Assembly: GCF_003003215.1 (NCBI RefSeq) | Contig: NZ_PVUF01000003.1 | Span: 62,001-126,000 of the forward strand | Length of the DNA: 64,000 bases | Reading direction: 5' to 3' | Source: Tritonibacter scottomollicae | GTDB lineage: Bacteria > Pseudomonadota > Alphaproteobacteria > Rhodobacterales > Rhodobacteraceae | In this document: piece after piece, positions 1 to 64,000 of the stretch | Layout: each line of letters opens with the position of its first letter | How positions within the stretch are numbered: the first letter of the stretch is position 1 | Made by a program: the position numbers and the translations under genes | Notes under the pieces: model-generated | The model's database searches: none | Seen by the model: the letters and a program-made list of their open reading frames with translations, nothing else | Told to the model about the DNA's origin: nothing

Positions 1-59
1 GCTTCGGTTATCGTGTTCCGGACACCATCCATCGGCTCCGGCACGCGTGGACGAAAGGT

Positions 60-79
60 ACTTTGAGCATGCTCAAAGT
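60..79. promoter_or_regulatory. Perfect 20-bp palindrome upstream of the cold-shock gene
   Basis: The 20 bases ACTTTGAGCATGCTCAAAGT are a perfect palindrome without a spacer. They lie 29 bases before the start codon of the cold-shock gene and before its Shine-Dalgarno sequence. The site could be a dimeric repressor operator or a 5'-leader hairpin. I do not recognise the regulator. Confidence 0.5.
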
Positions 80-108
80 GAAGTGCAAGTAAGAAGGAGA
101 CACGGGAC

Positions 109-315
109 ATGCCAACTGGCACCGTGAAATGGTTCAACACCACCAAGGGCTATGGTTTTATTGAACCCGAAGAGGGCGGCAAGGACGTGTTTGTCCATAT
201 TTCCGCCGTCGAACGCTCTGGCCTGACCGGCCTGGCTGACAACCAAAAAGTGGGATATGAGCTGAGCGAAGGCCGAGATGGCCGCGAAATGGCCGGCGAT
301 ATTCGCCTGCTCTGA
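109..315 (+). CDS. cspA: Cold-shock domain protein (CspA family)
   Basis: A 68-residue single cold-shock domain, the usual size for a cytoplasmic CspA-type RNA chaperone that binds single-stranded RNA and DNA. RNP-1 is visible as KGYGFI (residues 13-18) and RNP-2 as DVFVHIS (residues 26-32), with the N-terminal GTVKWFN strand. The start follows an AAGGAG about 10 bases upstream. The leader carries a perfect 20-bp palindrome and the gene is followed by a hairpin, so it looks monocistronic. The numbered paralogue (cspA, cspB and so on) cannot be decided from sequence alone. Confidence 0.95.
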   Translation: MPTGTVKWFNTTKGYGFIEPEEGGKDVFVHISAVERSGLTGLADNQKVGYELSEGRDGREMAGDIRLL

Positions 316-335
316 GCCCTTCCCCCAAAATCACC

Positions 336-373
336 GCTGCGCCCGAACTGCTTGTGTGTGGCTTGGGCGCAGC
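336..373 (+). terminator. Hairpin downstream of the cold-shock gene
   Basis: A 9-bp perfect inverted repeat, GCTGCGCCC / GGGCGCAGC, with a 20-nt loop begins 20 bases after the cspA stop. A weak T-rich stretch (CTCTTTC) follows a few bases later. It also lies beyond the 3' end of folA on the other strand, so it may serve both genes. Confidence 0.45.
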
Positions 374-414
374 CGCGACTCTTTCAAAAATCAAAATACC
401 ATCAGTGCTGATCG

Positions 415-897
415 TCAGACAGGGTTCCGCAGGTACTCTGTCAGCACACAGGCTGGCGCGTCATCTCTGAGCGGAATTTTTGCCGCCACCCGCCAGGCCG
501 TCTCGTCAAAGGTCGGGAAATAGGCATCAGCCTCGGCGATGTCCAGATCAACCTCGGTGATCATCAAACGGTCCGCCATCTCCAGCATCCCCTTGTAGAT
601 CCCGGCACCACCGATCCCATAGATCCGAGCATAGCCCTCACTCCGCGCCAACGCTACCGCCTCCGCGATCGAGGAGACCACGGTCTCTGCCGCGTCTGGG
701 TTCGACGATACGACAATATTCAGACGATTTTTCAACGGCTTGAACGGCAGAGAGTCCCAGGTATTGCGGCCCATGACAATGGCCCCGCCAGAGGTCTCAC
801 GCTGAAACGCCTTCAGGTCCTCCGGCGCATGCCAGGGAATGTCGTTGTCCTTGCCGATGGCGCCATTGCGGGCCCGCGCGACGATGAGTGTGATCAT
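415..897 (-). CDS. folA: Dihydrofolate reductase
   Basis: A 160-residue type I DHFR that reduces dihydrofolate to tetrahydrofolate with NADPH in the cytosol. The family landmarks are present: the N-terminal IVARARNGAIGKDNDIPWH substrate loop, the GRNTWDSLP helix start and the cofactor-binding IYGIGGAGIY near residues 95-104. It lies 27 bases after thyA on the same strand, the classic thyA-folA pairing in which DHFR regenerates the folate oxidised by thymidylate synthase. Length is normal for the family. Confidence 0.97.
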   Translation of the reverse strand: MITLIVARARNGAIGKDNDIPWHAPEDLKAFQRETSGGAIVMGRNTWDSLPFKPLKNRLNIVVSSNPDAAETVVSSIAEAVALARSEGYARIYGIGGAGIYKGMLEMADRLMITEVDLDIAEADAYFPTFDETAWRVAAKIPLRDDAPACVLTEYLRNPV

Positions 898-924
898 GGG
901 AAAGCCTGTCCTTGCCCCCAGCGG

Positions 925-1758
925 TCAAACCGCAACGGGCGCCTTGATGGTGGGATCCGGGTCATAGCCGACGACCTCGAAATCCTCGTATTTGAAGTCA
1001 AAGATCGACGTCACGTTCCGCGCGATCCGCAGCTTCGGCAGCACCTTGGGCTGGCGCGACAGCTGCAATTGCACCTGCTCCATGTGGTTCGAGTAAATAT
1101 GCGCGTCCCCCATCGTATGCACGAAGGTGCCGGCCTCATATCCGGTCACATGGGCCAGCATCTGCAACAACAGCGCGTAGGATGCGATATTGAACGGCAC
1201 ACCAAGGAACATGTCCGCCGAGCGTTGGTACAGCTGCAGATGCAGCTTGCCGCCCAGCACCCGCACTTGCCACAGAGTATGACAGGGCGGCAGCGCCATC
1301 TCCGGCACGTCACCCGGGTTCCAGGCGCTGACAATCAGGCGGCGACTGTCGGGGCTGGTCTCGATCATCTTCACCAGTTCCGCAATCTGATCGACAGTGC
1401 CCGCGCGATAAAGCGGCTCATCCCCCAGCGTGCCCTCGGCCAGATCCAGCCGCGGAAATCTGCGCCACTGGTGACCATAGACGGGACCTAGGTCGCCGTT
1501 CTCATCCGCCCATTCGTTCCAGATTGAGACACCATTATCCTTTAGATACTTGATATTGGTATCGCCGGACAGGAACCAAAGCAGCTCATGGATGATCGAG
1601 CGCAGATGCAGCTTTTTCGTGGTCACCAGCGGAAACCCATCCGCCAGATCGTAGCGCTGCTGCATCCCGAAACAGGACAGCGTGCCGGTGCCGGTGCGGT
1701 CACTGGTTTCCACCCCGTGGTCGAGGATATGCTGCAAGGCATCGTGGTACTGCTGCAT
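925..1758 (-). CDS. thyA: Thymidylate synthase
   Basis: A 277-residue ThyA that methylates dUMP to dTMP using methylenetetrahydrofolate. The catalytic Cys is in PPCHTLWQ, where many bacteria have PCH-x-L-F-Q. Other conserved blocks are RTGTGTLS near the N terminus, the Arg pair in [14 protein letters not shown], and HIYSNH. The frame is open well upstream, but the start at 1758 is fixed by an AGGAGG 6 bases before it and by the MQQYHDAL homology start. It is the first gene of a probable two-gene unit with folA. Confidence 0.97.
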
Positions 1759-1905
1759 GGGAAAACCTCCTGATTGCCGGTCGGTGATAGCGCGCCAAAC
1801 CCCGAGATCCAAGCGCTTTGCTCTGCCCCTCTCGACATTCCCGCCACCGAGCTTAGGTTGACCTGCGACGCCGAATTGTTTCGGTAACTGAAAAAGGACA
1901 TTCCA

Positions 1906-2334
1906 ATGCCGCTCAAGTATCTGCACACGATGGTCCGCGTGAAGGATCTGGACAAATCCATGGCGTTCTATGCGCTTCTGGGCCTGCAAGAGATCCGCCG
2001 CCATGACAGCGAGGGCGGCCGGTTCTCATTGATCTTTCTCGCGCCTCCCGGTCAGGACGAAGCCCCGATCGAGCTGACCTGGAACTGGGACGGCGACGAC
2101 GAGTTGCCCTCTGACAGCCGTCACTTTGGCCATCTCGCCTATGAAGTCGACAATATCTACGAGAGCTGCCAGCACCTGATGGACAATGGCGTCACCATCA
2201 ACCGCCCGCCGCGCGATGGGCGCATGGCCTTTGTGCGGTCGCCCGACAATATCTCCATCGAGCTGCTGCAGGCCGGTGACGCGCTTGACGCCGCAGAGCC
2301 ATGGGCCAGCATGGAAAACACCGGCCATTGGTAA
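1906..2334 (+). CDS. gloA: Lactoylglutathione lyase (glyoxalase I)
   Basis: A 142-residue VOC-fold protein matching glyoxalase I, which isomerises the methylglyoxal-glutathione hemithioacetal to S-lactoylglutathione. It begins with the typical [18 protein letters not shown] and has ELTWNW and [13 protein letters not shown] in the positions of the metal-binding strands. The late [11 protein letters not shown] gives the last Glu ligand. AAAGGA lies 7 bases before the start. It is divergent from thyA with a 147-base gap and is followed by a strong hairpin, so it is probably transcribed alone. Confidence 0.88.
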
Positions 2335-2340
2335 GCCTCA

Positions 2341-2368
2341 TCATGTGACACCTGTCATGTGAGACCTG
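2341..2368. repeat. 14-bp direct repeat, two copies
   Basis: TCATGTGACACCTG (2341-2354) is followed at once by TCATGTGAGACCTG (2355-2368), 13 of 14 bases identical. The pair begins six bases after the glyoxalase stop codon. No function is assigned. Confidence 0.7.
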
Positions 2369-2384
2369 CCCTTGATGCCCTGCC

Positions 2385-2413
2385 ACGCCCGCGCCCGGAC
2401 CGGTCGCGGGCGT
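2385..2413 (+). terminator. Intrinsic terminator after the glyoxalase gene
   Basis: A 9-bp GC-rich inverted repeat (ACGCCCGCG / CGCGGGCGT, 11-nt loop) 50 bases after the stop codon is followed by CACGTTTTCGGCTTT. The T-run placement fits Rho-independent termination of the + strand glyoxalase transcript. Confidence 0.6.
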
Positions 2414-3206
2414 CACGTTTTCGGCTTTATATCATTGACAAAAATGAACATTCTGACCCCGGATCGCATCCGTGGCCGCGCCAGAGATGCCGTCCAACAA
2501 AACACGGCCGGCCGAGAATGGACCTGCGGCAGACGGCATGACCAGCGTGTTCAGACAGCGCTGATCGGATCACGCAGAGCACTGTTTCAGTAAGACAGCT
2601 CGTCGCAGCACCGCACAACCGCCGCGACCGAAACGCAACGCGCCCCCGCCAGCCAATGCGCTCTTGCAGCTTCCAGCAACCGGCAGCGGACAGGGCCGCG
2701 CTCTCGCCAGACCGGACGGTCACACGACATCCAGCCCGGCGCAGATAAATACCTGGGCCGAGCTGGGTGAGAGCCATCATGCACATGCGGGCAAGCAATC
2801 AGGACCAGCGGTCCGTGGTCGATCACCCAAACGTCACGTGCCTCCTGCTAGGACAGGACAGGCACGCGCCGCAACATGGATCTTACATCCGCAGGCCGGA
2901 ACTGGTCGGGTGGCCCATGGGGTCACCGTCGCAGCATTCCCGAACCAATGGGATGCAACGTGTTACGTACACTCTACTAACAGATTGCCGAATTTTCCGG
3001 CGTCGGCAGTGCCTTGGTTGCTTCTGCAACCACCCCGGTCTCATCATCCTGACCGCGCATTGCGGTGGCTTGGACAGGGTTGACAGTGTTGCTGGGTCGT
3101 CAGATTTGACTGGTGATCTCCGGCACAGCCGAAGGAGGCAAAAAAGGCGAACGTCGTGCAATTCCTGTCTTTATGCTCCACGGACCTTGGGCCCGAAAAA
3201 CGGTTC
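2414..3206. other. Gene-less stretch of about 790 bases
   Basis: Short open frames exist on both strands, but none has a convincing ribosome-binding site, a recognisable domain or neighbour support. I see no RNA gene or repeat. The stretch could hold an unrecognised small gene or decayed sequence. Confidence 0.4.
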
Positions 3207-3704
3207 TTAATAGATGTAGCGAATCTGGTCTGACCAGTACCGCTCCATACGCTTGAGAGAGACGGTGATATCCTCGATCCCTTCGGCGCTGATCACGCCT
3301 TTGGTCTCCAGGCCCTCAGCGTGACGAGAGAACAGCGACGCAACAATGTCGCGGATTTCCCGGCCGCGGGGGGTCAGGCGCACACGGACCGACCGACGGT
3401 CGATTTCGCAGCGCTGATGGTGCATATAGCCCATCTCCACCAGCTTCTTCAGATTGTAACTTACGTTACTGCCCTGATAATAGCCGCGGCTTTTCAGTTC
3501 CCCGGCTGTCACCTCATTGTCGCCAATGTTGAACAGCAACAGAGCTTGCACCGCGTTGATGTCAAGGACACCCACGCGTTCAAACTCATCCTTGACTACA
3601 TCTAGCAGCAGGCGGTGCAGACGCTCCACCAGTGCAAGTGCATCCAGGTAACCAGTCATGAATCCTTTCCGATCCAGCTGGTTGATTGGTCGTTCCATAC
3701 TCAT
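3207..3704 (-). CDS. MarR-family winged-helix transcriptional regulator
   Basis: 165 residues with a winged-helix DNA-binding region: FNIGDNEVTAGELKSRGYYQGSNVSYNLKKLVEMGYMHHQ is the helix-turn-helix and recognition helix, and DRRSVRVRLTPRG is the wing. It resembles the alphaproteobacterial MarR subgroup that includes LdtR, a regulator linked to L,D-transpeptidase genes, but no such gene is nearby, so the target is unknown. The frame extends 36 codons further upstream. I chose 3704 because GGAG lies 7 bases ahead and homology begins there. The next gene on the strand (sdhE) ends 79 bases upstream, and the gap is AT-rich enough to hold its own promoter. Confidence 0.85.
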   Translation of the reverse strand: MSMERPINQLDRKGFMTGYLDALALVERLHRLLLDVVKDEFERVGVLDINAVQALLLFNIGDNEVTAGELKSRGYYQGSNVSYNLKKLVEMGYMHHQRCEIDRRSVRVRLTPRGREIRDIVASLFSRHAEGLETKGVISAEGIEDITVSLKRMERYWSDQIRYIY

Positions 3705-3783
3705 GCAGCATCTCCGAGTCGAAATTGCTTCTCGTCGAATATGACGGCAATTTCCTGAAAATGCGTTAAACTGGATTTCTCTT

Positions 3784-4059
3784 TTATTTTTCGTATGTTC
3801 TCGAGATTTCATCGATCAAAGCGTGAAACGGCTCCGGTGCGGCGACCTGACCTGTTACCCATTGGTAAAGATCTTGGTCATTTTCCCGCAAAAGCCGATC
3901 ATAGAGCGTCAAACCCTCATCGCTCATCTGAGCCAGATTCGCCGCCGCATACCCGGAGAGGAGAATGTCCATCTCCTTGATCCCACGGCGCATGGACCGC
4001 ATGGAGAGCCGCTTGATGCGGACCTCCCGCGTTTCCTGGCCTGCTTCGGCTTCGATCAT
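3784..4059 (-). CDS. sdhE: Succinate dehydrogenase assembly factor SdhE (FAD assembly factor)
   Basis: A 91-residue member of the SdhE/SDHAF2 (DUF339) family, which helps attach FAD covalently to the flavoprotein subunit of succinate dehydrogenase. The signature RGxxE-type motif is RRGIKEMD (residues 24-31), followed by the helical stretch ending LYDRLLRENDQDLYQWVTG. Its start overlaps the stop of the XRE regulator gene by four bases (ATGA), so the two are probably translationally coupled. Length is typical. Confidence 0.9.
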   Translation of the reverse strand: MIEAEAGQETREVRIKRLSMRSMRRGIKEMDILLSGYAAANLAQMSDEGLTLYDRLLRENDQDLYQWVTGQVAAPEPFHALIDEISRTYEK

Positions 4060-4457
4060 TCCGCAGGCTCCTGGGATGCCACCAGACGACGCAGGGATTT
4101 TTCCAGGCGCCCCGCCCGTTCGGCCTGCGACCGCAAGTCTTCGCGCAGGCTGCGCAATTCGCGTGCGATCGCGGAAATGTCCTCGCTCATCGTGTCCTCT
4201 GTCGGACCAGACAGGTCATCGCCTTCGCCGGTCAGCAACCAGCTCATGGAGACATTCAAGAGCCCCGAAAGCATCGACAGCTTGTTGGCCCGCGGCTCGG
4301 ACAGATCCTGCTCCCAGCCCGCAAGGGTGGATTTCTTCACCCCCATGCGGCGGGCCAGCTGCCCCTGGGACATGCCGGAGCTTTCCCGGGCCGCGGCCAC
4401 GCGATCACCAAACGTTGCTGCGTCAGGGCCGTACCAGTCCGTCGTGGTGTCGGTCAT
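4056..4457 (-). CDS. XRE-family helix-turn-helix regulator
   Basis: 133 residues. Residues 17-72 form a Cro/C1-type HTH (GDRVAAARESSGMSQGQLARRMGVKKSTLAGWEQDLSEPRANKLSMLSGLLNVSMSWLL). The rest is acidic and then a likely amphipathic or coiled-coil helix (ISAIARELRSLREDLRSQAERAGRLEKSLRRL), probably for oligomerisation. It is the first gene of the pair with sdhE and is divergent from the aminotransferase, with an inverted repeat in the shared gap that may be its own operator. The regulated function is not known. Confidence 0.85.
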   Translation of the reverse strand: MTDTTTDWYGPDAATFGDRVAAARESSGMSQGQLARRMGVKKSTLAGWEQDLSEPRANKLSMLSGLLNVSMSWLLTGEGDDLSGPTEDTMSEDISAIARELRSLREDLRSQAERAGRLEKSLRRLVASQEPAE

Positions 4458-4495
4458 GTGGTCTCTCCTTCGTGGATGACTTGATTGCCGTTTGG

Positions 4496-5744
<1,249 letters not shown>

Positions 5745-5779
5745 GCCGCGCGGGACCCAATGACCCGGACAGGAATGAC

Positions 5780-5813
5780 CGGGGCGTCGTGCAACAGCGC
5801 GGCGCCCCGTTTT
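5780..5813 (+). terminator. Intrinsic terminator after the aspartate aminotransferase gene
   Basis: CGGGGCG ... CGCCCCG, a 7-bp perfect stem with a GC-rich interior, is followed directly by TTTT, 36 bases after the stop codon. Confidence 0.75.
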
Positions 5814-5991
5814 GGCATATTGCAACGGATCTCGGGATCGCCAGAGGGCCGCATCCGCGAGGGATGCCCCACCATAGCACGTCAGCTCCGGGTGATTGGC
5901 AGGGTTAGATTGACGCAACATCGCGCCGCCTCTTGCTTCGCCGTATCAGCCTGATAGATTTCGAAAATTGCAGGTATTTTCAGGTTCCTCC

Positions 5992-6408
5992 ATGAGCATC
6001 GCCCTACCCGACTACTATTTCCGAGTGCGCGAGAATGGCGCCTTGGTGTTTCGCGTCGACACCGAAGACCGCAACCAGCGGCTTGCGATGAACCAGATCG
6101 CGGTGGTCAACCTGAAGAAAGGCGACATCAAACCCCATGGCGACAGGGTGCTGAGCGCGGATGATCTCACCGCCATCCGGGCGTGGATGGAAGGGCGCAA
6201 AGCCTTGCTCGCGGATCGTGAGGTCGACGACATCCTGCGCACCGTGGATCACCTGAACCTGACGGCACAATGGGCGCAGTCCCGCGCCAGCGACGATCAG
6301 CTAGCGCAGGTCACCGATGGGCTTTTGCTCGCGATGCATGACCTGCGGAGCACATTGGTACGCAAAAAAGCCGACCGTCTGTCACAGAACCACGGGCAGG
6401 ACAGCTGA
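5992..6408 (+). CDS. Conserved hypothetical protein
   Basis: 138 residues, no signal peptide or membrane segment, no family I can name. The N-terminal half (YYFRVRENGALVFRVDTEDRNQRLAMNQIAVVN) looks like beta strands and the rest is helical and charged. The frame reaches back to 5968. I chose ATG 5992 as the likelier start, although the ribosome-binding site is poor for both. It is followed closely by the convergent MATE exporter. Codon use matches its neighbours, so it is probably a real lineage-specific gene. Confidence 0.7.
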   Translation: MSIALPDYYFRVRENGALVFRVDTEDRNQRLAMNQIAVVNLKKGDIKPHGDRVLSADDLTAIRAWMEGRKALLADREVDDILRTVDHLNLTAQWAQSRASDDQLAQVTDGLLLAMHDLRSTLVRKKADRLSQNHGQDS

Positions 6409-6482
6409 GCGCGTCACAGCACTGCGTCAGGTCCGACGGCTGCCCCCCTGCCCTGAGATAGGAAAATCGGGCCGCTGCCACC

Positions 6483-7898
6483 TCAGGCGGCGGGACCGGC
6501 CGTCATGTCCGGGGGCAGATCGCCGGGAGGTGTCATGTTCATATGCTTCAGCGCATGCACCCAGAACCGCAACAGCAGCAGAACGCCCGCGGTGCTCAGG
6601 CCGAGGATCAGACCGATCCAGACACCGACGCCTCCCATCTCGAACCGGAAACCGAGGATATAGGAGGTCGGCACCCCGACCGCCCAGTAGCTCAGAACCG
6701 CCATCACCATTGGCACGCCGGTATCCAGCAAGCCGCGCAACAGCCCCAGCGCGATCGCCTGCATCCCGTCCATCAGCTGGAACAGACCGGCCATTGCCAG
6801 AAGCGTGACACCGATTGCCAGGATCTCGGGCTTTTGCGGATCGTCCGGGTCGAGGAACAGCAGGATCAGCGGCTCCGGAGCAAGAAAGAACACCAGCACC
6901 GTTGCCACCGCGATCAGCAGCGACGCCATCGTCACCACCAGCGCACCGCGCACCATATGCACCTTGTCGCTGCGCCCCAGCGCGTTGCCGACCCGAATGG
7001 TGGCTGCATTGGACAGCCCCAGATGCGCCATGAACGTCAGGCCCGCAACCGAAACCGCGATCCCATGCGCCGCCAGCGGCACCGTGCCCAGCCAGCCCAT
7101 CATCAGCGCAGAGGCCGAGAACAGGCTCACCTCGCACAGGGTGGTCAGTCCGATGGGCAGGCCGTGACGCACGATCTCGCGCATCATTTCCCAGTCGGGA
7201 CGCTGCAAGTTGCGCAGCAGGTCATGCTCCGGCAGGCGCCACAGCGCGTAGCACACCACCGCCAGCAGGGACACGCTTTGCGTCGCCAAGGAGGCCAGCG
7301 CCGCGCCTTGCAGGCCCATCTCGGGCAGGCCGAGGTGACCAAAGATCAGCACATAGTTCACGACCGCATTGACCACCGCAGCCATCACCGTGATCCACAG
7401 CACCACCTGCGTGCGCTCCAGCCCGGCGAGGTAGGACTTCAACACCATCACCAGAAGCGCCGGGAAGATCCCCCACCCTGCAATCCGCAGGTAGGTTCCG
7501 GCATCCGCCGCCACCTGGGGTTCCTGTCCGGCCGCCAGCAGGATCGCCTCGGAATACCACATCAGGGGCATCGACAGCGCGCCATAGACCACCGACAGCC
7601 ACAGCCCCATGCGGGTGGAGCGGCGAATGCGGCGATGGTCATCCCGAGCGGCCGCCGAGGCCACCATCGGCATCACCGCAAAGGCAAACCCGGCACCCAG
7701 GATGAACCACACGAAAAAGAATGACTGCGCCAGCGTCACAGCGGCCAGTTCGGCAACACCATACCACCCCAGCATCACCGTATCGGTCAGACCGATGGCA
7801 AACTGCGCGATGTGACCACCGATCAGCGGCAGGCCAAGGATCGACAATGCGCGGACATGTCCGCCATAGCTCATCTGTACCGGGGGTGTATTTGCCAT
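6483..7898 (-). CDS. norM: MATE-family multidrug/sodium antiporter (NorM-like)
   Basis: 471 residues with about 12 hydrophobic segments, the size and pattern of the MATE fold. Such inner-membrane proteins export cationic drugs or metabolites in exchange for Na+ or H+. Two repeats are visible: the first opens GGHVRALSILGLPLIGGHIAQFAIGLTDTVMLG and the second RHGLPIGLTTLCEVSLFSASALMMGWLG. The start at 7898 has a strong AGGAGG 9 bases upstream, although the frame is open another 18 codons. The substrate cannot be predicted and the symbol is by family only. Confidence 0.88.
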   Translation of the reverse strand: MANTPPVQMSYGGHVRALSILGLPLIGGHIAQFAIGLTDTVMLGWYGVAELAAVTLAQSFFFVWFILGAGFAFAVMPMVASAAARDDHRRIRRSTRMGLWLSVVYGALSMPLMWYSEAILLAAGQEPQVAADAGTYLRIAGWGIFPALLVMVLKSYLAGLERTQVVLWITVMAAVVNAVVNYVLIFGHLGLPEMGLQGAALASLATQSVSLLAVVCYALWRLPEHDLLRNLQRPDWEMMREIVRHGLPIGLTTLCEVSLFSASALMMGWLGTVPLAAHGIAVSVAGLTFMAHLGLSNAATIRVGNALGRSDKVHMVRGALVVTMASLLIAVATVLVFFLAPEPLILLFLDPDDPQKPEILAIGVTLLAMAGLFQLMDGMQAIALGLLRGLLDTGVPMVMAVLSYWAVGVPTSYILGFRFEMGGVGVWIGLILGLSTAGVLLLLRFWVHALKHMNMTPPGDLPPDMTAGPAA

Positions 7899-8057
7899 CT
7901 GATCGGCCTCCTTGTGGCACAAGCCCTTAGGCCGGGTTTGATGTATCGACAAGTCAGGTTTTCGTACCGATACAATTGCACAAGGAATAGGCAGTTGGAA
8001 AACGGCGAGAGCCCGCCTATAGCGGCCTCTCCGGCCAATGCGCTGTGTAACGCTACG

Positions 8058-9125
8058 TCACATACTGCGCATCAGAAGCTGCAGGCACAGCACCAGAACC
8101 AGCCCACCGGCACAGACCTCCAGCGCGGCGGCCAGACGCGCGCCGCCCGTCCCCTCCTGCCCCAGCACCCGCGCCAGGACGCCAGTGCGCACACCCGCCG
8201 CAACAAGCGCAACACAAAGGGTCACACAGGCCGTGCCCACCCCCATCGCGAATGTCCCCGCCACCCCTGCCGACAGCACATCCAGCCGCCAGGTCAGCAA
8301 CAGCAGGAACACTGCGCCCGTGCAGGGACGTGCCGCGATGCTGAGGATGATCGCCACGGCTTCCCGCCAGGAGGAGAGATTTGCGGCCTCCTCCAACGTC
8401 GGTCCGTGGCGATGACCACAGCTTGCACAGACTGCGCCCGGTCCATGATGGTGATGATCCGCATCACCATGGCCATCATCCGTGTGAGGGTCATGGGATG
8501 GATGGTCGTTAGATTGACGATGGGTCTGGTGATGCGCGTGACCTGCCTCAGCCGTGGCGCCATGCCCCGGCGCCACATGGCCATGGTCGGCGTGATGATG
8601 CCGCCCGCCTGTTGACCGCAGCCGAAGCGCCCTGCGCAGACCGCGCAGCAGCAGGTACAGTCCAAGCAGCGCCATCAACCCGTAGGAGACCGGCGCCAGC
8701 AGATCCTCCGCCGTGGCGGTCAGCCGCTCTCGCCCCCAGTCAAACAGCCAGACCCCGGCCAGCACCAGGATCACCGCGCTTGCCGCCTGGGCCAGAGAGG
8801 ACGCGACCGCCAGGCCAGACAGGCGCCACAGGGTGACAGCCCGCCCCAGCCCGTAGCCGCCGATCACCAGCTTGCCATGCCCCGGACCGGCTGCGTGAAA
8901 GAACCCATAGGCGAAACAGACGCCCATCAGGCTCCACCAGGCACCGGGCTGGCCGCCCTTCAGCGCCCGCAGCCCCTGCGCCATGGCATTCTGGGCCTCC
9001 CGCTGCGCCTCGGCCGCCGCACGCAGCAACGGCTCCGCGCCGCCAAAACCCCAGAGCCAGACCGCGCCCAGCAGCACAACCAGCAGCAGCGTGCTGCCAA
9101 GGATCGTCAGCAAATGCCGCGCCAT
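8058..9125 (-). CDS. NicO-family (RcnA/ZevB-like) metal transport membrane protein
   Basis: 355 residues of the NicO/RcnA superfamily, with about six membrane segments and the signature FAYGFFHAAGPGHGKLVIGGYG (residues 72-93). Between the third and fourth segments is a cytoplasmic-type loop of about 75 residues with roughly 20 His plus a CASC motif, a likely metal-binding region. A later signature is SIAARPCTGAVFLLLL. It starts one base after the stop of the DUF1007 gene, so the two are co-translated. In Haemophilus the matching pair (ZevA/ZevB) is linked to zinc, and the Zur-like palindrome upstream agrees. Nickel or cobalt remain possible. Confidence 0.85.
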   Translation of the reverse strand: MARHLLTILGSTLLLVVLLGAVWLWGFGGAEPLLRAAAEAQREAQNAMAQGLRALKGGQPGAWWSLMGVCFAYGFFHAAGPGHGKLVIGGYGLGRAVTLWRLSGLAVASSLAQAASAVILVLAGVWLFDWGRERLTATAEDLLAPVSYGLMALLGLYLLLRGLRRALRLRSTGGRHHHADHGHVAPGHGATAEAGHAHHQTHRQSNDHPSHDPHTDDGHGDADHHHHGPGAVCASCGHRHGPTLEEAANLSSWREAVAIILSIAARPCTGAVFLLLLTWRLDVLSAGVAGTFAMGVGTACVTLCVALVAAGVRTGVLARVLGQEGTGGARLAAALEVCAGGLVLVLCLQLLMRSM

Positions 9126-9126
9126 C

Positions 9127-9765
9127 TCAGCCCTCACACGCCAGCGAGACGGTGGCGGCAAAGGCCGCACCGACCTCCGGATAGGCATCCTCGGCCTGCT
9201 CCGTCGGCATCGCATAGAGAAGTTCTTCGACCAGCGTATAGGCCCGGTCCAGATCCGGCGGCGTGACCGAGGCGGTACAGGGTCCGGTCACCTCCACCCC
9301 GCGGCTCAGGTCGTAGGCCGTGTAATAGGTCGGATCATAGGGTTTCACCGTCACCCCACCAGCCGCGACAGGCGTCTCGCCGATCAATTCGCGCCGGTGG
9401 CGGGTGGTGATGATGCCACGCTCCACCTCGGTGCTCAGGTGGACGGGGTCGCCCAGCGCCAGAGCGCGCGCCCCGGCGGTCAGGTAAAGGTCGCCCTCGA
9501 ACCCCTCGCTCCAGTTCATGTCAAAGCCTTTCAGCCGCTCCAGCTCCTGCGGCGTCAGCGCGCCGTCAAAATCACTGTCGAGCAGCAGGTCCTCAAAGAT
9601 CAGCAGCGAATAGAAATCATCATAGGCCCAGGTGACCTCCACCGCGGTCAGCTCTCCGGCGGCGTTCACCTCCAGCTTCAGCCCGGTGTCCACAAAGATA
9701 TGCGGATGCGCCAGAAGCGGCGCAGGTGCGAGCAGGGCAATACAGAGGGCAAATCTCTTGATCAT
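9127..9765 (-). CDS. DUF1007 periplasmic protein (ZevA-like), partner of the NicO transporter
   Basis: 212 residues. The start MIKRFALCIALLAPAPLLA is a clean signal peptide, and cleavage would leave a mature N terminus beginning HPHIFVD, a His cluster typical of DUF1007. The acidic DSDFDGALTPQELE looks EF-hand-like. It directly precedes the NicO gene (one base between). No Shine-Dalgarno sequence precedes ATG 9765; instead a 12-bp palindrome reaches into the start codon. An in-frame ATG at 9792 is the alternative but also lacks one. A leaderless transcript or a regulator that blocks initiation would explain this. Role in periplasmic metal handling is inferred from the partner. Confidence 0.85.
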   Translation of the reverse strand: MIKRFALCIALLAPAPLLAHPHIFVDTGLKLEVNAAGELTAVEVTWAYDDFYSLLIFEDLLLDSDFDGALTPQELERLKGFDMNWSEGFEGDLYLTAGARALALGDPVHLSTEVERGIITTRHRRELIGETPVAAGGVTVKPYDPTYYTAYDLSRGVEVTGPCTASVTPPDLDRAYTLVEELLYAMPTEQAEDAYPEVGAAFAATVSLACEG

Positions 9766-9775
9766 GTTATAACAT
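9764..9775. promoter_or_regulatory. Zur-like palindrome overlapping the DUF1007 start codon
   Basis: ATGTTATAACAT is a perfect 12-bp palindrome with the GTTATAAC core seen in alphaproteobacterial Zur boxes. It covers two bases of the start codon and the ten bases before it. With a metal-transport pair downstream, zinc-dependent repression is a sensible inference. Confidence 0.5.
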
Positions 9776-9862
9776 CTACTGAAGGCACCCATAGGGCTCA
9801 AGCGGGTTTGAAGATCACGCGCGCATCCTGCGCCAGTTTCCGCCCGGCACCCGGCCCGCGGC

Positions 9863-10471
9863 TCACCGATGGCCCCAGTCCTGCGGATCGGCGCTGTTGC
9901 CCGGGCTGAGCCCCAGCACATCGCCCTGCGTCGAGCAGCCCAACCCCAGCACCGTGCGATTGGCATAGGCGAAATAGGCCACCACCTGATTGATCTCGAG
10001 GATTTCGCCATCTGACAGCCCATTGTCCCGCAGGGGCCAGATATCAGCCTGGACCATCTCTGCCGGGCGCTCTGTCAGCTTTTGCGCATAGACCAGCGCG
10101 GCCTTGTCCGCATCCCGCAGCGGCAGGCTGTCGATGTCACGCGCCGCAATGGCAGTACGGATCGCCTCGGCACGCGCATCATCCTGCAGCAACCGCTGCA
10201 AGCCCGCAAAATGATGCTCCACGCAATAGTCACAGCCGTTGAGAGCCGACACCCAGACCCCCAGCACTTCGAGAAACCACTTGGGCAGCGCATTGCCGCT
10301 GTGGTGCAGCACATTCTTGTAGAGCGCCATATGCCCTTCCATGGAATGCGGACGCAGGGAATGCGCCATCATGATGTTGTCGACATTGCCATCCGGCCCC
10401 ACCACCCGGTCATAGAGCTTGCGCAGTTTTCCGGTCGCCTTTTCAAATGCAACGGTTTCAATCCAGGCCAT
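9863..10471 (-). CDS. Peroxidase-related, AhpD-like carboxymuconolactone decarboxylase family protein
   Basis: 202 residues, cytoplasmic, of the CMD/AhpD fold. The redox motif is NGCDYCVEHHF (CxxC followed by His at +3), the thiol pair and proton-relay His of AhpD-type peroxidase partners. Total length and the MAWIETV start match the uncharacterised peroxidase-related subfamily rather than AhpD itself. GGAGG lies 7 bases before the start. It is downstream of the PLP-decarboxylase gene on the same strand (77-base gap). Role in peroxide or organic hydroperoxide defence is inferred from the family. Confidence 0.85.
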   Translation of the reverse strand: MAWIETVAFEKATGKLRKLYDRVVGPDGNVDNIMMAHSLRPHSMEGHMALYKNVLHHSGNALPKWFLEVLGVWVSALNGCDYCVEHHFAGLQRLLQDDARAEAIRTAIAARDIDSLPLRDADKAALVYAQKLTERPAEMVQADIWPLRDNGLSDGEILEINQVVAYFAYANRTVLGLGCSTQGDVLGLSPGNSADPQDWGHR

Positions 10472-10548
10472 TCGTCACCTCCAGCATATAATGCAGGCAC
10501 GCTACCCCGCCACCTGCGCAAAGCAAAGCCTCCCGGTCGCGCGGCAGG

Positions 10549-11964
10549 TCAGACCCGCAACCGCATCTCCTGCACCGCATCCAGCGCGGCGGTGATATCC
10601 TCGTCCCGCGTCCGGTGATTGGTGATCGCGGCGCGCAAACAGGTGGTTCCCGCCACATCCGTGGTGGAAAAGACCGCGCTCCCGGTCAGCTGCAGCGCCA
10701 TGGCGATCTGCGTGTTGATCTGCGACTGGCGCTCCGGTGTCTCTTCGGCCGCGGCGGTGAAGACGCAGATGTTCGACACCACCGGATGCATCAGCGCAAA
10801 GCCGTCCCGCGCCTCTACCTGCGCGCCCATCTGCGCCGCCTGCCTGCAATTGTCGGTGATTGCCGCTGCAAAGGCCGCCGCGCCAAACATCTCCAGCGCG
10901 CACCAGACCTTGATCGCGCGATTGCCCCGGCTGAGGTCGATACCGTAGTCGCAGAACCATGGCTCACCCCCGGCAAGCCCCGCCTCGGCCCCCGCCAGAT
11001 AGGACGGGCGCGCCGCAAAGGCCGCCCGATGCGCGGCGGCGTCCCGCATCAGCACCAACCCGCAGTCATAGCCCACATACATCCATTTGTGAAAATCCAA
11101 CGCCAAACTGTCGGCCCGTTCGATACCATCACTCAATCCCCGCCACGGCGGCTCCGCCAGCCGAGTCCAAGCACCAAAGGCCCCATCGACATGCAGCCAA
11201 AGCCCCTCGGCAACCGCCAGATCCGCCAGCGCATTGAGGTCGTCAAACAGCCCGAGATCCACCGATCCCGCCGTGCCCACGTTCAGGAACGGCATCGCGC
11301 CCGCCGCCCGATCCTCGGCCAGCATGGCCCGCAGCGCCTGCGGATCCATTGGCCCGTCGCGCAGTGGCACCCGGCGCAGGTTCTGCGATCCAATACCCAG
11401 CAGCTCCAGCGCCTTCAGCGTGGCATTGTGCACGCCTGCCCCCGCATAGGCCGTCAGTCGCCGATCCCCCTGCCCCGACTGCCGCAGATCCGGCACCGCC
11501 CGCACCCGCGCCGCCTGAAACGCCAGCACCGTGGCCTGCGACGTGCCGGAGGTAAAAACGCCGCTTGCACCTTCGGCAAAGCCCATGGCCTGCCGCGTCC
11601 AGTCGATCACCGCGCGTTCCATCTGGTTGGCGCCATGGTCGCGACCGCCGCAATTGGCATTCACCGCCGCCGCCGCCATGCCCGCGATCAGATCAGAGGC
11701 CAGCCCAGTGCCCTGCACCCAGCCCCAGAACCGCGGATGGATATTGCCGCCATGATGCGGCAGCACCTCCTCGACCAGCCGCGCCACCAGGTCGCCCTGA
11801 TCCGCCTGCCCGATGGCATAGCGCGCCTCCAGATCCTCCGGCACCGGCTGCCAGGGCCGGTCGCGCGCCACCTGCATCTGGCTGATCGCCGCATCCAGCA
11901 TCCGCCGCGCCTCCACGCGAAACGCGCCCCAGTCGTCGGGGTCCAATATACCGTTCTTGCCCAT
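10549..11964 (-). CDS. PLP-dependent decarboxylase, group II (aromatic/glutamate decarboxylase-like)
   Basis: 471 residues, fold-type I. Motifs: HPRFWGWVQGTG near residue 75, GVFTSGTSQAT in the phosphate-binding region, HVDGAFGAW with the PLP-pyridine Asp, and the Schiff-base Lys in ALDFHKWMYVGYDCG. This places it with the aromatic-L-amino-acid/2,4-diaminobutyrate/glutamate decarboxylase group. The substrate is not fixed by sequence reading. The frame is open 16 codons further upstream, but homology begins at MGKNGILDPDDW, where I place the start. It is divergent from a small membrane-anchored gene. Confidence 0.85.
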   Translation of the reverse strand: MGKNGILDPDDWGAFRVEARRMLDAAISQMQVARDRPWQPVPEDLEARYAIGQADQGDLVARLVEEVLPHHGGNIHPRFWGWVQGTGLASDLIAGMAAAAVNANCGGRDHGANQMERAVIDWTRQAMGFAEGASGVFTSGTSQATVLAFQAARVRAVPDLRQSGQGDRRLTAYAGAGVHNATLKALELLGIGSQNLRRVPLRDGPMDPQALRAMLAEDRAAGAMPFLNVGTAGSVDLGLFDDLNALADLAVAEGLWLHVDGAFGAWTRLAEPPWRGLSDGIERADSLALDFHKWMYVGYDCGLVLMRDAAAHRAAFAARPSYLAGAEAGLAGGEPWFCDYGIDLSRGNRAIKVWCALEMFGAAAFAAAITDNCRQAAQMGAQVEARDGFALMHPVVSNICVFTAAAEETPERQSQINTQIAMALQLTGSAVFSTTDVAGTTCLRAAITNHRTRDEDITAALDAVQEMRLRV

Positions 11965-12076
11965 GGACCTATGTCCCCCGTTTGCTAAGCTGCGACTGTT
12001 TGAACAGCACATTGAGCAGCCCCCCGCGCAGGGTCAACTCAGGCTGCACCCAAAATCGGCAAAGGGAGGTTTGATC

Positions 12077-12685
12077 GTGGCCATTGGACGCGTCGAGCGT
12101 ATCACCGCTCTGGTTGCGGCGCTCTTGGGCATTGCAACCGGCATCGGCTACTTTTGGGATCGGCTCAGTCCGGCGCCGACATTGGCCTATTTCGACGGCA
12201 CCGCCAGCACCGATGCCAGCCAGCTCAGCGACGGCGACAACACCGCGCTGCGTGATTTTCTGGCCCAGCAGGGAAACAACCCGGTCTTTCTGGACCTCTC
12301 TGTCTACGTCAACGAGCTGTCACCACGCCGCACACCGGCCTGCGACACGGATCCGCCCGCTGGTATGAGCGCGGCCGCGGACGCGAGTTCCTACGTGTTC
12401 TGGTCTCTCGAGCCGAACCACACCTGCATCACAGGGACCGGCGCACAGCAGCCCTCCGCGGTCTTGTTCGCCTTAGACTTGGCCCTGGACCAGACCATAC
12501 CGGGTGCCGACGTCCAAATCCCCCCATCTTCCAGCGGCGGCGTGGGGCGCTGGGTTCAGCGGATCTCCGGCTTCTTTCTGGTTGCGCACGGCAGTTACGG
12601 TGGGCAGGACGTCTTTACCCTCACCCCCACAGCTGTTGCGCAGGATCTACGGCAGGCCACCCGTACGGCCGCCGCCAAACGCTGA
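12077..12685 (+). CDS. Hypothetical membrane-anchored protein
   Basis: 202 residues if started at GTG 12077, which has GGGAGG 7 bases upstream. No good ATG is available. One N-terminal membrane segment (ITALVAALLGIATGIGYFW, residues 9-27) would leave a soluble domain in the periplasm. That domain has four Cys (CDTDPP, HTCITG and the start) and a C-terminal beta-rich part. I know no family. It stands alone between the decarboxylase (opposite strand) and parE. Confidence 0.6.
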   Translation: MAIGRVERITALVAALLGIATGIGYFWDRLSPAPTLAYFDGTASTDASQLSDGDNTALRDFLAQQGNNPVFLDLSVYVNELSPRRTPACDTDPPAGMSAAADASSYVFWSLEPNHTCITGTGAQQPSAVLFALDLALDQTIPGADVQIPPSSSGGVGRWVQRISGFFLVAHGSYGGQDVFTLTPTAVAQDLRQATRTAAAKR

Positions 12686-12708
12686 CCGGGCGGGGCGTCG
12701 ACACGCGG

Positions 12709-12734
12709 GACGCGCCCTTATCCACAGGCGCGTC
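12709..12734. promoter_or_regulatory. Perfect DnaA box inside the loop of an inverted repeat, upstream of parE
   Basis: TTATCCACA (12718-12726) is the consensus high-affinity DnaA box. It fills nine of the ten loop bases of a perfect 8-bp inverted repeat, GACGCGCC / GGCGCGTC. It lies 85 bases before parE. The stem could also end transcription of the upstream gene, but no T-run follows. Confidence 0.6.
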
Positions 12735-12811
12735 ACGCCCCTTCCCCCGCCCGATCACATACGCCATAATAGCCACCAACCAAACCCAACGATAAGAGCA
12801 GTGATCCGCAT

Positions 12812-14770
12812 ATGGCCGACGATCTCCTGAGCCCGTCCTCGTCCGACACCTATGACGCCTCCTCCATCGAAGTCCTCGAAGGCCTGGAACCCGTGCGTCA
12901 ACGCCCCGGCATGTATATCGGCGGCACCGACGAACGGGCGCTGCACCATATGGTGGCGGAAATCCTCGACAACTCCATGGACGAGGCCGTCGCCGGTCAC
13001 GCCAACCGCATCGAGGTGGAGCTGAACGCCGACTACTCGCTCACCGTGCGCGACAATGGCCGCGGCATCCCGATCGATCCGCACCCGAAGTTCCCGGACA
13101 AATCGGCGTTGGAGGTGATCCTCTGTACCCTGCACGCGGGCGGCAAATTCTCCGGCAAGGCCTATCAGACCTCCGGCGGTCTGCACGGGGTCGGCTCCTC
13201 GGTGGTCAACGCCCTGTCGGATCTGCTGGTGGTGCAGGTCGCCAAGAACAAGGAACTTTTTGAACAGCGGTTCTCGCGCGGTGTGCCGCAGGGGCCGGTG
13301 GAAAAGATCGGCGCCGCCCCCAACCGGCGCGGCACCACCGTGACCTTCCACGCCGACGAGCAGATCTTCGGCTCTCACCGTTTCAAACCCAAGCGCCTGT
13401 TCACCCTGGTGCGCTCCAAGGCCTATCTGTTCTCCGGTGTCGAGATCCGCTGGAAATCCGCCATCGACGACGGTGAGACCCCGACCGAGGCCACCTTCCA
13501 CTTCCCCGGCGGCCTCAAGGATTATCTGACCGAGGTGCTGGGCAAATCCTCCGTCTACGCCGATGCGCCCTTCGCCGGGAAGGTGGAGTTCCGCGAGAAG
13601 TTCAACGCGCCCGGCTACGTGGAATGGGCGATCAACTGGACCCCCTCGCGGGATGGCTTCACCCAGTCCTACTGTAACACCGTCCCCACCCCCGAAGGCG
13701 GCACCCATGTCGCCGGCTTCTGGGCCGCAATGCTCAAGGGCATCAAGGCTTATGGCGAGCTGGTCGGCAACAAGAAGGCCGCCAGCATCACCCGCGAGGA
13801 TCTGATGGCGGGCGGCTGCGCGCTGGTCTCCTGCTTCATCGCCGACCCGGCCTTTGTCGGCCAGACCAAGGATCGCCTCTCCACCGAGATCGCCGCCAAG
13901 ATGGTGGAAAACTCGGTGCGCGATCACTTTGACAACTGGCTCGCCGCCGACACCAAATCCGCCGGTGCCATCCTCGATTTCCTGGTGCTGCGCGCCGAGG
14001 AACGCCTGCGCCGCAAGCAGGAGAAGGAGACCCAGCGCAAATCGGCCACCAAGAAGCTGCGCCTGCCCGGCAAGCTCACCGATTGCACCTCCAAGGACCG
14101 CTCCGGCACCGAGCTGTTCATCGTCGAGGGTGACTCTGCGGGGGGCTCCGGCAAGGGCGCACGCTACCGCGAATATCAGGCGCTCCTGCCCCTGAAGGGC
14201 AAGATCCTCAATGTGCTGGGCGCCGCCTCCGGCAAGCTGACCTCAAACGCCGAGATCCGCGATCTCTGCGAAGCGCTTGGCGTTGGCTTGGGCACCAAGT
14301 TCAGCCTCGATGACCTTCGCTATGACAAGATCATCATCATGACCGATGCGGATGTCGACGGCGCCCATATCGCGTCCCTCCTGATGACCTTCTTCTTCAC
14401 CCAGATGCGCCCGCTGATCGACGGCGGCCACCTCTATCTGGCCTGCCCGCCCCTGTTCCGCCTGACCCAAGGGGCCAAGCGCGTCTATTGCCTCGACGAG
14501 GCCGAGCGCGACATGTGGCTGGAGAAAGGCCTCGGCGGCAAGGGCAAGATCGACGTGAGCCGCTTCAAGGGTCTCGGCGAGATGGACGCCAAGGACCTGA
14601 AAGAGACCACCATGGACCCCAAGACCCGGAAATTGATCCGGGTCACCATCGACGAGGACGAACCCGGCGAGACCGGAGATCTGGTCGAGCGACTGATGGG
14701 CAAGAAACCCGAGCTGCGCTACCAGTATATTCAGGAAAACGCCAAGTTCGTGGAGGAGCTGGATGTTTGA
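12812..14770 (+). CDS. parE: DNA topoisomerase IV subunit B
   Basis: 652 residues, ATPase subunit of the type IIA topoisomerase that decatenates daughter chromosomes together with ParC. GHKL ATPase landmarks: EILDNSMDEAVAG (Mg/ATP Asn), DNGRGIPIDPHP, and the lid TSGGLHGVGSSVVNALS. The Toprim domain has VEGDSAGGS and TDADVDGAH, and the C terminus ends RFKGLGEMDAKDL...ELRYQYIQENA. It is called ParE rather than GyrB because of its short length (no insert; GyrB is about 800) and the PGKLTDC block. The stop overlaps the TTG start of the next gene. A DnaA box lies upstream. Confidence 0.95.
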   Translation: MADDLLSPSSSDTYDASSIEVLEGLEPVRQRPGMYIGGTDERALHHMVAEILDNSMDEAVAGHANRIEVELNADYSLTVRDNGRGIPIDPHPKFPDKSALEVILCTLHAGGKFSGKAYQTSGGLHGVGSSVVNALSDLLVVQVAKNKELFEQRFSRGVPQGPVEKIGAAPNRRGTTVTFHADEQIFGSHRFKPKRLFTLVRSKAYLFSGVEIRWKSAIDDGETPTEATFHFPGGLKDYLTEVLGKSSVYADAPFAGKVEFREKFNAPGYVEWAINWTPSRDGFTQSYCNTVPTPEGGTHVAGFWAAMLKGIKAYGELVGNKKAASITREDLMAGGCALVSCFIADPAFVGQTKDRLSTEIAAKMVENSVRDHFDNWLAADTKSAGAILDFLVLRAEERLRRKQEKETQRKSATKKLRLPGKLTDCTSKDRSGTELFIVEGDSAGGSGKGARYREYQALLPLKGKILNVLGAASGKLTSNAEIRDLCEALGVGLGTKFSLDDLRYDKIIIMTDADVDGAHIASLLMTFFFTQMRPLIDGGHLYLACPPLFRLTQGAKRVYCLDEAERDMWLEKGLGGKGKIDVSRFKGLGEMDAKDLKETTMDPKTRKLIRVTIDEDEPGETGDLVERLMGKKPELRYQYIQENAKFVEELDV

Positions 14771-15717
14771 GCGTTCCTGATCGCCATCACATTTTAGCGG
14801 AAACCTACCAAAAACAATTTATTGCAGAAGGCAAGTGCGTCTGGGTTCATGACAAAGAGGAGGGGAAGCAATTCCCCACTCAACCCAAAAACTCCACTGT
14901 ACGTACAGGCTTCAACACCGCACTTTTGCCGGATGGCAGCTTTGACAAGGCGTCGATGGAAACGTTCTTTTCAACGCTGGAAACTGAATACGCCCAAATC
15001 ATCACCCAATTTCGATCAGGTTTCCAGACTAGCAAGCGAATAGGCTATGCTATCGCCTTCATGCAATTTCAAGCGGCACGTTCTCCATTAGTTCGAAGAT
15101 TCATGACCGATTTGCTACTACAGCTCACTCCTGACGACGAGCGCCTTCTGAAGGTATTGCAGGTAGAGAATGTAGGAATCGAACTTCTTCGGCGAGCACG
15201 AGCAGGTGATGTAGATGCGAAGACAAAAATTGGACTACATTCTACCAAACACATTGTGGATGGAGTGAGCAACGCGCTAAAGGGACTTTGGTACAGACCT
15301 ATACGCCTCTGTTCTCCCATGCCATTGGTAACCTCCGACAACCCAGTGATATATTTTTCGGTCAAGAGACAAAACGGAAAAGTACAGACCGGGTTGCCAT
15401 TTGAAGGGTCAAGAGTTCTGTGTTTCTTTCCAATGGCGAAAGACATCCTTCTATTCGGCGACACTGAACGCCCGCCTCTTGACAAGTTAATGAACGATAG
15501 GCCTAGTCAGATTTCTAATTCTATCGCATTGGTAAAACGGCTGAACGCTGTAAGCGCCATAAATGCGGAGCGAAGTATTGTCGCTCCTTCCGAGACGAGT
15601 TTAAAAAGAACCATGTCGTCTATTGCCAAGAAAACTGCTAGTGTTTCCACTTTGCTTGAGATGTACAATCAGTTGGCGAAAGCCGCTTTATATGTAACTT
15701 CCGAACACTGGAAGTAA
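14767..15717 (+). CDS. DUF4238-like protein of unknown function
   Basis: 316 residues. The opening SVPDRHHILAETYQKQF followed by VWVHDKE is the pattern of DUF4238 proteins (HHxxP...Y...F, then VWVYDK). The rest is helical, with LVTSDNPVIYF midway, a block shared by that family. It starts at TTG 14767, overlapping the parE stop (TTGA), with GGAGGAG 8 bases upstream inside parE. Base composition is clearly poorer in GC than the flanking genes, so it looks recently acquired. No biochemical role is established; the family is often accessory. A nested inverted repeat follows it. Confidence 0.7.
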   Translation: MSVPDRHHILAETYQKQFIAEGKCVWVHDKEEGKQFPTQPKNSTVRTGFNTALLPDGSFDKASMETFFSTLETEYAQIITQFRSGFQTSKRIGYAIAFMQFQAARSPLVRRFMTDLLLQLTPDDERLLKVLQVENVGIELLRRARAGDVDAKTKIGLHSTKHIVDGVSNALKGLWYRPIRLCSPMPLVTSDNPVIYFSVKRQNGKVQTGLPFEGSRVLCFFPMAKDILLFGDTERPPLDKLMNDRPSQISNSIALVKRLNAVSAINAERSIVAPSETSLKRTMSSIAKKTASVSTLLEMYNQLAKAALYVTSEHWK

Positions 15718-15731
15718 TCCCGCAACACAAC

Positions 15732-15792
15732 GCCCGCGCCTGACCTTGGGGAGGCGTGAAGCGCCTTCCCGGGGGGAAGGTCAGGCGCGGGC
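15732..15792. terminator. Nested inverted repeat after the DUF4238 gene
   Basis: Perfect 16-bp arms, GCCCGCGCCTGACCTT (15732-15747) and its complement (15777-15792), enclose a smaller GC-rich hairpin (about 15749-15770). It starts 15 bases after the stop codon. There is no T-run, so it may be a transcript-end structure or a repeat element boundary. Confidence 0.5.
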
Positions 15793-16431
15793 CGTGCCGC
15801 TGCGCGCCACGTCCCAGGAAAAATCCCGCCAACGCCGCTCCTTGATTTGCACCGTCGGTTGCGCAGGGCTCCGCCCGTCCAGCCCTCACATTCATCTTCT
15901 CTCAAATATCCCCGCCGGAGGCTCCCCGGACGCCCCAAGCGCCGCGGCCACCGGCGTTGCACCCCCGGCGCACGGCCAGCACGCGCGCCCTTTACCCCCG
16001 GATGCCATACTCAACGGCGTCGCGACATCGGGCGCGGGCTGACATCCCGCCGCCCACCAGGAGAACAGGGCCCCAGAGACCACCCCTTCATCGGGTGCAG
16101 GGGATCCGGCCAGACGCGGGGAAACCTGCGCCATCTCTCCGCTTCCCCGGGGACTTCAAACCCTCGTGGCGGCGCCGCCATTTATCACGCTCTTTGCCAC
16201 AACGCCTTGTAAGGCAGTGACAAAACAGATTGATCCCAGCAGGCCGCCGTGCCTCACCTTCCCGCCAGACAGAGGGCGGAGAGGGGCATCTGCACGTCTG
16301 GCCTTCCTCACCTCCCCGCCCAGCCGCTGCTGGTCCGACGGGTCAAATCCATCGTGGAGCTACGCCCCCGCACGCGCTAAGATCACCCCAAGAGACCCCA
16401 TATTCGACCTGCCCGGCTGAGGACGCCACCC
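15793..16431. other. Gene-less stretch of about 640 bases
   Basis: No frame here has a plausible ribosome-binding site and a recognisable product. It leads into a decayed DNA-glycosylase fragment, so it may be degraded accessory sequence. Confidence 0.4.
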
Positions 16432-16725
16432 ATGCGCCATTTCGACGAGATCTTTGCCATCCCGGTCGCCCGCCATTGCGACCCCGCCGTGCTCAAGGGC
16501 AGACTGGCACAGCCCATGTCGCAGATCACCGCCCGGCCCAAGGACCGCTGGCGGCCGGTTGTGTCCCTCTGTGCCGTCAACGCGGGTTGCGATCGGCAAG
16601 TCACCGATCCGCCCGCCGCCATAAAAGAGCCGATGCAGATACTGCAGGACGCCTGCGCCAGCTGGGCGGCGCAATCGGACCAGTCGCTTCATCGGGGCAG
16701 CCGGGTGCGGGCGTTCAGTGTCTAG
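16432..16725 (+). pseudogene. Decayed N-terminal fragment of a DNA-3-methyladenine glycosylase I-type gene
   Basis: 97 codons. The first 60 residues fit the start of the Rhodobacterales 3-methyladenine glycosylase-like family: FDEIFAI, an R at the end of the first helix, then KDRW, then SLCAVNAGCDRQV where intact members have a RCIFQAGFNWKV-like block. After that the similarity stops and the frame ends at about half the normal 200 residues. Many conserved positions are altered. I read this as a truncated, degenerate remnant of a base-excision-repair gene. It overlaps the next gene by eight bases. Confidence 0.45.
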
Positions 16726-17401
16726 GGCGCTCCTCCTCATTCTGATCCTGCTGGCCGCCTGCGGCCGCAGCCCCACCGAGCGGGAACGCTTGTTCCTCGG
16801 CACCATCCATGGCGACAGTCTGGATTACGCCCGCCTGCGTCTGGTCGAGGGCGCGCCACTGCGCGCGGTCACCTTCCGCCGCCCACAACGCCCCCGCACC
16901 ACCTGCCGTGAACGCATCCTGCCACCGCGCCCCGCCGGCGAGCTGGTCACCGCCTCTCCCGCTGCGGTGGCGCTGTTCAACCGTATCTTCTTCACCCGCG
17001 AATGGTTTGCCCCGGACTACACGCCTGACTATCCGCAAACGCTGCATCTGGTGGAGGCGATGCTCCTGGCGCATGAGGCCACCCATGTCTGGCAATGGCA
17101 GAACCGCGCCCTCACCGGCTACACGCCGCTGAAGGCGCTTGGCGAACATAGCGCCTCGCCCGATCCCTATCTGTTTGACCTTGATGGCCCGGCGGAGTTC
17201 CTCGCTTATGGCTACGAACAGCAGGGCACCATCGTGGAGGAATACGTCTGCTGCCGCGCCCTCGCCCCCAATGCCCCGCGCACCCAACGCCTGCATGAGA
17301 TGCTCGCCGAGGTGATGCCCGTCTCCGACCTGCCGCACAGCCGCGAAAGCGACGTGCTGTTGCCCTGGAAGGGTGCCAAACTCGACAAGATCTGCGATTG
17401 A
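16718..17401 (+). CDS. Putative lipoprotein with a HEATH zinc-binding-like motif
   Basis: 227 residues from GTG 16718. MSRALLLILILLAACG is a lipoprotein signal with lipobox LAAC (Cys 15), so the protein is probably membrane-anchored in the periplasm. Residues near 120 read LLAHEATHVWQWQ, an HExxH-type sequence usual in zinc metallopeptidases. A downstream Glu (GPAEFLAYGYEQQ) could be the third ligand, gluzincin-like. No named family is recognised. Peptidase activity is an inference. It follows the glycosylase remnant and precedes a small permease on the same strand. Confidence 0.7.
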   Translation: MSRALLLILILLAACGRSPTERERLFLGTIHGDSLDYARLRLVEGAPLRAVTFRRPQRPRTTCRERILPPRPAGELVTASPAAVALFNRIFFTREWFAPDYTPDYPQTLHLVEAMLLAHEATHVWQWQNRALTGYTPLKALGEHSASPDPYLFDLDGPAEFLAYGYEQQGTIVEEYVCCRALAPNAPRTQRLHEMLAEVMPVSDLPHSRESDVLLPWKGAKLDKICD

Positions 17402-17531
17402 TCCCCCGCCCAGAGGAGCGTTGCGTAGAAATACGCGGGCGCACGGATAGCGCTTGCCCCCTGTTTGCCAGCGCCGCATTCTGCCCCGACACGCAATCGC
17501 AGGTGGAGCGATCATGGGGAGGACAAGCGAA

Positions 17532-17969
17532 ATGACCCAGTATGCGCTGATCATGCTGGCGGCCGGTGTCGGCATTCCGGTGCTGGCTGCGCTCAACGCG
17601 CGATTGGGGCAGTTCCTCGGCGCGCCGGGCGCGGCCTGCGTGGTGCTTTTTGCGGTGGCCTTTGTCGCGGCGATCGCATTCTATCTGCTGGTGGGGCCAA
17701 AAACCCTGACACAGGTTGTGGTCGCCCCGAAACACCTGCTGCTGGGTGGGATTCTGGTGGCCTTCTACGTGCTCTCCATCACCCATGTGGCGCCCCATTT
17801 CGGGGTTGGCAACGCGGTGTTCTTCGTGCTGTTGGGGCAGCTGTTGTCCGCCGCCGCCATCGACCATTTTGGCCTCTTTGGCGCACAGATCAGCCCGCTG
17901 ACCTGGATGCGGGCGCTGGGTATTTCGGTGATGGCGGCCGGCGTCTGGATCACCCAGATCGCCGCCTGA
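17532..17969 (+). CDS. Small DMT-superfamily membrane protein (DUF606/YdcZ-like)
   Basis: 145 residues with five likely membrane helices. It begins MTQYALIMLAAGVGIPVLAALNARLG and contains FVAAIAFYLLVG and GVGNAVFFVLLGQLLSAAAIDHFG, the pattern of the half-size EamA relatives of the YdcZ (DUF606) family. Such proteins usually work as dimers. The transported compound is unknown. The start at 17532 has GGAGG 9 bases upstream. ATG 17514, also with GGAG ahead, would add six residues. It is convergent with lolD. Confidence 0.8.
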   Translation: MTQYALIMLAAGVGIPVLAALNARLGQFLGAPGAACVVLFAVAFVAAIAFYLLVGPKTLTQVVVAPKHLLLGGILVAFYVLSITHVAPHFGVGNAVFFVLLGQLLSAAAIDHFGLFGAQISPLTWMRALGISVMAAGVWITQIAA

Positions 17970-18000
17970 CCCCCGCTTTGCCTGCTGAAATCAGCGTGCA

Positions 18001-18684
18001 TCACCCCGCGCGCAGCACGCCTTCTTCCAGCCGCAGCATCCGGTCCATACGCGCAGCCAGCTCCAGATTATGGGTGGCGATCAGTGCCGACAGGCCGGTC
18101 TCAGATACCAGCCGCATCAGCACATCAAACACCTGATCCGAGGTCGCCGGATCAAGGTTCCCGGTCGGCTCATCCGCCAGCAGGATACGCGGGCTGTTGG
18201 CCAGCGCCCGGCAGACTGCCACCCGCTGTTGCTCGCCCCCGGAAAGCGCTGCGGGTCGATGCGCGGCGCGGTCCGACAGTCCCACAAGCGCCAGCAGCTC
18301 GGCGCCGCGCGCCTCTGCCGCGCGTTGGGAGACGCCATTGGCCAGCTGTGGCAGCACGAGGTTTTCCAGCGCCGTGAACTCCGGCAGCAGATGGTGGAAC
18401 TGGTAGACAAACCCCACGTCCTGCCGCCGCACCCGCGTACGCTTGCGATCACTGGCGCCCGCCATATCCTGCCCGCCGATCTCGACGGTGCCCGCATCCG
18501 CCACATCCAGCAGGCCTGCGATCTGCAACAGCGTTGACTTGCCAGCCCCCGAAGGCGCCACCAGCGCCACCACTTCGCCCGCACGCAGGGTCAGATCCGC
18601 GCCGCGCAGCACCTGCACCTCGCCCGGGGTGCCGGGCAGATAAGTCTTGGTCAGCCCGTCGATCTGCAACGTGATCTCACTCAT
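18001..18684 (-). CDS. lolD: Lipoprotein-releasing ABC transporter, ATP-binding subunit
   Basis: 227 residues. Walker A is APSGAGKST (residues 43-51), the ABC signature [10 protein letters not shown], Walker B ILLADEP, and the switch His in [10 protein letters not shown]. It powers extraction of outer-membrane lipoproteins from the inner membrane and hand-over to LolA. Its start overlaps the 3' end of the permease gene by eight bases, so the two are translated together. Length and motifs are typical for LolD. Confidence 0.93.
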
Positions 18685-19960
18685 AGCGCAGTGCCTCCAC
18701 CGGGTTCATCCGCGCCGCGCGACGGGCCGGAAATATGGTCACGACAAAGGACAGGCCCAGCGACAGGCCCACCGCCGACAGCACATCGCCCATCTGCAAC
18801 TCCGCAGGCAGCGCATAGATGCCGCGGATCGAGGGATCCCAGACTCCGCCGCCCATGGCATAGTTCACGAAGGAGAAAATCGGATCGATATAGATCGCGA
18901 ACAGGCAGCCAAGGATCACCCCCAGCAGCGTGCCGATCACCCCGGTGATCGAGCCACAGATGAAGAACACCCGCATGACCGACCCTTCGCTGAGGCCGAT
19001 GGTGCGCAGGATGCCGATGTCGCGGCCCTTGTTCTTCACCAGCATGATGAGGCCGGAAACGATGTTCATCGTCGCGATCAGCACCAGGATCGACAGGATC
19101 ACGAACATCACGTTGTCCTCGACCTCCAGCGCCCGCAGAAAGCCCCCTGAACTGTCGCGCCAGCTCCAGACGCCATAGCTCTGCCCCGCCGCCTGCAGCA
19201 GTGGCAGGATATACTGATCGACGGCCTCCGGGTCGGCGACCATCACCTCGATCTCATCCGCCGCCCCTTCGCGGTTGAAATAGCTCTGCGCCTCGGCAAA
19301 GGGCAGATAGGCGCGGGTGTTGTCGATGTCATAGCGCCCGGCGGTGAAGACATAGACCACCTCATAGGCGTTGACGCGTGGCGAGGTGCCAAAGGCGGTT
19401 TTGACCCCGTTGGGAGAGATCAACTTGACCTTGTCGCCAATGCTCAGCCCCAAGCTGCGCGCCACACCGGAACCGATCGCAATCCCCTCGTCAAAGCGAC
19501 CAAGATCGCCATAGGATTCTTCGCTCTGCGCAACACCCGGGATCTCGGCGAGATCTGCGGCGTGGATGCCATAGACCTGCACCCCGGCATTGCGATCCCC
19601 GCGGCTGGCCATCACCTGGCCCTTGATCAGGGGCGCCGCCTGCAACACTCCGGGCACCTCGCCCACTGCATCCGCCAGCGCGGCAAAATCGGTTATGCGC
19701 CGGTCCAGCGTGCCGGCTGCCGTGACCTCACCATGCGCATAGACGGTGGCATGGGCATTGGCGCCAAGAATGGTGCCGACGAATTCCGACCGGAACCCCG
19801 ACCGCACCGCAAGCGTGGCAATCAGCGCAAAGACCGCCAGCGTGATACCGATCAGTGAGATCCAGGTCATCACCGAGACACCGCCCTCGCTGCGGCGGGC
19901 GCGCAGATAGCGCCAGGCAATCATCCATTCGAAACGGGAAAAAGGCGCAGGTGCGGCCAT
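18677..19960 (-). CDS. lolC: Lipoprotein-releasing ABC transporter permease (LolC/LolE family)
   Basis: 427 residues with the MacB/FtsX-type layout: one membrane segment near the N terminus ([24 protein letters not shown]), a large periplasmic domain, then three C-terminal segments ending [18 protein letters not shown]. The opening [17 protein letters not shown] is a LolC/E hallmark. Only one permease gene is present beside lolD. As in many alphaproteobacteria, a single LolF-like subunit probably forms the homodimer in place of separate LolC and LolE. It lies 88 bases downstream of the DUF2937 gene on the same strand. Confidence 0.92.
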
Positions 19961-20048
19961 TTAGGCTGTCTTCCTTATGTGGTGCAGATCCGGCTCCGAC
20001 CGTCGGGAGCGCGCGTCGCGCAGACCCTAGGGGCGCACGCAGGCACGG

Positions 20049-20561
20049 TCAAGCAAGCCGGTCGTGGCGGCGCGCGCGACGGGCAAAGACACGCCGGAGC
20101 CCACGCAACACCGCCCAAAGCAGGCCGCCTCCCAGAAGCGCCCCAACACCCGCCAGCAGCATCGCGTCAAGAGACACCGGAACCGCGGGTTCAAAGGCGC
20201 TGAGCGTGGCGCTGGCGATCTCTGTTTCGGCAAAACGCCCCAGATGCAGCGCCCGCTCCACCGGGGCCATCGCCGCCAGCTCATGCAGATCGGAGGACAG
20301 ACGCGCATATCGGTCGATGGTGGCGGCCATGGTCTCCGCCCGCTGCGCTCCCATCTCGCCCCCCTGCGCCAGTTGCACCAGCGCCGCCTGCCGTTCGAGG
20401 CCAAGGGCCGCTGCATCCGCGTCAAACTCTGCCACCGTGCGGCGCAACGCATCCACATGGCCGCCGAGCCGCTGCAGATAGGCCTGCGCATAGGCCGGGA
20501 ACTGCGACAGACCAACGCCCGCGCCCAGACCGCCCAGCAGAGACACCATCCGCGTGATCAT
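20049..20561 (-). CDS. DUF2937 family membrane protein
   Basis: 170 residues: an N-terminal hydrophobic stretch (MVSLLGGLGAGVGLSQFPAYAQAYLQRLGGHVDALRR), a helical middle rich in Ala and Arg, and a C-terminal membrane segment (AMLLAGVGALLGGGLLWAVLRGL). This is the DUF2937 pattern. The function is unknown. The frame is open far upstream, but MITRMVSL with AAGGA ahead is the sensible start. In Rhodobacterales this gene normally sits between proS and the lol genes, as here except for the two-gene islet on its proS side. Confidence 0.8.
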   Translation of the reverse strand: MITRMVSLLGGLGAGVGLSQFPAYAQAYLQRLGGHVDALRRTVAEFDADAAALGLERQAALVQLAQGGEMGAQRAETMAATIDRYARLSSDLHELAAMAPVERALHLGRFAETEIASATLSAFEPAVPVSLDAMLLAGVGALLGGGLLWAVLRGLRRVFARRARRHDRLA

Positions 20562-20660
20562 GTTCGTTGTCCTTCTCTCCGCCCGTCGCCGCACAGGTGC
20601 CCCCATGCGCCCGCCGGGTGCAACCCTCAGCATGAGCGCGCTATCAAACCCGCGCAACCC

Positions 20661-20775
20661 TCCCCTGTGAAGGGGAAAGGGGGCGCTCCCGCCCCCTTTT
20701 GGTGTTTTGCAGTCGCAAAACGCCGAAAAGGCGTTGGGGGTGGCGCCGGGCCTTTGGCCCGGCGCCACCCCCAAC
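20661..20775. repeat. Array of five adjacent hairpins
   Basis: Consecutive inverted repeats, all perfect: 20661-20676 (6-bp arms), 20676-20699 (10 bp, loop CTCC), 20704-20721 (7 bp, loop AGTC), 20719-20735 (6 bp, loop GAAAA) and 20733-20775 (20 bp, loop TTT). Neighbours share one to three junction bases. The array lies between divergent genes (DUF2937 and the RTX-like gene), so it is not simply a terminator. Confidence 0.8.
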
Positions 20776-21002
20776 CCGCAGGCCCCAACCGGATCAGGGC
20801 ATGTTTCATGCCCGCAAGACGGACGGGAGCCCTGACAGCATGCACCGATACGGAGCAATCTGCAAAAAACAGCGCAAAAAACTGCAGGCGCACCAGACAA
20901 TCGGTATGAAATGCAACCCTTTGGTAAACTATCAGCAGCCATTCTCCCATAGGTGGATTTAGACCTTTGCCGCATGGATCGCGCCATGAGGAGATTGATA
21001 TC

Positions 21003-22274
21003 ATGACGGCTATTTTGCCGGGCCAAGACCCCCGGATCGCACAGATTTTTCAGGATATGGCCAGCAACAAACGCACCCTCAAGGATGCCGATGAGGTCGA
21101 ACAGGCAGGCAAACGCGGCCAGGCGGCCATGCACACCGAATATCAGATGCGAGCAGAGGACGGCATCACCGTCAAAGAAGGCATGGGCGTCGGCGATATC
21201 AATCTCACCGCCCAACGCTACCGCCAGCAGGCCGCGGACATGCGCGTCGCCATCGCCAAACTGCGTGATGAGGATCCCGACCACGCAGACTACGCCACCA
21301 CCATCGCCATGCAGATCCTCGGGCAAGTCAGCACCGGCGACACGATGGCGGACACGATCCTGATGTCGATCGTGGGCGGTGACGCGACAGATGACACCTT
21401 CCTGAGCGCGAAATTCGCCATGCCGGATGCGGTGGGCACCGCAGGCGCGGATGAGGTCTCGGTGGAAACCGAGGGTATGATCTTTGGCGTAAAGACCGGC
21501 GACGGTGCCGATGTGGTCTCCCTCAGCGGCGCGCAGGTCTTTGACGTCAGCACCGATGCCACGCCCACCATTGCAGTCACGGTTGCCGACACGGAAGGCT
21601 CCAAAACCTGGATGAGCACGCAAACCTTTGCCAACAATGACAGGCTGACCATTCAGGCCGAGACTGCGGGGTCCATCAGCACCGGTGGCGGCGATGACAG
21701 CCTCCGCATTGATGCGGATAACCTCTACAGTGTCTCCGCCGGGGACGGGAACGACAGGCTGCGGATCTCAGCCGATTATGCGAAGGGCATCAATGCAGGC
21801 GCAGGCAATGATATCATCAGCTTACACGCGACAATTGCCGAACGCATCAGCGGCGGCGACGGGGCCGATGCGATTGATGTCACGGCCGCGCGGGGCTCTG
21901 TGGATGGTGGTGAGGGCGACGACCTGATCCGCATCTCCGCAACCGAGGCCGTCACAGTGAGCGGTGGACGTGGCAATGACATGATCGAAGTGCGCAATGG
22001 CGGCGGCACCGTCACCCTGTCGCGCAACGATGGGGACGGCGATGATATTGCCATGCTGGCACCTGGGGCAAACCTGACCATCGCCTCTGCCGCGCCCACC
22101 AGCCTCACCCGCGAAGGCGACAAACTGCTCCTGCGCTATGCCGATGGCGGCAGCCTCACCCTGAGCGGGATTGATCAGGCGGGAGAGATTTCCCTCGCCA
22201 ATGCCCGCGGCGGTGATCCTGTACCGCTGCAAATCCCGGCGGCAGACGCCACTGGTGTCGATCTGAGGGTCTGA
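21003..22274 (+). CDS. RTX-like calcium-binding beta-solenoid protein
   Basis: 423 residues, no signal peptide. Residues 1-110 are helical and polar. Residues about 225-340 carry six GGxGxD-type motifs (GGGDD, GDGND, GAGND, GGDGAD, GGEGDD, GGRGND) spaced 19, 19, 19, 18 and 19 residues apart. Classical RTX repeats recur every nine residues, so here every second turn has lost its calcium motif. RTX proteins are usually secreted by type I systems using a C-terminal signal; no such transporter is in the window. GAGGAG lies 9 bases before the start. It may form a unit with the convergent immunity-like gene. Confidence 0.75.
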   Translation: MTAILPGQDPRIAQIFQDMASNKRTLKDADEVEQAGKRGQAAMHTEYQMRAEDGITVKEGMGVGDINLTAQRYRQQAADMRVAIAKLRDEDPDHADYATTIAMQILGQVSTGDTMADTILMSIVGGDATDDTFLSAKFAMPDAVGTAGADEVSVETEGMIFGVKTGDGADVVSLSGAQVFDVSTDATPTIAVTVADTEGSKTWMSTQTFANNDRLTIQAETAGSISTGGGDDSLRIDADNLYSVSAGDGNDRLRISADYAKGINAGAGNDIISLHATIAERISGGDGADAIDVTAARGSVDGGEGDDLIRISATEAVTVSGGRGNDMIEVRNGGGTVTLSRNDGDGDDIAMLAPGANLTIASAAPTSLTREGDKLLLRYADGGSLTLSGIDQAGEISLANARGGDPVPLQIPAADATGVDLRV

Positions 22275-22402
22275 CGTTCGGATCTGACAGAGGCCACGGT
22301 TGCCGCGCCTTCAGATACCCCCCGGAAGACAGGAGTATTGGTAGGTACCCAGTGGGCGCACTCGCGCATCGGGCTGCGCGCCCTTCACCGGCGTTGCGCG
22401 TA

Positions 22403-23179
22403 TCACTCAAACAAAGACATCTGATCTGGATGCGGCTGCGTAGGTGTCGCAGGGTTGTCCGCACGGACTGCATCAACCAACGCGCGGAGGTCTCTGGCCA
22501 AGTCCGGGCACAGCCCTTGCAGACGCGCGGCCTCCTGCGATGCAAAACTGAATTCGCGCGCGCTCATGTGAAACGGCACGTCCTCATCTGCCTCCAAGGT
22601 TTCGAGCATCTCTTTGATCGACCAGCCATCGGATAGAAACCCGAGTGCCCGCTCAAAACTCTCGTGCTCGGGATGCGCCCAAGCGATAATTCCGCGCAAG
22701 TAGTGGGCAGCCTGCGCGCGATCAGCGCCCTCGCTCAACGTGTTCAACGCGCGGCAAACCTGCACGGCCCATGGTTCGACCCAAACCACCAGAGCTTCAA
22801 ACAGCGCATCCGCGGGCGGGATCATCGCGGGTGGAATCGAGACATGCCAATGACCCAAATCCCCCCCCGAGAGCGGCAATCCTTCGTAGGCGCAGTAGCT
22901 TGCAGGCGCACGTTTGGCCAAGGCGATAAGATGGGCGAAAAAATCAAAGAGCGGTGCCACCGCATCCTCATAGCGACCTGCGATCTGCCAGAGCCACGGC
23001 AGTGCCGCCCAAGTGGCCGGGTAGAGCGATTCCTGATGATGGAGGCGATCCCACAGCAACGTATTGCACAACTCCGGGTCCCATTGCTCCAGGAGGCTGG
23101 AAAGAGGTCCCCGCACATCCTCCACGCCGTAAGCGCCGGGCAAATGGTCCCAAAGCGGATCATCAAGTAAAAGTTGCAT
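22403..23179 (-). CDS. HEAT-like predicted immunity-family protein
   Basis: 258 residues, soluble, helical, rich in Trp. The N-terminal pattern WDHLPGAYG, then DV, then LLWDRLHHQESLYPATWAALPWL matches a widespread helical-repeat family (AYG...DV...L..HQGxxYPAT.AA.P.L). That family is often found beside polymorphic toxins and is suspected to be immunity proteins. The C terminus (HPDQMSLFE) is acidic. The Shine-Dalgarno sequence is weak. It lies between proS and the RTX-like gene where Rhodobacterales normally have none, so it is accessory. The immunity role is an inference from the family. Confidence 0.55.
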   Translation of the reverse strand: MQLLLDDPLWDHLPGAYGVEDVRGPLSSLLEQWDPELCNTLLWDRLHHQESLYPATWAALPWLWQIAGRYEDAVAPLFDFFAHLIALAKRAPASYCAYEGLPLSGGDLGHWHVSIPPAMIPPADALFEALVVWVEPWAVQVCRALNTLSEGADRAQAAHYLRGIIAWAHPEHESFERALGFLSDGWSIKEMLETLEADEDVPFHMSAREFSFASQEAARLQGLCPDLARDLRALVDAVRADNPATPTQPHPDQMSLFE

Positions 23180-23234
23180 CGTGGCACTATCCGAACTGAA
23201 ATCTGGCCGGACTGTTACACAACATGCGGCATAG

Positions 23235-23267
23235 AAAAACCCCGCCCGACGGGTCTGTCTGACGGGG
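23235..23267 (-). terminator. Intrinsic terminator of proS
   Basis: On the minus strand, CCCCGTC ... GGCGGGG forms a 7-bp stem (one G-U pair) followed by TTTTT, 25 bases after the proS stop codon. Confidence 0.75.
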
Positions 23268-23292
23268 CTTCAAATCTTTTGCGCCGGTGGCT

Positions 23293-24648
23293 TCAGAAGC
23301 CGCGCGGCGTGGGGTGGTTGGAGTAGATCGCGGCGATCTTTTTCACTGCCTCTTCCGGGCTCAGCTCTTCGCTTTCGCCGCTGCGGCGCGAGGTCAGTTC
23401 GACCACGCCGTTCTTCAGCCCGCGCGGGCCGACGGTGATGCGCCAGGGCAGACCGATCAGATCCATGGTGGCAAACTTGCCGCCCGCACGTTCCTTGCGA
23501 TCATCATAGAGCGGCTCCAGACCAATGGCGGTCAGCGCGGCATAAAGCTGCTCGCAGGCCGCGTCGGCCTCATCGTCGCCCTGCTTGAGGTTCACGATCC
23601 CGCAGTGGAAGGGGGTGACACCCTCGGGCCAGATGATGCCCTTGTCGTCGTGGCTGGCCTCGATGATGGCGCCGAGAAGACGCGAGACGCCAATCCCGTG
23701 AGAGCCCATGTGCACCGGCACGCTGTCGCCCTCGGCGGTCTGCACCGTGGCGCCCAGCGCCTCGGAGTATTTGGTGCCGAAGTAGAAGATCTGGCCAACC
23801 TCGATGCCACGGGCAACGCGGCGACGATCCTCCGGGACCTCGTTGAACAGGGTCTCTTCGTGGGTCTCGTCGGTGCGGGCATAACGCGAGGTGAACTCCT
23901 CCAGCACCGCCTGGCACTCCGCCACGTCATCATAGTTGATCTCGCGGTCGCCGAATTTCAGATCGGTGATCTCGCTGTCATAGAAGACCTCGGATTCGCC
24001 GGTCTCGGCCAGCACGAGGAATTCGTGGGTGTAGTCGCCACCGATCGGGCCACCATCGGCGCGCATCGGGATCGCCTGCAGGCCCATGCGCTCGTAGGTG
24101 CGCAGGTAGGTGACCAGATGGCGGTTGTAGGCGTGCAGCGCGTCCTCTTTGCTGAGGTCGAAGTTATAGCCGTCCTTCATGTAGAATTCACGCCCCCGCA
24201 TCACGCCAAAGCGCGGCCGGATCTCATCGCGGAACTTCCACTGGATCTGATACATCGTCAGCGGCAGGTCCTTGTAGCTGGACACATTGGCGCGGAAGAC
24301 ATCGGTGATCAGCTCCTCGGCGGTGGGGGTGAACAGCATGTCGCGGTCGTGACGGTCCCGAATGCGCAGCATCTCCTCGCCGTAGGCGTCATAGCGCCCG
24401 GACTCGCGCCACAGATCGGCGGACTGGATGGTGGGCATCAGCATCGGGATATGGCCCGCGCGCATCTGCTCTTCGTGCACGATGCCTTCGATCTTCTTCA
24501 GCACGCGATAGCCCAGCGGCAGCCAGGTGTAGATCCCCGCCGCGGACTGTTTGATCATGCCGGCGCGCAGCATGTAACGGTGGCTGACGACCTGGGCCTC
24601 GGAGGGGGTTTCCTTGAGGACAGGCAGGAAATAGCGGGACAGGCGCAT
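23293..24648 (-). CDS. proS: Prolyl-tRNA synthetase
   Basis: 451 residues, class II aminoacyl-tRNA synthetase charging tRNA-Pro. Motif 1 region: [19 protein letters not shown]; motif 2: [30 protein letters not shown]; motif 3: [16 protein letters not shown]. The C-terminal anticodon-binding domain includes [27 protein letters not shown]. The insertion (editing) domain of E. coli ProS is absent, which is usual for alphaproteobacteria and explains the length. The start at 24648 has GGAG 5 bases ahead; homology begins there although the frame is open further. Confidence 0.96.
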
Positions 24649-25520
24649 AATGGCTCCATGCGGTGAGAGGTGTTTTGCCCGGTGTAGTGGCTGGAACCCG
24701 CGTGGACAAGAGTTGAGATGCCTGCAGGATCTGGCGCCCGCGCTCATCCACAAACCGGATCACACACCGCCTTCCCAATGACCCAATGCACGCAAAGGTA
24801 ATTTTATTACTCGCCTTCAGGCAAAGCCGATATGCGGCGTATCACACCTGCCACAATTGCCCAGTGAAAATTGGCCGATCACAATTGGCCAGCGATACTG
24901 GCCCGAAGACAATTGAATACCTCTGCCCGTGTGAATCGGTCAAACCGTGCAAAGCCTCCGACCATTCGACATCAGCACAGCCCGGTGTCGTGACCTGAAC
25001 AACGCAGCGAATGATCTGCCGTCTGCGCTTGGCCTCGCTGCAAGATTGGACATCGCAGCATGCAGGTCGATCCGGCTGCAGGGGAGCGGCCCTGACATGC
25101 CACGCAAGGCAGTCGGACTACTAAACCCTTAGCAGGGTGTATTCGCGACCTTCGAAACGCCAAAGCGATTCCCCCTCGTCCCCGCTGCGCGCCCCTTCGA
25201 TCCGGCACGAAACAGCGCGCACTCCGCAGCCCAGCCGGTTGCAGCCCCGGATCGGTTCACAGCCACCGCACAGGAGATTTTGCGTCGACGTCCAACCGCA
25301 AACTGTGTAAGCAACGGGCCCGTCAGTGTTTTTGATCGCACCTGTTTCGACCTCTTTGCGAGATGTGGCGCGTGCCCGACAGAAATAGTTTTAATTCGAC
25401 GCAGTTTTTTGACACATTGTCGCCGAATGCGCGTATTCAACGAATGGAATTTCGGCACTATAGGTTTTCTGCCGCCGAATTTCAGGCCAGTCCTTGTTTA
25501 GTTTAAAAGATGTGTTGTTG
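24649..25520. other. Gene-less stretch of about 870 bases before the histidine kinase
   Basis: No convincing gene is seen. The stretch holds an imperfect 14-bp tandem repeat (24854-24923) and a comparatively AT-rich part near 25320-25500, where the kinase promoter is likely. Confidence 0.45.
24854..24923. repeat. Imperfect 14-bp tandem repeat
   Basis: Five units in 14-bp register: CAATTGCCCAGTGA, AAATTGGCCGATCA, CAATTGGCCAGCGA, TACTGGCCCGAAGA and CAATTGAATACCTC. The approximate consensus is CAATTGGCCAGNGA. CAATTG or AATTGG recurs at 24854, 24868, 24882 and 24910. Confidence 0.7.
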
Positions 25521-27266
25521 ATGAACCAAGCTGCCAATTTCACCCCCGACTCCTATGATGTGCAACTGCGCGAACTTGGATTGGTGGAAGATGAATACGA
25601 CGCTGGTTTCGACAATCTCACCGCTTTGGCCGCCCGGGTTCTGAAGGCCCCCACCGCATTGTTTTCGGTGGTGCAGCCCAGCCTTGACCGGCAATTTTTC
25701 AAGAGCTGCATCGGCCTTCCCAAGCTGGCGGTCGAACTGCGCCAGACCTCACTGTCCTACTCCTTCTGCCAGTATGTGCAGGCCACCAACCAACCGCTGG
25801 TGATCGAGGACAGCCGCAGCGACGCTGAGCTGAGAGACAATGCGGCGGTGGTGGATCTGGGCCTGGTCGCCTATCTTGGCGCTCCAATCCATCTGCCGGA
25901 TGGTGCCCCCATCGGGGCGCTCTGCGTCATCGACACGGTGCCGCGACGCTGGAGCGAAGAGGATCTGGAGACCATTCGGCAGCTCGCGCGCAGTGTTGAC
26001 GACATGATCGCCCTCCGGCGCGCGCGCGACACGGCTCAGGAAGCGCAGGCTGACGCCCTGCGGGAAGCCGACGCCCGCAAGACCTTTCTGGCGCATATGA
26101 GCCACGAGATCCGCACACCGCTGAACGGGATCATCGGCTCCGTCGACCTGCTGATGCGCAACGGGCTGGGACCGACGCAGATGCAGAAGGATCAGACAGA
26201 GCTGCTGCGCACCGTCAGCCGCTCCGCACAGAGCTTGCAACGCCTGCTGAGCGACGCCCTCGACATCGCCAAGATCGACGCGGGAAAGCTGGAACTCGCC
26301 TCCGCGCCCTTTGACCTGCGTGAAGTGGTGGATGACGCGATCCAGCTGTTTTCGGCGCAGGCCCGCGACAAGGGCATCGACCTCAGCCACAGTTTTGCCG
26401 GCATCGAAGTGCAGGAACTGCGCTACGGTGATGCATTTCGACTAAGCCAGATCCTCGGCAATCTACTGAGCAACGCGATCAAGTTCACCGATCATGGAGG
26501 GGTCAACCTCTGCCTGCGTGGAACGCCGGAGGCATTGTTCATCACCCTGCGTGACAGCGGCTGCGGCATTGCGCCGGAACAGCTGGATCAGTTGTTCCAA
26601 CCCTTCATCCAGGCGGATGCCAGCGTTGCGCGCGAACGGGGCGGCACGGGCCTCGGCATGACGATCGTACAGCAGATGGTGGCGCTGATGGACGGGCGCA
26701 TCCGAGCTGAAAGCACCCCCGGCGAGGGCACAACATTCCGCATGCGACTGCCGCTGCCTGTGACCCAGGCCCAGCCGCACACCGCGCATGCCACACCAGC
26801 GCTGTATGACTGCGATGACATGCGCACACCTCCCGCAGAGCCCCTTCAGGGCAAGCGTGTTCTGATCGCGGATGACAGCCCCAGCAACCGGATGGTCCTG
26901 CAAAGGATGCTGGAGAACCTCGGCGCCAGCGTCGACAAGGCCTTTGACGGCGGGGACGCCTTTGCGCGCGCAGTGACCAACCGCTATGACGTGATCCTGC
27001 TGGATATTCACATGCCCGGTCACAACGGCATTGAAGTGGTGCGCAAATTGCGCGCCCACCCTCGCCATCTTGCACATGCGGCGCTCTGTGTGGCGGTGAC
27101 CGGAAACACCCGACGCGAACAGGTCACGGCCTATTTCGATGCGGGGTTTGACGCCTGGCTTGGCAAACCACTGCGCCAGTCTGATCTGATCCGGGTCCTG
27201 GCCCCACTCATGAAGGACATCCCCGTCCCCGGGCGCTCTCTGACCAACCGCTACGTTGCGGAATGA
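25521..27266 (+). CDS. Hybrid sensor histidine kinase with GAF and receiver domains
   Basis: 581 residues, apparently soluble. Order: GAF domain (about 20-160; GAPIHLPDGAPIGALCVID), HisKA with phospho-accepting His 195 in FLAHMSHEIRTPLNG, HATPase (N box LSNAIKF, G1 DSGCGI, G2 GGTGLGM), and a C-terminal receiver with Asp 495 in VILLDIHMPG, preceded by the acidic pair IADDSP, and Lys in GKPL. It should autophosphorylate and pass phosphate to its own receiver. No phosphotransfer protein or response regulator is nearby. The start is uncertain: ATG 25521 and TTG 25494 both have poor ribosome-binding sites. It appears monocistronic. Confidence 0.9.
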   Translation: MNQAANFTPDSYDVQLRELGLVEDEYDAGFDNLTALAARVLKAPTALFSVVQPSLDRQFFKSCIGLPKLAVELRQTSLSYSFCQYVQATNQPLVIEDSRSDAELRDNAAVVDLGLVAYLGAPIHLPDGAPIGALCVIDTVPRRWSEEDLETIRQLARSVDDMIALRRARDTAQEAQADALREADARKTFLAHMSHEIRTPLNGIIGSVDLLMRNGLGPTQMQKDQTELLRTVSRSAQSLQRLLSDALDIAKIDAGKLELASAPFDLREVVDDAIQLFSAQARDKGIDLSHSFAGIEVQELRYGDAFRLSQILGNLLSNAIKFTDHGGVNLCLRGTPEALFITLRDSGCGIAPEQLDQLFQPFIQADASVARERGGTGLGMTIVQQMVALMDGRIRAESTPGEGTTFRMRLPLPVTQAQPHTAHATPALYDCDDMRTPPAEPLQGKRVLIADDSPSNRMVLQRMLENLGASVDKAFDGGDAFARAVTNRYDVILLDIHMPGHNGIEVVRKLRAHPRHLAHAALCVAVTGNTRREQVTAYFDAGFDAWLGKPLRQSDLIRVLAPLMKDIPVPGRSLTNRYVAE

Positions 27267-27387
27267 CACAGGCCGCCGCGCAGCAGCGTCCTGTGCACTC
27301 GGATCGGCGTAACTCTCTCTTGCAACTGCATGTGCCATGGGCGATCACATAGGCATCGGAAAACAGCCAGAACGAGGATGGCGGATC

Positions 27388-28530
27388 ATGGCACTGCCCG
27401 CGCGCAAGCAATTGAAATACTGGGGCGTTGCCGCAGTCCTCTTCGCCGTGGTCATGTGGGCGCTCGGCAATGTGCTGCTGCCCTTCATCCTTGGTGGTGC
27501 AATCGCATATATGATCGACCCCCTCGCCGACCGGCTGGAGCGCGCCGGGCTGAGCCGGGAAGGCGCAACCGCGGTGATCACTGTGGCTGCGGTTCTGATT
27601 TTCCTGATCATGCTGCTGCTTATCGTGCCCATGCTGGCGAACCAGATGATTGATCTGGTGCAAACCCTGCCTCAGGCCATGTCCAATCTGCGCGACTTTG
27701 CCCAGGACCGCTTCCCGGATCTGTTCGAGGAAAACAGCCGCGTGCGCGAGGCGCTCGCAGGGCTGTGGACAATCCTGCAAGACAAGAGCATGGGTCTGCT
27801 GCAGACCTTTGTCGGCTCGGCCCTGTCCCTGTTGAACGTTGTGGTGCTGATCGTGATCGTGCCGGTGGTATCGGTCTACCTGCTGGTGGACTGGGACCGG
27901 ATGGTCGCGCGCATCGACGCCTTGCTGCCCCGCGATCACGCACCGGTGGTGCGCCGCCTGGCGCGCGACATCGACAACGTCCTGTCCTCCTTCGTTCGCG
28001 GCATGGGCATGGTCTGCGTGATTCTCGGCACCTATTACGCGGTGGCACTGATGCTGGTGGGGCTGAACTTTGGCCTTGCGGTGGGGTTCGTCGCAGGTCT
28101 GGTGACCTTCATCCCCTACCTCGGGGCGATCATCGGTGGCGTGCTGGCGATCGGTCTGGCGCTGTTCCAGTTCTGGGGCGCGCTTGAAGGCGCCGATGGC
28201 GAGATGATCCGCCAGGGCACCGACTGGATCCGCATCGCGCTGGTCGCGGGCATCTTCATGATCGGCCAGATGGTCGAGGGCAATTTCCTGACCCCGAAAC
28301 TAGTCGGCAATTCCGTCGGGCTGCACCCGGTGTGGCTCCTGCTGGCGCTGTCGGTCTTTGGTGCGCTGTTTGGCTTTGTCGGCATGCTGATCGCGGTGCC
28401 GGTGGCGGCGGTCATCGGGGTGGTTGCACGTTTTGCCGTGGAGCAGTATCTCGACAGTCGACTCTATCAGGGCCAAAGCCATCGGGATGCTGCGACCCTA
28501 TCCGTGGACGAGCCGCGCTCCGACATTTGA
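27388..28530 (+). CDS. AI-2E family transporter (putative permease)
   Basis: 380 residues with about eight hydrophobic segments in the AI-2E (PerM/TqsA) pattern: two N-terminal helices, a soluble middle (ENSRVREALAGLWTILQDKS), and a conserved end (VGFVAGLVTFIPYLGAIIGG, LTPKLVGNSVGLHPVWLLLALSVFGALFGFVGMLIAVPVAAVIGV). Family members have been linked to autoinducer-2 export or Na+/H+ exchange, so the substrate here is open. ATG 27388 with GAGG ahead is preferred to 27337. It is 34 bases upstream of hda and probably co-transcribed. Confidence 0.88.
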   Translation: MALPARKQLKYWGVAAVLFAVVMWALGNVLLPFILGGAIAYMIDPLADRLERAGLSREGATAVITVAAVLIFLIMLLLIVPMLANQMIDLVQTLPQAMSNLRDFAQDRFPDLFEENSRVREALAGLWTILQDKSMGLLQTFVGSALSLLNVVVLIVIVPVVSVYLLVDWDRMVARIDALLPRDHAPVVRRLARDIDNVLSSFVRGMGMVCVILGTYYAVALMLVGLNFGLAVGFVAGLVTFIPYLGAIIGGVLAIGLALFQFWGALEGADGEMIRQGTDWIRIALVAGIFMIGQMVEGNFLTPKLVGNSVGLHPVWLLLALSVFGALFGFVGMLIAVPVAAVIGVVARFAVEQYLDSRLYQGQSHRDAATLSVDEPRSDI

Positions 28531-28564
28531 TCCAGACACCAGGCACAGAACAAGCAGACTGACG

Positions 28565-29251
28565 ATGTCCGAACAGCTGAGCTTTGATCTCCCGGCGAAA
28601 CCGGCGCTGGGGCGGGATGATTTCTTCGTGGCGCCTTCGAACGCGATGGCCGTGGCGCTGATCGACCCCGCCTTTGCCTGGCCCTCGGGCAAACTGGTGC
28701 TGAGCGGGCCGAAGGGATCGGGCAAGACCCACCTTGCCCATGTCTGGGCCAAGGAAAGCGGCGCCCGCGTGGTGCCCGCGCAGACCCTGACCGAAGCCGA
28801 TGTGCCCATGCTGGCAAGCGGCCCCGTCGCCATCGAGGACGTGCCGGAGATCGCCGAGGACGCACTGGCTCAGAAGGCGCTGTTTCACCTGCACAACATG
28901 GTGCTGACCCATGGCCACCGTCTGATGCTGACCGGACGCCCGGCGCCGAACCTCTGGGGCCTTGGCCTTGCCGATCTGCAAAGCCGGGTGCAGGCCGCCA
29001 CCCATGCCGCGATGGATGCACCGGATGACGCACTGCTGGCGGTGGTTCTGGCCAAACTGTTCAACGACCGTCAAATCACCCCGAAACCTGACGTGATCCC
29101 CTATCTGGTGGGGCGTATGGACCGCAGCTTTGCCGCCGCACAGGCGGTGGTGGATCAGCTCGACCGGCTGGCGCTGGCGGAACAGCGCACCCTGAGCCGC
29201 GCCCTGGCCATCCGCATGATGGCCAACGACCGAGAGCGCGAAGACGGATGA
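28565..29251 (+). CDS. hdaA: DnaA-homologous regulator Hda (HdaA type)
   Basis: 228 residues, resembling the AAA+ domain of DnaA but without the DNA-binding domain IV. Walker A is GPKGSGKTHLA (residues 48-58). The N-terminal QLSFDLPAKPALGRDDFFVAPSN carries the clamp-binding QLSFDL motif (residues 4-9) that lets Hda dock on the beta clamp and trigger hydrolysis of DnaA-bound ATP after initiation. The Walker B region reads AIEDVPEI. It sits between the AI-2E permease and ppx on the same strand. Confidence 0.88.
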   Translation: MSEQLSFDLPAKPALGRDDFFVAPSNAMAVALIDPAFAWPSGKLVLSGPKGSGKTHLAHVWAKESGARVVPAQTLTEADVPMLASGPVAIEDVPEIAEDALAQKALFHLHNMVLTHGHRLMLTGRPAPNLWGLGLADLQSRVQAATHAAMDAPDDALLAVVLAKLFNDRQITPKPDVIPYLVGRMDRSFAAAQAVVDQLDRLALAEQRTLSRALAIRMMANDREREDG

Positions 29252-29360
29252 GACGCCCCGTGACAGGATATCGCCTGCGCCCCGGATCCCGCCGCTGCCG
29301 AATTGACCTGATCGCCCTGATAGACCATCCTTCCCACAGCCAAAACGCCCCGGAGTCTGC

Positions 29361-31010
29361 ATGACAATCCAGTCTGACGCCCCGACACACGCCGCCTCGG
29401 ACATCACATCCGCCGGGCTGGACAGTCCCGAGGCCCCGCAGCCCGATGCACCGGGCGAGGACTGGGGCCCCTATGGCCGACCGCTGTTTGACGACCCGGA
29501 CGCGCGCGCACTAAAGCGAGTCGGCGTGGTCGATGTGGGCTCGAACTCGGTGCGTCTGGTGGTGTTTGACGGCGCCGCCCGCAGCCCGGCCTATTTCTAC
29601 AATGAAAAGATCATGTGCGGCCTCGGCGCGGGCCTGTCGGAAACCGGCAAGCTGAACCCGAAGGGCCGCGCCCGCGCGCTGGCGGCGCTGCAGCGCTTTC
29701 AGATGCTGGCGGATGGGTTGCTGCCCTACCCGCTGACCGTGGTGGCCACCGCAGCGGTGCGCGACGCCAGCGACGGGCCGGAATTCTGCGCCGAGGTGGA
29801 GGCCGCCACCGGCCTGCGCATCCGGGTCATCACCGGCGCCGAAGAGGCGCGGCTGTCGGCACAGGGTGTGCTCTTGGGCTGGCCCGGCGCCTATGGTCTG
29901 ATCTGCGACATCGGCGGCTCCTCGATGGAGCTGGCGGAGATCCACGACGGCGAGGTCGGCAAATGCGTGACCTCCAACCTCGGCCCGCTGAAACTGAAGG
30001 ACATCACGGGCGGACGGCGCGGGCGCAAGAAACACATCGACGAGGTGATGACCGGGCTGCGTGACCAGATGGGTGATCAGCGCGACCGGCTGTTCCTGGT
30101 CGGCGGCAGCTGGCGGGCCATCGCCCGCGTCGACATGTTGCGGCGCAACTACCCGCTGACGGTTCAGCATGAATACCGCATGACCGCCAAGGACGTGCGC
30201 GAAACCGCGAAATTCATCGAAAAGAACGACCTCGACAAGATCCGCAGCGATTGCGGCATTTCCTCGGCGCGGATGGCCTTGGTTCCTTATGCGGTGGATG
30301 TGCTAGCCCGGCTGGTGAAGACATTCCGCCCCAAGGACATCGCGATTTCGAGCTATGGTATCCGCGAGGGGCTGCTCTATGAACAGATGCCCGAGCGTCT
30401 GCGCCAGCGCGACCCGTTGATCGAGGCGGCGCGCTTTGCCGAGGCGAAGGACGCGCGGGTTCCGGGCTTTGGCAAGACGCTCTATACCTTTGTGAAACCC
30501 CTGTTTTCCGGCGCGCCTTATGCCAAGTTACGATTGGTGAAGGCGGCCTGCGTGCTGCATGATGTCAGCTGGCGCGCGCATCCCGATTACCGCGCCGAAG
30601 TCTGTTTCGACAATGCCACCCGCGCCAATCTGGGCGGGCTGAAACACTCCGAACGGATCTTTCTCGGCATGGCGCTGCTGCATCGCTATCGCAACAAGCG
30701 TCAGGGCACCCATTTCGAGCATCTCTATGATCTGCTGGCCCCAGAAAAGCAGAAAGAGGCAGAGATCCTCGGCAAGGCCATGCGCTTTGGCGCCATGCTG
30801 ATGGTGGGCGAGGATCAGGACATCGGCAGCCTGCGCTGGCAGCCGCGCAAACGCTTCCTGCATGTGGAATTGCCCGCCGCCAGCGCGCCGCTCTTTGGCG
30901 AGGTGGCGCAATCGCGGCTTATGTCACTGGTCAATGCACTGGAGGCTGAGGTGCGCGTCACTGTGGAAGGCAAGCGCGGCGCGCTGCTGCAAAAGGACTC
31001 GCGGGAGTAA
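29361..31010 (+). CDS. ppx: Ppx/GppA family phosphatase (exopolyphosphatase)
   Basis: 549 residues of the ASKHA fold. The N-terminal phosphate loop is VGVVDVGSNSVRLVVFDG (residues about 54-71) and the second is CDIGGSSMELAEI. A C-terminal HD-like helical region follows (VLHDVSWRAHPDY). It would remove phosphate from polyphosphate or convert pppGpp to ppGpp. The first 45 residues are low-complexity and acidic. GGAG lies before ATG 29361. In related genomes ppk1 usually lies between hda and ppx, but only 109 bases separate them here. Confidence 0.88.
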   Translation: MTIQSDAPTHAASDITSAGLDSPEAPQPDAPGEDWGPYGRPLFDDPDARALKRVGVVDVGSNSVRLVVFDGAARSPAYFYNEKIMCGLGAGLSETGKLNPKGRARALAALQRFQMLADGLLPYPLTVVATAAVRDASDGPEFCAEVEAATGLRIRVITGAEEARLSAQGVLLGWPGAYGLICDIGGSSMELAEIHDGEVGKCVTSNLGPLKLKDITGGRRGRKKHIDEVMTGLRDQMGDQRDRLFLVGGSWRAIARVDMLRRNYPLTVQHEYRMTAKDVRETAKFIEKNDLDKIRSDCGISSARMALVPYAVDVLARLVKTFRPKDIAISSYGIREGLLYEQMPERLRQRDPLIEAARFAEAKDARVPGFGKTLYTFVKPLFSGAPYAKLRLVKAACVLHDVSWRAHPDYRAEVCFDNATRANLGGLKHSERIFLGMALLHRYRNKRQGTHFEHLYDLLAPEKQKEAEILGKAMRFGAMLMVGEDQDIGSLRWQPRKRFLHVELPAASAPLFGEVAQSRLMSLVNALEAEVRVTVEGKRGALLQKDSRE

Positions 31011-31155
31011 TAAAACTCCCCGGACCAGGTCCCTTGCCATTGGGCATCTTCGGATGTGGCGGCAGTTCAGCGCCCCCCGACATACCAATTGTGCGCGCCA
31101 TCACGAGGCGGTGCTGCCGCCCGTGTGCCGGTTGTGCCATCCCGGTTCAGTCGGA

Positions 31156-31190
31156 TCGCAGGAGAAAACGGCGATCTTGTTGTCCTGCGA
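31156..31190. terminator. Hairpin between convergent genes
   Basis: TCGCAGGA / TCCTGCGA, a perfect 8-bp stem with a 19-nt loop, lies between the ends of ppx and the next (opposite-strand) gene. There is no T-run, so termination is only suggested by location. Confidence 0.3.
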
Positions 31191-31262
31191 GGCGCTAAGG
31201 TCGCCGACAGAAGAGTGCGCCGCCTAAGAGGCGTTCCACTGGCCGTCCTGTAAAAGCCCCAC

Positions 31263-31676
31263 TTACAATTCGATACTGCCGTCTTCATCCGCCTTTGGTG
31301 CCTCCCCCTCCGGCAGCGGCTCCTTGCGACGGATGATGATGTCGCCGTTGGGCAGGATCTCCGGCATCTCGTAGACGCTCCAGTCCTCCACCTGATCGGC
31401 AATCTCCGCCAGCGCCGGACCCATCTCGGTCAGGAAACTGCGCATGGAGGGGCCGATTTCGGCAAAGAGACGTGCTGCCTCCTCCAGGGTTGGCTCCATC
31501 TCACGGCGCAGACCCTCGAAGAACAGCTCCGCCCCGCGCTCCATCAGCGACGGCGCGCCATCGCTATCTGGGGTGGTTTGGTCCTGTGCAAGCACCGGCA
31601 GTGCGGGCAACATCAGCGCCAACCCCAAAACGCGGGGCAGTCGGCGCAGCGAAGAGAACGAGAGAGCATGTGTCAT
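31263..31676 (-). CDS. Secreted hypothetical protein
   Basis: 137 residues. The signal peptide (FSSLRRLPRVLGLALMLPALPVLAQ) ends near residue 31. The mature part has an amphipathic helical region (LMERGAELFFEGLRREMEPTLEEAARLFAEIGPSMRSFLTEMGPALAEI), a short YEMPEILPNGDIIIRRK strand and an acidic tail. Similar short periplasmic proteins occur in Rhodobacterales. No ATPase or other catalytic motif is visible. Function unknown. Confidence 0.7.
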   Translation of the reverse strand: MTHALSFSSLRRLPRVLGLALMLPALPVLAQDQTTPDSDGAPSLMERGAELFFEGLRREMEPTLEEAARLFAEIGPSMRSFLTEMGPALAEIADQVEDWSVYEMPEILPNGDIIIRRKEPLPEGEAPKADEDGSIEL

Positions 31677-31861
31677 ACCCGAAGTATAGCGCGCCTGTGT
31701 AACAGGTATAGAGGTCGCGTGGCGCGGTCCCCTCCGTCACAGACATATGGCAATCTCTTGCCGCACCTCGGTTCACGTCGACCAGCGCGCATCCATACAA
31801 AATACGCTACTGGATTGGCAGCTCGACTGTGCATCAGACACGGCGGCGCAGGCCCGCGCAG

Positions 31862-32872
31862 TCACCCGCCCGACGGACGGGTCAGATCCAGATCTAGCGT
31901 GACGGGAAAGTGGTCCGAAGCCGCCAGCAGGGCCTGGCAGAGATCCGGCGTGCCATAGCAGCCGGCATCCTCGAACGGGTGCCAGATGCGCCATTGCGGA
32001 TCAAACGACATCAGCTCCGGCGACACCATTGCGTAGTCCAGAAGCGCCTGAAAATATCGCTTATCCAGATGGTTATAAAAACGGGCTGATGTAGGGAGCC
32101 CCTGCCGATTGGGTCGCAGCAGCTGGCGGGCATGGGGGTCCACCAGCTCGGCCCCCATGATGATTTCCACCGAAGAGCGGCCAAACAGAGCCTCGTAGAC
32201 ATCCAAGCCGGGACCATCGTTGAGATCGCCCATCAGCACCAGCGGCACAGCTGCCTGCAGATGATCCTCGATCCGCGCCCGCAGCCAGACTGCCTGTGCC
32301 AGCTGCTTGCGCCGATTGGTGATTGAAATCGCGCGGGCATCCTCGGGCGTCCGTGCGCCATGCGGAGCCTTGGATTTCAGATGCGCGCCGATCAGGCGAA
32401 AGGGCAGGCCTGCGCGCGGGGTGATCTGCAGCTCCATCGGCGGTTTGGAAAAGCGCACCAGATCCGCCCTCGCATCCACATCGAGGTCGATCTCAAAACT
32501 GCCGTCAAAGCGCGGCGCCTGGGGCGAGGAGACTGGTGCATGGACCGCCTCCAGCACCGTTGCATCATAGAGAAAGGCGATCTCCTGCTGGGTGTCATTG
32601 GCAAAGCCCATCACCACGTCACGGGTGCGCAGCCCGGCCCAATTGGCAAAATTTTCCAACGCCCGCAGTGTGTTCTGGTGCTTTCCGCTATTGGGGGCCT
32701 CCACCACGACGATGCCATCCGCATTGATCGCTCGCAGCACAGATGCAATCGCGTCGGCCTGCGTCCTGCGGCTGATGCCGTGCCGTCCCGATGGCCCCTC
32801 ATCAAGCCGCAGCCCGTCCGCGTCATCAAAGAGGTTGGCGAACCATTCGATGTTATACGTGCTCAGGCGCAT
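31862..32872 (-). CDS. Endonuclease/exonuclease/phosphatase family protein
   Basis: 336 residues with the three metal and catalytic signatures of the EEP fold: YNIEWFANL at the start, LMGDLNDGPGL in the middle and ASDHFPVTL at the end (His of the catalytic pair). The target could be nucleic acid, phospholipid or a phospho-sugar; nothing distinguishes them. There is no signal peptide. Its first 20 bases overlap the end of the TerB/J-domain gene upstream on the same strand, which implies coupled translation. Confidence 0.85.
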   Translation of the reverse strand: MRLSTYNIEWFANLFDDADGLRLDEGPSGRHGISRRTQADAIASVLRAINADGIVVVEAPNSGKHQNTLRALENFANWAGLRTRDVVMGFANDTQQEIAFLYDATVLEAVHAPVSSPQAPRFDGSFEIDLDVDARADLVRFSKPPMELQITPRAGLPFRLIGAHLKSKAPHGARTPEDARAISITNRRKQLAQAVWLRARIEDHLQAAVPLVLMGDLNDGPGLDVYEALFGRSSVEIIMGAELVDPHARQLLRPNRQGLPTSARFYNHLDKRYFQALLDYAMVSPELMSFDPQWRIWHPFEDAGCYGTPDLCQALLAASDHFPVTLDLDLTRPSGG

Positions 32873-33560
32873 GATCTCGGGCCTGCGCCGTGCCGCTGAT
32901 ATCGTCCCAGGCGCGGTTGATATCGGCCATGCGTTTCTCGGCCAGTCGGATCGCCTCGGGCGGGACACCGCGGGCGATCATCGCATCCGGATGATTGTCG
33001 CGCACCAGCCGTCGCCAGATGCGCCGTATCTCCTCCAACGGTGTGCCGGGCTGCACGCCAAGCACATCATGGGGATCACGCGGTGCGCCCTCGACAAACC
33101 GCGCCCGCAATGACCGGAACTGCGCGTCGGACTGCCCGAAGATCCGGCTCACATCCTCAAGAAACGCATTTTCATTCGGGTGATAAAAGCCATCGGCAAT
33201 GGCGATATGAAACAAGCCCTCCATCAAATCGCAGAGGGTTCCAGGGTCATCGGCAAACATCGCCCCAATGCGGCGGGCATAATCATCGTAGCCTGCGATG
33301 TCCTGTCGCGCGAGGTTGAACACCCGCGCGGCCTGCACCTCGTCCTCGGCTGCAATCTGGAACACATCCCGAAACGCGGCAACCTCGTCGCGGGTCACCT
33401 GCCCGTCCGCCTTGGCCATCTTTGCCCCCAAAGCAATCACCGCAATGGTAAAGGCCACCGAGCGTTCCGGCGGCGTGCGCAAGCGGTCGAAAACCTGGCT
33501 CAGGCTTTCGCCATTGGCGAGCGCGGAGAGCGCTTCGGTTATGCGAGTCCAAAGTGACAT
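32853..33560 (-). CDS. DjlA-like protein with TerB and J domains
   Basis: 235 residues. A TerB-like helical domain (about 25-150: VIALGAKMAKADGQVTRDEVAAF, GLFHIAIADGFYHPNENAFLEDV) is followed by a J domain (about 165-225; DPHDVLGVQPGTPLEEIRRIWRRLVRDNHPD, with the HPD tripeptide that stimulates DnaK ATPase). It lacks the N-terminal membrane segment of E. coli DjlA, so it is probably cytoplasmic. It is the first gene of a pair with the EEP-family gene. Confidence 0.88.
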   Translation of the reverse strand: MSLWTRITEALSALANGESLSQVFDRLRTPPERSVAFTIAVIALGAKMAKADGQVTRDEVAAFRDVFQIAAEDEVQAARVFNLARQDIAGYDDYARRIGAMFADDPGTLCDLMEGLFHIAIADGFYHPNENAFLEDVSRIFGQSDAQFRSLRARFVEGAPRDPHDVLGVQPGTPLEEIRRIWRRLVRDNHPDAMIARGVPPEAIRLAEKRMADINRAWDDISGTAQARDHAPEHV

Positions 33561-33680
33561 GAGGGCAGTTTACCTGCGAAAGGCGCCGGTGTCAGGCGGG
33601 GCATGTCCCTCCTCACGGAGAATTTTCCACGATCGCACAGGATCGCGCCACTGGCCCGGCGGCCCGTCAGCGCACAATCG

Positions 33681-34292
33681 TCATGCAAGTGTTCGCACCC
33701 CATGCGGTGTGTCGATCTCAGCGCGGATGTCAGCTGGTCCCGCCTCAAACACGACACGCGCATCTGGGAGCGCCAGCATGGCACGCAGCACCTCCGCCTC
33801 CGGGTGGCAGATTATCAGGCGCCGGAGGCCGCAGCCCTGCTGGGTCAGCCGCGTGGCCGGATGCGGCCCCTGCCATTGCATCAACGCAGGACAGCAATTG
33901 TCAAAGGGCAGGATCCCGGTTTCGGGCACCGCCATCTGCCAGCTGAGATCGCCGCGTGTCAGCGACACCGGCTGACCAGCATCCACCTCCTGCGCGGCCA
34001 ACGTGACCAGCGTGGCGTCCAGATCATCGCAGCGGCAGATCCAGGTGCCGATCCGAGGCGGACCACTAAACCGGTCAAGGTCGAACCAGCGTGGGCTGCG
34101 CTCTGGCGTGGCACCGGGGTCAATGGCGATCGCCTCCAGATACAGCCCGCCCTCAAGGCCAAGCAACGCGTTATGGGTACCGAACACCTGATGCTGCCCA
34201 CCGGGCTGCAGCGGCACACCTAGCGCCTGCTCCACATGCGCGGTGGCCTCCTCAAGCGTGTCCCCGGCAACGGCGAAGTGATCAAGTTCCAT
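33681..34292 (-). CDS. VOC-fold glyoxalase-like protein
   Basis: 203 residues beginning MELDHFAVAGDTLEEATAHVEQALGVPL, the entry strand of Glyoxalase-like domains of the PF13468 kind. GLYLEAIAIDPG and RPFDNC-like segments follow in the expected order. The usual metal ligands are only partly recognisable (His 4, Glu near 55), so enzymatic activity is uncertain. It is divergent from another VOC gene across a 225-base gap that carries a SoxR-type promoter facing the other gene. Confidence 0.75.
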   Translation of the reverse strand: MELDHFAVAGDTLEEATAHVEQALGVPLQPGGQHQVFGTHNALLGLEGGLYLEAIAIDPGATPERSPRWFDLDRFSGPPRIGTWICRCDDLDATLVTLAAQEVDAGQPVSLTRGDLSWQMAVPETGILPFDNCCPALMQWQGPHPATRLTQQGCGLRRLIICHPEAEVLRAMLALPDARVVFEAGPADIRAEIDTPHGVRTLA

Positions 34293-34442
34293 ATGCGTAT
34301 CCTTTGGCAGCCGCGCGTGTTGCGCTCAGTCATTTACCCAAACTTTCCGGGCTGTTGCATAGCGTAACGCCCCAGCCTCAGAAGAAAACCCCATGCCTGC
34401 GGTGGCTGTGTCCAGAGGGTCGAAACATCGGGGCATATCTGC

Positions 34443-34473
34443 TTGATCTCAAGTTAACTTGAGCAATTAAGGT
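34443..34473 (+). promoter_or_regulatory. SoxR-type operator in a promoter with 19-bp spacer
   Basis: CTCAAGTTAACTTGAG (34448-34463) is a perfect 16-bp palindrome equal to the core of the E. coli soxS operator. A -35-like TTGATC (34443-34448) and a -10-like TAAGGT (34468-34473) are separated by exactly 19 bases, the over-long spacer that MerR-family activators need. It points to the VOC gene starting at 34518. The soxR gene itself is not in this window. Confidence 0.7.
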
Positions 34474-34517
34474 GCGAGTCGCGGGGCATTCCCCACCAGA
34501 CAACCCGGAGACAGAAC

Positions 34518-34988
34518 ATGCACTCAAACTGGTCACCCGACGATTTACTTGGCCTGTATGAAACTCACCTGACAGTCCGCGACCTAGATCGGGCGCTGGA
34601 CTTTTACACCAATAAACTGGGCCTGACGCTGGCGCGCCGACTGCCGGAGCGCAAGGTCGCCTTTCTCTGGGTCGGACCGAAGGAGACCGGCATGCTGGGG
34701 CTTTGGGAGGTCGGCAGCGCACCGATGGGATTGCAGCTGCATTTCGCGTTTCGGGCCACCCGGTCGGCGGTGCTGCACAGCTGCCAGACGCTTGCGACAC
34801 GCGGGATTACGCCGCTGGGGTTCACAGGCGAACCGGTACAGGAGCCGGTGGTGCTGGGGTGGATGCCAGCGGTGTCGATCTATTTCAAGGATCCGGATGG
34901 CCACTCTATCGAGATGCTGAATATGCTCGATGAGGCGCCCGATGCGGCATTCGGCGTGCGCAGCTACTCGGACTGGCAGAACCGCTGA
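34518..34988 (+). CDS. VOC family protein (bleomycin resistance/dioxygenase superfamily)
   Basis: 156 residues. LYETHLTVRDLDRALDFYTNKLGLTLARRLPERKVAFLWVG is the first beta-alpha-beta-beta module, and VSIYFKDPDGHSIEMLNMLD the second, with the late Glu metal ligand. His 18 gives the first ligand. Such proteins bind or modify toxic small molecules. The SoxR-type promoter suggests induction by redox-cycling compounds, consistent with a detoxification role. GGAG lies 9 bases before ATG 34518. The substrate is unknown. Confidence 0.82.
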   Translation: MHSNWSPDDLLGLYETHLTVRDLDRALDFYTNKLGLTLARRLPERKVAFLWVGPKETGMLGLWEVGSAPMGLQLHFAFRATRSAVLHSCQTLATRGITPLGFTGEPVQEPVVLGWMPAVSIYFKDPDGHSIEMLNMLDEAPDAAFGVRSYSDWQNR

Positions 34989-35040
34989 AGCCATCATCAG
35001 CTGAAGCCATCATCATAGGGCACACGACATCGTGGAAAAC

Positions 35041-35158
35041 GACGGGCGGGCTCCCGCCCGTCCCGGTGGCATGATACATGCCACCACGCCCGTTGGGCGT
35101 GGCGCGTTGCCCCAGATGGGGCAACGCGCGCAGCCGACCCTCAATGAGGGTCGGCTGC
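35041..35158. repeat. Array of five back-to-back hairpins
   Basis: Perfect inverted repeats fill the stretch: 35041-35062 (10-bp arms), 35065-35085 (9 bp, loop ATA), 35086-35100 (6 bp, loop GTT, extendable to 8 bp by borrowing from its neighbours), 35102-35129 (13 bp, loop GA) and 35130-35158 (14 bp, loop A). It lies between the convergent ends of the VOC and mutase genes. The sequences of the five stems are unrelated. Confidence 0.85.
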
Positions 35159-35177
35159 CACCGGATAGCTTCAGACC

Positions 35178-37307
35178 TCAGCCACGCGCCGCGCGGATCA
35201 GTTCCAGAATATCCTGAGCAGCCGTCGGGATATTGGTGCCGGGACCAAAAATCGCCTTGACGCCCACCTTGGTCAGGAAGTCGTAGTCCTGCTGCGGGAT
35301 CACCCCACCGCAGATCACGATGATATCCTCGGCACCCTGCGCCTTCAGCTCGGCGATCAGCTGCGGCGCCAGCGTCTTGTGACCTGCCGCCTGGGACGAG
35401 ATGCCGATCACATGCACATCGTTGTCGATCGCATCCTGCGCCGCCTCCGCAGGGGTCTGGAACAGCGGCCCGACGTCGACGTCAAAACCGATGTCGGCAA
35501 AGGCGGTGGCGATGACCTTTGCGCCACGATCATGCCCGTCCTGGCCCATCTTGACCACCAGAAGACGTGGGCGGCGACCCTCTTCCTCGGCGAAGTCCTC
35601 GATCGACTTCTGGATCGCGGCAAAGCCCTCGTCGCCCTCGTAAGCAGCGCCATAAACACCGGCGAGGGTCTTCACTTCGGCGCGATGGCGGCCGAATTCC
35701 TTTTCCATAGCCATGCTGATCTCCCCAACGGAGGCCCGGGCACGGGCGGCTTCGACCGCAGCCTCGAGCAGGTTGCCACCCTCACGCGCGCGACGGGTCA
35801 GTTCACCCAGCGCCGCCTCGCAAGCCTCGGTGTCGCGGCTGGCGCGGATGCTCTCAAGCCGCTTGATCTGACTATCGCGCACCTTGACGTTGTCCACATC
35901 GAGGATGTCGATCGGGTCTTCCTTGTCCTTGCGGTACTTGTTGACGCCGACGATCACCTCTTCGCCGCGGTCGATCATCGCCTGACGGCGGGCGGCGGTT
36001 TCCTCGATGCGCAGTTTCGGCATGCCGGAGGCGACGGCCTTGGTCATGCCGCCCATCTCTTCCACTTCCTGCATCATCGCCCAGGCCTTATCGACCAGCT
36101 CAGCGGTGAGGCTTTCGACATAATAGCTGCCCGCCAGCGGGTCGACCACATTGGTGACACCGGTTTCTTCCTGCAAAATCAACTGCGTATTCCGCGCAAT
36201 TCGTGCAGAGAAATCGGTAGGCAAGGCGATCGCCTCGTCCAGCGCATTGGTGTGCAGACTTTGCGTGCCGCCCAGAACCGCACTCATCGCCTCATAGGCG
36301 GTGCGGATGACGTTGTTGTAGGGGTCCTGCTCCTGCAGGCTCACGCCGGAGGTCTGGCAATGGGTGCGCAGCATCTTGGAGCGGTCGCTCTCAGCGCCAA
36401 ATTCGGTCATCACCCGGTGCCACAGGGTGCGGGCCGCGCGCAGTTTGGCGGATTCCATGAAGAAATTCATGCCGATGGCAAAGAAGAACGACAGCCGACC
36501 GGCGAATTTGTCCACATCCATGCCGGCCTCGATGGCGGCTTTGACGTATTCGCGCCCGTCCGCCAGCGTATAGGCCAGCTCCTGCACCAGGTTCGCGCCG
36601 GCCTCCTGCATGTGGTAGCCGGAAATCGAGATCGAGTTGAATTTCGGCATCCCATCCGAGGTATATTCGATGATGTCGGAGATGATCCGCATCGAGGGTT
36701 CCGGCGGATAGATATAGGTATTGCGGACCATGAACTCCTTGAGGATGTCGTTCTGGATGGTCCCCGACAGCTGGGATTTGTCATGGCCCTGCTCTTCGCC
36801 CGCAACGATGAAGCTGGCCAGGATCGGGATCACCGCGCCATTCATGGTCATCGAGACCGAGACCTGATCCAGCGGGATGCCGTCAAACAGGATCTTCATG
36901 TCCTCGACACTGTCGATGGCGACACCGGCCTTGCCCACATCGCCCATCACCCGTTCATGGTCGCTGTCATAGCCGCGGTGGGTGGCGAGATCAAAGGCGA
37001 CGGAGACGCCCTGCTGACCGGCGGCGAGGTTGCGGCGATAAAAAGCGTTGGAATCCTCGGCGGTGGAGAAACCGGCGTATTGGCGGATGGTCCAGGGGCG
37101 ACCGGCGTACATGGTCGCCTTGACGCCGCGGGTGAAGGGGCCAAAGCCCGGCAATGTGCCCATATGGCCGAGGTCTGCGGTATCCTCGGCGGTATAGATC
37201 GGTTTTACGTCGATGCCTTCGAGGGTCTGCCAGGTGAGATCCTCCAACGCACGGCCGCGCAGCTCTTTTTCAGCCAGCGCCCGCCAGTCTTCCGGTGTCT
37301 GGGTCAT
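35178..37307 (-). CDS. mcmA: Methylmalonyl-CoA mutase
   Basis: 709 residues, single-chain (homodimer-type) B12-dependent mutase converting methylmalonyl-CoA to succinyl-CoA at the end of propionyl-CoA assimilation. The TIM-barrel substrate domain includes [31 protein letters not shown]. The C-terminal cobalamin domain has the DxHxxG motif in [24 protein letters not shown], whose His ligates cobalt. AGAGGA precedes the start. The first 38 bases overlap the upstream sulfotransferase-like gene. It is the last gene of the pcc/mcm cluster. Confidence 0.95.
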
Positions 37308-38226
37308 GCAATGGTCCTCTTGTCAGATCGTCCTGCGACACGTGTTCCGCCGCAGTGTTATTGTCGGGTTTGACGTCCGATTTGTTCGGATCTTCAACCA
37401 GTTCTGCGAGCCCGTCGGCACCGCCGACCAGCCACATCATATCGTCGTAGTAACTCTCCCGCAGGCTGGCGGTTTCAGCCTCAGAAAACGGCATCCAGCG
37501 CCCATCGCCCTCAGGCAGCAGCCGGGCAAAACGCTCCGGCAGATCGGCGCGCAGCTCCGGCAATCTGGAGCTGGAATTGAGCCGGAATCGACCCCGTACA
37601 GCGGGACAATTCACACCGGTCACCGCAGAAAGTTGCGCCTCGGGCTGGCTGGCAAAGACTTCATGCGCAAAGACCCTGATGCGGGCCCCTGGCATGGCGC
37701 AATATATATCATGAATGACGTCGCGCCAGCTGCGCGTCGCCTCGGCGATGCGCTCCAGCGTACGGGCATTGGACATCCGCAAGGACTGTTCCAGACGCAC
37801 GGCCATGGCAGAGGCCCAATAGCTTTCGGGACTGCGGATGTTCAGCATCACATCGGTGACCGCGCCGCCAAAGGCATGGTCCAGGCGCGACAGATGCTCT
37901 CCCGCACCGGGATACAGCTGCCCGAGAGAGAGGTTCTGTTCCAGCTTGCCCATCATATTGGCATCCGACACCACCAGCGATGCGGTCCCGGCGTCACGCA
38001 ATGCGCAAAGCTGCAGCGCAATACGCCCCTTGGCACGTGTCACAGGGTCGCGGCCCGTCACCGACAATGCGCCGGGTTGGATGCCGTGCAGCAGCCCCTT
38101 GCGCGTGCGGTCCGGTCCCATCATGGCAATGCCGTATTGCGACAGCTGATCGCCCTTCCGGGTCATGTAGTTCTGAAAATTGCGCGTTGCGCAGCGGTGC
38201 GCACCGATATGCAGAATGACTTTCAT
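37270..38226 (-). CDS. Sulfotransferase-like protein of unknown function
   Basis: 318 residues. It begins [20 protein letters not shown], the position and shape of the PAPS-binding loop of bacterial sulfotransferase-like proteins, but the usual Thr residues are replaced (HRCATRN where relatives have HRTATTT-like). [19 protein letters not shown] resembles the 3'-phosphate region. The loop changes make catalysis doubtful. AAGGAG precedes the start, although the frame is open for another 500 codons. Its end overlaps the mutase start by 38 bases, so expression of the two is tied together. Confidence 0.65.
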
Positions 38227-38383
38227 CGCAGGTTCTCCTTGCGCCAGCGGGGGGCATCGGAGACAGCATGGCGCGTCAGGTGTTCCATCGCGCTTAACAG
38301 AAGATGATTTTTTTGTGTCTTCCACGGTTTCAGAGGTCGCTTTTAAGCTTGGACCACATATATTTATGCTCATAGGAGAGCGT

Positions 38384-38917
38384 ATGAACAAATTGAATAC
38401 ACTGGCCCTGCTTGCCACAGTTGCCACCCTGCCGCTGGCCCTCGCGCCTGCCGTTCTGGCCGCACAGGAAAGCCCGCAGCCGCCTGCTCCCTCGGTGGCA
38501 GGCCTGAGCGATGATGCCTCCCCGGTAGATCTGACCGCAGAAGAGGCGGAGCCCGCCTTCGAGATCCGCGACGGGTATGAGGTGGAGATCGGCGAATACC
38601 GGTGGACCCACCGCCCGGTGGTGGTCTTTGCCGACAGCCCGGCAGATCCGCGGTACCAAGAGCAGATCGACGAGTTCCTGCAGGACATTCCGGCCCTGAT
38701 GACCCGCGATGTTCTGGTGTTTGTCGACACCGATCCGGACGCCAAATCCGCCCTGCGCAAGAAACTGCGACCACGCGGGTTCATGCTGGTGCTGATCGGC
38801 AAGGATGGCGGTGTGAAGCTGCGCAAACCGCTGCCATGGAGCGTGCGGGAGTTGAGCCGCACCATCGACAAGATGCCGATGCGGCAGCGCGAAGTCGAAG
38901 ACCGACGGGGCGGTTGA
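38384..38917 (+). CDS. DUF4174 periplasmic protein
   Basis: 177 residues. The signal peptide is MNKLNTLALLATVATLPLALAPAVLA. After an acidic linker comes the DUF4174 domain: YRWTHRPVVVFADSPADPRYQEQIDEF...DVLVFVDTD...RGFMLVLIGKDGGVKLRKPLPWSVRELSRTIDKMPMRQRE. The domain looks thioredoxin-fold-like and has no Cys pair, so it is unlikely to be a redox enzyme. AGGAG lies 6 bases before the start. It is the only + strand gene within the propionate cluster and is divergent from the sulfotransferase-like gene. Confidence 0.8.
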   Translation: MNKLNTLALLATVATLPLALAPAVLAAQESPQPPAPSVAGLSDDASPVDLTAEEAEPAFEIRDGYEVEIGEYRWTHRPVVVFADSPADPRYQEQIDEFLQDIPALMTRDVLVFVDTDPDAKSALRKKLRPRGFMLVLIGKDGGVKLRKPLPWSVRELSRTIDKMPMRQREVEDRRGG

Positions 38918-38993
38918 GCGCTGCGCGCCCTGCCCTGCCAACCGTATCGGCCCGACCAACCCTGCCGAACCTGCCATCCGTGGACGTAATCCG

Positions 38994-39494
38994 TTAGGAG
39001 GTGCGGCCGCGCGAGTAGAACAGGCGCCGGTTGCGCCGGTCGAAGACCGCCATGAACTTTTCTTCCGGCTCGAAGATCAGCACCGAAGTCGGGTCCAGAA
39101 GCGCGTTGAAATAGGCCTCTTCCATCTCTACTGCCATGCAGTCCTTGCCGCTGGTGCCCGAAGACAAAACCCCGATGCCCTGCGGCAGATCGCGGGTCAT
39201 GATCTGCTCGGTGACCACGGTGGGTGACATGCCGTCGATCTCGAATGCAACCGCGGTGCCCTCGGTGATCATGCGCATGCCGGTTTCGACATCGCGGACC
39301 TTTTTCACCATGGAGCTGATGCGGGTGGCCTTCACCTCGAACAAAGCGGCGGTGCAGTTCACGCGGGAAAAGAAATAATGCGTCTCGCCCAGCTTGACCC
39401 AGTCTTCCACCTGCGCGCGCACCTTCTCCTCCTGGTCGAGGCTGCAAGCCGCAATCAGCGCGGCACTCAGCAGAGCCAAAACAGTGGCACGCAT
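38994..39494 (-). CDS. Hypothetical lipoprotein
   Basis: 166 residues. MRATVLALLSAALIAACS is a lipoprotein signal with lipobox IAAC (Cys 17). The mature protein is mixed alpha/beta with two further Cys (RVNCTAALF, GKDCMAVEM) that may form a disulfide. The frame starts earlier, and ATG 39521 would give a longer n-region; neither start has a good Shine-Dalgarno sequence. It follows pccA on the same strand after a 263-base gap. No family is recognised. Confidence 0.7.
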   Translation of the reverse strand: MRATVLALLSAALIAACSLDQEEKVRAQVEDWVKLGETHYFFSRVNCTAALFEVKATRISSMVKKVRDVETGMRMITEGTAVAFEIDGMSPTVVTEQIMTRDLPQGIGVLSSGTSGKDCMAVEMEEAYFNALLDPTSVLIFEPEEKFMAVFDRRNRRLFYSRGRTS

Positions 39495-39757
39495 AGGGCG
39501 ACTGGAACGGGGCAAGGACATAGGTAGGACCACGGGCAAGACCTTCAGAAACTTTGGCGCGCACTTGGGACCGGGGCGCAAAGCGACCCGGCAAGCTGAA
39601 TGTGCCAACCCTATGGCGCGGGCGTTCAGAAAGCCTTAACACACCCCGCGTAAGCGCAGGATTTTGCGGTATTTTTGACCCGCGCGCATACGCCCTGCCG
39701 GGGCCGTCCGGCCACCGGGTTGGATCAGGGAATATCCGGGCGCGCGGGGTCATCAGA

Positions 39758-41791
39758 TCATTCGAATTCGATGATCACGTCGTCGACGGCAAGGCTGTCA
39801 CCGGCGGCGGCGTTGATCTTGGAGACCACGGATTGCTTCTCGGCACGCAGGATGTTTTCCATCTTCATCGCCTCGATCGTGCAGAGCGGCTGGCCTTCCT
39901 GCACCTCCTGCCCCACTTCGACGTCGATTTTCACCACCAGACCCGGCATCGGGCACAGCAGCATCTTGGAGGTGTCGGGCGGCAGCTTCTCCGGCATCAA
40001 GGCGGCCAGTTCCGCCTGACGGGGACGGCGCACATGCACCTTCAGCTCTGCCCCACGGCTGCGCACGCGGAACCCTTGGGTGATCTTGTCGACCTTGAGC
40101 ACCAGCGGCGCGCCATCGGTCTCTACATGCGCCAGCAGGTCGCCCGGCGTCCAGTCGGAGGTCACGCGAATGGCGGCGCCGTCCTCCTCGAAGGTCACCG
40201 TGGCGCCTTCGGGATCGGCGGCGACATGAGTCTTGAAGGTCTGCCCCTGCAGATCCACCACCCAATGGTTGCCGACACGGCGTTCGTGGTTGTCCATCCG
40301 GCCCGACACCTGGGTGCGGCGGATTTCGGCAATCCGATGCATGGCGGCACAGGAGGCGGCGATGCGGCGCAGGTCGCCCTCGGGCAGCTCCACCCCGCTA
40401 AAGCCGTCGGGATATTCCTCGGCGATGAAGGCGGTGGTGATGTCGCCGGAGATGAACTTTGGATGATCCATCACCGCCGCCAGGAACGGCAGGTTGTGCC
40501 CGATGCCCTCGACCTCGAAACTGTCGAGCGCGATGCGCATCGCCTCGATCGCCGCCTCCCGGGTTGGTGCCCAGGTGCAGAGCTTAGCAATCATAGGGTC
40601 GTAATACATTGAAATCTCGCCGCCTTCGTAGACGCCGGTGTCATTGCGAATGACCACGGGGCCCGCCTCGCCCGGCGCCACGCCGGGGGTATAGGCGGCG
40701 GTTTCCGCTGGCGGGCGGTAGCGGGTCAGGCGGCCGATCGAGGGCAGGAAGTTGCGATAAGGATCCTCGGCATAAAGCCGGTTCTCGATCGCCCAGCCGG
40801 TGAGTTTGACGTCATCCTGAGTGATCGACAGTTCCTTACCTGCCGCGACACGGATCATCTGCTCGACCAGATCGACGCCGGTGATCAGCTCGGTCACCGG
40901 GTGTTCCACCTGCAGGCGCGTATTCATTTCGAGGAAGTAGAAATTCCGCTCACCATCGACGATGAATTCCACCGTCCCGGCAGAGGCATAGCCCACCGCC
41001 TTGGCCAGCGAGACCGCCTGTTCGCCCATGGCGCGGCGGGTCTCTTCATCGAGGAAGGGGCTAGGCGCTTCTTCTACCACCTTTTGGTTGCGGCGTTGGA
41101 TCGAGCATTCACGCTCGCCCAGATAGACGCCGTTGCCATGCGCATCGCAGAGCACCTGGATCTCGATATGGCGCGGCTGGGTGACGAATTTCTCGATGAA
41201 GATCCGATCGTCGCCAAAGGAGCTGGCGGCCTCATTCTTGGAGGACTGGAAGCCTTCACGGGCCTCTTCGTCATTCCAGGCGATGCGCATGCCCTTACCA
41301 CCGCCCCCGGCGGAGGCCTTGAGCATCACCGGATAGCCGATCTCGCCGGAGATCTTCACCGCCTCGTCCGCGTCCTCGATCAGCCCCATGTAACCGGGCA
41401 CGGTGGAGACACCGGCCTCTTGGGCGATCTTCTTCGAGGTGATCTTGTCGCCCATCTTCTCGATCGCGCCCACCGGCGGGCCGACAAAGGCTACGCCCTC
41501 GGCCGAGAGCGCCTCGGCGAATTTGGAGTTTTCTGACAGGAAGCCATAGCCCGGATGCACCGCCTGCGCGCCGGAGGCCCGGATCGCCTCCATCACCTTG
41601 TCGATGACGATATAGGATTGGTTGGCCGGCGCCGGCCCCACATGCACCGCCTCATCCGCCATCTGCACATGCAGCGCCTGGCGGTCGGCATCGGAAAAGA
41701 TCGCGACCGTCTGGATGCCCATCTTGCGCGCGGTCTTGATGACGCGGCAGGCGATTTCCCCCCGGTTGGCGATCAGGATCTTGTCAAACAT
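39758..41791 (-). CDS. pccA: Propionyl-CoA carboxylase, biotin-carrying alpha subunit
   Basis: 677 residues. Biotin carboxylase domain: FDKILIANRGEIACRVIKTARKMGI at the start, the ATP-grasp Gly-rich loop KASAGGGGKGMRIA, and RLQVEHPVTELITG with the catalytic Glu-His. A linker domain follows, then a C-terminal biotinyl domain with the biotin-accepting Lys in EAMKMENI about 34 residues from the end. It carboxylates biotin with bicarbonate and ATP. Assignment to propionyl-CoA rather than acetyl- or methylcrotonyl-CoA rests on the cluster with pccB, mcmA and the PccR-type regulator. The start at 41791 is supported by homology. Confidence 0.93.
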   Translation of the reverse strand: MFDKILIANRGEIACRVIKTARKMGIQTVAIFSDADRQALHVQMADEAVHVGPAPANQSYIVIDKVMEAIRASGAQAVHPGYGFLSENSKFAEALSAEGVAFVGPPVGAIEKMGDKITSKKIAQEAGVSTVPGYMGLIEDADEAVKISGEIGYPVMLKASAGGGGKGMRIAWNDEEAREGFQSSKNEAASSFGDDRIFIEKFVTQPRHIEIQVLCDAHGNGVYLGERECSIQRRNQKVVEEAPSPFLDEETRRAMGEQAVSLAKAVGYASAGTVEFIVDGERNFYFLEMNTRLQVEHPVTELITGVDLVEQMIRVAAGKELSITQDDVKLTGWAIENRLYAEDPYRNFLPSIGRLTRYRPPAETAAYTPGVAPGEAGPVVIRNDTGVYEGGEISMYYDPMIAKLCTWAPTREAAIEAMRIALDSFEVEGIGHNLPFLAAVMDHPKFISGDITTAFIAEEYPDGFSGVELPEGDLRRIAASCAAMHRIAEIRRTQVSGRMDNHERRVGNHWVVDLQGQTFKTHVAADPEGATVTFEEDGAAIRVTSDWTPGDLLAHVETDGAPLVLKVDKITQGFRVRSRGAELKVHVRRPRQAELAALMPEKLPPDTSKMLLCPMPGLVVKIDVEVGQEVQEGQPLCTIEAMKMENILRAEKQSVVSKINAAAGDSLAVDDVIIEFE

Positions 41792-41934
41792 GGGCTGTCC
41801 CTTGTGGTCGGTGTTGAGATGTCGGACGCGCGCACGCAAAACCGCCGCGCACGGAGATCATCCGTGGCGGCGGCGTGCCAGCGTCGTGGGAAACGGTCAG
41901 GGGGACGCGGATCAGCTCCGCGCCCCGGGCGCCC

Positions 41935-42138
41935 TTAGCAGCGGCCCGGATTTTCCTGACAGTAGATGAGGTTGCCTGCGACGCCAACGGCGGCACCGGT
42001 GACCAGACTGCCGTTGAGCAGCGCGGCGCCGGCCGCACCTGCGCCGGCGCCATAGAGCGCCTGTTCGCCAGTGGTGTCGCCGCATGCGGCAAGGGCCGTG
42101 GTGCCTGCGATGAGGGCGGCAATGATAGATTTGCGCAT
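41935..42138 (-). CDS. Small lipoprotein with glycine-rich segment
   Basis: 67 residues. MRKSIIAALIAGTTALAACG has a lipobox LAAC (Cys 19). The rest (YGAGAGAAGAALLNGSLVTGAAVGVAGNLIYCQ) is a glycine-zipper-like hydrophobic stretch ending in a short Cys-containing tail. Such proteins often insert into or sit on the outer membrane. AAAGGAG lies 8 bases before the start. It lies 143 bases upstream of pccA on the same strand. Function unknown. Confidence 0.8.
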   Translation of the reverse strand: MRKSIIAALIAGTTALAACGDTTGEQALYGAGAGAAGAALLNGSLVTGAAVGVAGNLIYCQENPGRC

Positions 42139-42699
42139 CGAAATGCTCCTTTGGGAGGGACTGCTAGATTGCGTCTCACTTTGCCTGGACAACGCGGAGC
42201 GTCCAGATATGTTCCATGCATAGTATTGCGATGGGCGACGGATCGCCCGTGAAACTGGCGCAAATGGCAAGGTTTCGCCCATCTGCGCCGACAGCCGCCA
42301 TTAGGGTCGATGTCGAATTGGACAGAAGCGCTACCGCCCTGCCCCGTCAGGGTTTTTCGCGGCGCAGGCAGACTGCGAACCGCGGCAAACAGGGAGAGAG
42401 AGTGGGGACCAAAAATGGGCAGCTGGCGCGGGGATGCACACAGCTGCCCAGTCAGGTTTTGGGGCCAGAACAGCAACCAGAAGGGACGAAATGGCTGTGA
42501 CGGCTGGTTTGACCCTACAGCCATCTGCAGGCCTGAAAACCAAATCGTAAGCGTATGGATTTTTTGGGCAGTGGGCCGCGCACTTTCCAAATGTGAGAGC
42601 GGGAATGCGCCGATCAGGCCCGGACATCCCTCTGAATGCGCAGCTTTTTGCTGCAACAGGAGGGGCATTCGGGCGATATGGCGCATATCCCGCATACGA
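42139..42699. other. Gene-less stretch of about 560 bases
   Basis: Open frames exist but none has convincing start signals or recognisable products. An 11-bp inverted repeat with one mismatch (GGCGCAAATGG at 42257, partner ending 42289) is present. The promoter of the small lipoprotein gene should be here. Confidence 0.4.
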
Positions 42700-43047
42700 T
42701 CAGCCCTCAAAGGCCTCAGGGAACGACCTGCGCGCCACATCGACGTCAATCACCAGCAGCGAGTCGTAGCTTTCAGGGTCGAAGGGGTCATCCACGGCCA
42801 CCACCTCGCGCCCGAACAGCCAACTCAGCCGCCCTGCGTCGAGATTGCCGCGCTCAAACGGCTGGTCGCCGAAGCATTCCCACAGCGCTTTCATGAAACC
42901 GGCATCGGCCCGCTTGTCCGCAGGCCTGCGATCACGATACCGCTCGCGCTTGGTGATCGGTGTGACGCCCTTGGGATTGGGGCGGCGGATAATATATTGG
43001 AAATCTGTGCCCGGAAGACGGCCCGGAAAGCCGCGATGTTTTAGCAT
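42700..43047 (-). CDS. Conserved hypothetical protein
   Basis: 115 residues, cytoplasmic, strongly basic N-terminal half (MLKHRGFPGRLPGTDFQYIIRRPNPKGVTPITKRERYRDRRPADKR) and acidic C-terminal half (VVAVDDPFDPESYDSLLVIDVDVA). GGAGG lies 7 bases before ATG 43047. I know no domain for it. It lies within the propionate cluster between small lipoprotein genes, but nothing in its sequence links it to the pathway. Confidence 0.7.
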   Translation of the reverse strand: MLKHRGFPGRLPGTDFQYIIRRPNPKGVTPITKRERYRDRRPADKRADAGFMKALWECFGDQPFERGNLDAGRLSWLFGREVVAVDDPFDPESYDSLLVIDVDVARRSFPEAFEG

Positions 43048-43084
43048 GGGTGTGCCTCCGGTCCGGCACCCCGCAGGTCGGAAA

Positions 43085-43106
43085 GGTCCGGCCACAGGGC
43101 CGGACC
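43085..43106 (-). terminator. Hairpin after the 47-residue lipoprotein gene
   Basis: GGTCCGGCC-ACAG-GGCCGGACC is a perfect 9-bp stem with a 4-nt loop, 11 bases beyond the stop codon of the small gene on the minus strand. Only a short TTT follows, so it may act as a processing or stability hairpin. Confidence 0.5.
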
Positions 43107-43116
43107 CCTGAAGTGA

Positions 43117-43260
43117 TTACTTGTATTTGCCGGTGTAGACCGGTTCTTGCGAGATCGGCTCGGGCTCGACCACGACGAATTCTTCTTCGCGCTGGCCTGC
43201 GCATGCGGAAACGGCGGCCACGAGACCGGCGAGAGTGAGAAGTTTGATGCTCTTGGACAT
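43117..43260 (-). CDS. Very small lipoprotein
   Basis: 47 residues. MSKSIKLLTLAGLVAAVSACAG is a lipoprotein signal with lipobox VSAC (Cys 20). The mature peptide of 28 residues is acidic and proline-rich (REEEFVVVEPEPISQEPVYTGKYK). AGGAG lies 6 bases before ATG 43260, and a hairpin follows the stop. These signals make it a real gene despite its size. Role unknown. Similar tiny lipoproteins with an EPEP-type tail occur in Rhodobacterales. Confidence 0.75.
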   Translation of the reverse strand: MSKSIKLLTLAGLVAAVSACAGQREEEFVVVEPEPISQEPVYTGKYK

Positions 43261-43474
43261 GTCAGTCTCCTAAGATCATTAATGAAACCTGCACGGGCGC
43301 GTGCCCGTACCTCTGTCAGCCTGGCGGAAAACCCACCCGACCGAGGCGCATTTTTGCGTCCTGCGCGCAGCATAGCGGCATTGGTTTCAAGGTTATATGA
43401 AAATTCCGCGTCTCCAGCGGCCTGTGGCGCGAAAATCGCAGAAAAGTGCCGATGTGGTGTCTCGGGCAGCAGCA

Positions 43475-43936
43475 TCAGAACCCCTCCCAGACGCAAACAC
43501 CATCATCGACGCGGTAGGTCTCGAAGAACTGCGTCGCTTCGGGTGCGGTGCTGCCAAAGGGCAGATCGCGATCCGCCAGCGAAATCACCACGCGGTCCGG
43601 CGCAAGCGCGTGGTGTGTCAGGTATGGCACGGCCAGCTTGGCACAGAGGAAATCAATATCAGTGGCGCTGGCCTCCTGCGTCGTCTGCTCCGCAATCTGC
43701 GGCGCCACAAAGCGAAACCGCGCCCAGAGCGCACCGGGCGCCGTGTCCAGCAGCACCTCGGAGAGGGTCACAGGCTGGCCAGAGGGAACTGTGATTGCGC
43801 TGGCAGCCGGTGCCTCGCCCTGCCCCGATGCGGCGTCCGCGCCGCTGCCGAGCACCAGCGCGACGCATGAAACAGCCACGGCACACAGGTGTTGCACAGG
43901 CGCAGAACGCCGACTGACGGGCGCAACTTCAACCAC
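43475..43936 (-). CDS. DUF6497-like secreted protein
   Basis: About 153 residues if started at GTG 43936; the start is uncertain because the frame stays open for another 120 codons and no Shine-Dalgarno sequence is clear. The N terminus has a hydrophobic stretch ending GADAAS, compatible with a signal peptide. The rest matches DUF6497: VPSGQPVTLSEVLLD, LWARFRFVAPQI, DIDFLCAKLAVPYL, RVVISLADRDLPFGS and the end VDDGVCVWEGF. Two Cys may form a disulfide. It is conserved near pcc genes in this group. Function unknown. Confidence 0.6.
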   Translation of the reverse strand: MVEVAPVSRRSAPVQHLCAVAVSCVALVLGSGADAASGQGEAPAASAITVPSGQPVTLSEVLLDTAPGALWARFRFVAPQIAEQTTQEASATDIDFLCAKLAVPYLTHHALAPDRVVISLADRDLPFGSTAPEATQFFETYRVDDGVCVWEGF

Positions 43937-44244
43937 TGCTTGTGCTGGAAATTGTGGGAAAGATCCAAATTTGCCGCAGCCCCGACCCCAATCAGATCGG
44001 GCTCCTCCTGCCGGGGCTGCGGGCGCTGCGCCTAGGGCGCGCGCTAAACTCAATTCGGCTGTGGCAGAGCATGCAACCGATTCGGCCTCTGAGTCAAACC
44101 CTGTTACAAATTTGTGCAAAACCATATGATCCCGCCCAACCTGCGATCTGTTTGGGAACATGCTGGCGGCATACCGGCGCAATTGCGTCACCCCGGATGC
44201 AATTTGCCCGAACATTCCCCTATTATTGCGCTGTTTTAGCGGCA
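43937..44244. other. Stretch of about 310 bases without an assigned gene
   Basis: The frame of the DUF6497-like gene continues open through this stretch, so part of it could be coding if the true start is further upstream. Otherwise I see nothing in it. Confidence 0.35.
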
Positions 44245-44592
44245 TCACAGGGTCCTCCCGGAGCGCTGCGCCTGAGCCACCCAACGGGCGCGCCGCGCCG
44301 GGCACGCCAAAACCGCCCCGATCTCTGCCGCCAGACCCGGCGCCACCGGGGCCGCGACTCGCCCGCCCGCCTCAACGCGAATCACCTCGCCCTGCCGGGT
44401 CAGCCGCACTACCGGAGAGAACCCCCGCACCCGCTGCAGCGCCCGCCACATGTCCTGACGGATCTGATGTGCCAGCCGCATGGGATCACCCACAGGGAGA
44501 GTGGTGGTGGCCACCACGTCAAACCGGGCGGGCAGCTGTCGGGAGAGCGTCAGCTCCCCCTCAGCGCGGGATATGTGCCAGCGAGGTGCCAT
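44245..44592 (-). CDS. Conserved hypothetical protein downstream of pccB
   Basis: 115 residues, cytoplasmic, Arg-rich. It has an alternating pattern of strands and helices (RFDVVATTTLPVGDPMRLAHQIRQDMWRALQRVRGFSPVVRLTRQGEVIRVEAGGRV) that could be a small alpha/beta fold. It begins 12 bases after the pccB stop and must be co-transcribed with it. No family is known to me. The tight link to pccB suggests a role in, or co-expression with, propionyl-CoA carboxylation. Confidence 0.7.
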   Translation of the reverse strand: MAPRWHISRAEGELTLSRQLPARFDVVATTTLPVGDPMRLAHQIRQDMWRALQRVRGFSPVVRLTRQGEVIRVEAGGRVAAPVAPGLAAEIGAVLACPARRARWVAQAQRSGRTL

Positions 44593-44604
44593 GGGGATCC
44601 GGGA

Positions 44605-46137
44605 TCAAAGCGGGATGTTGTCGTGTTTCTTCCACGGGTTCTGCAGCTTCTTGTTGCGCAGAGAGGCAAAGGCGCGCGCCACCCGGCGGCGGGTCGATTT
44701 CGGCTGGATCACCTCGTCGATAAAGCCGCGCTCTGCCGCCACAAAAGGATTGGCGAAACGGTCCTCATAATCCGCAGTATGCGCTGCGATCTTCTCCGCA
44801 TCCTTCAGGTCGGCGCGGTGGATGATCTCGGTCGCGCCCTTAGCGCCCATCACCGCGATCTCCGCCGTCGGCCAGGCGTAATTGAAATCGCCGCGCAGAT
44901 GCTTGGAGGCCATCACGTCATAGGCGCCACCATAGGCCTTGCGGGTGATCACCGTGACCTTGGGCACCGTCGCCTCGCCGTAGGCAAACAGCAGCTTGGC
45001 GCCGTGCTTGATGACGCCGCCGAACTCCTGGGAGGTGCCCGGCAGGAAGCCCGGCACGTCGACAAAGGTCAGGATCGGGATTTCAAACGCATCGCAAAAG
45101 CGCACGAACCGCGCGGCCTTGCGTGAGCTGTCGATGTCCAGACAGCCGGCCAGCACCATCGGCTGGTTTGCCACCACGCCCACGGTCCGCCCCTCAAGGC
45201 GCACAAAGCCGGTGATGATGTTCTTGGCGAAGTCTTCCTGGATCTCGTAGAAATCACCCTCATCGGCGACCTTCGTGATCAGTTCCTTCATATCATACGG
45301 CGTGTTGGCGTTCTCCGGGATCAGCGTGTCCAGGCTGTCCTCGATCCGGGCCGGATCATCGAAGAACGGGCGCACCGGAGATTTCTCACGATTGTTGGCG
45401 GGCAGGAAGTCCACCAGACGGCGCACTTCGGCCAGGGCCTCGACATCGTTTTCAAAAGCGCCATCAGCGACGGAGGATTTCTTGGTGTGGGTGGAGGCGC
45501 CGCCCAGCTCCTCGGCTGTGACCTGTTCGTTGGTCACGGTCTTCACCACATCCGGGCCGGTCACGAACATATAGGATGTGTCCTTCACCATAAAGATGAA
45601 GTCGGTCATCGCGGGGCTGTAGACCGCGCCGCCCGCACAAGGCCCCATGATGACGGAGATCTGCGGGATCACGCCGGAGGCCATAATGTTGCGCTGGAAG
45701 ATCTCGGCATAGCCGGCGAGCGCATCGACGCCTTCCTGAATGCGCGCGCCACCAGAATCGTTGAGACCGATGATCGGCGCGCCGTTCTGGATCGCCATGT
45801 CCTGGATCTTGCAGATCTTCTGCGCGTGGGTCGCTGAAACGGACCCGCCAAGAACGGTGAAATCCTGGCTGAACACATAGACCTGGCGGCCGTTGATGGT
45901 GCCCCATCCGGTGATTACCCCGTCGCCTGCGGGCTTATTGTCCTCCATGCCGAAATCGGTACAGCGATGGCTGATGAACATGTCGAACTCTTCAAAGCTG
46001 TCCTCGTCCAGCAGCAGTTCGATGCGTTCGCGCGCGGTCAGCTTGCCGCGGGCATGCTGTGCATCGATGCGTTTCTGTCCGCCGCCAAGGCGCGCGTCTT
46101 CGCGGCGCTCTTCGAGTTCGGCAAGGATATCCTTCAT
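44605..46137 (-). CDS. pccB: Propionyl-CoA carboxylase, carboxyltransferase beta subunit
   Basis: 510 residues of the biotin-dependent carboxyltransferase family, which moves the carboxyl group from biotin to propionyl-CoA to give methylmalonyl-CoA. It starts with the family pattern [43 protein letters not shown]. The N domain has [12 protein letters not shown] with an oxyanion-hole GG and [16 protein letters not shown]; the C domain has [24 protein letters not shown] and [10 protein letters not shown]. It opens a transcript divergent from the MFS gene, with PccR-type boxes between them. Confidence 0.95.
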
Positions 46138-46236
46138 GGCAAATGCCCCCTGATCAGTTTGGGCCCAATGTTTCGAACGTATTTTGAACCGGGTTCGTTA
46201 TCGGCGACCCTAACGCGCAGCCAGCATCAGCCCAAG

Positions 46237-46298
46237 GCAAATATCGCAAATTTGCAAATGCAATGCATACCCCGAGTGCAAAGCAGCAAATTCGCAAA
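46237..46298. promoter_or_regulatory. PccR/ScfR-type binding region between pccB and the MFS gene
   Basis: Two clusters of GCAAA boxes lie here: starts at 46237, 46246 and 46254, and at 46278, 46286 and 46294, with 8-9 base spacing. One is the full palindrome ATTTGCAAAT (46250-46259). The known motif of Rhodobacter PccR is a tandem TTTGCAAA, and the regulator gene lies just beyond the MFS gene. The 302-base divergent gap also has to hold both promoters. Confidence 0.6.
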
Positions 46299-46439
46299 CC
46301 AACTGTGGAACTCGACCCGCGGGGCCTTTGGCCAACGGGTGTCGCCACTTGGCAAAATTGTACCACACCGGCAGCTTTGTTGGACTTTGACGAAGCGCCG
46401 GACTAGACGATTAACACGCAAACTAAACCGAGACGTATA

Positions 46440-47633
46440 GTGACCCGCACCACGCCCCCGACCATCTGGACGCTGATCCTGCTCACCGGCCTGTCCGCAC
46501 TTGGCATGAACATCTTTCAGCCCTCACTTCCCAGCATGGCTGCATATTTCGGGGTCGAGTATCGCATGATCGCGCTCTCCGTGCCGCTCTACCTCGCGTC
46601 GAGCACCGTGGTGCAGATCTTCATTGGCCCGATTTCGGACAAGATGGGTCGCAGGCCGGTGTTGATGGCGTCGCTGATCCTGTTTCTTCTGGCGACGCTG
46701 GGCTGCATCTTCTCGCCCACAGCGCCCATCTTTCTCGCGTTCCGCATGGCGCAGGCGGTGGTGGCCACCTGCATGGTGCTGAGCCGGGCCGCCATTCGCG
46801 ACATGCACGATGGCCCCAAAGCGGCCAGCATGATCGGCTATGTCACCATGGGAATGACCGTGGTTCCGATGATCGGTCCGGCGCTTGGCGGGGTTCTGGA
46901 TCAGGCCTTTGGCTGGCATTCCAGCTTCTGGCTGCTGTTTGCCAGCGGCGTGGCGACACTGGCGATTTTTCACGCCGATTTTGGCGAGACCGCAACCAAG
47001 AGCGGCAAGACACTGCTGCAGCAGTTCCGCGAATACCCCGAGCTGCTGCGCTCGCCGCGGTTCTGGGGCTATTCGCTGGCTTCAGGCCTGTCAGCGGGCA
47101 GCTTCTTTGCCTACCTCGGTGGCAGCCCGTTTGTGGGCAGCGAAGTCTACGGGCTCAACAGTGCCGAACTGGGCTTCTACCTCTCCGCGCCGGCCCTCGG
47201 CTATTTCATGGGCAATTTCCTGTCAGGCCGGTATTCGGAGCGCGTCGGGATCAATGCCATGGTATTCTGGGGCGCGATCGTGAACATCTTCGGGGTCGGG
47301 TTGTCGCTGACAATCACCCTGGTCGGCTGGGATACGGTGTGGAGCTTCTTTGGCCTGATGTGTTTTGTCGGCCTTGGCAACGGCATGGCGATCCCCAATG
47401 GCACCACCGGCGCCATCAGCGTCCGCCCGCACTTGGCGGGCACGGCGGCGGGTCTGTCTTCGGCGATCATGATTGGCGCCGGGGCTGCGCTGTCGGCGGC
47501 CGCAAGCTGGCTGTTGGCGCCGGGCTCCAATGCCTCGCCACTGCTGGAAATCATGATCGCCAGCAGTATCTTCGGGCTGATCGCCATTCTCTACGTGATA
47601 AAACGAGAACGTCAGCTTGGCCTCACGGTCTAA
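46440..47633 (+). CDS. Bcr/CflA-type multidrug efflux MFS transporter
   Basis: 397 residues with 12 membrane segments. The opening TLILLTGLSALGMNIFQPSLPSMAAYFGV and the MFS motif GPISDKMGRRPVLM between segments 2 and 3 place it in the drug:H+ antiporter-1 group of Bcr/CflA. It would export drugs or other small molecules across the inner membrane. It starts at GTG 46440 with a weak ribosome-binding site. It shares its upstream region with pccB and lies between pccB and pccR, so co-regulation with propionate metabolism is possible. Confidence 0.88.
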   Translation: MTRTTPPTIWTLILLTGLSALGMNIFQPSLPSMAAYFGVEYRMIALSVPLYLASSTVVQIFIGPISDKMGRRPVLMASLILFLLATLGCIFSPTAPIFLAFRMAQAVVATCMVLSRAAIRDMHDGPKAASMIGYVTMGMTVVPMIGPALGGVLDQAFGWHSSFWLLFASGVATLAIFHADFGETATKSGKTLLQQFREYPELLRSPRFWGYSLASGLSAGSFFAYLGGSPFVGSEVYGLNSAELGFYLSAPALGYFMGNFLSGRYSERVGINAMVFWGAIVNIFGVGLSLTITLVGWDTVWSFFGLMCFVGLGNGMAIPNGTTGAISVRPHLAGTAAGLSSAIMIGAGAALSAAASWLLAPGSNASPLLEIMIASSIFGLIAILYVIKRERQLGLTV

Positions 47634-47671
47634 GTCTTTTCCGGCTTAACGCCACGCCGAAGGCTGGTGTT

Positions 47672-47817
47672 TCGCTTCGGGCTGCGCCCGAAGCGACCCG
47701 CGCGTCGCGCGCCCCATCCGGGGCGCGCGACGCGCTCGGCCCAACTGCAACGTCAGCTTTTCAAAGCTGGGCGTCGCAGGCGGGAGCCTAGCGCCAGCCG
47801 CAACGCAGACGCTGGCG
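47672..47817. repeat. Array of hairpins between the MFS gene and pccR
   Basis: Perfect inverted repeats at 47672-47696 (11-bp arms, loop TGC), 47700-47735 (16-bp arms, loop ATCC), 47754-47769 (7-bp arms, loop TC) and 47792-47817 (7-bp arms, 12-nt loop). The first two are separated by three bases. The first could stop the MFS transcript, but there is no T-run. Confidence 0.75.
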
Positions 47818-47872
47818 ACATTCCACGACTTGCCAGCCTGACTTTGCAGTTCTACAGTTTTAGCGGATCCTA

Positions 47873-47880
47873 TTTGCAAA
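47873..47880. promoter_or_regulatory. TTTGCAAA box before pccR
   Basis: A perfect TTTGCAAA ends 10 bases before the pccR start codon, and a partial copy (TTTGCAGT) lies 30 bases further upstream at 47843. This fits autoregulation by the ScfR/PccR-type protein. Confidence 0.55.
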
Positions 47881-47890
47881 GGCATGCCGC

Positions 47891-49279
47891 ATGGCCACCC
47901 AAAAGCTCTATGCCGGGGCGAAGCTGCGCGAGATGCGCACCCGCCTCGCCCTTACCCAGAAGGATTTCGCCGCCAAGCTCGGCGTGTCCCTGCCCTATCT
48001 AAACCAGATGGAGAACAACAACCGCCCCGTCTCCACCACCGTGGTGCTGGCGCTGGCGCAGGAGTTCGGGCTGGATGTGACGGAGCTGTCATCCGGGGAC
48101 AGCGAGCGGCTGATCTCCGACATGCGCGAGGCCATGGCCGATCCGGTCTTTGCCGATGACGTGCCGCCGCTGGCGGATCTGCGCCTTACTGCCTCCAACG
48201 CGCCAGCACTGGCGCGCGCCTTTCTCAGCCTGCACCGCGCCTATCGCCAGACCCACGAGCGGCTTGCGTCGCTGGACGAAGCCTTGGGGCGCGAGGATGC
48301 GCGCATTCAGGCCAGCCCCTGGGAGGAGGTGCGCGATTTCTTTCACTATTGCGACAATTACATCGACGCCGTGGACCGCGCGGCCGAGCGGTTTTCGGGC
48401 AGCGGCGACACCCGCCTCAACGCCGAGACCGCCCTGCAGGAGATGGGCGTCACCCTGACCCTGCGCGACATGGAAGGCCTGCGTGCCTATGATCCGGAAA
48501 CCAAGGTGCTGGCGCTGTCGCATCGCTCCGCGCCGCAGACCCGACTGTTCCAGATGCTGTTGCAGCTGGCGCTCCTGCGCTACGGCGACCTGCTGGATGC
48601 AACGCTGGATTTTGCAAAGTTCCAGACCGAAGAAGCCCGGTCGATTGCAAAGATCGGTCTTGCCAACTATTTCGCTGGTGCGGCGCTGATGCCCTACACC
48701 CGCTTCCTTGAGGCTGCACAGGCCTGCCGTCACGATCTGGAGCTGTTAGCGATCCGCTTTGGCGCCTCGATCGAGCAGGTGGCGCATCGGCTTTCGACCC
48801 TGCAGCGCCCGGGCGCAAAGGGCATCCCGTTCTTCTTTGTGCGCGTCGATCAGGCCGGCACCATCACCAAGCGCCATTCTGCCACACGGCTACAATTTGC
48901 GCGTTTTGGTGGTGCCTGCCCCCTGTGGAACGTGCACCGTGCCTTTGAGACACCGGGCCGCTTCCTGCGGCAACTGGCCGAGACGCCGGACGGGGTGCGC
49001 TATATCTCGCTGGCGCGGGATGTGTCGAAACCGGGCGGATCTTTCGGAGCACCGGTGCGGCGCTATGCGATCTCGCTGGGCTGCGAGGTGAGCCACGCGG
49101 ATGCGCTGGTCTTTGCAGACGGGCTGGATGTGACGCAGGCCTCCGCGTTTGAGCCGATCGGGATTTCCTGCCGCATCTGCGAGCGCCAGCACTGCCATCA
49201 GCGCTCGGTGCCACCACTGGAACGCCGCCTCACGGTGGACACCAATGAACGCAGCGTGCTGCCCTACCGGGTGAATTGA
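47891..49279 (+). CDS. pccR: Short-chain fatty acyl-CoA regulator of the XRE family (PccR/ScfR type)
   Basis: 462 residues. An N-terminal Cro/C1 HTH (about 10-65: LREMRTRLALTQKDFAAKLGVSLPYLNQMENNNRPVS) is followed by an IrrE-like helical middle that lacks the HExxH metallopeptidase motif. The DUF2083-type C-terminal domain has the conserved CRICERQHCHQRSVPPL. This is the architecture of ScfR proteins. Rhodobacter PccR activates propionyl-CoA carboxylase genes when acyl-CoA accumulates. The neighbouring pccB, pccA and mcmA and the TTTGCAAA boxes make the same role likely here. Confidence 0.88.
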   Translation: MATQKLYAGAKLREMRTRLALTQKDFAAKLGVSLPYLNQMENNNRPVSTTVVLALAQEFGLDVTELSSGDSERLISDMREAMADPVFADDVPPLADLRLTASNAPALARAFLSLHRAYRQTHERLASLDEALGREDARIQASPWEEVRDFFHYCDNYIDAVDRAAERFSGSGDTRLNAETALQEMGVTLTLRDMEGLRAYDPETKVLALSHRSAPQTRLFQMLLQLALLRYGDLLDATLDFAKFQTEEARSIAKIGLANYFAGAALMPYTRFLEAAQACRHDLELLAIRFGASIEQVAHRLSTLQRPGAKGIPFFFVRVDQAGTITKRHSATRLQFARFGGACPLWNVHRAFETPGRFLRQLAETPDGVRYISLARDVSKPGGSFGAPVRRYAISLGCEVSHADALVFADGLDVTQASAFEPIGISCRICERQHCHQRSVPPLERRLTVDTNERSVLPYRVN

Positions 49280-49285
49280 CGCAAA

Positions 49286-49311
49286 ACGGGCCGCAGCTTT
49301 CTGCGGCCCGT
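49286..49311 (-). terminator. Terminator between pccR and the DUF465 gene
   Basis: An 11-bp perfect stem, ACGGGCCGCAG / CTGCGGCCCGT with a 4-nt loop, lies between the convergent ends. Read on the minus strand it is followed by TTTTGCG, so it best serves the DUF465 gene but may act in both directions. Confidence 0.65.
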
Positions 49312-49335
49312 CGTGGTTCACCGCTCCCTCGGCCC

Positions 49336-49575
49336 TCACGCCTTGGACAGGATCCCCCAGATCTCATCCTTGAGCGTCGCGCGTGTCTTGCGCAGCTCGC
49401 TCTCGGCCTGCTCCGAGACCGGCTCCACATTGGTTTCGGCGCGGTGCACGGCGCGGTTCACGTCGTGGTATTCATCCGCCAGCTTTGCAAAATGAGCGTC
49501 CGACTGCTTCAGATCGCTGATCAGCGCGGCTTTTTCGGGGAATTCCTCGGCCAGTTCATGCGGGGTATGCGACAT
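49336..49575 (-). CDS. DUF465 (YdcH-family) small helical protein
   Basis: 79 residues. The pattern EEFPEKAALISDLKQSDAHFAKLADEYHDVNRAVHRAE is that of DUF465 proteins: a helical hairpin with coiled-coil character, acidic, cytoplasmic. The function is unknown. AAGGAG lies 8 bases before ATG 49575. An FNR-like box about 60-75 bases upstream of the start suggests oxygen-responsive control. A terminator follows, so it is monocistronic. Confidence 0.85.
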   Translation of the reverse strand: MSHTPHELAEEFPEKAALISDLKQSDAHFAKLADEYHDVNRAVHRAETNVEPVSEQAESELRKTRATLKDEIWGILSKA

Positions 49576-49635
49576 CTGTTCGCTCCTTGTCTGTGTTGTT
49601 TGACAAGAGCTTAGAAGATGACTCGCAGGCACACT

Positions 49636-49649
49636 TTGACCGGGATCAA
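49636..49649. promoter_or_regulatory. FNR/FnrL-like box upstream of the DUF465 gene
   Basis: TTGAC-CGGG-ATCAA matches nine of ten conserved bases of the TTGAT-N4-ATCAA consensus. It ends 60 bases before the DUF465 start codon, a usual place for activation. It lies too far from the opposite-strand gene at 49961 for an obvious role there. Confidence 0.45.
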
Positions 49650-49960
49650 GTTTTGGAGGAATTCAAAACCCCCGAATGACGTGCGGCCGGCATCGCCGCG
49701 ATATCCGGCCCTCTAGTCAAGGTCCCGCACCAGCGCCCGATTTGAAGCGCTGCAACATTGTGTGCCGTAGGGTGGCAGAGGTTTAGAACCGTGTGAGGAA
49801 CTGCTCACCTGCTCCACCCCACTCCGACACGGAGCAGCTCTCAGATTGGGCACAGGGAAGGGAATCAAGGGATAGCCTTCAAATCAGGCTGGTCTGCTTT
49901 GAGCCCTTCACTGCCACAAAGCATTGTTCGCTGGCTCGGAATATGCGAGCCATTTCTTCC

Positions 49961-50353
49961 ATGACAGACCTGTATTTGACCGAGCCTGACTTCGAAGCTG
50001 AGATTACGATCCTTACCGAAGAGCAGCGAGGGCGCCGGGCGCCTCCACACAACTACATTCGCTGGGATTTCGGCTATGCAGAAGACAATCCTCTAGAGCG
50101 AGAGCGCTATCTGGATGCAGAAATCTACATGATTTGGCCAAATTTTCTGGATACCGAAGGCGCACCTATTCAGAAGGGCATCCCGCTTGTAGGAACATAC
50201 AAGGCTCGGATGCACATCCTGGTGAGAGAAATGGTGTACTACCACCGGAAACGGATATCGGTTGGTCTGAAATTCAATTGCTATGAAGGGGGCCAAATCG
50301 TGGCAAGAGGGGTCGTGACAGAACTTCGGGCCATTTCGCCCAACGGCAACTAA
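49961..50353 (+). CDS. Orphan protein resembling EF-Tu domain 3
   Basis: 130 residues from ATG 49961; ATG 49943 is in frame too, and neither has a good Shine-Dalgarno sequence. The order EAEITILTEEQRGRRAPP, then DAEIYMIW, then a GTYKARMHILV strand, then VGLKFNCYEGGQIVARGVVTEL parallels the C-terminal beta-barrel of EF-Tu (AEVTFLSxEEGGRxxPP ... LRFAIREGGRTVGAGVVTxI). There is no GTPase domain. Base composition is lower in GC than its neighbours, which hints at acquisition. Such stand-alone domains are uncharacterised; binding to tRNA or an EF-Tu partner is speculation. Confidence 0.6.
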   Translation: MTDLYLTEPDFEAEITILTEEQRGRRAPPHNYIRWDFGYAEDNPLERERYLDAEIYMIWPNFLDTEGAPIQKGIPLVGTYKARMHILVREMVYYHRKRISVGLKFNCYEGGQIVARGVVTELRAISPNGN

Positions 50354-50451
50354 ATCTCGCTCACCGACCAACATGAATTTCAGACATGTCCATAAAAAAC
50401 CGCCCCGCCGCAAATGCAGGGGGCGGCTAGGCGTGACCAACAGTGCAGGGT

Positions 50452-52107
50452 TCAGCGCTGCGAGGTCTCCCAATCCGGATTGAACCAAGGCTCTGCATTT
50501 GAGGACGGCAGACGGCGCCCCAGGATATGATCGGAGGCTTTCTCGCCGGTCATGATCGAGGGACCGTTGAGGTTGCCATTGGTGATGCGCGGGAAGATCG
50601 AACTATCCGCCACCCGCAGCCCCTCGACGCCGATCACCCGGCATTCGGGGTCAACCACGGCCATCGGGTCATCCACCGCGCCCATCTTGCACGTACCGCA
50701 GGGGTGATAGGCGCTTTCGACATGTTCGCGCAGAAAACCGTCGATCTCCTCATCGGTTTGCAGGTCGGTGCCGGGCTGGATCTCATGCTTGAGGTAGGGC
50801 TTCATCGCGTCCTGAGCAAAGACCTCGCGCGTCAGGCGCACGCATTTGCGGAAATCGATCCAGTCCTGCTCGGTCGACATGTAGTTGAACAGGATCTTCG
50901 GCGCGGCATTGGGATCGGCGCTGGCCAGGGTGACCTCACCGCGCGAGGCGGAGCGCATCGGGCCGACATGGGCCTGGAACCCGTGCCCCTCGGCAGCGAC
51001 CTGACCGTCGTAGCGCACTGCGATGGGCAAGAAGTGATACTGAATGTCCGGGTAGTCTATCCCTTTGTCGGAACGGATAAAGGCCGCACTTTCGAACTGG
51101 TTGGAGGCCCCCAGCCCGGTTTTGGTAAACAGCCACTGCGCGCCGACCAGCGCCTTGCCGAAGAGGTTCCAGTATTTATAGAGCGTGATCGGCAGCTTGG
51201 AGGCGAACTGGAAGTAGAACTCCAGGTGGTCCTGCAGGTTTTGCCCAACGCCGGGGCGATCTGCGATCACCTCGATGCCGTGTTCGGCCAGATGCGCGGC
51301 GGGGCCAATGCCCGAGAGCATCAGGAGTTTCGGCGAATTCAGCGAGGAGGCTGCGAGGATCACCTCCACATCCGCACGGATCACCTCGATCTGGCCACGG
51401 CGCTCGACCTCGACACCAACGGCGCGGCCCTCCTCGATCACCACCTTCCGGGCCAGCGCCCGGATCATGGTGCAATTGTCGCGCTTCAGGGCGGGCTTCA
51501 GATAGGCGTTGGCGGCAGACCAGCGGCGGCCCTTGTGGACCGTCATCTCCATCGGGCCGAAGCCCTCCTGCTGCTCACCATTGTAGTCCTTGGTGACCGG
51601 ATAGCCCGCCTGCTGCCCGGCCTTCACAAAGGCATCATGCAGCGGGTTGTCGCGGGGGCCGCGGGTGACATGCAGCGGGCCATCTTTGCCGCGCCAGTCG
51701 GGATCGCCGCCATGGCCGCGGTCGTCCCAGGTTTCCATGCGTTTGAAATAGGGCAGCACGTCGGCATAGGACCAGCCTGTCGCGCCGCTTTCGGCCCAGT
51801 GGTTATAATCGCCGGCGTGACCGCGCACATAAACCATGCCGTTGATCGAGGACGAGCCCCCCACGACCTTACCACGCGGCGTGACCAACTCGCGCCCACC
51901 CAGATGCGGCTCGGGCTGGGATTTGTAACCCCAGTCATACATCGCCATGTTCATCGGGTAGCTCAAGGCGCCCGGCATCTGGATGAACGGGCCTGCATCG
52001 GTGCCGCCATGTTCGATCACCAGCACCGATTTCCCCGCCTCGCTCAGACGGTAAGCCATGGCGCAGCCTGCGCTGCCGGCCCCAACAATCACGTAATCCG
52101 CGTTCAT
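50452..52107 (-). CDS. betA: Choline dehydrogenase
   Basis: 551 residues, GMC flavoprotein oxidising choline to betaine aldehyde at the membrane. The FAD-binding [24 protein letters not shown] is at the start; GMC signature regions [14 protein letters not shown] and [17 protein letters not shown] follow; the catalytic His lies in [12 protein letters not shown], with [16 protein letters not shown] near the end. An ATG at 52116 leaves only one or two bases after the AGGAG, so ATG 52107 is the better start. It follows betB after a 144-base gap that contains the G-rich hairpin. Confidence 0.94.
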
Positions 52108-52175
52108 CGCGTCCATTCTCCTGTCACAGGGCCGACCCGTCGGGGCTGACCAAAAGGCATAGCTTCTCTGGTCCC

Positions 52176-52230
52176 GCGCGTCCTTTTGGGCGACGGGGTG
52201 GGTGGGTGGGCGTCGCCCAAAAGGACGCGC
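52176..52230. repeat. Perfect 20-bp hairpin with a G-quadruplex motif as its loop
   Basis: Left arm GCGCGTCCTTTTGGGCGACG (52176-52195) and its exact complement (52211-52230) enclose the 15-base loop GGGTGGGTGGGTGGG (52196-52210). The G-rich strand is the template strand for betB and betA; the transcript would carry the C-rich version. It lies between betB and betA. Confidence 0.9.
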
Positions 52231-52251
52231 CCTATCGTTTAGGTGCAGACC

Positions 52252-53709
52252 TCAGAAGGCTGCTTCGCAATCGCCCATGCGCACATAGACCGACTTCACT
52301 TGGCTGAAGTGCTTGATCGCCTCCTTGGAGTTTTCACGCCCCACGCCAGAGGCCTTCACACCGCCAAACGGCGCCTCGACCGGCGCGTCATTGTAGGAAT
52401 TGATGAAGCAGCTGCCCGCTTCCAGCTGACCGATCACCCTGTGGGCGCGGGTGAAATCCTTGGTGAAGACACCGGCGGACAGGCCAAACTCGGTGTCATT
52501 GGCGCGCGCGATCACCTCTTCTTCGGTTTCGAAGTCGAGCACACACATGACGGGGCCAAAGATCTCCTCGCGGGCGATGGTCATATCGTCGGTGACATCG
52601 GCAAAGACGGTGGGCTGCACGTAGTAGCCGTCCATCTCGGCGCGCGCACCGCCGCAGATCAGCCGTGCGCCCTCTGCCTTGCCCTTCTCGATATAGCCCA
52701 GCACGATGTTCATCTGGTTTTCGGTCACCATCGGGCCGAAGTTCACCTCTTCATCCATCGGGTCGCCCAGCTTGGCGGTCGCTGTGCGCTCGGCCAGACG
52801 GGCGAGGAAGGTTTCCTTGATGTCCTTGTGCACAAATACCCGCGTGCCGTTGGAGCAGACCTGACCGGAGGAGTAGAAGTTGCCGTTGATCGCGCCGGAG
52901 ATGGCGCTTTCGATGTCGGCGTCCTCAAACACCAGCATCGGGGATTTACCGCCCAACTCCATGGTCACATGCTTCATGCCTTCGGCGGCAGCGGCATAGA
53001 CTTTCTTGCCGGTCGGCACAGAGCCGGTGAGCGAGACCTTGTCGACGCGCGGATCAGTGACCAGAGAAGCGCCCACTTCGCCCATGCCCTGAATGACGTT
53101 GTACAGCCCCGCAGGCGCACCGGCCTCGATCAGGATCTCAGCCACTTTCAGCGCGCAGAGCGGCGTGGTCTCGGAGGGTTTGAACACCATCGAGTTGCCA
53201 CAGGCCAATGCAGGCGCGCCTTTCCAGCAGGCGATCTGCGTGGGGTAGTTCCAGGCGCCGATGCCGACGCAGAGCCCCAGCGGTTCGCGGATGGTATAGA
53301 CCCAATCGTCGCCCAGCTGGATATGTTCGCCCGTCAGGCTTGCCGCCAGACCACCGAAATACTCCAGCGCATCAGCGCCCGAGGTGGCGTCTGCCACCAG
53401 AGTTTCCTGCAACGGCTTGCCGGTGTCATAAGTCTCCAGCACCGACAGATCATGGTTGCGCTCGCGCATGATGTCGGCGGCGCGGCGCAGCACCCGGCCA
53501 CGCTCGGTGCCGGACATCTTCGCCCAGATCTTCTGTGCCGCCTGCGCAGACGCCAGCGCCTGATCGACGATGGCGGGGGTGGCAGCATACACGCGGGCGA
53601 TCTCTTCGCCAGTGGCGGCATAGATCACCGGGATCGGGGTGCCGGAGGTGTCTTCGATATATTCGCCATTGATGAAATGGCTGGCTTTGGGCTGGGCCGG
53701 ATGTGTCAT
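52252..53709 (-). CDS. betB: Betaine aldehyde dehydrogenase
   Basis: 485 residues of the NAD(P)-dependent aldehyde dehydrogenase family, converting betaine aldehyde to glycine betaine. The catalytic Glu is in [11 protein letters not shown] and the nucleophilic Cys in [16 protein letters not shown]. The opening [25 protein letters not shown] resembles BetB and distinguishes it from general ALDHs, and the neighbours betA, the BCCT gene and betI agree. It is transcribed after the BCCT gene and before betA. Confidence 0.94.
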
Positions 53710-53773
53710 GGTCTCGCCTCTTTCCTTCTCAGGTCAGCGTGGTGTCCCGCAGGGCGCGGGAAGGTGTGGAATT

Positions 53774-53802
53774 CTTCGTGCCCGCAGATGCGGAGCACGA
53801 AG
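53774..53802 (-). other. Hairpin between the BCCT gene and betB
   Basis: CTTCGTGC-CCGC / GCGG-A-GCACGAAG forms a 12-bp stem with a single bulged A. It lies in the 224-base gap between two same-strand genes of the bet locus and may set the ratio of transporter to enzyme transcript by attenuation or processing. Confidence 0.4.
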
Positions 53803-53933
53803 CTGTGCGGTTTTTCGGGGACCGGCACATGCAGGATGGGCGCAGGCGGCGTCGATCGTGCATGGGTCGGTAGCGGACCCGGGGTGGTGCCGCCCGGCCT
53901 GCGGGCACAGGCAGGGCGACACCGAGGTGCGTC

Positions 53934-55142
53934 TTAGTGCACGGCTTCGATCTTGGAGAAATCGAGATCGTTCTCATCCGGGCTGGCCTCGATGGCCATG
54001 ACCTCGTTGCGCTTGACCGCGAAGATGTAGATCAGGCAGCTCACGTAGAGCCCGATCACCACGGCACCGATCCACTGAATCTGCAGCCACTGGCTCTGGA
54101 AGGCGACGGTCAGCGCAAAGAGCACAACGGCGTTGCCCAGCACATAGGGCAGCTTGCCAAAGCGTTTGGTGGTGAGGTTCAGGTTGTCGGTATAGAGGCG
54201 GATCAGCGAGTCAAACGAGTTGATCACGAAGACAACGCCCACAACCATCATCGAGACATTGATGAACAGCGTCGTCGGGATCTCGTTCAGGTGGTAGTAG
54301 TACAGCACCGAGAACCACACGCCGAGCGGGATCGACGGGAATATCAGCAGCGCGGCCAGCACTTGCCAGGTCTTCAGACCGCCGACAAAGCGCGAGGTGA
54401 ACTGACCGATCATGATCGACCAGGCGAACCACCAGAACAGGTAGAATTCGTGGTAATCGGTGAGCGGCAGCACGAACTTGTGAATATTGGAGAAATAGCC
54501 GCCGATGTTGCCGGCGGTGCCCGCAAACTCACCCAGACCCATTCCGGAATAGGCCCACATGCCCAGGATCAGCACCATGAACAGGCCGGTGGAGCCCAGC
54601 GACAGGATGCGCACGTATTTGATGTCGGTCGAGGAGAAGGCGGCAAACAGGATCACCAGGAAGGTGATGACATAGAAGGCCGGGATCACCGTCTCGCCGT
54701 CGCCCATGAAGGTGGCGTAATAGGGCAGATAGATCAGGAACAATGCGCCGGTGAAGGCACAGGTGCCGATGATGACGATGTTGTTGATCCACTTGACCAC
54801 CGGGATCTCGAAGAACTTCACCCGCGGTTCGATGACGCAGAAATAGAAGGTGGTCAGGAAGTAGAAGCCCCAGATCAAGAAGCCCCAGAAACCGAACTCC
54901 AGCGCCAGCGGGTTGGTGAACCCATAGGCGGGATTGTTTTCCACATCCGCATAAAGCGGGAAGTCCCAGGCCAGCGGGAACATGATCAGCCCCACGTCGA
55001 GACCGGATGTAAACAGGATTGCGATGAACGTGAACAGCGGCACGGGAGTGACGCCGACCACCTCCAGGTTCCACCACTTGATGACGCAGAATGCCACCAG
55101 CGCGAACGCCAGAAGAATACCTGCTGAGATCAAATAGGTCAT
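53934..55142 (-). CDS. Short BCCT-type choline/betaine transporter
   Basis: 402 residues with about ten to eleven membrane segments. The segment HEFYLFWWFAWSIMIGQFTSRFVGGLKTWQ corresponds to the conserved BCCT helix (WWxxWxxxxGxFxARxSxG), and FTSGLDVGLIMFPLAWDFPLYAD fits another. Canonical BCCT carriers have 500 or more residues; this divergent form lacks over a hundred. Position next to betI, betB and betA points to choline uptake. GGGAGG precedes ATG 55142. The BetI-type operator lies just upstream. Confidence 0.75.
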   Translation of the reverse strand: MTYLISAGILLAFALVAFCVIKWWNLEVVGVTPVPLFTFIAILFTSGLDVGLIMFPLAWDFPLYADVENNPAYGFTNPLALEFGFWGFLIWGFYFLTTFYFCVIEPRVKFFEIPVVKWINNIVIIGTCAFTGALFLIYLPYYATFMGDGETVIPAFYVITFLVILFAAFSSTDIKYVRILSLGSTGLFMVLILGMWAYSGMGLGEFAGTAGNIGGYFSNIHKFVLPLTDYHEFYLFWWFAWSIMIGQFTSRFVGGLKTWQVLAALLIFPSIPLGVWFSVLYYYHLNEIPTTLFINVSMMVVGVVFVINSFDSLIRLYTDNLNLTTKRFGKLPYVLGNAVVLFALTVAFQSQWLQIQWIGAVVIGLYVSCLIYIFAVKRNEVMAIEASPDENDLDFSKIEAVH

Positions 55143-55261
55143 GAATTTCACCTCCCAGTGAATTGGTCGCAGGAACACACACTGGCGTCCCGGCGGGGCG
55201 ATGTTATTGTTGTTGGAGACCGTGATCGTGATAATCAGGGTCTGCATAACCTAACCAAATT

Positions 55262-55277
55262 TTGAATGGTCATTCAA
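55262..55277. promoter_or_regulatory. BetI-type operator between the BCCT gene and betI
   Basis: TTGAATG-GT-CATTCAA is a perfect 7-bp-arm inverted repeat in the divergent gap, resembling known BetI sites (TTGAAyG..C.TTCAA). Read on the minus strand, its first TTGAAT could be the -35 hexamer of the transporter promoter. A degenerate second copy, TTGAACACTCATCC, starts at 55302, closer to betI. Confidence 0.65.
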
Positions 55278-55336
55278 GTTTTGGTTTTTGGACGCCAATT
55301 TTTGAACACTCATCCGGGCTGACGCACTCTTATTTC

Positions 55337-55927
55337 ATGGCACGAAAACGCATCCGCGACATCCGCAACGAAGAACTGATTGAAGCCACCATCGTCACCG
55401 TTCACAAACGGGGTTATGGCACTGTAACAATGGCGGAAATCGCGCAGGAAGCTGGCACATCCGCCGCTTCGATCAGCTATTACTTCGGCTCCAAGGAAGG
55501 GCTGATGGAGGCCACCATGCGGCATCTGTTGCGCAAGCTGCGCTATGCCATGGTGGCGGGCTACGGACAGGCCGAATCGCCACACGAACGGCTCTATGCG
55601 TTGATGGATGCGAACTTCTCAGATTCGCTCTTCACTGTGCCGCAATGCAGCATCTGGATGCAGTTCTGGGCCAGCGCGCCCTATTCGTCAAAACTGGCCC
55701 GCCTGCACCGCATCAACCGCTCGCGCGTGCGGAGCCACTTTGTGGCCGAGCTGAGCCAGCTTGTCCCCGCCGACCAGATCGAAACCGCACGCCTGGCGCT
55801 GCAAAGCTATATGGATGGTGTCTGGCTTCAGGCGGCGCAGTCGGACGACCCGCTCGACAGCGCCAGCGCCCGCCGCGCCGCGCATCGGGTGGTGGATCTG
55901 GTCACCTCTCGAGAGCTGGTCGCCTGA
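55337..55927 (+). CDS. betI: Choline-responsive TetR-family repressor BetI
   Basis: 196 residues. The N-terminal HTH reads RRGYGTVTMAEIAQEAGTSAASISYYFGSKEGLMEATMRHLLRKL-like (residues 20-65), and the following RLYALMDANFSDSLFTVPQCSIWMQFWA is characteristic of BetI. It should repress the bet genes until choline binds. It is divergent from the BCCT gene across a gap with its operator. ATG 55337 is chosen from homology (MARKRIRDIRNEELIEAT); the ribosome-binding site is weak. Confidence 0.92.
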   Translation: MARKRIRDIRNEELIEATIVTVHKRGYGTVTMAEIAQEAGTSAASISYYFGSKEGLMEATMRHLLRKLRYAMVAGYGQAESPHERLYALMDANFSDSLFTVPQCSIWMQFWASAPYSSKLARLHRINRSRVRSHFVAELSQLVPADQIETARLALQSYMDGVWLQAAQSDDPLDSASARRAAHRVVDLVTSRELVA

Positions 55928-55958
55928 ACCGCCACCCGGCGCAGGCCCCTGCCCTCCC

Positions 55959-56966
55959 TCAACTCTCGCGCCGATAGGTCAGCTGGGTCCCGATCGGCAG
56001 ATAGACCAGCGACAGCTGTTCGTCGGACGCCTGTGCAATGCGATAGCACAGGCTGGTCCCGGCATTGCGGTCCCAGGTGAACAGATACATCCCCTGTTCG
56101 TCTTTACTGCCGGCGCATTGCGTCTGGATCGAGATATACTCCACTGATGTTTCCGCACCGGCATAGGTGTTCACGCGCTCTGCGCCGGTCACGCGAAAGC
56201 TGTCATTGGGGTCATCGACCGATTGCCAGCGGCCCTGAAGCCGTGCCAACAGACGATCAAAGCGGTCCATCGGCAGCACTTCGATGTTGCTGAGGATCAA
56301 TTCCGACGTGGTATCAAACACATCTTCACGCTGGCCCGTCAGCGCGACGCTCCGCCCCTGCCGGAGCGAATGCATCTGCTTCAGCAGCGCATCTGGTGTC
56401 CGACCGTCATCATAGACCACGAACCGCCGCCCTTCGCCGATGAAGGTGCAGAAACTCACGTAGGGGTCCACTTCGCGCAAACAGCCCTGAAACACAGCGA
56501 TATGCCTGAGCTGCGATGATGCAGCACTTGGGGCGGAGTTGAGGAAATCGCGTTTCAGGTTGGCGCTCAGGGCATATGTGAAATCTGGTGTGTCCGGTCC
56601 CGTGTCGATGCGGGCGAACTCTTCCTGCCGATATCCCCGCCGGGCGCAATTGTCGTCGTCCACAATGGCAAAGGCCTTGTCATCAACGCAAAATCCCAGT
56701 TTGTCGTCGAGAAACCCCCAGCCTTCGGTCTCAACCCGGAGGTAATAGAAGCGGCGCGGCAAATCGCCGGAGACAACGCGCGCACAGCCATCTGCGGGCA
56801 CTTGCCACCACCCTTCCGAGATCCAGCCCTGCTCACTCTCATAGCCAATGGCGACGTTGTGACTGGCAGCGGTGTCGTTGCAAACATCCAATGCCGCCTG
56901 CGCGCCGGAAGACACCGCCAGAGCGGGCACCAGCCAGAGTAGCCGTCTCAAGAGATGATGAAGCAT
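55959..56966 (-). CDS. DUF1036-containing secreted protein
   Basis: 335 residues. The signal peptide (LLWLVPALAVSSGAQA) is followed by a DUF1036 domain: LDVCNDTAASHNVAIGYESEQGWISEGWWQVPADGCARVV...RRFYYLRVE (about residues 26-110). A second part, about 160-335, is unrelated and includes SFRVTGAERVNTYAGAETSVEYISI, possibly a lipocalin-like barrel. Several Cys suggest disulfides and a periplasmic location. Function unknown. It is convergent with betI. Confidence 0.8.
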   Translation of the reverse strand: MLHHLLRRLLWLVPALAVSSGAQAALDVCNDTAASHNVAIGYESEQGWISEGWWQVPADGCARVVSGDLPRRFYYLRVETEGWGFLDDKLGFCVDDKAFAIVDDDNCARRGYRQEEFARIDTGPDTPDFTYALSANLKRDFLNSAPSAASSQLRHIAVFQGCLREVDPYVSFCTFIGEGRRFVVYDDGRTPDALLKQMHSLRQGRSVALTGQREDVFDTTSELILSNIEVLPMDRFDRLLARLQGRWQSVDDPNDSFRVTGAERVNTYAGAETSVEYISIQTQCAGSKDEQGMYLFTWDRNAGTSLCYRIAQASDEQLSLVYLPIGTQLTYRRES

Positions 56967-57079
56967 GGCACCACTGACTTCGTATTTCCGCAGTCAGGCG
57001 TATCACACAAGTGTAACGCCCTGACGACAGGCGGAGCGCGAAATATTTCAAAATTGCGAATTGGCCAGACCTCGCCCGG

Positions 57080-58003
57080 TCAGGATTTCATCGCATATGG
57101 CGCTGGCGTGACCGTGCGCCGCTTCAGCATTGCCTCACGCCAGGTGATGAAGGTGACGGCCGCGAGGATCATGGTGCCGCCGAGAACCACCCAGGCATCG
57201 ACCCCTTCGCCAAAGGCCAGCGCCCCGAGAAGCGTCGCCCAGATCAGCTGCAGGAAGGTCACCGGCTGCGTGACCGTCAGGGGCGCGGCGGCAAAGGCCA
57301 GCGTCATGGTGTAGTGGCCGGCGGTTGCAAAACAGGCGACCAAGAACAGCAGACCCAGCTCCGCCAGTGTCGGCGTGACCCAATTCATCAGCGCAAAGGG
57401 CGCGAGGCCAAGGGTCACCCAGAGCGACAGCATCGCCACCACCACGGTAGGATTTGTCCGCCCGACCATGGTCTTGGCCAGAAGATAGGACAGGCCGAAG
57501 GCAAATCCGGTGACCAGCATCGCCAAATGGCCCGGCGAGACCTCGCGAAAGCCGGGACGCAGGATCACCACCACGCCCAGCAGCGCCACCGCGATGGCCG
57601 CGATGCGGCGAAACGCCAGTTTTTCGCCCATGAAGAGCGCGGCCCCCAGCGTGACATAGACCGGCGAGAGGTAATTCATCGCCGTAACCTCGGCCAATGG
57701 GATGCGCGTCATGGCAAAGAACCACATGATGACCCCAAGCGCATGCACCGCGCCCCGCATCGCAAAAAGCCCGTGCAATTGCCGCGTCCAGTTCACCGCC
57801 CTGAGCGAGCCGATCATCGGGATCAGGAACACCAGCCCCAGGAGGTAGCGGAGAAAGGCGCTCTCGGCTGGCGGAATGCGCGGCCCCATGTATTTCACAA
57901 GCGCCGTCACCGCCACGAAGTTGAGCCCCGTCACCAGCATCCAGAAGACACCACGCAGAGGGTTGGAGGTCGGCTCGCTTGTCAGGGTCGTTGCATCGGT
58001 CAT
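57080..58003 (-). CDS. EamA/DMT family transporter
   Basis: 307 residues with ten membrane segments in two EamA repeats. The first starts RGVFWMLVTGLNFVAVTALVKYMG and the second ends TFLQLIWATLLGALAFGEGVDAWVVLGGTMILAAVTFITWRE. Proteins of this kind export metabolites or amino acids. The substrate is not predictable. Start at 58003 by homology; the frame opens 12 codons earlier. It is divergent from the ABC-F gene. Confidence 0.88.
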   Translation of the reverse strand: MTDATTLTSEPTSNPLRGVFWMLVTGLNFVAVTALVKYMGPRIPPAESAFLRYLLGLVFLIPMIGSLRAVNWTRQLHGLFAMRGAVHALGVIMWFFAMTRIPLAEVTAMNYLSPVYVTLGAALFMGEKLAFRRIAAIAVALLGVVVILRPGFREVSPGHLAMLVTGFAFGLSYLLAKTMVGRTNPTVVVAMLSLWVTLGLAPFALMNWVTPTLAELGLLFLVACFATAGHYTMTLAFAAAPLTVTQPVTFLQLIWATLLGALAFGEGVDAWVVLGGTMILAAVTFITWREAMLKRRTVTPAPYAMKS

Positions 58004-58177
58004 GGCGCAAAACAGACACCCATTGCTGGGGCAAGACAACCCTTCACTTGTGAAATATTGTACCCCTTTTACGTCCGCGTCACGGGTACAAGCGGCCCGC
58101 CCTGACCGGTCGCCCCCTTGCCATTGGCTCCAGGCTCTCTATGTTTGAGGGATAGGTAACAGAGGAAGACCGCATCC

Positions 58178-58291
58178 ATGATCCAGACCCTTGCCGCACT
58201 CGCCCTTTTTGTGTCGCTGCACGTGGTTCTTTATCATGCCGTCTCCCTCCGCCTCCGTCATTCTCGAAAGCCTCTGCTGGTCCGCGCCTGA
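58178..58291 (+). CDS. Possible 37-residue membrane peptide
   Basis: ATG 58178 opens MIQTLAALALFVSLHVVLYHAV, a single hydrophobic segment, followed by a basic tail (RLRHSRKPLLVRA). A GAGGAAG lies 10-12 bases ahead. It overlaps the first 56 bases of the ABC-F gene in another frame. It could be a leader peptide or chance. Confidence 0.25.
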   Translation: MIQTLAALALFVSLHVVLYHAVSLRLRHSRKPLLVRA

Positions 58292-59855
58292 CGCCCGGCC
58301 GCTTTTCGACGATCTCTCCCTCTCATTCGGCCCCGGACGCACCGGGATCGTCGGTCGCAATGGCACCGGCAAGACGACCCTGCTGCGCCTGATCGCAGGG
58401 AGGCTGCGCCCCGCGTCGGGGCGGGTCATCACCACCGGGTCATTGGGGTGGATGCAACAGGACGTGGCCTCTGATGAGACGCGGAGTCTGGCAGAGCTGT
58501 TTGGCGTCGCCCCGGATCTGGACCTGCTGAACCGGGCGGACGCAGGCACGGCCACCACCACGGATCTAGCCGAGGCCGACTGGAGCCTGCCCGCCCGCAT
58601 GGCGACCGCCCTTGCGACCTGCGGCTTGCAGATTGCGCCGGAGGCCACGCTGGCCGGCCTGTCCGGTGGCCAGCGCACGCGCGCGGCGCTGGCCGCATTG
58701 CTGTTTCAGTCCCCCGACATCCTATTGCTGGACGAGCCGACAAATACGCTCGACATCGAGGGGCGCGCGGCGGTGCGTGAGATCCTTCGGACCTGGCGCG
58801 GGACCGCGCTGGTGGTCAGCCATGACCGCGATATCCTCGAGGAGATGGACGCCATTGTCGAACTGACCGCGCTTGGCGCGACGCGCTACACCGGTCCCTA
58901 TAGCAGTTTCAGGATTGAGCGGGACGCGGCGCTGGCGGCGGCGCATCATGATCTGGCGGAGGCCGAGAAAACCCGCAAGCAGCTCGGTCGTCGGGTGCAG
59001 GAGGCGACAGAGCGCAAGGCACGGCGCGACAAGGCGGGCAAGGCCGCGCGGGCCTCGGGCAGTCAGCCCAAGATGTTGCTCGACAAGGCAAAGGAACGGG
59101 CCGAGGCCTCCAAAGGGGCAGCGGCGCGGCTGCATGAAGACCGTCTTGCGACTGCCGAGGACGCGCTGACGGAGGCCCGGGCGCGGATCGAGGTGCTGGA
59201 ACCGATCCGGATGGAGATCGCCGACACCGGCCTATCGGCCACGCGACGGGTGCTGCAAATGGCGAATGTGACGGCGGGATATGCCGAGGCTGCACCGGTC
59301 CTGCGGGATGTTTCGCTGGAGATCACCGGCCCGGAGCGGATCGCCCTCACCGGTCCCAACGGCTGTGGCAAGTCGACATTGCTGTCGGTGATCCTTGGCC
59401 AGTTGGTGCCAACTGCGGGAGACATCGCCTTGACCGTGGATCCGGTGCTGCTGGATCAACACGTCAGCCTTCTGGCGCAGGATGAGACATTGGCGGAAAA
59501 TTACCACCGCCTGAACCCGGAGGCCACCGCAACCGACGCCCGCGCGGCGCTGGCCCGGTTTCGCTTCCGGGCGGGCGACGGTGACCGCAAGGCCGGGGCC
59601 CTCAGCAGTGGACAGCGGCTGCGGGCGGGGTTGGCCTGCACTTTGGGACAGCCCTCCCCGCCGCAGCTGTTGGTGTTGGACGAGCCCACGAACCATTTAG
59701 ATCTGGACGCGACTGAGGCACTGGAGGCCGGATTGCGAGCTTACACCGGGGCGCTGATGGTGGTGAGCCACGACCAGCCGTTTCTGGAGCGCATCAACCT
59801 GACCCGCCGCATTTCGCTTTCGGACAAGGGCCTCAGCGGTCTGGCAACGGAATGA
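58236..59855 (+). CDS. ABC-F family ATPase
   Basis: 539 residues, two ABC domains in tandem without membrane segments. Domain 1: GRNGTGKTT, LSGGQRTRAALAALLF, LLLDEPTNTLD. Domain 2: GPNGCGKST, LSSGQRLRAGLACTL, LVLDEPTNHLD. Between them is a basic helical linker (about 230-300; KTRKQLGRRVQEATERKARRDKAGKAARASGSQPKMLLDKAKERAEASKG), the P-site tRNA interaction motif region. ABC-F proteins act on ribosomes in translation control or antibiotic protection. Which subfamily is not clear. The last 23 bases overlap the convergent pirin gene. Confidence 0.88.
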   Translation: MPSPSASVILESLCWSAPDARPLFDDLSLSFGPGRTGIVGRNGTGKTTLLRLIAGRLRPASGRVITTGSLGWMQQDVASDETRSLAELFGVAPDLDLLNRADAGTATTTDLAEADWSLPARMATALATCGLQIAPEATLAGLSGGQRTRAALAALLFQSPDILLLDEPTNTLDIEGRAAVREILRTWRGTALVVSHDRDILEEMDAIVELTALGATRYTGPYSSFRIERDAALAAAHHDLAEAEKTRKQLGRRVQEATERKARRDKAGKAARASGSQPKMLLDKAKERAEASKGAAARLHEDRLATAEDALTEARARIEVLEPIRMEIADTGLSATRRVLQMANVTAGYAEAAPVLRDVSLEITGPERIALTGPNGCGKSTLLSVILGQLVPTAGDIALTVDPVLLDQHVSLLAQDETLAENYHRLNPEATATDARAALARFRFRAGDGDRKAGALSSGQRLRAGLACTLGQPSPPQLLVLDEPTNHLDLDATEALEAGLRAYTGALMVVSHDQPFLERINLTRRISLSDKGLSGLATE

Positions 59856-60774
59856 ATTCGCTGTCATCCCCCGGCGGCAGATGAAAGCGCGGGTTATTGG
59901 CAAAATCGCCGCGCGCCCAGGCCTGTTTCGCCTCTTCGATCTTTTCTTTCGAGGAAGCGACGAAGTTCCACCAGATATGGCGGGGGCCGCCCATGGTCTC
60001 GCCGCCCAGCGCCATCAGCCGCGCGCCCTCGGGCCCGGCGGTGACGGTGATGGCATCGCCGGGGCGAAACACCATCATCTGGCCGGTCTCAAAGGTCTGA
60101 CCCGCCACCTCTACCGCACCCTGCGTGATATAAAGCCCGCGGTCCTCATGATTGTCGGGCATCGGCAGCTTGGCGCCCGCCTCAAGGATCACATCCGCAT
60201 AGAAGGCTTCTGACTGCATGGTAACGGGCGCGGTTTCTCCCCAGGCGGTGCCGAGGATCAGGCGCACCTCCTTGCCCTCACCCGTCAGATACGGCAGCGC
60301 CTCCTTGCCGTGGTGTTCAAACACCGGCGCCATGTCTTCCTTGTTTTCCGGCAGGGCGATCCATGTCTGGATACCAAAGAGGCTGCTTTGGCCCTTGCGG
60401 GTGGCCTCCGAGGTGCGCTCGGAATGGGTGACGCCCTTGCCGGCCACCATCCAGTTGACCGCGCCCGGATGGATCATCTGATGGGTGCCGAGGCTGTCGC
60501 GGTGCTCAAACTCGCCCTGATAGAGATAGGTCACGGTGCCAAGGCCGATGTGCGGATGCGGGCGCACGTCGATGCCGCCGCCGGTGAGGAACTCTGCCGG
60601 GCCCATCTGGTCGAAGAAAATGAACGGCCCCACCATCTGGCGGCGCGGCGCGGGCAAAGCGCGGCGGACCTCAAACCCACCGATATCGCGGGCACGGGGA
60701 ATGATCAGCGTCTCGATACTGTCGAGGCTGCCCGCATCGGGGCACTTTGGTTCCAGTGTCGGGTTCCAGCTCAT
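59833..60774 (-). CDS. Pirin family protein
   Basis: 313 residues, bicupin. The N-terminal metal site is visible as RPHPHIGLGTVTYLY and AGKGVTHSERT (the two His, then His and Glu of pirins). RALPAPRRQMVGPFIFFDQMGP is the family opening. The C-terminal cupin has WWNFVASSKEKIEEAKQAW. Bacterial pirins include quercetin dioxygenases and regulators of pyruvate metabolism, so the role is open. AAAGGA lies 7 bases before ATG 60774. Confidence 0.9.
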   Translation of the reverse strand: MSWNPTLEPKCPDAGSLDSIETLIIPRARDIGGFEVRRALPAPRRQMVGPFIFFDQMGPAEFLTGGGIDVRPHPHIGLGTVTYLYQGEFEHRDSLGTHQMIHPGAVNWMVAGKGVTHSERTSEATRKGQSSLFGIQTWIALPENKEDMAPVFEHHGKEALPYLTGEGKEVRLILGTAWGETAPVTMQSEAFYADVILEAGAKLPMPDNHEDRGLYITQGAVEVAGQTFETGQMMVFRPGDAITVTAGPEGARLMALGGETMGGPRHIWWNFVASSKEKIEEAKQAWARGDFANNPRFHLPPGDDSEFIPLPDR

Positions 60775-60868
60775 GGGCCTGTCCTTTCCTCGCAACTCTG
60801 CCTTTCAAGATAGACCATGCGAGACCGTCTGACAGCCTGTTGGTTCTGCACAGGCCCTGCGCGCGGCC

Positions 60869-61498
60869 TCACATCAGGGCGAGTTTCAGCGCCAGCGCCA
60901 GCATCACCACGCCAATCAGCGCATCCAGCACCTGCCACGCGCGCGGTCGGACAAAGACCGGCGCCAGGAGCCGCGCGCCATAGCCTAGCGTGAAAAAGAA
61001 CACGAAGGACGCGGTGACCGCCCCAAGGCCAAAAATCCACGCCGGCGTGTATTGCGCCGAGATCGCCCCGAGCAGGACCACCGTATCCAGATAGACATGC
61101 GGGTTGAGCCACGTGAACGCCAGGCAGGTCAGAATTGCGGGCCAGAGCGCCATCTGGGTGCCCTGCCCTTCGGTTCTGAGCGCGGCACCGCCCGTCCAGG
61201 CCGCCTTGAGAGCGCGCAGCCCATACCACGTCAGAAACAGAATACCGCCGATCAGCATCACGGTCTCAAACCACGGCAGCGCAGTGGTGAGCCTGCCAAA
61301 TCCGGCCACCCCGGCGGTGATCAGCACCGCGTCCGACACAGCGCAGGTCAGCACGACCGGCAGCACATGCTGGCCCCGGATGCCTTGCCGCAGCACAAAG
61401 GCGTTCTGCGCCCCGATGGCCAGAATCAGGCTGAAGGCGAGGCCAAAGCCCGCCATCAGGGTCGGTAAGGCATCGACAGCAGCGAGGGGCGAAAACAT
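60869..61498 (-). CDS. argO: LysE/ArgO family amino-acid exporter
   Basis: 209 residues, about six membrane segments. The opening MAGFGLAFSLILAIGAQNAFVLRQGI is the LysE/ArgO signature, and TWLNPHVYLDTVVLLG is the second conserved block, with the Asn-Pro-His of the family. It exports arginine and/or lysine when they accumulate. It is divergent from argP with a 96-base gap, the standard argO-argP arrangement, so induction by the ArgP protein is expected. Confidence 0.92.
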   Translation of the reverse strand: MFSPLAAVDALPTLMAGFGLAFSLILAIGAQNAFVLRQGIRGQHVLPVVLTCAVSDAVLITAGVAGFGRLTTALPWFETVMLIGGILFLTWYGLRALKAAWTGGAALRTEGQGTQMALWPAILTCLAFTWLNPHVYLDTVVLLGAISAQYTPAWIFGLGAVTASFVFFFTLGYGARLLAPVFVRPRAWQVLDALIGVVMLALALKLALM

Positions 61499-61594
61499 GG
61501 CGTGGCTCTTTCTTTCTGGGTCAATGTCACTTTGACTACCCCGATGCATTTCGGTAATCCAATTAAAGATACTCACCTGGATTAAGCACAGCTA

Positions 61595-62485
61595 ATGCGA
61601 TTTGATCCCCCTCAACTGGCCGCGTTGTCGGCGGTCCTCCATCTTGGCAGCTTTGACGCAGCTGCCGCATTGCTTGGGGTGACGCCTTCGGCCGTCTCGC
61701 AGCGGATCAAGGCGCTGGAGGATCGGATCGGCACACCGCTGGTGAACCGCACCAGCCCCTGCACTGGCACCGAAACCGGCCTGCGCATCGCCAAACATGC
61801 CGAAGATGTCGCCCTGCTGGAGCAAAGGCTGAGCCGGGATCTTTCGCTGGACACCACCAGCACGCCCGCCCGGCTGAAGGTTGCGGTGAACGCCGACAGC
61901 CTTGCCACCTGGTTTGTCGAGACCATGGTGGCGGCGGGCGATGTGCTGTTCGAACTGGTGATCGACGATCAGGACCATAGCACCGAATGGTTGCGCCGGG
62001 GCGAGGTCTCTGCCGCCGTGACCGCCGAGGCACGCCCGGTGGCGGGCTGCGATGCCTTTGCGCTTGGGCAGCTGGATTATGTGGCCACCGCCAGCCCCGC
62101 CTTCATGGCGCGCTGGTTCGCAGACGGGCTGACGCCGGAGGCCGCTGGACGCGCGCCCTGCATGATCTTCAACACCAAGGATCGCCTGCAACACCGCTGG
62201 CTGACGACCCATGTGACCCCGGATGTCGTGCCGCCCGCCCATTACCTGTCGTCGACACAGGCCTTTCTGGATGCAGCGACTGCGGGCCTCGGCTGGGGCA
62301 TGAACCCGGTGCAACTGGCCCGCCCCTATCTGGAGCGCGGGGATCTGGTGGAACTGGTCCCGGGCAGCACTCTTGGTACGCCGCTCTACTGGCAGGTGAG
62401 CCGGATCATGGCCCCGGCCCTGCGCGACATCACCCAAGCCGCGCGCCGTGCGGCGGCAAAGACGCTGACGCCTGTAGACGCCTAG
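61595..62485 (+). CDS. argP: LysR-family regulator ArgP
   Basis: 296 residues. N-terminal winged HTH: DPPQLAALSAVLHLGSFDAAAALLGVTPSAVSQRIKALEDRIGTPLVNRTSPCTGTETG, closely fitting ArgP (IciA). The co-inducer domain follows (LKVAVNADSLATWFVETM, YVATASPAFMARWF). It senses arginine or lysine and activates argO, which is divergently transcribed next to it. The Shine-Dalgarno sequence before ATG 61595 is weak. Length is normal. Confidence 0.93.
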   Translation: MRFDPPQLAALSAVLHLGSFDAAAALLGVTPSAVSQRIKALEDRIGTPLVNRTSPCTGTETGLRIAKHAEDVALLEQRLSRDLSLDTTSTPARLKVAVNADSLATWFVETMVAAGDVLFELVIDDQDHSTEWLRRGEVSAAVTAEARPVAGCDAFALGQLDYVATASPAFMARWFADGLTPEAAGRAPCMIFNTKDRLQHRWLTTHVTPDVVPPAHYLSSTQAFLDAATAGLGWGMNPVQLARPYLERGDLVELVPGSTLGTPLYWQVSRIMAPALRDITQAARRAAAKTLTPVDA

Positions 62486-62556
62486 GCGAGCACGCACCCC
62501 ACCGGCCGCTCACCTGCCGCTAGCGAGCGCGCGCCGGACAGTGCTAGGCTGGTTGG

Positions 62557-63411
62557 ATGCGGCGCGCCCTTCTTTCATCGCCCCGGTCGTTCGGGTGGAC
62601 CTTCTGGCTCATGCTGGCGATGCCGCGTGCGCTGGTGATCGCGATGCTTTGGGGTTTGACCCATCTGGCTGACATGCCGCTGACGCTGGCCTCTGCGCTG
62701 ATCGCCAGTGATGCGCTCGTGCTGATATGGCAGATCATACGCTACCATCACAGCGCCGACGCCCATATCCGCGACACCGGCGCAATGGTGGCAAGCTGGG
62801 GCGGGTATTTCGCCTGTTTTCTGGCTCTGCTCGCCTCGGCAACGCTGTGGTGGGATCTGGTTCTGATCGCAACGCGCCCGCCCGTGGCAGAAACATTCGA
62901 CCAGCAGATGCGACGCGAGCGAGAGCAGCTTTATGTGCTGGAGGTCGCTTCAGACGGCACCGAACTGCGGTTTGAGGGCGAAATCACCTATGGGCTGAAA
63001 GCACGGCTCACGGGCCTTCTTGTGGCACATCCGAACCTGCGCCGCATGTCATTGACCAGCCCCGGCGGCCATGTCTTCGAGGCCCGTGGCACGGCTCAGG
63101 TGATCTCTGCGGCAGGGCTCGACACTTACGTGGAGGGGGACTGCACCTCGGCCTGCACATTGTTGTTCGCAGCTGGACAGCGCCGCAGCCTCGCCCCAGA
63201 TGCGCGGCTTGGATTTCATGGCTACGGGTTTGCGACGGTGGTGCATCTGCCCGGTTATGATATCGAGGCGGCACAGAACAAGGATCGCGCCTTTTTCCTG
63301 TCTCATGGGATCGCCCCGATGTTTGTCGCGCGCATGTATGACACCCCGGCACAGGACATGTGGTTCCCGGACCTGAGCGTGCTCAGAGCCGCTGGCTGGC
63401 TCCGCGACTAG
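62557..63411 (+). CDS. Membrane-anchored ClpP/crotonase-like protein (COG3904 type)
   Basis: 284 residues. Three to four membrane segments (residues about 15-105) are followed by a periplasmic-side domain with a ClpP-like pattern: LRFEGEITYGLKARLTGLLVAHPNLRRMSLTSPGGHVFEARGTAQVI, then GDCTSACTLLFAAGQRR. The S-A-C motif is where the nucleophilic Ser sits in ClpP/SppA-type proteases and in the COG3904 periplasmic family. A His follows in LGFHGYGF. Peptidase activity has not been shown for close relatives as far as I know. It stands alone between argP and yebC. Confidence 0.75.
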   Translation: MRRALLSSPRSFGWTFWLMLAMPRALVIAMLWGLTHLADMPLTLASALIASDALVLIWQIIRYHHSADAHIRDTGAMVASWGGYFACFLALLASATLWWDLVLIATRPPVAETFDQQMRREREQLYVLEVASDGTELRFEGEITYGLKARLTGLLVAHPNLRRMSLTSPGGHVFEARGTAQVISAAGLDTYVEGDCTSACTLLFAAGQRRSLAPDARLGFHGYGFATVVHLPGYDIEAAQNKDRAFFLSHGIAPMFVARMYDTPAQDMWFPDLSVLRAAGWLRD

Positions 63412-63436
63412 ACGATCCCAAATGCCCCAAACGACA

Positions 63437-63465
63437 AACGGCCCCGCCAGATGGGCGAGGCCGTT
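63437..63465 (-). terminator. Terminator of the YebC-family gene
   Basis: AACGGCC / GGCCGTT with an inner CGCC / GGCG pairing forms a strong stem, and on the minus strand TTTGTCGTTT follows. It begins 25 bases after the stop codon. Confidence 0.6.
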
Positions 63466-63490
63466 CTCGGGTTACTTTGTCAGGGGCCGC

Positions 63491-64000
63491 TCAGAGCTGC
63501 GCCATCACCTCGTCGGAGGCCTCGAAGTTGGTGGTGACCCGCTGCACGTCGTCGTCATCTTCCAGCGCATCCACCAGCCGCATCAGCTTTTGCATGCCTT
63601 CCAGGTCCAGCTCGGTGGTGGTGGTGGGCTTCCAGATCAGCTTGGTGCTGTCGCTCTCGCCCAGCTCGGCCTCCAGCGCGTTGGACACGTCGTTCAGATC
63701 GGTGTCCGCGCAATAGACGATGTGACCGTCCTCGGAGCTTTCCACATCCTCGGCGCCGGCCTCGATCGCCGCCATCATCACCGTGTCCGCATCGCCAACT
63801 TCGGCGGGATAGGCGACCTCGCCCTTGCGTTCGAACATGAAGCCGACAGAGCCGGTCTCGCCGAGATTGCCGCCGTTCTTGGAGAAGGTCGAGCGCACGG
63901 TGGAGGCGGTGCGGTTCTTGTTGTCGGTCATCGTCTCCACGATCACCGCAACGCCGCTGGGGCCATAGCCCTCATAGCGGATCTCGTCATAGGTCTCCGC
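63491..64000 (-). CDS. yebC: YebC/PmpR family regulator or translation factor, 5' part outside the window
   Basis: The last 169 residues of a protein normally near 246; the gene runs off the right edge. The visible part starts [31 protein letters not shown], the central signature of the family, and continues with [22 protein letters not shown]. Members are cytoplasmic; some act as transcription regulators and others bind ribosomes to relieve stalling. Which applies here cannot be told. Confidence 0.93.

Follow-up and report, generated by a model that had tools for sequence, protein, structure and literature searches.

The window, a 64,000-nt stretch of the Tritonibacter scottomollicae contig NZ_PVUF01000003.1, carries betB, betA and betI, and a long perfect hairpin lies between the first two of these genes. 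The features that matter here, with coordinates counted from the start of the window, are:

50452..52116, - strand: betA, choline dehydrogenase (NCBIfam), transcriptionally downstream of the hairpin
52176..52195, no strand (given in + strand order): left 20-nt arm, GCGCGTCCTTTTGGGCGACG, a perfect complement of 52211-52230
52194..52212, - strand: 19-base conserved core CGCCCACCCACCCACCCCG (family consensus CGCCCRCCCRCCCRCCCCG), including two closing base pairs
52196..52210, + strand: loop GGGTGGGTGGGTGGG, four G3 runs with single-base spacers, the canonical quadruplex motif; recurs in relatives
52211..52230, no strand (given in + strand order): right 20-nt arm, 100% complementary to the left arm
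52252..53709, - strand: betB, betaine-aldehyde dehydrogenase (NCBIfam), transcriptionally upstream of the hairpin
55334..55927, + strand: betI (NCBIfam)

The stem begins 21 nt past the betB stop codon, and on the + strand its 15-nt loop is precisely GGGTGGGTGGGTGGG, which becomes CCCACCCACCCACCC on the bet-sense (-) strand. The original prediction of 20-bp perfect arms around a 15-nt loop of four G3 runs between betB and betA is exact to the base; since betB and betA both lie on the - strand, its statement that the bet transcript carries the C-rich version of the loop is likewise correct. The loop is a canonical G-quadruplex motif by the usual definition, in which a single strand carries four runs of three or more G separated by 1-7 nt. 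As single-stranded DNA, either strand of the hairpin folds at -28.5 kcal/mol; in 200 shuffles the G-rich strand gave -13.6 (sd 2.1) and the C-rich strand -11.7 (sd 2.1), and no shuffle equalled the native value. There are 30 inverted-repeat pairs in the window with arms of at least 12 nt at most 80 apart, and one other pair, at 20733-20775, also has 20-bp perfect arms, so that a long stem by itself is not unique there. What goes beyond chance is that one and the same loop returns in unrelated stems at other places. The hairpin at 20733-20775 has a 3-nt loop. Other perfect hairpins of the window have 16-bp arms with a 4-nt (47700-47735) and a 29-nt loop (15732-15792), and two adjacent ones of 13 and 14 bp lie at 35102-35158.

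We searched the genome of the organism (G000; 4.68 Mb in 72 contigs) for further copies. The closest other matches to an 18-base core of the arm have 3 mismatches, and there are 11 of them, compared with 25 for the reversed pattern; the loop has no further match within 1 mismatch. A covariance model returned a single additional weak match (E 0.23), a long hairpin at G000:C4:201852-201892 (L203) with a different loop, AGGGCGCTTTGCACCCA. None of 12 loci searched against Rfam 15 reached the gathering score, and the window gave only two sub-threshold matches, one of which, to mir-3151, covers the bet hairpin at 18.8 bits against a cut-off of 83. In a sample of Alphaproteobacteria the loop is present in 5 of 289 genomes; two of these are Rhodobacteraceae (the present genome and G092), both with the hairpin, and in the other families of the sample it occurs in 3 of 284 genomes, none with a stem. 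A full-text literature search, thin on subscription papers, found no published description of the element.

A BetB scan provided 80 named loci, a set found by gene context and not by the loop pattern. A hairpin with the C-rich loop lies behind betB in 28 of the 80, the family loop being CGCCCRCCCRCCCRCCCCG on the bet-sense strand. All four C3 runs with single-base spacers are intact in 23 of the 28 hairpins, as in Leisingera aquimarina DSM 24565 (L042) and Phaeobacter sp. CECT 5382 (L052), and one run is broken in L033, L046, L051, L065 and L104, the first of which is Tritonibacter mobilis NBRC101030. The arms vary between loci (GCGTCCTTTTGGGCGACG, TTGCCCTTTTGGGCAACG, TCGTCCCTTCGGACGACG and others) yet remain complementary. 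The original prediction would have been overturned had the loop proved to be a random variant in otherwise similar hairpins; the reverse was found, with a constant loop and changing arms. An alignment of 28 distinct bet hairpins, 10 of them from the same genus and 18 from the BetB scan, has 93.3% of its cells paired, and its covariation of 0.429, versus 0.135 for shuffled alignments, is reached by 0 of 500 shuffles. The hairpin is absent from 51 of the 80 betB-betA loci, where the gap is short, holds other sequence or an inserted small ORF, or is broken off as the contig ends, and the element is therefore dispensable. One further locus (L034), whose loop is cut by a contig end, was counted apart from the 28 of 80. 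The four true cases of a broken loop at bet have stems with 1, 2, 3 and 3 mismatches, and the stems of intact loops have 1.0 on average; these cases are too few, and we dropped the notion that broken loops have worse stems.

A second conserved and apparently structured stretch, GCTGAGAGGT ... CCTCAG/CTCAAG ... ATCCTTGACC, was noticed by eye in the betB-betA gap just before betA at L042, L043, L052, L054, L057, L061, L081, L086 and L102; it is without an Rfam match in L042, L061, L086 and L102. At L045, L060, L062 and L066 an apparent small ORF fills the gap of ~424 nt, and the loop hairpin was not found there. The Leisingera-like bet locus L043 comes from a record titled Nocardioides marinus (JAHVJD010000002.1), which is probably mislabelled.

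Beyond the bet locus, we scanned 394 genomes of the family with the loop pattern GCCCNCCCNCCCNCCCCG and a reversed-pattern control. The pattern is present in 81 of them, part of the matches being poly-C. The copy-rich genomes G087, G380, G258 and G391 have 28, 15, 13 and 11 loop matches, with 4, 0, 0 and 0 in the reversed controls; G054 was excluded, since it has 19 matches but 17 in the control. The search for arm and loop in this genome and its relatives, as originally proposed, thus recovers the element once in its own genome and recurrently in related Rhodobacteraceae, with up to 28 loop matches per genome. Dispersed copies were taken from 30 loci and 60 places, chosen mainly from the copy-rich genomes, and more came from four genus searches. 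Of 122 distinct loop places, 116 form 10 or more Watson-Crick pairs out of 16; as the set was gathered by a fixed loop pattern, the constancy of the loop within it is partly by construction. Matches with C at a spacer were dropped, in the 30-locus set L112, L118, L125, L133 and L138, all without a stem. The spacers in a 69-row set are A or G, with T in 7 of 207 and C removed by the filter.

The stems of 85 non-redundant copies span 8-34 bp, mostly 16-21. Their arms mostly differ from locus to locus, also within one genome, and a few copies of one genome share a stem (e.g. L320, L323 and L325; L237 and L251). Among 69 mixed copies 90.7% of cells pair, and covariation is 0.886 versus 0.200 when shuffled, a value that 0 of 500 shuffles reach; two of five covariation measures, the cruder ones (pairs changed on both sides and pair types), are not above the shuffles in this mixed set. 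The same loop recurring while the arms change and covary upholds the original view that the feature is not due to chance. The bet hairpin appears to be one copy of a Rhodobacteraceae DNA element with a mostly locus-specific stem and a constant 15-nt loop predicted to be able to form a three-tetrad quadruplex.

Several contigs break at the loop. In the congener G002 two contigs start inside it, one from each side (L022 and L030), and the contig of L034 (Tritonibacter horizontis) that ends inside it is probably of the same assembly; at L322 a contig starts inside or beside the quadruplex loop. We treat these breaks as an anecdote, as if polymerase, sequencing or assembly had trouble at the loop.

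The dispersal of the element recalls REP and BIME palindromes, which are dispersed intergenic hairpins, often behind genes, with arms conserved within a genome. Here, in contrast, it is mostly the loop alone that is conserved, and only few copies of a genome share a stem. A small REP-like dispersed repeat that spreads via single-stranded DNA at the replication fork would be in keeping with the number of loop matches in the richest genome, the shared stems named above and the replication polarity described below. However, most copies of one genome share little beyond the loop and the matches in viral contigs are stemless, and we consider such a repeat highly improbable. A mobile palindromic element, one of the roles originally suggested, finds no sign of movement: there are seven loop matches in viral contigs, none with a stem, and most stems differ between loci.

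The genes around the copies were called by a home-made ORF and codon-GC rule, and the 24 of 116 copies that overlap a predicted ORF were left out of the count. In 74 of the 92 copies that were counted, the C-rich strand is the sense strand of the upstream gene, and in 18 of 92 that gene runs in the opposite direction. The loop starts 15-46 nt past the stop codon in 63 of the 74 sense copies, so the stem begins almost at the stop codon. The next gene of these 74 is co-directional in 41 cases and convergent in 33, which is no enrichment of convergent ends either against gene ends at large (654/1705, p 0.33) or against wider gaps (352/813, p 0.90). Convergent gene ends thus hold no excess of copies, and nothing points to plain termination; with convergent genes as the proxy for transcription-unit ends, the preference of intrinsic terminators for such ends is not seen. 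The frequency of T behind 85 stems is only 0.15-0.35 per position, slightly raised at positions 2-5 (0.35, 0.26, 0.22 and 0.26), and behind the bet stem the sequence has no T run that could provide the U-tract of an intrinsic terminator. The bet hairpin is not in the output of a terminator scan, whose loop limit of 8 would exclude it anyway. Twenty upstream proteins (10 of G258 and 10 of G087) have no common theme; they include MATE and ABC transporters, glyS, MscS-like, GcvT-like and YaiI proteins, and five without a family at 1e-20. A link to particular genes was dropped on this ground. The element is not bet-specific.

The main rival to a DNA-level reading is that the element is an RNA-level 3'-UTR hairpin behind the stop codon. 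Such a hairpin would protect the 3'-end of the mRNA or attenuate downstream expression, its C-rich loop would be bound by a protein, Rho or RNA, and its replication polarity would be a side effect of the instability of G-rich repeats that are oriented otherwise. The sense orientation and tight placement at the stop codon, the location between betB and betA, the slightly raised T at positions 2-5 behind the stem and the covariation of the stem all agree with it, and an mRNA 3'-end hairpin explains the placement equally well as a DNA structure does. The missing U-tract at bet and the reversed upstream gene in 18 of 92 copies speak against it, and it does not explain the bias among stem mismatches.

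Read on the C-rich strand, the non-Watson-Crick pairs of the 85 non-redundant copies are 57 A.C, 25 C.C and 23 C.T, against 6 G.T, 2 G.G and 3 G.A of the opposite class (105 vs 11), with 3 A.A and 1 T.T besides; 42 of the 85 copies have an A.C pair and 5 a G.T pair. The 28 bet rows are biased in the same direction (31 vs 3). On the G-rich strand A.C, C.C and C.T read as G.T, G.G and G.A, and the mismatches are thus those tolerated by a hairpin of that strand; the set was selected by Watson-Crick pairs only, so its selection was strand-neutral. As controls, 201 T-tail hairpins of related DNA have 100 G.T, 23 G.G and 39 G.A (162) and 44 A.C, 23 C.C and 50 C.T (117), and 78 other post-stop hairpins have 38 G.T, 7 G.G and 13 G.A versus 24 A.C, 9 C.C and 9 C.T (58 vs 42). 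The excess in the controls sits in G.T, and in the T-tail set C.T is slightly in excess in the opposite direction. When the loop is masked, DNA parameters make the G-strand stem the stabler in 56 of 85 copies and the C-strand stem in 8 of 85; RNA parameters do so in 51 and 7 of the 85, respectively. Because the three G mismatches are favoured alike, and not G.U alone, DNA fits better than RNA, going by general mismatch stabilities. The bias could equally be explained by selection against folding of the C-rich strand. For a 3'-UTR hairpin, mismatches of the types A.C, C.C and C.T with G.U almost absent are unlike those of ordinary hairpins. Protection of the mRNA end at the bet hairpin, also among the roles originally listed, is possible, but it does not predict this mismatch pattern.

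The orientation of the copies relative to replication was read from GGGCAGGG, which we take to be a KOPS-type octamer marking the leading strand. This mark was checked by the switch in its strand counts, from 30:0 to 5:43 in G256, from 16:2 to 1:10 in G414 and from 12:1 to 1:19 in G316. In the genome of T. scottomollicae it occurs 455 and 263 times (718 in total), with 103 and 89 for the reversed-pattern controls, and serves in this family as a replichore mark of KOPS-like type. The window has 0 occurrences on the + and 8 on the - strand, and the bet-sense strand, which carries the C-rich loop, is therefore the leading strand. Strand counts cover 90 copies, with places assigned by hand. By contig- or replichore-level sums, some of them weak (G394 1:0, third region of G415 4:2, G393:C13 2:1, G391:C25 7:4), 83 of the 88 scored copies have their C-rich loop on the leading strand, and there are 2 ties. 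All copies are leading in G087 (25/25), G258 (11/11), G391 (11/11), G316 (6/6), G256 (5/5), G415 (5/5), G414 (3/3) and G113 (3/3), as is the one copy each in G394, G092, G090 and the window. Three genomes are mixed, G393 (2/3), G380 (6/9) and G334 (2/3), the five contrary copies being three of G380, one of G334 and one of G393. Local 20-kb counts alone, which are noisy, give 40 of 47 leading and 7 contrary, with 5 ties. As controls, 888 of 1738 genes on the same DNA (51%) and 144 of 286 T-tail terminator-like hairpins are leading. The polarity holds where neighbouring genes run opposite, in G391 and G393 and in G316, G414 and G415 (L325, L319 and L324), which ties the orientation to the fork beyond the share due to gene direction. 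A 3'-UTR hairpin alone does not predict this polarity, and taking all its points together we regard that explanation as somewhat unlikely.

The copies L152-L161 (G380) and L383-L385 (G334) have stems of ~30 bp or more, several of them perfect, and a looser replication polarity, and possibly form a subtype.

Polarity of this kind could also arise without function, if a leading-strand polymerase stalls at a template quadruplex and a template switch then creates an inverted repeat or makes an existing one perfect. Arms that are specific to each locus and end exactly at the motif, the constant loop and the leading-strand polarity would all follow from such a mutational by-product; in E. coli a quasipalindrome correction specific to the leading strand is known, from the titles of the reports, and lends it support. 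However, it does not account for why the copies lie behind stop codons or are kept at bet in many genera, nor for the origin of the 19-base core at dispersed sites or the mismatch bias, and we judge it quite improbable.

The explanation that we tentatively favour, at somewhat below an even chance, is a DNA hairpin, capped by a quadruplex, that folds on the strand templating leading-strand synthesis and usually also transcription, and that would act as a brake on RNA polymerase. The G-rich strand would fold into the quadruplex-capped hairpin in the cell, copies in which this strand is the lagging template would be lost through deletion, and its position as the non-transcribed strand would be disfavoured for a similar reason. 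Natural copies are mostly in the configuration that is left, with the G-rich strand as leading template and transcribed strand, and the simplest account is that the loops fold in cells and that the other orientations have been lost, probably, by analogy with E. coli, through the instability of similar repeats. In E. coli, having the G-rich strand as the lagging template lowers the stability of (G3T)8 by 5- to 174-fold, and 270- and 354-fold differences are attributed to that strand being the non-template one, where transcription lets the quadruplex form (PMC10530614). Findings of the same study that speak against such a purge are that (G3T)4 mutates ~1000-fold less than (G3T)8 in E. coli, that repeats without transcription form no quadruplex in supercoiled duplex DNA, and that in one strain the leading-template orientation made a (G4T)4-dimer 4-fold less stable (PMC10530614); the purge argument is thus an extrapolation. 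With respect to folding, d(GGGT)4 within a duplex folds in vitro into a parallel quadruplex (PMC7699706). Quadruplex sequencing of a Rhodobacter genome, which may or may not carry the element, is reported to have found no enrichment in any genomic region (PMC6486626).

Folded on the transcribed strand, the hairpin would slow or stop RNA polymerase just behind the gene, which is the least certain step, and a brake of this kind would set the expression of betB apart from that of betA. The DNA reading accounts for both the mismatch bias and the polarity. The original interpretation is partly supported: replication polarity and the strand bias of the mismatches favour a DNA-level structure, and a mobile element finds no support here.

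The nearest described elements are quadruplex heptamer repeats, GGGAATC in Xanthomonas and GGGGAYT in Nostoc, which have in common with the present element a dispersed, mostly intergenic distribution, a preference for four G-runs and the proximity to stop codons (PMC4692102). These heptamers stand in tandem and have their G-rich version on the coding strand behind ORFs; no leading or lagging preference is reported for them (PMC4692102). In contrast, the bet-type element has units of four bases, GGGY, with single-base spacers inside a long stem-loop, a C-rich coding strand and leading-strand polarity. Intrinsic terminators and post-stop inverted repeats are likewise GC-rich hairpins just behind the stop codon; inverted repeats behind stops generally have variable spacers of 4-5 bases and conserved arms (PMC13155455). 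Here, on the contrary, a 15-base spacer is constant and the arms are variable, and the element differs from intrinsic terminators in having no U-tract at bet, no enrichment at convergent ends and a strict replication polarity. KOPS octamers, with the motif GGGNAGGG, are short, unstructured and G-rich on the leading strand, and occur hundreds of times per genome; a strong leading-strand polarity is common to both, whereas the element is rare and structured and has its C-rich side on the leading strand. The quadruplex-hairpin-duplex switch of E. coli reportedly described by Kaplan in 2016 concerns, by its title, a conserved sequence able to be a quadruplex or a hairpin, and the likeness to the present element extends to that title only.

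A bolder formulation, which we hold to be unlikely, is that these elements constitute a new class of replication-oriented, quadruplex-capped chromosome hairpins, folded in vivo on whichever strand is template for leading-strand synthesis as well as for transcription. At the ends of genes on the leading strand they would act as directional brakes that hold up RNA polymerase and perhaps the replisome too. The in-cell folding and relevance of bacterial quadruplexes have so far been argued largely from predictions. The Rhodobacteraceae element offers a natural experiment, in which one G3N loop is set in many stems with a near-single fork orientation and mismatch set, as if the G-rich strand folds in the cell. 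Being short and present in named marine bacteria, it may be deleted, inverted and measured.
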